22,680 bases of DNA from a virus: the IMG/VR virus record IMGVR_UViG_3300030099_000485, positions 3,894-26,573 of that record; one strand, written 5' to 3'. Below, one piece after another: positions 1 to 22,680 of the stretch (positions are counted from its first letter, which is position 1; each line of letters opens with the position of its first letter). The notes under the pieces were generated by a model. It ran no database searches. It worked only from the letters and a program-made list of their open reading frames with translations, and had not been told where the DNA came from. Made by a program: the position numbers and the translations under genes.

Positions 1-1
1 C

Positions 2-127
2 TGTCACAAGGCATTAAAACCTGTTAGCAGATTGCGCGGTCATAGGACGGCACGCCATGCGTGGATACGTTCCGGCATTGAACAGCGAGACAGAATGGAA
101 GCAAAATTGCGGATGTTTAAACTGTAA
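2..127 (+). CDS. 3' end of a possible gene cut by the window edge
   Basis: The second frame is open from the first base to a TAA at 125-127 and encodes 41 residues rich in Arg, His and Lys, ending in RMEAKLRMFKL. No start is visible, so if real this is the C-terminal tail of a protein that begins left of the window. The family is not recognised. Support is weak: an open frame of this length can occur by chance, but the residue composition looks protein-like and the next gene follows closely on the same strand. The stretch could instead be a non-coding leader for the gene at 148. Confidence 0.35.
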   Translation, partial: CHKALKPVSRLRGHRTARHAWIRSGIEQRDRMEAKLRMFKL

Positions 128-147
128 TAAATGGATGGGGTGACAAA

Positions 148-429
148 ATGAACATTGAAAATCTATCTATTAATAGGCTTGTGCCTTACTATCTGATGAG
201 TAGTTATCTGTATTATGAGGAAGACAAGCAGGTATTGACAGATAATGAGTTTGACGCATTGTGTAAGCGGTTATTGGATAATTGGGATACCATACAGCAT
301 ATACACAAACATCTAATCACTAAAGGTGACTTGACCGCTGGCACTGGCTATGCTATCAAGTATACCAACATGATAATCGGAGCCGCCAATAGGTGGTATG
401 AGTTAGCACAAAGTGAGGTGACAAAATGA
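148..429 (+). CDS. LigA-related protein: stand-alone ligase Ia-like domain
   Basis: 93-residue protein. Residues about 14-45 (YYLMSSYLYYEEDKQ, then LTDNEFDALCKRL) resemble the N-terminal Ia domain of bacterial NAD-dependent DNA ligase, whose usual pattern is a YY pair, an acidic turn, then (I/L)(S/T)DxE(Y/F)DxL. In LigA this helical domain binds the nicotinamide mononucleotide half of NAD. There is no adenylation domain with its KxDG lysine, no OB fold and no BRCT domain, so the protein cannot ligate DNA by itself. It may bind NAD or the host ligase, or merely reuse the fold. It ends in an ATGA overlap with the next gene, so the two are probably translationally coupled. The resemblance is judged by eye from remembered family patterns. 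Confidence 0.72.
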   Translation: MNIENLSINRLVPYYLMSSYLYYEEDKQVLTDNEFDALCKRLLDNWDTIQHIHKHLITKGDLTAGTGYAIKYTNMIIGAANRWYELAQSEVTK

Positions 430-596
430 CATTCGAGGAATTTATGAGAGAGTGTGACGCAATCTGTGAGGCAGAAATTGGCGTCGGTGTACATGACATG
501 CCAGACTTATGTTGGCGTGATTTTCACGAAGATGGTTTATCGCCACAGGATGCGATAGATTGTGCAATGGAAGAATGGGAAATGGATTGGATATGA
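426..596 (+). CDS. Small acidic protein of unknown function
   Basis: 56-residue ORF from ATG 426, overlapping the upstream stop as ATGA and ending in another ATGA overlap with the next gene. The upstream GAGGTG (415-420) is a plausible ribosome binding site. The protein is rich in Asp and Glu and has Cys residues at positions 10, 14, 29 and 46. It contains WRDFHEDGLSPQDAID and ends EEWEMDWI. No catalytic motif is recognised. The acidic composition would suit a nucleic-acid mimic or a protein-protein inhibitor, but that is only conjecture. Tight coupling on both sides makes it likely to be a real gene. Confidence 0.7.
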   Translation: MTFEEFMRECDAICEAEIGVGVHDMPDLCWRDFHEDGLSPQDAIDCAMEEWEMDWI

Positions 597-790
597 CAAT
601 GGACAAGCAATACAAAACTATTTATTTTGAACGCAAAGAAAATTGGGGTGAAGTTAGGTTCTATCCTAAATGCGACAAAACAAAATTTCTTGCGAGTTTG
701 TGTGGGCGCAAGATATTCTACAGGCAAGAAGTGCTTGACATTCGTGACAAGCTAGGCTATGAAGTAGAACTTACTAACACCACATTGTAA
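593..790 (+). CDS. Hypothetical protein, 65 aa
   Basis: ATG 593 is chosen because it overlaps the previous stop as ATGA, the arrangement used throughout this cluster. An upstream in-frame ATG at 560 would give a 36-bp overlap and has no better ribosome binding site. The product is a mixed-charge soluble protein (KTIYFERKENWGEVRFYP, then KFLASLCGRKIFYRQEV). It is probably a small alpha/beta fold. No family is recognised and no membrane segment is present. Confidence 0.68.
   Translation: MTMDKQYKTIYFERKENWGEVRFYPKCDKTKFLASLCGRKIFYRQEVLDIRDKLGYEVELTNTTL
735..763 (+). promoter_or_regulatory. Possible sigma70-type promoter
   Basis: A perfect -35 hexamer TTGACA (735-740), a 17-bp spacer and TATGAA (758-763, four of six matches to TATAAT). 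It lies in the 3' end of the preceding gene and would give a leader of roughly 40 nt before the gene at 812. TTGACA arises easily from Leu-Thr or Asp-Thr codons, so this is only a candidate. Confidence 0.3.
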
Positions 791-811
791 CCAATATAAG
801 GAGACTAAACC

Positions 812-991
812 ATGTTTAAGACTGTATTCACAAAGAACGTAGCAGGTGTAATTCGTAATCCTATCGGTGTAGAAAACCTGCAGTTTCGCCGTACTACTTC
901 ACGTTACAAGCGCAAAGGTACATTCAGTAACAACAAAGGTTATCTGTCAGTGTCACGCAATGCTGACGGTACATTTGCAAAACGTGCGTAA
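812..991 (+). CDS. Small basic protein, 59 aa
   Basis: Starts at ATG 812 with a strong ribosome binding site, AAGGAG at 798-803. The 59-residue product is strongly basic, with RRTTSRYKRKG in the middle and GYLSVSRNADGTFAKRA at the end, and has few acidic residues. The composition suits nucleic-acid binding, but no family is recognised. It has the best ribosome binding site of the left-hand cluster and may be well expressed. A possible promoter at 735-763 precedes it. Its stop (989-991) lies inside the start of the next small gene. Confidence 0.75.
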   Translation: MFKTVFTKNVAGVIRNPIGVENLQFRRTTSRYKRKGTFSNNKGYLSVSRNADGTFAKRA

Positions 992-1154
992 ACTTACCAG
1001 AATAAATCCGGTAGCAAAGGCACTTGCCTTGTCACGACGTAGGGCAAGTGTCGTACCGGATAAGACAAAATACAACAGAAAGCGAGACAAAAGAGATGTC
1101 GAAAAAAATACTTACATATCGGAAGCCAGTAAGAGTCAAGGCGATAGCGACTAA
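984..1154 (+). CDS. Small basic NPVAK-motif protein (DUF7230-like)
   Basis: Read from GTG 984 this gives 56 residues with the order NPVAKALALSRRR, VVPDKTKYNRKRDKRD. A spaced pattern NPVAK ... V.PDK.KY.RK is what I recall for a family of very short basic phage and bacterial proteins (DUF7230). An alternative ATG at 960 would give 64 residues with a longer overlap. The function is unknown; the basic centre suggests RNA or DNA contact. Unusually, a strong two-part stem-loop (1007-1060) is built into the coding sequence. The tail after about residue 40 overlaps a second basic ORF in another frame. Confidence 0.6.
   Translation: MRKLTRINPVAKALALSRRRASVVPDKTKYNRKRDKRDVEKNTYISEASKSQGDSD
1007..1060 (+). 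other. Two-part inverted repeat, probable RNA stem-loop
   Basis: Outer arms TCCGGTA (1007-1013) and TACCGGA (1054-1060) pair perfectly over 7 bp. Inner arms GGCACTTGCC (1019-1028) and GGCAAGTGTC (1043-1052) pair over 10 bp with one G-U. Between them are a 5-nt/1-nt asymmetric internal loop and a 14-nt apical loop. No U-tract follows on the plus strand, so it is not a normal terminator. It lies inside the 984-1154 coding frame. Confidence 0.7.
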
Positions 1155-1230
1155 ACGCAGGAAGCCTGTGGCAGCCATGCGTAAACAACAGCGACAGAAC
1201 AAACAACAGCGACAGAAAATGGGATATTAA
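1096..1230 (+). CDS. Possible very basic 44-aa protein
   Basis: ATG 1096 opens a 44-residue frame that overlaps the 3' end of the preceding gene by 59 bp. Its product is almost wholly basic and polar, beginning MSKKILTYRKPVRVKAI and ending in two KQQRQ units. The ribosome binding site is poor. The overlap and low complexity leave doubt, but the frame alone fills 1155-1230 before the promoter at 1234. It may be a nucleic-acid-binding peptide, or the frame may be a relic. Confidence 0.4.
   Translation: MSKKILTYRKPVRVKAIATKRRKPVAAMRKQQRQNKQQRQKMGY
1183..1218 (+). repeat. 18-bp tandem repeat, two copies
   Basis: AAACAACAGCGACAGAAC (1183-1200) is followed directly by a second copy (1201-1218) that differs only in its last base. 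In the 1096-1230 frame each unit encodes KQQRQ plus one residue. Confidence 0.8.
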
Positions 1231-1233
1231 ATG

Positions 1234-1263
1234 TTGACATCCTCTATACAATAGTTGTATAAC
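1234..1263 (+). promoter_or_regulatory. Sigma70-type promoter with internal palindromic operator
   Basis: TTGACA (1234-1239) matches the -35 consensus fully. After an 18-bp spacer comes TATAAC (1258-1263), five of six for the -10. The site is intergenic, right after a stop, and about 30 bp upstream of the gene at 1293. A perfect inverted repeat, TATACAA (1245-1251) and TTGTATA (1255-1261) with a 3-bp centre, fills the spacer and runs into the -10. That placement is typical of a repressor or activator operator. Confidence 0.62.
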
Positions 1264-1292
1264 ATAATTACAACAACAGAAAAGGTAATAAA

Positions 1293-1514
1293 ATGTTTGT
1301 TTCACCAACACAATTTACGGCAGATGTATTGGCCGCCGACTATGATTTTGTGGCAGACTATGCTGATCTGACTGCTTATCGTGCAAAATACAATGGTTTG
1401 CTCCGCATCATTGATAACGATAGCGGTCACTGCATTCTTGCAATGGGTGGTAATGTTTACACTAACTCAATTGGTCATGCCAAAGAAATTGCTGACCGCA
1501 TGATGGGAGATTAA
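1293..1514 (+). CDS. Hypothetical protein, 73 aa
   Basis: First gene after the palindrome-containing promoter. ATG 1293 follows AAAAGG at 1280-1285. The 73-residue product is soluble and mildly acidic. A region around RIIDNDSGHCILAMGGNVYTNS looks like short beta strands, followed by a C-terminal helix (AKEIADRMMGD). No family is recognised. It and the next four genes are closely spaced and are probably one transcription unit under that promoter. Confidence 0.72.
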   Translation: MFVSPTQFTADVLAADYDFVADYADLTAYRAKYNGLLRIIDNDSGHCILAMGGNVYTNSIGHAKEIADRMMGD

Positions 1515-1515
1515 A

Positions 1516-1713
1516 ATGAGACAACAAGATTTTAGAAACTTAAAACGGTATCCCAATGGGGATATCGTTGACCTATACAACATACATCATTTATTGACAG
1601 ACAAACAGATAGACAAACTGTCAGACGATGATTGGTCTATGGTAAATGAATATCAGGATGAGTTGAGCATCCTGTATCAACAAGCAAAAGAGGAGTTAGC
1701 ACAATGCGATTAA
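1516..1713 (+). CDS. Hypothetical protein, 65 aa
   Basis: Begins one base after the previous stop, with GGGAGA at 1505-1510 as ribosome binding site. It is a polar helical protein with DLYNIHHLLTDKQIDKL followed by an acidic stretch (SDDDWSMVNEYQDEL) and a short amphipathic helix. No family is recognised and no membrane segment or cysteine pair is present. It overlaps the next gene by 10 bp. Confidence 0.7.
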   Translation: MRQQDFRNLKRYPNGDIVDLYNIHHLLTDKQIDKLSDDDWSMVNEYQDELSILYQQAKEELAQCD

Positions 1714-2057
1714 CAATTAACACAAGACACTATGACGCACCAAAAGAACATCTTGTGGAGTCACTTGGATTGCTACCTCATTGGGTGGTAGAGTACAATC
1801 TGCTAAACGCAATGGATTTACCCGGAGGTGAATCTGACATCGTGCAGTACATGACTAAACGCTATGGCTTTGGCGAACTGTATCGTTTCGATGGTGAGAT
1901 TGTAAACGGTGGCGTGTATAAAAGTAACCACGAAGATGATAAAGATTTAGAATATGTCGGTAGGATGGACACGAAAGATGGCACAGTGTACTTCTATCCG
2001 TATGCTATCACTGCCTTGCCTACCAAGGATGGCTACTTTATTACAAGGTTGGACTGA
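1704..2057 (+). CDS. Hypothetical protein, 117 aa
   Basis: ATG 1704 is preceded by GAGG/GAGTTAGC sequence inside the previous gene. The 117-residue product has an N-terminal beta strand (MRLTINTRHY), a helical part (LLPHWVVEYNLLNAMD) and a C-terminal beta-rich part with aromatic residues (GTVYFYPYAITALP, GYFITRLD). It looks like a small alpha/beta domain. No catalytic signature is visible and the family is not recognised. Its stop overlaps the next start as TGATG. Confidence 0.74.
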   Translation: MRLTINTRHYDAPKEHLVESLGLLPHWVVEYNLLNAMDLPGGESDIVQYMTKRYGFGELYRFDGEIVNGGVYKSNHEDDKDLEYVGRMDTKDGTVYFYPYAITALPTKDGYFITRLD

Positions 2058-2203
2058 TGAATAGAGAACTTATGATGCAAGCATTGGAACAATTTATGTT
2101 CGACCATGATTGGCTTGATACAGACGTAGTTGCTTTGTTAGAAGATGAGGACATTCCCTATACTAGAAACGATAAGGAGATCACACATGACACAGACGAT
2201 TGA
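2057..2203 (+). CDS. Small acidic protein, 48 aa
   Basis: ATG 2057 shares a base with the previous TGA. The 48-residue product is acidic: MNRELMMQALEQFMFDHDWL, a run of Asp and Glu, then DTDD at the end. It overlaps the next gene by 17 bp and contains that gene's ribosome binding site. It is probably two helices. No family is recognised. The tight coupling is the main support. Confidence 0.58.
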   Translation: MNRELMMQALEQFMFDHDWLDTDVVALLEDEDIPYTRNDKEITHDTDD

Positions 2204-2717
2204 TCAACACTATGTAAAACGTGGCAGGATATTCTTTGAGGATGGCGAGTGGTGGTACTCGCGGCCAAACCAAAAGATACGCGAGAGGATAGCGGGTCAT
2301 GCCAAGAAAAACACGACAAGGATGTTCGTCAATGGGATGTACATTCCCAAGTCACACCCACTACATAAGCCAGGCCGATACAAAAGTTTGGACGATGCGT
2401 GGTCACACCAGCAGATTAACAGTGTGCCACAGGGTGAGGTCTATGCCATCACCAACAAGGCATGGCCTGATTGGGTGAAGATTGGTTGTGCAACCATTGC
2501 AGAAGATAGGCTCAATGGGTATCAGACATCATCACCGTTTCGTGACTACGAGATTGTTTGCACCTTTGAGACAACCAACAGACGCAAGGCTGAGACTATC
2601 ATGCACCGAACACTGGAGCAGTATGCTAGTGAACGCCGCAACGAATGGTTTAAGATTGACCTTGACAAAGTGAGGGAAATGTTTCATCACTATAACGATG
2701 CAGTAGTAAACAGGTAG
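2187..2717 (+). CDS. T5orf172 / GIY-YIG-like domain protein
   Basis: ATG 2187 has a clear AAGGAG at 2173-2178, which decides against an upstream in-frame ATG at 2145. The product has 176 residues. Residues 83-165 fit the T5orf172/MUG113 type of GIY-YIG-like domain: GEVYAITNKAWPDWVKIG (83-100), the Arg-containing helix EDRLNGYQTSSP (106-117), a Lys-Ala-Glu helix (134-141) and NEWFKI (152-157). These domains are found in DNA-binding or nuclease-like phage proteins. Residues 1-80 carry an unrecognised basic region with MFVNGMYIPKSHPLHKPGRY. A role in cutting host DNA or binding phage DNA is inferred. It sits among early genes rather than in an intron, which argues against simple homing. Confidence 0.83.
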   Translation: MTQTIDQHYVKRGRIFFEDGEWWYSRPNQKIRERIAGHAKKNTTRMFVNGMYIPKSHPLHKPGRYKSLDDAWSHQQINSVPQGEVYAITNKAWPDWVKIGCATIAEDRLNGYQTSSPFRDYEIVCTFETTNRRKAETIMHRTLEQYASERRNEWFKIDLDKVREMFHHYNDAVVNR

Positions 2718-2728
2718 GAGGAAGTGGC

Positions 2729-2923
2729 ATGATTGGATTATTACTTGTTACAGCGTTTGCCATGTTCTCGCATGACAATGCAGAGTTTATTCAGGATGTT
2801 GAGGTCAAGCGTGAGCAAGGATGTACCTTTACCTATGTAGGTAAGCAGTATGCTAGGCAACACGTGCCTCATATTGCTTGGGGTGAGTATGTATTCTACA
2901 GCATGGAGCCGTGTGATGACTAA
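2729..2923 (+). CDS. Small protein with hydrophobic N-terminus
   Basis: ATG 2729 has a very good ribosome binding site (AGGAGG at 2717-2722). The 64-residue product begins MIGLLLVTAFAMF, a short hydrophobic stretch that could be a signal peptide or membrane anchor, though it lacks the usual basic N-terminus. The rest is polar, with Cys residues near positions 32 and 62 and an aromatic WGEYVFYSMEP segment. It may be an inner-membrane or periplasmic protein acting on the host envelope. The family is not recognised. Confidence 0.65.
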   Translation: MIGLLLVTAFAMFSHDNAEFIQDVEVKREQGCTFTYVGKQYARQHVPHIAWGEYVFYSMEPCDD

Positions 2924-3068
2924 CTTAGTCAAACACATCTGTGTGTATTGTAATACTGTGCAGTACATACCAACCAGACTACGCAAGCTAGTACAAAGAA
3001 TGTATTGCTATGTGTGTAAAAAGGAGATTGATAATGCTGACACTATACAAGATAATCATGGACAGTAG
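2916..3068 (+). CDS. Zinc-ribbon mini-protein, 50 aa
   Basis: ATG 2916 lies 8 bp inside the previous gene. The 50-residue product has two CxxC knuckles, CVYC (residues 9-12) and CYVC (residues 31-34), about 18 residues apart and joined by a basic linker (PTRLRKLVQR). This is a classic zinc-ribbon layout. Small phage zinc ribbons often contact RNA polymerase or nucleic acid, but nothing here shows which. It overlaps the next gene by 35 bp and holds that gene's ribosome binding site. Confidence 0.72.
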   Translation: MTNLVKHICVYCNTVQYIPTRLRKLVQRMYCYVCKKEIDNADTIQDNHGQ

Positions 3069-3315
3069 ATACAATCCACTGCGCCACATACCCGATACAA
3101 ACACACGTCACATGGTGATGCAGGTATTGGCATGGATGTGGTGTATTATCTTCAGCATGTGGATGGGTAGCATCGTGGTGTTTGGCATCAGTGCCATAGC
3201 CCATGCCCTGCTGATTGCTGGCATCTTTATCACAGCAGGTGTATTTGAAACAGCCAAGCGTAGGCCGCAGTATTTCGGTGGGCTAGGCAGAGGCAATGGA
3301 GGTGAGCATGAATGA
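3034..3315 (+). CDS. Membrane protein with two predicted helices
   Basis: ATG 3034 has AAGGAG at 3021-3026; an upstream in-frame ATG at 3010 lacks such a site. The 93-residue product has a basic N-terminus and then a long hydrophobic region (MQVLAWMWCIIFSMWMG, SIVVFGISAIAHALLIAGIF) that fits two transmembrane helices. A basic C-terminus follows, with ETAKRRPQYF and a Gly-rich tail. The location would be the inner membrane. No holin or spanin family is recognised, and early placement makes a lysis role less likely than superinfection exclusion or envelope change. That function is inferred only. Confidence 0.7.
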   Translation: MLTLYKIIMDSRYNPLRHIPDTNTRHMVMQVLAWMWCIIFSMWMGSIVVFGISAIAHALLIAGIFITAGVFETAKRRPQYFGGLGRGNGGEHE

Positions 3316-3493
3316 AGTAACGCTTTTACTTGATACAAACAAACCACATAACCCATACATTCGATTTCATATGATACTTGACATGTTAGAGAATGTGCCA
3401 GATGATTATGTCATAGACAAGGCGTGGATTAGACGAGAGTTGCAGGAGATATTTGATATGTTTGTTTCAGTAGCAGAAGAGAAATATCTATGA
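3308..3493 (+). CDS. Hypothetical acidic helical protein, 61 aa
   Basis: ATG 3308 is preferred over 3296 because GGAGG lies at 3298-3302 with correct spacing. The product is acidic and mostly helical, with IRFHMILDMLENVPDDYVID and then AWIRRELQEIFDMFVSVAEE. It is likely a small helix bundle. No family is recognised. It ends in an ATGA overlap with the next gene. Confidence 0.68.
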   Translation: MNEVTLLLDTNKPHNPYIRFHMILDMLENVPDDYVIDKAWIRRELQEIFDMFVSVAEEKYL

Positions 3494-3630
3494 GTAAATA
3501 TTGGCGCAAAGCAAAGCACTACTATCTCACGCATGACGGAATTGAGATGTTTTTGTTCGCATGTATATGGGCCAGCATAGGCTGGATGTTGTATCACTTT
3601 GTAATCGGATTGATAGGGAGGTTTGGATAA
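3490..3630 (+). CDS. Single-span membrane protein, 46 aa
   Basis: ATG 3490 overlaps the previous stop as ATGA. The N-terminal 18 residues are basic and aromatic (MSKYWRKAKHYYLTH). A hydrophobic helix follows (MFLFACIWASIGWMLYHFVIG), then a short GRFG tail. Topology with the basic end in the cytoplasm is expected. No family is recognised. It shares one base with the next start (TAATG), so it is probably coupled both ways. Confidence 0.66.
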   Translation: MSKYWRKAKHYYLTHDGIEMFLFACIWASIGWMLYHFVIGLIGRFG

Positions 3631-3815
3631 TGACTAGAAAAACTTTACAAGACAGACGACTACAACACATGCACCTTAGTGCATTGATGGATGAGATAGA
3701 TTATCTTGACACCATCATTGAACCACAAGACTGTGGTCATCTAATCACCTGTCGTAATGTGTTGGAGACACACCTTGACCAACTTTTAAAAGAAAGGAAT
3801 CAACGTAATGGCTAA
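3630..3815 (+). CDS. Hypothetical helical protein, 61 aa
   Basis: ATG 3630 shares a base with the upstream TAA, and GGGAGG (3616-3621) is the ribosome binding site; an in-frame ATG at 3561 has no such support. The product is helical and charged: RKTLQDRRLQHMHLSALMDEI, then a turn with a CGHLITC pair, then a helix ending KERNQRNG. The CGHLITC segment could bind metal, but no partner cysteines are present. The family is not recognised. Confidence 0.66.
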   Translation: MTRKTLQDRRLQHMHLSALMDEIDYLDTIIEPQDCGHLITCRNVLETHLDQLLKERNQRNG

Positions 3816-4044
3816 GAAAAAAGAGGACTGGGAAATTGCAAGAGAAGAACGCAAGCAGGACATAGCAAAGGCTATCGCAGCCATGCGTCCAGAACAATGG
3901 AAGGCAGTGCAAATGGCAGTTGAAGCATTGCGTGACTTCGATCAAGACTACTTTGAAAACTATGAGATATTCTGCGCACAAGTGCCAAGAGATTTGAAAC
4001 GTGCATTAGAAGAACTTAAACATGAGTTTGATCTCAATGGCTAG
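3808..4044 (+). CDS. Hypothetical charged helical protein, 78 aa
   Basis: Starts at ATG 3808, inside the end of the previous gene, with AGAAAGG (3791-3797) upstream. The first 30 residues are very charged (MAKKKEDWEIAREERKQDI) and likely form a long helix. A second half (MRPEQWKAVQMAVEALRDFD) continues as helix. No cysteine pair, membrane segment or catalytic motif is visible. It could be a DNA- or protein-binding bundle. No family is recognised. Confidence 0.68.
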   Translation: MAKKKEDWEIAREERKQDIAKAIAAMRPEQWKAVQMAVEALRDFDQDYFENYEIFCAQVPRDLKRALEELKHEFDLNG

Positions 4045-4219
4045 AAATATAGAGGAAACTTTAGTTGCTACCACCAAAGAAGATTTGAACGAACAAATCG
4101 AATGGTACTTAGTGCAGTATCACCCCTTGGGATACGACACACGGGTAGCTAAGACAACATACAATCCTGACACCGACAAGTATACTGCTGTTATGTCTCG
4201 TTGGGATTCTTGCGATTAG
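4037..4219 (+). CDS. Hypothetical protein, 60 aa
   Basis: ATG 4037 overlaps the previous stop by 8 bp. An in-frame ATG at 4022 is equally weak in ribosome binding site, so the start is uncertain by five codons. The product has the pattern EDLNEQIEWYLVQYHPLGYDT, then beta strands with VAKTTYNPDTDKYTAVMSRWD. The short helix plus sheet recalls small DUF1737-type proteins, but the resemblance is too weak to name it. Confidence 0.62.
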   Translation: MARNIEETLVATTKEDLNEQIEWYLVQYHPLGYDTRVAKTTYNPDTDKYTAVMSRWDSCD

Positions 4220-4230
4220 GAGAAAAATAC

Positions 4231-4287
4231 ATGGACATTATTATTGCTGTAATTGGAATGATAATCTTGGTGGCATTTACGCTATGA
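4231..4287 (+). CDS. 18-aa hydrophobic leader peptide upstream of integrase
   Basis: TTAGGAG at 4216-4222 is a strong ribosome binding site for ATG 4231. The frame encodes 18 residues, MDIIIAVIGMIILVAFTL, and its TGA (4285-4287) overlaps the integrase ATG as ATGA. Every residue after the first two is hydrophobic, so the product would be a bare membrane helix. The layout suits translational coupling, in which ribosomes ending the leader restart on the integrase gene, which has no ribosome binding site of its own. Confidence 0.6.
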   Translation: MDIIIAVIGMIILVAFTL

Positions 4288-5210
4288 TTACTTTAAAACA
4301 AATGGTAGATGATTACTATTCTTCCTATGAATACAATGACTTGCGGGACGAAACTAAATCTGATTATAAGTATTTAATCGGTCAAGTTTTGGACACTAGG
4401 GTGGAGGGACAGTACCTCCGACAAGTAGATGTCAAAAAACTGACTACCAAAATATGCAAACTTGCGTATAACTTATGGTGTAATAGAGGCATACATTTTG
4501 CCAACAAGACAATGGCAATAGCTAGAGTTCTGTACAACCATGGTTTACGCATGGAGATAGTGGGCAACAACCCATTCAACGCTGTACGTAGGCGCAAGCC
4601 ACAAGTTCGTTCTACCCTGTGGTCAAAAGATGATGTAGTCAAGCTACTAGATTTTGCTTACAGTGAGTTTGAAACACGCAACCTTGGGTTGATCGCACAG
4701 ATGGCGTACGAATGGTGTCAGCGTGTGGGTGATATGCGCCTACTCAAATGGAATAATGTAGACTTTGAACACAAGCGTGTGCATATTTTGCAGTCAAAGC
4801 GTAGGGCAGAGGTGTATCTGCCTGTGTCTGATGAACTGCTGGAGATGCTTGAACAACAACGTGAAGACTTTGGGTTCCAAGATTATATTGCTCCACGTCC
4901 ATACGCCATAGGTGGTAAGTATGAACCTTATACTAAGTACAAGATGTCGAAGCATGGACGCACATTGATTCGCAATGCAGGTTTACCTGACACGCTACGT
5001 CTGTCTGATTTGAGGCGCACTGGCACTACAGAAATGGTGCAAGCTGGTGTTGGAATAGGACAAATTATGTCGGTTACAGGACATGCTAACCCACAATCAG
5101 TCAAGCCATACATAAAGAATACATACGATGCTGCAAATTATGCCTTGACAAAACGAACATCGCATGGTACAAGCACATTAGATGCCGAACAAGAAAAGGA
5201 TTATATCTAA
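4284..5210 (+). CDS. int: Tyrosine recombinase / integrase
   Basis: 308 residues, typical for a phage integrase. Residues 1-105 contain a SAM-like core-binding domain; the catalytic domain follows. Visible active-site residues are Arg147 (CQRVGDMRLLKW), a beta-hairpin Lys172 (SKRRAEVYLP), Arg244 (SDLRRTGTTEM), His267 (TGHAN) and the likely nucleophile Tyr276 (KPYIKN; Tyr281 is a second option). The position usually held by His in the HxxR box is Ser241. This enzyme would catalyse site-specific insertion or excision of phage DNA. No attachment site could be identified here. It is translated from an ATGA overlap with a leader ORF and shares one base with the primase gene, so it is in the same operon as replication genes. 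HMO-2011-type phages are known to carry an integrase even though isolates behave as lytic. Confidence 0.93.
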   Translation: MITLKQMVDDYYSSYEYNDLRDETKSDYKYLIGQVLDTRVEGQYLRQVDVKKLTTKICKLAYNLWCNRGIHFANKTMAIARVLYNHGLRMEIVGNNPFNAVRRRKPQVRSTLWSKDDVVKLLDFAYSEFETRNLGLIAQMAYEWCQRVGDMRLLKWNNVDFEHKRVHILQSKRRAEVYLPVSDELLEMLEQQREDFGFQDYIAPRPYAIGGKYEPYTKYKMSKHGRTLIRNAGLPDTLRLSDLRRTGTTEMVQAGVGIGQIMSVTGHANPQSVKPYIKNTYDAANYALTKRTSHGTSTLDAEQEKDYI

Positions 5211-5977
5211 TGTATAACAATATATATGATACAATAGATTCTCTTACATTATATGTAGGTGAGACAGTTAGAATTAATTGTCCCTCATGTAAAGGAATGA
5301 AAACTTTTACTGTATCTAATATTGGTGGAAGCATTGTTTGGAATTGTTATAAGGCATCTTGTGCTGTCAGTGGTGGCAAGCGTGTAGGCATGACACCAGA
5401 TGACATAAAAAATATGAAGGCAAGACAAGTAAAAAAGGAAATAGAATTTGAATTACCTAAGTTTATTGTTAGACGCAATACTTCATATATGAACAGATGG
5501 TGTGCAAGATGGGGCTTGGATGTAGATAAACTAGGTTTGCAATACGATGTAAAGGAAGACAGAGTTGTGTTTCCTATCGTGCATGATAACAAGATTGTTG
5601 ACGCTACTGGTCGGGCGTTAACAAAGCGACTCCCCAAATGGCGAAGGTATGGGTCTTGTAGTCTCCCCTATACCAGTGGTCAGGGTGATGTCGCCGTGGT
5701 TGTTGAGGACTGTGTGAGTGCAGCCGTAGTTGGCAGTGAGAAGTTTGTCGGGGTCGCACTGCTAGGCACTACTTTGCTTGAAGAACACAAGCATTATCTC
5801 ACACGGTTCTCAGCGGCTATCGTTGCCTTAGACCCTGACGTACTACCAAAGACTATAGCAATGGCTACAGAATTGCGTAGCCACATACCAAACGTAAGGG
5901 TGTTGCGCCTTGAGAGAGACTTGAAGTATTGCAACCCGACAGATATACAAAAACTTAAACAGCTAGGAGCAACATAA
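5210..5977 (+). CDS. DNA primase (T7 gp4-type, zinc and TOPRIM domains)
   Basis: 255 residues, corresponding to the primase half of T7 gp4. An N-terminal zinc ribbon has Cys24, Cys27, Cys46 and Cys51 and would read the priming template. Residues about 113-215 hold the RNA-polymerase and TOPRIM region: EDRVVFPI (117-123), GRALTKRLPKW, the TOPRIM Glu166 (VVVEDCVSAA) and the Asp208/Asp210 pair (VALDPD). The protein makes RNA primers for lagging-strand synthesis. The start codon overlaps the integrase stop as TAATG. The helicase gene overlaps the end in the same way, so a primase-helicase fused in T7 is split in two here. The two products probably act together at the fork. Confidence 0.9.
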   Translation: MYNNIYDTIDSLTLYVGETVRINCPSCKGMKTFTVSNIGGSIVWNCYKASCAVSGGKRVGMTPDDIKNMKARQVKKEIEFELPKFIVRRNTSYMNRWCARWGLDVDKLGLQYDVKEDRVVFPIVHDNKIVDATGRALTKRLPKWRRYGSCSLPYTSGQGDVAVVVEDCVSAAVVGSEKFVGVALLGTTLLEEHKHYLTRFSAAIVALDPDVLPKTIAMATELRSHIPNVRVLRLERDLKYCNPTDIQKLKQLGAT

Positions 5978-7209
5978 TGGAACTTATGGAACTATCACTT
6001 GTACGAAGTCTGATGAACAAAGACTTCTACGAAAACAATCGTGGTGCTAGATGCCCAGACAAATTGTTCAGCGCAGATGTGCGTAAGATTAAGAAGTCAG
6101 TTGATATTGCAATGGACAGATATGATAGGACGGTCACTCCCGAAGAAGTGCAAGCCCTGTTTATATCAAGCAACCCATCAATTACACCAGCACAACGTGA
6201 ATCATACAGTGGTTTATTTAATACCATCAATCGTATTGACCCATTAGGTAATGATGTAGCAGGAGAGGTGCTTTCTCGCCTGTTTCAGCAGGTTGTGGGG
6301 GCAGAGATTGCAGAGTTGGGGTTCGACTATGTAAATGGTGACAGAGCCAGCCTAGAGCCTTTACAACAGCTATTAGAAAAATATGGGGATGACTTTACAC
6401 CTAAACTAAAAATTGAGTGGGATGATATATCAATTGATACTATCATAGCTAAGAATGATTTAGAAGCACGTTGGACATTCAACATACCTGCATTGACACG
6501 TAAGGTTGCGGGTGTAAACGATGGACACTTGATTGAGGTAGGTGCTAGACCTAATACAGGTAAGACATCATTCCATGCCAGCCTAATTGCAGGGCCAGAT
6601 GGGTTCGCCCATCAAGGTGCAAACTGCATTGTGTTGTGTAACGAAGAAAGCTACCATCGTGTAGCAGCACGATACTTAACTGCAGCAACAGGTCTTACAA
6701 TGTGGGAAGTAAAAAATAATCCATCTCAAGCACGCGATTTGTATCGCCCTGTATACGATAAGATTCGCATTAAGGATTCAACAGGTAGAGACATGGCTTG
6801 GGTAGAGAGTGTGTGCAAGTCATACAATCCTGACGTTGTTGTGCTTGACATGGGTGACAAGTTTGCTACTATGTCTGGCTACTCTCGTCCTGATGAAGCA
6901 TTAAAAGCTAACGCAATATATGCGAGAATGATTGCCAAGCAACATAGTTGTGCAGTATTTTATATGTCACAATTAAGTGCAGAGGCAGAAGGTAAGACAA
7001 TACTAAATCAAAGTATGATGGAAGGTTCACGCACAGGTAAAGCAGCCGAAGCAGACTTGATGGTTCTCATTGCTAAGAATCCACAAGTTGATGGTCAGGA
7101 TGAAGAAGATACGCAACGACATCTGTGTGTGGTAAAAAATAAATTAACTGGTTGGCATGGCAGGGTACACTGTGAACTCAACTACACAATAGGAAGATAC
7201 GAGGTATAG
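5977..7209 (+). CDS. Replicative DNA helicase (DnaB/gp4-like)
   Basis: 410 residues. The N-terminal part (about 1-110) is helical and resembles the DnaB N-terminal domain (ELSLVRSLMNKDFYEN). The RecA-like core carries Walker A GARPNTGKTS (189-198), catalytic Glu224 (CNEES), Walker B with Asp291 (PDVVVLDMGD), the Gln332 motif (YMSQLS) and a KNKLTG arginine-finger-like region at 387-392. It is expected to form a hexamer that unwinds DNA ahead of the polymerase. AGGAG at 5965-5969 is the ribosome binding site. A linker between residues 110 and 165 is unlike typical DnaB and may be the primase contact. Confidence 0.92.
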   Translation: MELMELSLVRSLMNKDFYENNRGARCPDKLFSADVRKIKKSVDIAMDRYDRTVTPEEVQALFISSNPSITPAQRESYSGLFNTINRIDPLGNDVAGEVLSRLFQQVVGAEIAELGFDYVNGDRASLEPLQQLLEKYGDDFTPKLKIEWDDISIDTIIAKNDLEARWTFNIPALTRKVAGVNDGHLIEVGARPNTGKTSFHASLIAGPDGFAHQGANCIVLCNEESYHRVAARYLTAATGLTMWEVKNNPSQARDLYRPVYDKIRIKDSTGRDMAWVESVCKSYNPDVVVLDMGDKFATMSGYSRPDEALKANAIYARMIAKQHSCAVFYMSQLSAEAEGKTILNQSMMEGSRTGKAAEADLMVLIAKNPQVDGQDEEDTQRHLCVVKNKLTGWHGRVHCELNYTIGRYEV

Positions 7210-7211
7210 AC

Positions 7212-9254
7212 ATGAAACTAACACTTGACGTAGAGAACACCGTTACTAAACGTGATGGAAAGATGCATCTTGATCCATTTGAACCTGATAACTCTTTGGT
7301 TATGGTTGGTGTGCTAACTGATCAAGGCGTGTGTCATACGTTTCCTTTTGACCACGCTGATGTTCCTAATCAGCAGGACTATCACGAACGTGTTCAATGG
7401 TATCTGGATCAAGCAACTATCCTAATATGCCACAATGCTGCATACGATTTGCTATGGTTGTGGGAGTCAGGCTTTAAGTACGATGGTCCAGTGTTTGATA
7501 CAATGCTGGCAGAATATGTGTTACAACGTGGGGTCAAAGAACCTTTATCTCTTGAGGCATGTGCTGAACGCTATGATCTGGATACAAAGAAGCAAGACAC
7601 CCTGAAAGAATATTTTAAGAAGGGTATGAGTGTTCGTGACATTCCATATGATGAACTCACTGAATATCTTATCGCTGACCTAGAAGCTACGCAACAACTA
7701 TCAGACAAACTAATGCTACGACTTAATAAGGTAGACGATGTTGGTTTGCGTGGCACAGTTGACTTGACTAATCAAGTAGCTATATGTTTAGCACGTATAT
7801 ATCAACGTGGTTTTGCTGTAGATTTAGGTGCGCTAGATGAAGTGCGCCAAGAATTTGAACAAGAAAAGTGTCAACTTATTGACAGCTTACAAGATCACAT
7901 TCGTGACATCATGGGTGACACTCCCATAAATCTTAACAGTCCAGAGCAACTATCGTGGGTTATATATAGCCGTAAGGTAAAAGATAAAACACTTTGGTCA
8001 AACACTATTGAACCTTACATGAAAGACACAGCCTTCAAAGACTTGATACGTGGGCAAACAGAACGTATTTATAAAACCTACGCGGTTCAGTGTAAAGATT
8101 GTCGTGGCACTGGATTCATTCGCAAGACAAAGAAAGATGGCACACCATTTGCCAAACCTAACAAATGCATTACTTGTGCAACAAGTGGTTATTTGTATAA
8201 ACCCACTAACAACGTAGCTGGTTTAAAGTTTATGCCACCTAACGCCAAGTGGGCTAGTGCTAATGGTTTTAGCACAAGTAAGGGTAATCTTGAGATGCTA
8301 GAAAAAGCAGCGAGAAGCAAAGGCATGGATGACGCAGTATCATTTTTGTCTAAAGTTCGTAGACTATCTGCTGTTGATACGTATCTCTCCTCTTTTGTAG
8401 AGGGAATACATACACACACTAAACAAGATGGCAAGTTGCATGTCAGACTTTTGCAACATAGAACAGCCACAGGTCGCCTATCAGGTGCAGACCCTAACAT
8501 GCAGAACATGCCACGTGGTGGTACTTTCCCTGTCAAGAGGGTGTTTGTATCTCGTTGGCCTGATGGTAAAGTATTGGAAGCAGACTTTGCCCAGCTAGAG
8601 TTTAGGGCGGCTGCATATTTATCACAAGATGGAGTAGCAATTGAAGAAGTATCTACTGGGTTTGATGTACACTCATACACCGCTAAAGTTATTACCGATG
8701 CTGGTCAGCCTACGAATAGACAGACAGCGAAGGCTCATACATTCGCGCCGTTATATGGAGCAACGGGCTTTGGCAGAACGCCAGCGGAAGCAGAATACTA
8801 CACCCACTTTACACAGAAATACCAAGGCATCGCAGATTGGCATACCAGATTGGCTAAAGAGGCTCTATCGACAGAGATGATTACAACACCATCTGGTCGT
8901 CAGTTTAAATTTGAGGGTGTAAAACGTTTAGAAAGTGGGAAGATAACAAACTTCACACAGATAAAAAACTACCCTGTGCAATCGTTTGCTACAGCAGATA
9001 TTGTGCCTATTGCTTTATTGCATATTGATAAGCTACTACAGGGTATGCAATCTTGTGTAGTCAACAGTGTACATGACAGTATTGTAGTAGATGTTCATCC
9101 AAGTGAAGAACAACAAGTAATAAATATAATTAAAAAAACTAATGATGATCTTCCGGGTTTAATCACAATGCGTTGGGGGATAGTGTTTAATGTACCACTA
9201 GAACTTGAGGCAAAAATAGGAAAAAATTGGCTTGACACTAATGATATAATGTGA
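7212..9254 (+). CDS. polA: Family A DNA polymerase with DnaJ-type zinc insertion
   Basis: 680 residues. The 3'-5' exonuclease domain shows Asp6/Glu8 (LDVENT), Asp79 (CHNAAYDLL) and Asp156 (YLIADLEAT). The polymerase motifs are A (ADFAQLEFR, Asp458 and Glu463), B (RQTAKAHTFAPLYG, Arg503, Lys507, Phe511, Tyr515) and C (SVHDSIVV, His621-Asp622). Between the domains, Cys294/Cys297 (CKDCRGTGF) and Cys319/Cys322 (CITCATSGY) form a partial DnaJ-type zinc site; this feature is known from the DNA polymerase of phage HMO-2011. Its place, in the thumb region, matches that of the thioredoxin-binding loop in T7 gp5. The enzyme replicates the phage genome with proofreading. GAGG at 7201-7204 is the ribosome binding site. 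Phe511 is the equivalent of E. coli Phe762. Confidence 0.97.
   Translation: MKLTLDVENTVTKRDGKMHLDPFEPDNSLVMVGVLTDQGVCHTFPFDHADVPNQQDYHERVQWYLDQATILICHNAAYDLLWLWESGFKYDGPVFDTMLAEYVLQRGVKEPLSLEACAERYDLDTKKQDTLKEYFKKGMSVRDIPYDELTEYLIADLEATQQLSDKLMLRLNKVDDVGLRGTVDLTNQVAICLARIYQRGFAVDLGALDEVRQEFEQEKCQLIDSLQDHIRDIMGDTPINLNSPEQLSWVIYSRKVKDKTLWSNTIEPYMKDTAFKDLIRGQTERIYKTYAVQCKDCRGTGFIRKTKKDGTPFAKPNKCITCATSGYLYKPTNNVAGLKFMPPNAKWASANGFSTSKGNLEMLEKAARSKGMDDAVSFLSKVRRLSAVDTYLSSFVEGIHTHTKQDGKLHVRLLQHRTATGRLSGADPNMQNMPRGGTFPVKRVFVSRWPDGKVLEADFAQLEFRAAAYLSQDGVAIEEVSTGFDVHSYTAKVITDAGQPTNRQTAKAHTFAPLYGATGFGRTPAEAEYYTHFTQKYQGIADWHTRLAKEALSTEMITTPSGRQFKFEGVKRLESGKITNFTQIKNYPVQSFATADIVPIALLHIDKLLQGMQSCVVNSVHDSIVVDVHPSEEQQVINIIKKTNDDLPGLITMRWGIVFNVPLELEAKIGKNWLDTNDIM
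9242..9251 (+). promoter_or_regulatory. Extended -10 promoter upstream of the SSB-like gene
   Basis: TGATATAATG at 9242-9251 contains a perfect TATAAT (9245-9250) with the TGn extension immediately before it, a form that needs little -35 sequence. It sits in the last codons of the polymerase gene. Transcription would begin about 9257, leaving a leader of about 40 nt. TTGACA at 9232-9237 is too close to serve as its -35. Confidence 0.5.
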
Positions 9255-9295
9255 TAGAACTACGCTTTCTATTTCCATGAAAGGAGTAAATATAT

Positions 9296-10171
9296 ATGAC
9301 TGAACTCGCAGTAATTGACAATAATAACTATGCAGCTATGGCACAAATGCTAGGCGTAGCGTATGATACAGGTGACAGTAAGAGTACACTGGCACGTATT
9401 AGGATACAGAAACTTCCTATTAAGGGTAAAGCTGAAATAGATGGTAAGATTATGAATGTTGATTTGGTATCCGCTGGGTCAATGTTTATGGCAAACCTTG
9501 AAGGTAATAATGTATATGCTGATAAAATAGAGATGCGTATGTTTATGCAAAGGTTTTTTTATCAGAAGTATGACCCATCTATAAAAAACTACGTAAAAAC
9601 AGTGATGGCAGATAGTTTAAAAGACATAGACTTAAAAGATAATTATGGTGGGTTTAACTGTGGTAAACCGTCTGGTTATATTAAGGACTTTCAATCACTG
9701 CCTAAAGATATGCAAGACTTAATTCGTTCTGTAAATAGAACACGTTCTATGTATGGCACAGTTACGTTTGTTGATGCAAAAGATGGGGAAGGTAATCCTA
9801 CAGAACTTGTAAATACTCCATTTGTTTGGGACGTGCATGTTAAAGAAGGATACAAAAACTTTGGTGACGCAACTGCAAAGTTTGCGCAACATCGTAGGCT
9901 TCCTATTATGCACAACTTGTCTATTACCACAGAGGAAAGGACTGGCCCCAATGGTTTGTATTACGTTCCTGTATGTGATGTAGACATGGATACCGTTCAC
10001 GAGATTACTGAAGAAGATCAAAAACTTCTGCGTGATTTTCAAGCCGTTGTTGAAAGCCACAATCGACGGATTTTATCTGAATGGGATAAAAATCATGTAA
10101 CAAAAGCAACAGATGAAGAGAAAGAACTTGCTGAATCTTTTGTTGACATTGATGTTGAAGAGGTGCAATAG
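9296..10171 (+). CDS. Candidate single-stranded DNA-binding protein
   Basis: 291 residues; AAAGGAG (9280-9286) precedes ATG 9296. No SSB signature is directly recognisable. The assignment rests on three points: its position between polymerase and nucleases, where T7-like phages keep their SSB and related proteins; a mixed alpha/beta body with aromatic and basic residues (MQRFFYQKYDPS, RTRSMYGTVTF); and an acidic C-terminal tail (ATDEEKELAESFVDIDVEE), typical of SSBs that dock partners. A promoter of its own would suit a protein needed in bulk. It could instead be an unrelated conserved replication protein. Confidence 0.72.
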   Translation: MTELAVIDNNNYAAMAQMLGVAYDTGDSKSTLARIRIQKLPIKGKAEIDGKIMNVDLVSAGSMFMANLEGNNVYADKIEMRMFMQRFFYQKYDPSIKNYVKTVMADSLKDIDLKDNYGGFNCGKPSGYIKDFQSLPKDMQDLIRSVNRTRSMYGTVTFVDAKDGEGNPTELVNTPFVWDVHVKEGYKNFGDATAKFAQHRRLPIMHNLSITTEERTGPNGLYYVPVCDVDMDTVHEITEEDQKLLRDFQAVVESHNRRILSEWDKNHVTKATDEEKELAESFVDIDVEEVQ

Positions 10172-10174
10172 CCT

Positions 10175-10918
10175 ATGTTAAGTAATGATCCTTTTAAAGT
10201 TCATAACATACAATGGCTATCTCCCAGCAGTATAAATACCTACATAAGTGACCCACCTTTGTGGGTCATGCGGTATCTTTTTAAAGTAAAAACTCCAAGT
10301 GGTGCAGCAGCAGTTAGAGGTAACGCTTTGGAATTTGCTTTAGAAAAAAAATATGAAGAGGGAAAATTTGATTACGATACATTAAAAGCAAAGTTTTTGA
10401 CTTTGTGTGCCGAATCAATGATACCAATAGATAGTAAGTCAGCACAAAAAGAACTTAATCAACTAGAAAAGTTTGGAAAAATAATAGATGAAGAATTTAA
10501 TTATGATAATCTAGAAAGCTACCAAGAAAAAGTTTTAGTATATCTGGATGAAATATCAGTTCCAATACTTGGCTATATAGATTTTAGGTTTAAGGATAAA
10601 ATAGTTGACTTGAAAACTACAGCTAGGATTCCTACAAAACCTACAGATGGACAAGGTAGACAGATGGGTTTATACTCTATGGCTTATCCTGATAACAGTG
10701 TAGATTTATTTTTTGCTGGTCCTAAGTCACACAAGAAATTTACAGTAGAAAATTTAGATGAGTACAAAACCCAGTTAAAAAAAGTAGCTATAACTATACA
10801 AAAGTTTTTATCTATTAGTAATGATAAACATGAGTTAGCTTCTCTTGTATATCCAAATTTTGACTCTTGGATGTGGGGAGAAAAAATGAAAGAGGAAGCT
10901 GGTAAGATATGGAAATAG
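10175..10918 (+). CDS. PD-(D/E)XK exonuclease (RecB/Cas4-like)
   Basis: 247 residues. Motifs in order: LSPSSINTYISDP (15-27), the usual N-terminal signature of phage and AddB/Cas4-type nucleases; RGNALEFAL (48-56, Glu53); ILGYIDF (131-137, Asp136); IVDLKTTA (143-150, Asp145 and Lys147); and QMGLYSMAYP (163-172, Gln163 and Tyr167). Cas4-type iron-sulfur cysteines are absent. It probably degrades or resects DNA during host DNA breakdown and phage recombination, in the place of T7 gene 6. GAGG before the start is the ribosome binding site. Its TAG stop is in the same frame as the next gene, with one sense codon between them. Confidence 0.88.
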   Translation: MLSNDPFKVHNIQWLSPSSINTYISDPPLWVMRYLFKVKTPSGAAAVRGNALEFALEKKYEEGKFDYDTLKAKFLTLCAESMIPIDSKSAQKELNQLEKFGKIIDEEFNYDNLESYQEKVLVYLDEISVPILGYIDFRFKDKIVDLKTTARIPTKPTDGQGRQMGLYSMAYPDNSVDLFFAGPKSHKKFTVENLDEYKTQLKKVAITIQKFLSISNDKHELASLVYPNFDSWMWGEKMKEEAGKIWK

Positions 10919-10921
10919 AAA

Positions 10922-11407
10922 TTGCATAACGCTAAAAGATTTAGGGCAGCACGTAAGTTAGGATTTCGTAGTGGTCTTGAACACAAGGTTTCTGAATATC
11001 TAATTAACTTAAAGGTAAAGTTTGAATACGAACCTTTTAAGATAGAGTGGGAAGACCTTGCATATAGAACCTACACTCCTGACTTTGTGTTGTATAATGG
11101 TATTATAATAGAAACAAAAGGTATGTTTACAGCAGCAGATAGGCGTAAACATCTTGCAATTAAAAGACAGCATCCTAAATTAGATATTCGTTTTGTGTTT
11201 GAAAATAGCAAAAGAAAATTAAGGAAGGGTGCAAAGTCTAGTTATAGTGAATGGTGTATTAAGCATGGATTTAGATATTACGATAGAATTATACCAGAAG
11301 ATTGGATCAAAGAAAAGGGCAAAAACAAACATCCAAAATTTGTAAGGTTTACAGGAACAAAAGTAAAAAGGAGCAAAAATGACAGAATCAAAAATATCAA
11401 AAGATGA
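10922..11407 (+). CDS. Endonuclease I, Holliday junction resolvase (T7 gp3-like)
   Basis: 161 residues, close to the 149 of T7 endonuclease I. FRSGLE (Glu20), YTPDF (Asp54), IIIETKG (Glu64, Lys66), then DRRKHL, RQHPKLDIRFVF and IPEDWIKE all line up with T7 gp3, whose catalytic residues are Glu20, Asp55, Glu65 and Lys67. It would cut four-way junctions and branched DNA and help degrade host DNA. The only usable start before Glu20 is TTG 10922, which reproduces the T7 spacing; GGAA at 10911-10914 is a weak ribosome binding site. ATG 10909 is better placed but runs to a stop after six codons in another frame. Confidence 0.93.
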   Translation: MHNAKRFRAARKLGFRSGLEHKVSEYLINLKVKFEYEPFKIEWEDLAYRTYTPDFVLYNGIIIETKGMFTAADRRKHLAIKRQHPKLDIRFVFENSKRKLRKGAKSSYSEWCIKHGFRYYDRIIPEDWIKEKGKNKHPKFVRFTGTKVKRSKNDRIKNIKR

Positions 11408-11723
11408 TTTTTTAATTCGTGTAAAACCCATGAAAAATGACACTGGAGATTACACGGGAGAAGCAAATTTTTCTGTCATTAGTAGTGAAGACAGCGAAGT
11501 GCCTATTCTTATGTATAAAGATATTGAATATCTAGTTAAATGTATGCTATCTACTATACCACTAATGGAGCAAGATGAAGAGTTTCGTGACTTCGTAGAT
11601 TATTATGTAACAAATAATTTTAAGTATGAGTTTGGCGAAGATAAAGTAAAACCTTTAATACATGACGTGGATGGTAATGTAATTACAATTAATTTTAATA
11701 CTGATACGGAGGGCAGTGCATGA
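11379..11723 (+). CDS. Hypothetical acidic protein, 114 aa
   Basis: Starts within the endonuclease I gene, with AAAAGGAG just before ATG 11379, a strong ribosome binding site. The 114-residue product is acidic, with an N-terminal beta-rich part (DFLIRVKPMKNDTGDYTG, ANFSVISSED), a helical centre (LVKCMLSTIPLMEQDEEF) and a C-terminal strand region (VITINFNTDTEG). No family is recognised. It ends in an ATGA overlap with the DUF3310 gene, so the two are probably expressed together. Confidence 0.74.
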   Translation: MTESKISKDDFLIRVKPMKNDTGDYTGEANFSVISSEDSEVPILMYKDIEYLVKCMLSTIPLMEQDEEFRDFVDYYVTNNFKYEFGEDKVKPLIHDVDGNVITINFNTDTEGSA

Positions 11724-12028
11724 GACATGAAGCATATATGAAACAAGCTATGGCAACAGACGAATCTGGCGCAACATTTAAACAAGATGAACTTGGTGGC
11801 ACTCCTTCTATGGTAGACAGTCCACCACATTACAATCAATCAGGCATTGAGTGCATTACAGCTATTCAAGCTGCGCTTGGTCCTAACTTTAAATATTATT
11901 TGCAGGGTAACATTATGAAATATTTATGGAGGTTTGATTACAAGGGTAAGCCAATAGAAGATTTACAAAAAGCACAATGGTATCTTAATACTATGATTGA
12001 AGATATGGTGGCTAGTGATGAGGGTTAA
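11720..12028 (+). CDS. DUF3310 protein (T7 gp1.7 C-terminal-like)
   Basis: 102 residues carrying the whole DUF3310 pattern: PPHYNQSGIECITAI (35-49), NFKYYLQGNIMKYLWRFDYKG (56-76) and DLQKAQWYL (81-89). In T7 the gp1.7 protein with this domain acts as a nucleotide kinase and affects sensitivity to dideoxythymidine. This protein is only the domain, with a short N-terminal extension. It sits just ahead of the ribonucleotide reductase gene, which supports a role in nucleotide supply. It starts at an ATGA overlap preceded by GGAGGGC. Confidence 0.88.
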   Translation: MRHEAYMKQAMATDESGATFKQDELGGTPSMVDSPPHYNQSGIECITAIQAALGPNFKYYLQGNIMKYLWRFDYKGKPIEDLQKAQWYLNTMIEDMVASDEG

Positions 12029-12176
12029 AGTTTATCTTACATTAGATATTGATACAGAAGAGTATCCAGTACCTGCAGATGAGAATGTGGGACAAGACAT
12101 ACAGGATAGCTTAGAAGAATACTTCTACGATGTTGAGGGCGTAGACATACGAAATATGAAAGCAATTATGGAGTAA
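12018..12176 (+). CDS. Small acidic protein, 52 aa
   Basis: ATG 12018 lies 11 bp inside the DUF3310 gene. The 52-residue product is MRVKVYLTLDIDTEEYPVPA followed by an acidic helix (DIQDSLEEYFYDVEGV) and KAIME. A strand-helix-strand layout with a Pro-Val-Pro turn is likely. Similar short proteins occur in marine phage genomes near this position as I recall, but no function is known to me. Its end carries GGAG that serves the reductase gene. Confidence 0.68.
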   Translation: MRVKVYLTLDIDTEEYPVPADENVGQDIQDSLEEYFYDVEGVDIRNMKAIME

Positions 12177-12179
12177 TAC

Positions 12180-14141
12180 ATGAACAATTATTTACCAACA
12201 GACTATCAAAACTTCATCGCGCTATCACGGTATGCACGATGGAAAGAAGATGAACAACGCCGTGAAACATGGGCAGAAACAGTAGAACGATACTTTGACT
12301 ATATGGAAGATCATTTATCAAAGATGGGTAGGCAAGGTTCGTCTGCAAAGAGTTACGCTATGCCTGTAGACTTACGTGCAGAACTAGAGGAAGCTGTGCT
12401 TAATCAAGACATAATGCCTAGCATGAGAGCATTAATGACTGCTGGCCCTGCATTAGATCGCTGTAATGTGGGCGCATACAACTGTTCCTATGTGCCTGTG
12501 GATAGCCCCAGAGCCTTTGATGAAACTATGTATATACTAATGTGTGGCACGGGAGTAGGTTTCTCTGTGGAACGTGAAAACGTAGACAGACTACCTATCG
12601 TAAATGAGTCTATGCACGAGACTGATACAGTAATCAAGGTTGGTGACTCTCGCCCCGGTTGGGCAAAGTCTTTGCGTGAACTTATCTCTTTGCTATATGC
12701 AGGTCAGATACCCAAGTGGGATGTATCAGAGGTGCGTCCTGCTGGTGCAAGGCTCAAGACATTTGGTGGTCGTGCCAGTGGCCCAGCACCACTAGAGGAA
12801 CTGTTTGAGTTTGTTATAGCCAAGTTCAAGGCTGCGACAGGTCGTAGACTATGGCCTATTGAGTGCCATGATATTATGTGTAAGATTGGTGAGGTTGTAG
12901 TTGTAGGAGGTGTACGCCGTTCTGCTCTTATCAGCCTGTCTAATCTTGGTGATGACCAGATGGCACACGCCAAGTCAGGACAGTGGTGGGACACAGAACC
13001 ACAACGTGCATTGGCTAACAATAGCGTAGCTTACAAGGGTAAGCCAGAAATGGGTACATTCATGCGTGAATGGGTTGCTCTTTATGAATCTAAGTCAGGT
13101 GAACGTGGCATCTTTAATCGTGAAGCAGCAAAAAGACAAGCAGCAAAAAATGGAAGACGAGATTCACAACAAAGTTTTGGATGTAATCCCTGCAGTGAAA
13201 TTATCTTGCGCCCATATCAATTTTGTAATTTGTCAGAGGTAGTTGCTCGTGCTAGTGATACACAACAAACACTACGCGAAAAGGTGCGCCTAGCTACAAT
13301 TTTAGGCACGTTCCAATCCACACTTACAGATTTCAAATATCTGCGTAAAGTATGGCAAAATAACACAGAGGAAGAAAGGTTACTTGGAGTATCTCTTACG
13401 GGTATAATGGATAACGACTTGCTTAGTGGTACATCAGCCCACCTTGGTAAAAATATTGGGCAGACACTTGAAACATTACGTGATACAGCAGTAGAGACTA
13501 ACGCTGCTATGGCTAAACAACTTGGTATACCACAGTCAACAGCTATCACGTGTGTTAAGCCTAGCGGCACAGTGTCGCAGCTTGTAGACAGTGCCAGTGG
13601 TATTCATGCAAGACACAACCCACACTACATTCGTACTGTACGTGGCGATAACAAAGACCCTCTTACACAGTTTATGATGAGTGCAGGAGTGCCAGCAGAG
13701 CCAGATGTTATGAAGCCAGAGTCTACGACAGTGTTCAGTTTTCCAATGGCATCACCACGTGGGGCAGTTACACGTACAATCCTGTCGGCTGTTGAACAGC
13801 TTGAGTTATGGCTTACTTATCAGCGTCATTGGTGTGAACATAAACCAAGTGTCACTATAAATGTAAAAGAACATGAGTGGCTTGAAGTAGCAGCTTGGGT
13901 ATATAAACACTTTGACGAGGTATCAGGCATTAGTTTCTTACCATTTGATAATCACACGTACAAACAAGCACCATATCAGGACTGTACAGAGGATGAGTAC
14001 CATGATATGGTAGCAAAGATGCCAAAGTCTATTGATTGGACATGGTTAAGAGATTATGAGAAAGAAGACACAACATCCGGTGGGCGTGAGTTAGCGTGTA
14101 CTGCAGATGCTTGTGAGATTGTAGACTTAAACGCAGCATGA
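12180..14141 (+). CDS. nrdJ: Class II (B12-dependent) ribonucleoside-triphosphate reductase
   Basis: 653 residues, the monomeric adenosylcobalamin-dependent type known from Lactobacillus leichmannii. Active-site residues fit by spacing: Cys102 (YNCSYVPVDS), thiyl Cys338 and Glu340 (NPCSEIIL), Cys349 (QFCNLSE, 11 residues on, as in the reference enzyme), CVKPSGTVSQL, and the C-terminal shuttle pair Cys640/Cys645 (CTADAC). It turns ribonucleotides into deoxynucleotides for phage replication, drawing on host cobalamin and thioredoxin. It needs no oxygen and no second subunit. GGAG at 12170-12173 is the ribosome binding site. DUF3310 and MazG-like genes nearby complete a nucleotide-pool module. 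Confidence 0.96.
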   Translation: MNNYLPTDYQNFIALSRYARWKEDEQRRETWAETVERYFDYMEDHLSKMGRQGSSAKSYAMPVDLRAELEEAVLNQDIMPSMRALMTAGPALDRCNVGAYNCSYVPVDSPRAFDETMYILMCGTGVGFSVERENVDRLPIVNESMHETDTVIKVGDSRPGWAKSLRELISLLYAGQIPKWDVSEVRPAGARLKTFGGRASGPAPLEELFEFVIAKFKAATGRRLWPIECHDIMCKIGEVVVVGGVRRSALISLSNLGDDQMAHAKSGQWWDTEPQRALANNSVAYKGKPEMGTFMREWVALYESKSGERGIFNREAAKRQAAKNGRRDSQQSFGCNPCSEIILRPYQFCNLSEVVARASDTQQTLREKVRLATILGTFQSTLTDFKYLRKVWQNNTEEERLLGVSLTGIMDNDLLSGTSAHLGKNIGQTLETLRDTAVETNAAMAKQLGIPQSTAITCVKPSGTVSQLVDSASGIHARHNPHYIRTVRGDNKDPLTQFMMSAGVPAEPDVMKPESTTVFSFPMASPRGAVTRTILSAVEQLELWLTYQRHWCEHKPSVTINVKEHEWLEVAAWVYKHFDEVSGISFLPFDNHTYKQAPYQDCTEDEYHDMVAKMPKSIDWTWLRDYEKEDTTSGGRELACTADACEIVDLNAA

Positions 14142-14155
14142 TTGAAGGAGTAGAG

Positions 14156-14266
14156 ATGCCTACATGGTGGCAGTGGTGGTTGATATTAGCCATCACTGTC
14201 AACACACTAATTAATATAACTGTTTTCTTTGTGGGACGTAAATTTAAAAAGGGAGTTGACAAATGA
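14156..14266 (+). CDS. Single-span membrane protein, 36 aa
   Basis: AAGGAG at 14145-14150 points to ATG 14156. An in-frame ATG at 14138 would overlap the reductase stop as ATGA and add six residues. The product begins MPTWWQWWLILAITVNTLI and continues NITVFFVGRKFKKGVDK, that is, a Trp-rich membrane helix with a basic tail on the cytoplasmic side. It ends in an ATGA overlap with the next gene. No family is recognised. Confidence 0.65.
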   Translation: MPTWWQWWLILAITVNTLINITVFFVGRKFKKGVDK

Positions 14267-14466
14267 GAGAACAAATGATAGAAGTATTACGTAAACATGC
14301 ACAGGCAAATATTGCTTTGCATGTGGCTAACATAGAGTGCTATCTTAGAAATCCCGTGGGCATTGGTGAACATTCTGATATTATGGAAGCTATGCAAGGT
14401 GAGTTAGATAAGATCGCTATGCATGAAGATAGATTAGATATACTCAATAATTATTTTAATGAGTAA
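14263..14466 (+). CDS. Conserved small marine-phage protein, 67 aa
   Basis: ATG 14263 overlaps the previous stop, with GGGAG at 14250-14254. The product is a helical hairpin: HAQANIALHVANIECYL, then NPVGIGEHSDIMEAM, then a helix ending LNNYFNE. The NPVGIGEHxDIMEAxxxELDK stretch is one I recall from many marine phage genomes, where it has no assigned role. It is likely a small dimerising protein. It overlaps the next start by 8 bp. Confidence 0.74.
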   Translation: MREQMIEVLRKHAQANIALHVANIECYLRNPVGIGEHSDIMEAMQGELDKIAMHEDRLDILNNYFNE

Positions 14467-14602
14467 GCTAATTTGGAAAAGGGGCAAGGATTGGATACAA
14501 TATGACCCACCCCGTCATCACCCACAGTATGCAGATTGGATTAAGTATAAACAGAAACAAGAGGAGAAACAAGATGACAGAACAAAACAAACAGACAGTT
14601 AA
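14459..14602 (+). CDS. Small basic protein, 47 aa
   Basis: ATG 14459 lies 8 bp inside the previous gene. The 47-residue product is MSKLIWKRGKDWIQYDPPRH, then HPQYADWIKYKQKQEEKQDD and a short tail. It is basic and Trp-rich at the front and Lys/Gln/Glu-rich at the end. The last 29 bp overlap the next gene and hold its ribosome binding site. No family is recognised. Confidence 0.58.
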   Translation: MSKLIWKRGKDWIQYDPPRHHPQYADWIKYKQKQEEKQDDRTKQTDS

Positions 14603-14792
14603 TATTGATGGCACAGATTATGTAGTAGATGAACTGACAGATACACAAAAATACATGCTTAATCAAGTCGTAAATTTAAGAGATAGAATATCAAAAGCCA
14701 GAATGGAACTAGATCAAATACAAGTAGCTAGTTCTGGGTTTAGTAAAATGCTTTCTGACTCTGTGAAAGGAGACAATGATGAAGCGGCGTAA
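14574..14792 (+). CDS. Small helical protein, DUF6447-like
   Basis: GAGGAG (14561-14566) marks ATG 14574 as the start rather than the in-frame ATG 14502. The 72-residue product opens with a short beta hairpin (TVNIDGTDYVVDELTD) and continues as one long helix (LNQVVNLRDRISKARMEL) with an acidic end. The VxIDGxxYxxDxLxD pattern followed by a coiled-coil helix recalls DUF6447 proteins of marine phages. No activity is known to me. It may dimerise through the helix. Confidence 0.73.
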   Translation: MTEQNKQTVNIDGTDYVVDELTDTQKYMLNQVVNLRDRISKARMELDQIQVASSGFSKMLSDSVKGDNDEAA

Positions 14793-15021
14793 TGGCCTTA
14801 GTAAGTATGATGCCCCACTAAAAATACAATATCAATGGGGATACGATTCCTTTCATAAAGGCAAAGTAAGTAAGGGAGAGAAGGGTAAATTCTTTCTTGG
14901 TGATAGCGGCATTGACCATAATACAATGCAGCATCGTGAGTGGCTACGTGGGTACAACGATGCCTATCATGCCAACTTGAAAAGAGTGCAACACAATGAA
15001 CAAGCTAGAGCAAGAAGCTAA
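14779..15021 (+). CDS. Hypothetical basic protein, 80 aa
   Basis: AAAGGAG at 14766-14772 is spaced better for ATG 14779 than for ATG 14776 just before it. The product is basic: LKIQYQWGYDSFHKGKVSKG, then a Gly/Lys-rich stretch, then REWLRGYNDAYHANLKRVQ. The repeated G-aromatic-helix pattern with REWLRGY is faintly like ribosome modulation factor, but the CPY core of that family is absent, so no function is assigned. Confidence 0.66.
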   Translation: MKRRNGLSKYDAPLKIQYQWGYDSFHKGKVSKGEKGKFFLGDSGIDHNTMQHREWLRGYNDAYHANLKRVQHNEQARARS

Positions 15022-15043
15022 AAACTGGATGAAGGAGAAATCT

Positions 15044-15382
15044 ATGTATGGCATTACAGCCAAAGCGTATCAGATAGCAGCATGTGAAACTGCCATCTTC
15101 CCAAAAGAAAAAGCCACAGAGTATTTAACTCTGGGCCTGACGGGAGAGGCAGGAGAGATTGCTAATAAGGTAAAGAAGTTTATTCGTGATGGCGCACCAC
15201 CAGATGAGTACGAAGCCAAGAGAATACAAATAGGCTATGAAATTGGTGACGTTATGTGGTACTGTGCAGTGTTAGCACAAGAAATGGGGATGGACCTTGG
15301 TCACATTATGGAAAACAATCTGCAAAAGCTGGCTGACCGAAAAGCTAGGGGTACTCTGTCTGGCTCTGGTGACAATCGTTAA
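15044..15382 (+). CDS. mazG: MazG-like nucleotide pyrophosphohydrolase
   Basis: 112 residues from ATG 15044, chosen because AAGGAG (15032-15037) lies six bases upstream; ATG 14996 in the same frame would add 16 residues but has a poor site. The all-alpha NTP pyrophosphatase motifs are present: GLTGEAGEIANKVKK with Glu35 and Glu38, and EIGDVMWY with Glu66 and Asp69, the ExxE ... ExxD metal-binding set. KKFIRDG (44-50) lies between. Enzymes of this group hydrolyse (d)NTPs to monophosphates; phage copies may clean or rebalance the nucleotide pool or lower host alarmone. It fits the nearby reductase. Confidence 0.88.
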   Translation: MYGITAKAYQIAACETAIFPKEKATEYLTLGLTGEAGEIANKVKKFIRDGAPPDEYEAKRIQIGYEIGDVMWYCAVLAQEMGMDLGHIMENNLQKLADRKARGTLSGSGDNR

Positions 15383-15521
15383 ATATATTATAGGTGGTGC
15401 TATATGCCTGTGGTTAATATACATCGTAGGCATGGCACTGACTAATACCATATGTGATTGTGTCAGAGACTTCAATGGTTGGTGGGAGTTAGAATACTGG
15501 ACAAAAAAAGAGGGGACTTAA
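15369..15521 (+). CDS. Small membrane protein, 50 aa
   Basis: The frame from GTG 15369 encodes VTIVKYIIGGAICLWLIYIV and ends ELEYWTKKEGT; it overlaps the MazG stop by 14 bp. A hydrophobic helix lies near the N-terminus, then a polar aromatic tail with a CDC pair. The start is uncertain, since the frame is open upstream through the MazG gene. It is the last plus-strand gene, and its final codons form one arm of the hairpin at 15511-15530. Confidence 0.5.
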   Translation: MTIVKYIIGGAICLWLIYIVGMALTNTICDCVRDFNGWWELEYWTKKEGT

Positions 15522-15530
15522 CGGTCCCCT
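15503..15530 (-). terminator. Rho-independent terminator of the minus-strand operon
   Basis: AGGGGAC (15511-15517) and GTCCCCT (15524-15530) pair perfectly over 7 bp around a 6-nt loop. Read on the minus strand, the stem is followed by seven U residues (A-tract at 15503-15509). It begins three bases after the minus-strand stop at 15534. On the plus strand it is followed only by TATTTAG, so it may stop plus-strand transcription weakly. Confidence 0.8.
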
Positions 15531-15533
15531 TAT

Positions 15534-18500
15534 TTAGTCAAACACCCCTGCTTTTCTCATTTGTCGCAGGTATTTTACATAGTATAATAGCTTAGTATAA
15601 TCATATGTTTCACCATCTTGTGGTTCACCGTGTAGATCATGGTATACTTGCATTGCTCTTTCAGCATCTACTTTAGGCACTTTATTAAAAGCAGCTTTTT
15701 GCATTGGGTCAAATCCAAATCTTTCTTTAAATACATCTTGCTTGGAATTAAACTCAACCACATCCATAATGTCGCTACGATACTCTTGTATCACCCGTTT
15801 TAAGAAGTCTTTCTTTCCCTCTCTTGTAAGTTTATCATACACATCACTTTGCTCTATTGCAGGTACGACATAATCTGTAATGTATTCTCCCATAAATTGT
15901 GATATCAAAGCATCCGCTTCAGGCACACCAGTTTTTGCAAAAACAATCCTACGAGATATTTTGTTTTCTGCTAGTTCTTTTTCAAATCTATTTTTTCTCT
16001 CATTATATAAAACACCATATACCTGCCTAGAAAATGGGGTAACTCTGCGCAAATCCTCTGCACGTGTTGGTGATTGATATGTCTCTGATGGACGAGTTCC
16101 AATTAATTCTGAAAGGTACTCTTCAATTTTATAATTCATAGGAATACGAGCAAGAGATTTATTTATACCAAAACTTAACATGTCTGATGAATTAGTATCT
16201 TTAACTATACGTGCATCATCCGGTGCAGCGAATGTATTAAATGTATCTTGCAACATTGTTAACGGTATGCTATATGTGTTAATAATGTTTGCTGCTGCTG
16301 CAGTTAACATGCGTTCTACTTTTTGTGGATCATCTTCTGCCATGACATCACGAAGTGCAGCATCAAGTGCATACAATCCTGAACCCGCCCGAAACTGTGT
16401 GCCTGACAATGCTTGTATTGCGTCAGCCAACTCATTACGATCACCATATAATGGACGATCTTGTTCTTTGAATCCAGCTATTTTAGCAGTATCTTGATCT
16501 ATCGCCCTAGCAACAAGATCACCAACAAACAAAAATGGCGCAGCAGGGAAAAACGGTCTTAGATCATAGGTGCTACCGTCAGCTTTTTTACCTTCCCACC
16601 AGTTCTCACCTGCATGTTCTGACATTCTATAGCCGATAGCACCGATTAAAAATCCTGTGCCTACTAGACCTTTAGCCAACTCTTCGTAGTTATCTTGGTT
16701 CTTTGTGGCAAATCTTACAAAGCCAGCGTCCATTAAATATAGTGGTGAATACTCATACGTAAATCGCATGGCGTTTGCAATGAAGCGTGGGAATGGAACA
16801 AGGGATGTTGTAAGAAATGGGGCTTTGTGAATGCCGCTGATAATAGAACGGGCGAGAGGACTGTCAGGTGTTTTTTGATACGTAAAGTACAAAGCCTCTT
16901 CTACAGCTTTGTCTAGCTGTGCTTTACCCGTGGTGGTGCTAAACCTTCCTTTAAAATTTCCAGTACGAACAATGTCTTGCAAATTATATTCTTTAAAATC
17001 TGCCCTTGTTTTGTCGCCAGCCCGTATAGCTTGTGAGAACTCTTCATTTAATTGTCGCTTCAAGCTACCAACAAACGCTGCTCTTTTAAACATGTTATCG
17101 GATGCTTGGTTTAATGCGTTAAGATTTGCACCTATTGCTCTCATCTTGTCTAGCTTTACACCTGACCCCATATTTGTTGCGTCAACAATGTCCTGCAACT
17201 CACGAAACATTTGACTAGCTTTTGCTGAAAATCCAGATTTAAATACAGCTTCAATAGCCATAGCTTCTTTTTTATTTGTAATACCAAACAATATAGAAAA
17301 TACATCTTCATTAGCTTTGCCAACTAAAGACTTTTCTCCCGGTAATACTTTAGATATGCCTCTATCCAAGGCTTTTGTTGCAGCATCAATGCCTACACGT
17401 GCTAAACCAGATACAGTGTTACGCATAGTTGTTGCGGTCTGTGATGTCATAAATGCTAGACGTAAAGCATCAGCAGAACGAACACCATTTAGCATACGGC
17501 TTGCCACACCAACTTGAACTTCATCTGTAATAGCGTCTGCTTTTTCTAAGAATCTGCGTACACCAGCAGAACCTTCTTTTTCAAAAGTTTGCACAGCACC
17601 ATACAAATCACCCTTACGCTGTGCATTAAGACCAAACAAATCATCAAAGGACGCATCCAATAGTTTACGGACGGAAGCCGCGCCATTAAGTGTTCTAGCT
17701 GCAGCAGATACATCTGCCATAAATAAACTGGCAAAATCGTCTGGAGTTAAATCATATTTTTTAAATATATCACCAATTTCAAATTTAGTTTTTATTTCAT
17801 CTGCTGACATGCTACGAAGACCACGAGCAATGGTTTCTGTAATTCGTTCACGAGGTTGTCTTCCCCCAGCTTTTTGAACCAAGTCCATACCCATAGCAAA
17901 AACTCTTTTCTTTTTACTTGGGTCAAGAATAATATCAAATGTAGGAATAAAGTCAAATTCATCATCAGGCAGAGTTGTGCCAGCGGCTTCTTCTTGTTCT
18001 TTAATTACTTTGTCTTTAATCTTTGTTCTAGCTGCCTCACCTTCTGCTACACGTTCTGGATCAAGCGCACGTAATACTTCTTTTGTATCTGCCAACAATT
18101 CTTTATCTGCATTAAGTAATGTTTCGTCTGCTGCTTTGTCAGCCTTCTCAATATTAGCAAGTATAGCTTTGTCTGCATCATCAAGCAGGTCTTCGACATT
18201 ACGTTCTGCAAATCGTGAGAAGCCTGTCTTTGCAATACCGACTGCAGCGGCAGCAGGTAGCACACCACTGGCAACAGATGTTACAAGCAGTTCACTATTG
18301 TCAAACTCTCTACGCAAGTCTGCTTCAATCTCTGTTTTCTGTGCCGCTACATTTTGTAACGCACCGAATGCCGCCTCACCTGCAATTGTTGTCTTTACTG
18401 GATTAGATGCAGCAGCCTGTATCATACGACTGCCTATCCGTTGTGGTTTAAATGCTTGGCGTAGTGTACCAGCAACTGCAGCCTTCGCTGCTTGTGAAGT

Positions 18501-19061
18501 TGCAACACCTGCTGCCTTACCATAGCCGGGTAAAAGAAGCCCCAAATAAGTAGACGGTGCTTTGAGCAAACCCTCGACATAATCGCCAAAGGCATTCTCA
18601 GCACCGCCTTCCTCATAGAAGTGAGGCATCTCTCTAAATGTTTGGTACAGCAGACGATAGTCAGCCAGACGCATCTTTGCTTTCTCATCATTGCGTTTGG
18701 TAGAGTCAGCAGCCGCAGCAGATACGTAACCGTAGTCACCTGCTGTCGTCATTTCGTTTACGTCAAATGACCGAAAGTGTTCAATAAACTCATCAATGAC
18801 ATCTTCGTCATTTACGTTAGTCATGTTGTGTCGATCTGCCAAAAACCTCTTAGCAGCTTCAAACACAGCAGGATTACGTTTGATTGCCTCGTATGACTTT
18901 ACAGAGTTGTCAAATGTTTCATCACCGCCTCCAAATCTACGGCTTAAAAAATTACTCTGCTGATTAATTGCTGCGGTAGATGAAACCTGTGTTGGTATTG
19001 CCACATTAGTGTCTTCTTCTTCTTCAACAAGGTTAAATCTTTTTTGTAAGAAGTTTGACAT
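15534..19061 (-). CDS. Large internal virion (ejection) protein, 1175 aa
   Basis: Starts at ATG 19061, directly next to the previous stop, and is the last gene of the late operon. The N-terminus carries two copies of a motif: SNFLQKRF (residues 2-9) and SNFLSRRF (36-43). Long helical, Ala-rich, charged stretches alternate with Gly/Ala-rich hydrophobic ones (YLGLLLPGYGKAAGVA, LLVTSVASGVLPAAAAVGIA, GLVGTGFLIGAIGY, FFPAAPFLFVGDLVA). This size, composition and position at the end of a podovirus structural operon fit an internal core protein, like T7 gp16, that is ejected with the DNA and may span the host envelope. There is no recognisable lytic transglycosylase motif. The family assignment is inferred. 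Confidence 0.8.
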   Translation of the reverse strand: MSNFLQKRFNLVEEEEDTNVAIPTQVSSTAAINQQSNFLSRRFGGGDETFDNSVKSYEAIKRNPAVFEAAKRFLADRHNMTNVNDEDVIDEFIEHFRSFDVNEMTTAGDYGYVSAAAADSTKRNDEKAKMRLADYRLLYQTFREMPHFYEEGGAENAFGDYVEGLLKAPSTYLGLLLPGYGKAAGVATSQAAKAAVAGTLRQAFKPQRIGSRMIQAAASNPVKTTIAGEAAFGALQNVAAQKTEIEADLRREFDNSELLVTSVASGVLPAAAAVGIAKTGFSRFAERNVEDLLDDADKAILANIEKADKAADETLLNADKELLADTKEVLRALDPERVAEGEAARTKIKDKVIKEQEEAAGTTLPDDEFDFIPTFDIILDPSKKKRVFAMGMDLVQKAGGRQPRERITETIARGLRSMSADEIKTKFEIGDIFKKYDLTPDDFASLFMADVSAAARTLNGAASVRKLLDASFDDLFGLNAQRKGDLYGAVQTFEKEGSAGVRRFLEKADAITDEVQVGVASRMLNGVRSADALRLAFMTSQTATTMRNTVSGLARVGIDAATKALDRGISKVLPGEKSLVGKANEDVFSILFGITNKKEAMAIEAVFKSGFSAKASQMFRELQDIVDATNMGSGVKLDKMRAIGANLNALNQASDNMFKRAAFVGSLKRQLNEEFSQAIRAGDKTRADFKEYNLQDIVRTGNFKGRFSTTTGKAQLDKAVEEALYFTYQKTPDSPLARSIISGIHKAPFLTTSLVPFPRFIANAMRFTYEYSPLYLMDAGFVRFATKNQDNYEELAKGLVGTGFLIGAIGYRMSEHAGENWWEGKKADGSTYDLRPFFPAAPFLFVGDLVARAIDQDTAKIAGFKEQDRPLYGDRNELADAIQALSGTQFRAGSGLYALDAALRDVMAEDDPQKVERMLTAAAANIINTYSIPLTMLQDTFNTFAAPDDARIVKDTNSSDMLSFGINKSLARIPMNYKIEEYLSELIGTRPSETYQSPTRAEDLRRVTPFSRQVYGVLYNERKNRFEKELAENKISRRIVFAKTGVPEADALISQFMGEYITDYVVPAIEQSDVYDKLTREGKKDFLKRVIQEYRSDIMDVVEFNSKQDVFKERFGFDPMQKAAFNKVPKVDAERAMQVYHDLHGEPQDGETYDYTKLLYYVKYLRQMRKAGVFD

Positions 19062-21596
19062 CTATCTACTCATTAACCCACCACGTGACTTATAAGCAGA
19101 CACTTGTCTTTCTGCAGTGCGTCTGTCACGAATCATTTTAATAGCGTTAGCTAGTTCTCCACCGCCTTCCCCTTCGACAGCTTTCTTTAATGCAACCGTT
19201 TCTTCCTCTGTTATTGTACCATCCACAAACTTCATAGCCAACTGCACAGGATTAAGTTTTGTTTTTTTAATAGTTTCAGTTGTTACGTTTGCAGGAATAT
19301 CTTTAACGGCGTCCGTAAGAATATTTCTTAATGAAAAGTCTATCTCACCAACTTCAATAAATGGTTTTACTGTACTCCTATATGAAGCGACTGCTTGATC
19401 TAAAATTGGTTCAGCGTCTGCAGGATTAATGCCAAAAGCATTAGCTACGGCAAATATAGCTTTTTCTCTACGGGCAGGAGCAACACCACCCTTTGTAATT
19501 ATGCCACCCGATAAAAGCAAATCCTCTTGTTCTAACACTTTCAACACATTTTCTACATTAGCATCTTCAGGTTTCATTTTAGGTAGCGGTTGATTAATTT
19601 TATCAATCGCCCGATCTACCAGATTAGACACAGCTTCAGAAGAAACATTTAATTCATCCGCAAGGTCTCTCACTAAAATAGCTTTTTGATTTGTATTAAT
19701 ACTAACTTGATCTGGACCCACACCTGCTAAAGTGCCGATAGTTGATGTAGCTTTTTCTGTTACCGCTGCCTCAACAGTTGTTTCTATTTTAGATATTTCA
19801 TTATCTACTAAATTTGAAAATTCTGGACCGTGCATTTGTCCTGCAATATTAACAACATCTTGCGGGGAATCACCTTCAGATAGCACAGATGTAACCAGAT
19901 TTATGGCCCCATCTGATGTATTACTAAAGTCTGATTCTAAAGAAGACACTTGCTCTGAATCAAGACGTGTATCTGGTACAAATGTACCCGCTGCAATTTC
20001 TTGCTCCCGCTGCATTGCTTCAGGTGTTGATGCGTCCAACAATGCTTGTGTTTGTGCTGCCGTAGGTTCTGTACCTACGATTACATTACCTGTTTCACCA
20101 ACGCTTATGTCAGGAAGCCCCCTACCAGTTAGAAGCGTAATAGCACTGTCAATTACACCCTCTGGGACATTATACTGTGCGCCTATTGTTTTATAGCGTT
20201 GTGCAACGGAGGTTAAAATACTATTGTACCTTTCGGTAGCTTCAGCACCAGCACCCGTAACAGCAGCAATAAAAGAATCAGCGTCTATTTGTCGATCTTC
20301 ACCAATATTTACATTTAAATCTTTGTATATGCTAGGATGTTGTGCTTTAAATTCAGCTAACGCTGCTCTAGCAATATATCCTCTAAATGCTTCCACTTTG
20401 TCAAACGAGATACCAACCAACGCTTGTTCATTTGCTTCGATTGTTTTAATTCTAGCACGGTCTTCTTTAAATCCATCATTTGCATATTTTCCCGTGCTGT
20501 TCATGTAGTCTTGATTACCTTGTAATCTAGTTGCACGTCCTTTTACACGTTTAATGAGAGTAGCATTATCTACCTGCACACCATAATCTTCTGACTCAGC
20601 CATAAGTCTGTAGCCATCTTCCATACGGTCTTCTCTAAACGCAATGTTAGCCTCAATGGCTAATCTTTCTTTTGGCGACTTTGCATCACGCAGGGCAATA
20701 GTATCTTCTAACGTCTGTCTGCGTTCAATTAAACCACTCTGTTCCGTATCAAATGCTTTAAATTGCATTTCAGACATGGCTGATGTATCTTGTGTGGCAA
20801 GACGTGATAGTTTAAGGTTTATAGCTTGGATGGCAGAACTTTCTTCACCTGTCATAGATTTATTAAGAAGTTCATTAAGGCGTTCACTAGCTTTTGTAGC
20901 TAAATCTGGATCAGCGTCTGGATCATCTATAATGTTTCTAAGATAAGACAGCTTTTCGTTGACAGACTTTGTAGCGTACCCTAAACTCTCACGGTCAAAA
21001 GTATATCTATCAAAGGACAAAGATGTGGCTGTAGGTGTGGTCGTGAACCCAATCTGTTTCATCTGATCTTTAGCTTGTGCAGCACCTGCTGCTGTAGCGT
21101 CAAAGTCAGGCACAAGCGCACTTATTAGGCCACTACCTTTGATAGTGCCTTTAGGGAATATCATATCAGATGGGGCAAAGCTGCTTTCCGCGTCAGACAA
21201 GCTACGCACAATCTCTGACAAACCAAATTTGTTTGCTGGAACATCTACACTAGCACGATTAATAAAGTCAATAGGACTTTGACCTTTTGCCCTTGCCTCT
21301 TTCATAACGGCGATATCGTCTGTAAAACCTGACAAGCCACGTTGTTTATACAAAGCAGCAGCAATGTTTTGGGAGTTTACGTCATTTTGGTCGCCACCTA
21401 TGACGTAAGCAGCGTCCTTAATTAGTTGCTCTATCTCTTTGTCTTTTGACCTGCGTTCCTTTTCGCGTTCTTCTGCTTTCTTCAAACGCCACTTGGACAC
21501 CATGTCGATATTATCGCGTGTCCGTTCAATACTTTCTTTAAGCTGTGCGTCAACTGACCTAGCAAGACCTGTGGCAAAACCTGTAAGAAAACTCAT
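19062..21596 (-). CDS. Internal virion protein, 844 aa
   Basis: ATG 21596 overlaps the previous stop, with AGGAG close upstream. The protein starts MSFLTGFATGLARSVDAQLK and then is highly charged and helical (residues about 20-60 could be a coiled coil: KWRLKKAEEREKERRSKDKE). The middle is long, helical and Ala-rich, and the C-terminus ends RGGLMSR. No enzyme motif is visible. Its length and place next to the 1175-aa protein suit an internal core or scaffold-like protein of T7 gp15 type. It is mildly acidic over most of its length. Confidence 0.76.
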   Translation of the reverse strand: MSFLTGFATGLARSVDAQLKESIERTRDNIDMVSKWRLKKAEEREKERRSKDKEIEQLIKDAAYVIGGDQNDVNSQNIAAALYKQRGLSGFTDDIAVMKEARAKGQSPIDFINRASVDVPANKFGLSEIVRSLSDAESSFAPSDMIFPKGTIKGSGLISALVPDFDATAAGAAQAKDQMKQIGFTTTPTATSLSFDRYTFDRESLGYATKSVNEKLSYLRNIIDDPDADPDLATKASERLNELLNKSMTGEESSAIQAINLKLSRLATQDTSAMSEMQFKAFDTEQSGLIERRQTLEDTIALRDAKSPKERLAIEANIAFREDRMEDGYRLMAESEDYGVQVDNATLIKRVKGRATRLQGNQDYMNSTGKYANDGFKEDRARIKTIEANEQALVGISFDKVEAFRGYIARAALAEFKAQHPSIYKDLNVNIGEDRQIDADSFIAAVTGAGAEATERYNSILTSVAQRYKTIGAQYNVPEGVIDSAITLLTGRGLPDISVGETGNVIVGTEPTAAQTQALLDASTPEAMQREQEIAAGTFVPDTRLDSEQVSSLESDFSNTSDGAINLVTSVLSEGDSPQDVVNIAGQMHGPEFSNLVDNEISKIETTVEAAVTEKATSTIGTLAGVGPDQVSINTNQKAILVRDLADELNVSSEAVSNLVDRAIDKINQPLPKMKPEDANVENVLKVLEQEDLLLSGGIITKGGVAPARREKAIFAVANAFGINPADAEPILDQAVASYRSTVKPFIEVGEIDFSLRNILTDAVKDIPANVTTETIKKTKLNPVQLAMKFVDGTITEEETVALKKAVEGEGGGELANAIKMIRDRRTAERQVSAYKSRGGLMSR

Positions 21597-22123
21597 TAGC
21601 CTCTCCTACCCATTAAACCTGTTGCTCTACCCGTTGCTGCTTCTTTCATTTCATTTATGATTGCATCAGTTGTTTCTTGTTCTTGTGGTGAACCTTTCTC
21701 TGCAGCATCCTCTTCTGATTGTTCTTGCAGTTTTACTAGTGCTTTGTCAATCATTGTGCTACGAACCTCTGTGGACTTTTCCATACCAGTGTTGTACTCA
21801 ATGCCCTCTTCATCAGCCATAAACATAATTAGTTCCATAAGCACAGGAAGTACCAGCATACCTACATCAATGCTATGTTTACCTTCCATGACTCCTGACA
21901 GTTGGATTGAGTTAGCTACTGCAGTTACAGGCACACCCATCTCCAGAACATCCATAAGTTGCTCTGTAACATCATCGTTTGCAAAGCGAGGAATATAATA
22001 ATCTAGTGCCTCTTCTACTGTTACATGTTGTGCAGGAGATTGCCAAGGACGTGCGCCAAGTTCGTGCGTCATAGACATGCCAGCGATTGGAGCATCAAGC
22101 ATTGGTTCGTTGTTGATATCCAT
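21596..22123 (-). CDS. Probable virion-associated protein, 175 aa
   Basis: ATG 22123 overlaps the previous stop as TAATG. The N-terminal half has a hydrophobic, Met-rich stretch (VGMLVLPVLMELIMFMADEE) that may be a membrane-associated or buried helix. The second half is charged (KALVKLQEQSEEDAAEKGSPQ) and it ends ATGRATGLMGRRG. The last residues resemble the C-terminus of the downstream 844-aa protein. It is placed with structural genes; the exact role is unknown. Confidence 0.7.
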   Translation of the reverse strand: MDINNEPMLDAPIAGMSMTHELGARPWQSPAQHVTVEEALDYYIPRFANDDVTEQLMDVLEMGVPVTAVANSIQLSGVMEGKHSIDVGMLVLPVLMELIMFMADEEGIEYNTGMEKSTEVRSTMIDKALVKLQEQSEEDAAEKGSPQEQETTDAIINEMKEAATGRATGLMGRRG

Positions 22124-22335
22124 TATACTTCTTGTTCCTTTTTGTCGCGTATCATCTTCATGTAAGAGGCAACACGTTCTAAGGGTTGCCCCACACCATC
22201 CTCTTTCTTTTGCATACGATCTGGAGACTTAGATAACAATCCACCCAGCACAGGCTTGGGCTTTTCATTCTCTGCTTCTTTTTCAAGTCGCCTATTCATA
22301 CTGTGGTATAGCATACCTGCAGGATTAGTTTGCAT
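22123..22335 (-). CDS. Small virion-operon protein, 70 aa
   Basis: GAGG lies 7 nt before ATG 22335, which is inside the end of the previous gene. The 70-residue product is polar and basic, with NRRLEKEAENEKPKPVLGG, then GGLLSKSPDRMQKKEDG and a helical end (VASYMKMIRDKKEQEV). It is probably largely disordered. The GGLLSK segment resembles the GGLMSR end of the 844-aa protein. No family is recognised. Confidence 0.66.
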   Translation of the reverse strand: MQTNPAGMLYHSMNRRLEKEAENEKPKPVLGGLLSKSPDRMQKKEDGVGQPLERVASYMKMIRDKKEQEV

Positions 22336-22672
22336 AATTATACCTCACTTTATGTTTTTTTACAACTAAATTCATTAGCTGACGTATAATAAATTTAATC
22401 TTTGGCTTGTCTTTGATATACTCTGCAAAGTCTTTGCCATGCTTTACATATAGTTTGTACAGCCAACGAGGTGCATTCTTTTTCATCCAAGAACGGAACA
22501 TAAACCAACGGATGTCTGTGGGACCATAAACTTCACGGGCTACCCAACAGAACTCAATAAATGCGCTACCTAGTGTACCAATCAATCCACCAATTGCTGA
22601 ACCAGCGGCACTTTTGCCAGCAGCTTTTGTTGCGGCAGCTTGTGCATCAGCACTCAACTGTGCTATAGCCAT
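22325..22672 (-). CDS. CFI-box-like protein, 115 aa
   Basis: First gene of the minus-strand operon visible here; upstream sequence is cut at the window edge, so the ATG 22672 start is likely but its ribosome binding site cannot be seen. Residues 8-41 are Ala/Gly-rich and hydrophobic (SAIGGLIGTLGSAFIEF). CWVAREVYG follows at 42-50, then FMFRSWMKKNAP, LYVKHGKDFAEYI and a basic tail. The order C-x-V-A-x-x-x-YG, FR, YVKHG, A-x-x-I matches the C-terminal CFI-box layout I recall from bacterial proteins (CFIATAAYG, then FRD, YY..SP, A..I). Similar CWVAREVYG segments are recalled from marine phage structural proteins. The function is unknown; virion location is inferred from the operon. Confidence 0.72.
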   Translation of the reverse strand: MAIAQLSADAQAAATKAAGKSAAGSAIGGLIGTLGSAFIEFCWVAREVYGPTDIRWFMFRSWMKKNAPRWLYKLYVKHGKDFAEYIKDKPKIKFIIRQLMNLVVKKHKVRYNYAN

Positions 22673-22680
22673 GCTATTAA

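Follow-up and report, generated by a model that had tools for sequence, protein, structure and literature searches.

A mobile C-terminal domain of CFI-box ancestry on phage proteins with a likely place along the DNA exit path

We analyzed a stretch of 22,680 nucleotides (the window), which corresponds to positions 3,894 to 26,573 of the IMG/VR virus record IMGVR_UViG_3300030099_000485. At its right end, on the minus strand, is the end of a gene whose product carries what is very probably, judging from sequence comparisons, a mobile and strictly C-terminal helical domain of about 70 residues, of CFI-box ancestry, which is found on phage proteins with a likely position along the path by which DNA exits the virion. 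The CFI box, a domain of bacteria and archaea, has been named, but its role is unexplained. In a literature search, neither its name, nor the accession NF041770, nor the CFI motif was found in any paper. The relevant features of the window are:

22325..22680, minus strand: 3' end of a gp25-like gene, cut by the record end (stop codon at 22325-22327)
22328..22549, minus strand: phage-type CFI domain, from the Cys to the last residue, 74 codons (from sequence, profiles, and model)
22523..22549, minus strand: CWVAREVYG box (Cys codon at 22547-22549)
22550..22615, minus strand: Ala/Gly-rich, weakly hydrophobic segment ahead of the CFI domain
22123..22335, minus strand: 70-amino-acid gene, next after the gp25-like gene, whose end it overlaps by 11 bases
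21596..22123, minus strand: 175-amino-acid gene, in the position of HMO-2011 gp24
19062..21596, minus strand: 844-amino-acid gene, in the position of HMO-2011 gp23
15534..19061, minus strand: 1175-amino-acid gene, in the position of HMO-2011 gp22

The open reading frame at 22325..22672 was listed as 115 amino acids, and its reading frame stays open up to the window end, which is also the end of the 26,573-base record. In another record (L002) that is 97% identical over these 115 residues, the same residues terminate an ORF of 868 amino acids, and in Puniceispirillum phage HMO-2011 the homologous residues terminate gp25 (706 amino acids, YP_008320287.1, annotated as “hypothetical protein”). Because the record ends within an open frame and the homologues are longer, 115 amino acids is not the true length: by comparison with these homologues, the segment is the C-terminal end of a virion-operon protein of about 700-1350 amino acids that was cut by the contig end. 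The original prediction treated it as a small separate protein in front of the ejection genes; with the longer frame, it instead ends the first large protein in that row. The genes after it, of 70, 175, 844, and 1175 amino acids, have the same order as in HMO-2011, where gp25 is followed by an unannotated 76-amino-acid ORF, gp24, gp23, and gp22. Given this shared gene order and the homology to gp25, we identify the window as part of the genome of an HMO-2011-type phage and the segment as the C-terminus of its gp25-like protein. The two proteins are alike in the C-terminal CFI domain as well as in gene order, with the comparison covering the last 117 codons of the window gene, which is all that the record contains. 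Across the CFI domain, dN/dS was about 0.04-0.11 between the window and nine close relatives.

Some other features of these genomes were seen along the way. In HMO-2011, gp25 and gp24 are separated by the 76-amino-acid ORF (12194-12424 of record L001), which corresponds in position to the window's 70-amino-acid gene. Elsewhere in the window, a 190-amino-acid ORF (2145-2717) presumably resembles a GIY-YIG or T5orf172-type nuclease, by its motif. The DNA polymerase ORF (7212-9254) has one CxxCxGxG motif inside it and a degenerate second one, which recall the partial DnaJ domain of HMO-2011-type polymerases that is described in a passage of PMC6918029.

On its own, the window sequence scored 15.2 bits against NF041770 (E = 0.014, profile positions 26-68), which misses the curated cut-off of 40. 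It matched nothing in Pfam or PHROGs, and a search of the PDB by sequence gave no credible match for the domain. Among 26 other carriers, seven matched NF041770 at E values of up to 0.1 (best, 0.0066). Single-sequence searches with the window protein were too weak to decide the kinship. Comparisons between families gave much stronger scores. With hhalign, an alignment of 14 phage rows (A1) matched an alignment of eight plasmid rows and one phage row found with the CFI consensus (A2) with a score of 50.2 (P = 1.1e-9), while A1 with shuffled columns scored at most 18.1 in 200 shuffles and reversed A1 scored 10.8. The original prediction had named profile-profile comparison as the way to check the proposed kinship, and the larger alignments of 81 phage rows (A6) and of 61 of the 79 cellular rows (A7, from 80 cellular loci) gave a significant match (probability 98, P = 2.4e-13, 71 columns), which starts at the Cys with Cys aligned on Cys. 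Similarly, an HMM of A7 scored above 10 bits on every one of the 97 phage rows and on none of 970 shuffled rows (best shuffle, 9.2). With an HMM of A6, 50 of the 79 cellular rows exceeded the same score, against none of 790 shuffled rows. Because the family profiles on both sides score far above the shuffle controls, we accept, on the strength of these alignments, that the last 74 residues of the window protein are homologous to the cellular CFI-box-CTERM domain.

Both types start with C-aromatic-[VI]-A...YG, end the protein, are basic, and have four predicted helices in the same order. The phage type has the box C-[FYW]-[IV]-A-x-x-x-Y-G at the N-terminal side of the domain, and in 19 carriers that were picked by another region of the protein, the Cys was kept in all 19 and the Ala in 17. 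Counting from the Cys, helices are predicted at residues 2-8, 14-24, 28-45, and 49-73 of the phage domain and at 2-8, 14-25, 31-53, and 55-77 of the cellular domain, so that the two models, compared by helix layout, appear to share the order and spacing of their helices. The mean pLDDT was 86 for the cellular model and 65.7 for the phage model (115 residues; about 77-86 for residues 41-100 and lower beyond). The phage type differs in that it has fewer residues between helices 2 and 3, is missing both the RD motif after the LR pair and the SPP motif in helix 3 (from the A6-A7 alignment and the invariant columns), has an average of 4.8 Trp per domain (versus 0.85), and rides on likely virion proteins, unlike the cellular domain. 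Given the score below the NF041770 cut-off and the missing RD and SPP motifs, we set the phage type apart as a separate homologous subfamily, as defined by these alignments, rather than a curated member of NF041770. These two features might also suggest that the resemblance is accidental or that short helical motifs converged, with no ancestry shared with the CFI box, but this is very improbable, as the shuffle controls fall far below the real profile scores and the phage and cellular models have equal helix order and spacing. The proposal that the CWVAREVYG region is kin to the CFI box is thus borne out by shuffle-controlled profiles and the predicted helix layout, even though the window sequence falls below the NF041770 cut-off.

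In a tree of the domain (136 phage rows and 40 of the 79 cellular rows), the phage rows lie on one side of a branch with a support of 99; this tree has 66 columns, long branches meet in it, and its phage rows were selected by motif, so we do not count it as proof of a single origin. In fold searches of the PDB, no structure matched below E = 6.8 with the phage model or below E = 8.5 with the cellular model, and such an absence proves nothing; the best Z from VIA-align was just 2.1. In BFVD, two uncultured phage proteins were found at E < 0.001 (A0A6J7X5H9, E = 9.5e-5, and A0A6J5QZ65, E = 2e-4), one of which carries the annotation “intramolecular chaperone auto-processing domain.”

Scanning IMG/VR with A1 gave at least 579 confirmed stretches with the phage-type domain, of which 80 were kept, and the exact DNA pattern for CWVAREVYG found at least 120 stretches. 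Among the matches listed from the pattern scan (119 stretches, L212-L330, one match each, with no length limit imposed), the stop was 63-95 codons after the Cys codon in all 113 closed frames, and six frames were open. The phage-type domain is thus strictly C-terminal among the matches listed. We make this claim from these limit-free frames because the regular expressions that we used elsewhere took phage domains of under 110 residues (the 97-row set) and cellular ends of 50-140 residues. The 97 phage rows hold 80 distinct domains, with some contigs occurring twice; two loci that the regular expressions missed (L060, with CWVALEVYG, and L186) were left out. A tblastn search of 50,697 phage records, with the window protein and the domains of two other carrier groups as queries, found the domain, within the reach of tblastn, in HMO-2011 alone (two records), and near records may be left out of this count. 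In 299 Pseudomonadota genomes, the search for the phage-type domain gave one marginal partial match with an internal stop; the cellular CFI box was over the cut-off in 13 of the same number (299) of genomes drawn.

The canonical CFI box was identified at 11 loci in viral contigs. It is present in few viral contigs (2501-2707 of L131, Clostridioides phage pCD1602_4; L410-L420), as compared to hundreds of phage-type stretches. Cellular relatives sit on proteins of many kinds and also occur on plasmids (42 records). In 13 of the 79 cellular CFI boxes (from L132-L211), a Gly/Ser-rich linker lies ahead of the domain (eight or more of 12), and in 14 of 79 the box runs on into a hydrophobic tail whose end is basic, which is like a sorting or anchor region. 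A signal-like N-terminus was seen in 11 of the 79 cellular carriers, and several carriers look cytosolic by eye; this speaks against taking membrane docking as a general property of CFI domains.

To follow the domain among close relatives, we chose 80 relatives of gp25 by a different part of the protein (A8). The 3' end is closed in 74 of them and open in the other six; the domain is present in 19 of the 74 and absent from 55. Several relatives without the domain stop directly after the Ala/Gly segment; for example, one ends in ...GTLGSAFIEFG, beside ...GTLGSAFIEFCWVAREVYG in a relative with the domain. Among these relatives, the CFI domain is present or absent as a unit at the end of the protein. 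A tree of the core protein (81 rows, 21 with the domain) needs at least 12 changes, four of them forced by well supported branches, and the mean after shuffling is 18.7; the tree was made by a quick method with SH-aLRT support only, and recombination may inflate the number of changes. The gp25 core is present in 27 phage records, and we examined 18 of them. Of these named records, one (HMO-2011) has the CFI domain, two end in Peptidase_S74, and 15 have neither, where the C-terminus of the 15 was judged by eye and S74 was identified by Pfam in the two S74 records only. The A6 profile, run across the whole record, had no match in 17 of the 18, and in five IMG/VR records its match was confined to the Ala/Gly segment. 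In tail fibres, Peptidase_S74 acts as a chaperone that processes itself. CRP-738 (2579-4990 of L041) and CRP-3 (3197-5053 of L043) have gp25 relatives in which this domain (PF13884) scores over the cut-off and occupies the C-terminal slot of the CFI domain on the same core protein.

By BLAST, 60 of the 97 carrier rows are HMO-type and the remainder form six other groups; looser BLAST clustering put 171 rows into eight groups, in which Ala/Gln-rich stretches may over-join proteins. Comparing the N-terminal parts with hhalign (10 column shuffles per pair) related C2-C4 and S56-S74, but the HMO-type N-terminal part had no clear relative among the other groups (best E = 0.023, with a score of 28.5 and shuffles at 18.0 or below). 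Four of the 26 non-HMO carriers matched phrog_4287, “DNA ejection protein,” at E up to 0.001 (best, 9.2e-14). In L065 the match (9.2e-14) spans residues 47-316 and the Cys of the box is at 317; in L056 (7.3e-12) it spans residues 4-338 and the Cys is at 353; and L234 also matches phrog_4287 (1.7e-14). Two single contigs link the domain to tails: L254 (1356-2303) has a tail assembly protein like lambda gpI (phrog_32, 4.2e-27) capped by the CFI domain, and L238 (2450-3415, minus strand) has a tail-tube match (phrog_45, 5.3e-5) ahead of it. Although several other carriers match the phrog_4287 ejection proteins, the HMO-type family does not, and PHROGs gave no credible match, ejection families included, for the window's own HMO-type N-terminal family. 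For the window protein, it is therefore gene order that points to a role in ejection.

The carrier is most often encoded by the first gene of a row for likely ejection proteins. In 45 of the 55 carriers with at least 4.5 kb downstream, one of the next three genes encodes at least 800 amino acids, as compared to 49 of 249 other ORFs from the same loci (of at least 200 amino acids, on both strands). We scanned 24 downstream genes, and one matched “internal virion protein with endolysin domain” (3.1e-4), one matched “baseplate hub subunit and tail lysozyme” (2.7e-7), and the other matches were mostly to families of no assigned function. As the gene that follows the gp25 relative, CRP-603 has a cell wall hydrolase and CRP-13 has a transglycosylase-like gene (SLT, 21.7 bits versus a cut-off of 21.3); in CRP-2 and CRP-9, the gene in this place had no credible Pfam match. 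The virion-operon or ejection setting that was originally proposed thus agrees with the controlled gene order and with the DNA-ejection-protein matches of several other carriers.

According to PMC8954989, ejection genes in T7-like phages are ordered gp14-like, gp15, and then a larger gp16, and T7 gp14 (about 200 amino acids) leaves the virion first and sits in the outer membrane. The gp25-like genes resemble T7 gp14 in standing near the start of a row whose last gene is very large. However, the window's row has two small genes more than T7 between the gene in the gp14 position and the large genes, and gp25-like proteins with the CFI domain are about 3.5-7 times as long as T7 gp14. The main text of a 2022 paper on HMO-2011-type phages (PMC9038755) has no mention of gp25, internal proteins, proteomics, or mass spectrometry. 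From gene order and the kin of the other carriers, gp25 would be expected to be ejected from the virion.

The phage domains are basic (median net charge of +8; positive in 133 of 142 distinct domains), as are the cellular domains (median of +5; positive in 71 of 79). The aromatic fraction is 0.188 in the phage domains versus 0.056 in the rest of the same proteins, and the phage domain has invariant aromatic columns and a high content of Trp and Tyr. When the hydrophobic moment of each of the four helices predicted for the window sequence was compared with permutations, one helix proved clearly amphipathic (0.0095) and the others did not (0.12, 0.29, and 0.88). As to the hydrophobic Ala/Gly-rich helix that was described ahead of the domain, the segment is rich in Ala and Gly, but its hydrophobicity is weak: the median of the best 19-residue Kyte-Doolittle mean is 1.22, and two of the 97 rows reach 1.6. 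This segment, which has a pLDDT of under 50 in the predicted model, is not a classical transmembrane helix, and its low hydrophobicity argues against plain membrane insertion there.

Our preferred explanation is that the domain docks at the host membrane. The long helical carrier protein would be packed inside the virion and would leave it first, like T7 gp14; its basic, Trp/Tyr-rich C-terminal domain would then rest against an anionic surface, most likely at the host-membrane interface, and so fix the C-terminus of the ejected protein there. Docking could aid delivery in some hosts and be dispensable for the basic machine, since close relatives do without the domain. Three observations lead us to rank membrane docking first: the carriers that can be recognized are proteins of ejection or of tails, the domain combines a basic character with a high content of Trp and Tyr, and 14 of the 79 cellular relatives run into a hydrophobic tail. 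Against docking are the weak hydrophobicity of the Ala/Gly segment, the single clearly amphipathic helix among four, and the lack of a match between the window's N-terminal family and any ejection PHROG. Action at the host membrane is thus a suggestion, and we hold the explanation as a whole, with its docking mechanism, tentatively.

Nearly as likely as docking, though also short of probable, is that the domain is an assembly module that works before ejection, not after: it might fold or oligomerize the long helical protein or fasten it to a neighbor in the capsid, as a C-terminal chaperone or plug. What keeps this idea in close contention is that a chaperone domain, S74, fills the same slot in the CRP-738 and CRP-3 relatives of gp25, and the strictly C-terminal position and the capping of proteins of other tail types (L254 and L238) also favor it. 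However, 55 of 74 relatives keep the rest of the protein without the domain, and the cellular relatives are on proteins of many kinds. Contact with DNA, in which the basic domain would bind packaged DNA and hold the protein in the capsid or guide the genome end, is unlikely. The prevalence of positive net charge in both phage domains (133 of 142) and cellular domains (71 of 79) would suit it, but nine of the 142 phage domains are not positive, and the abundant Trp and Tyr and the invariant aromatic columns suit an interface better. Most improbable of these is an effector that enters with the ejection protein and acts on the host (by exclusion of other phages or counter-defence): it would account for the patchy presence among relatives and for cellular relatives on plasmids, but we noticed no catalytic motif, and PDB searches by sequence and by fold gave no match to a solved structure.

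A broader idea, which we consider doubtful, is that a single mobile C-terminal module, inherited in common with bacterial and archaeal proteins, might be a general delivery tag, docking at the host membrane those virion proteins that line or leave the DNA exit path. Such a tag would span short-tailed, lambda-like, and other long-tailed phages and would be common in uncultured phages yet almost unseen in isolates. An end piece that is present or absent on a likely phage ejection protein is a tractable place to learn what the CFI box does, because HMO-2011 has the domain, 17 other isolate or named records with the core are without it, and the position of the junction can be given to a few residues. 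The phage-type CFI domain also marks a large group of uncultured phages, and it may serve as an anchor for naming ejection genes, many of which are annotated as “hypothetical protein” in named relatives.
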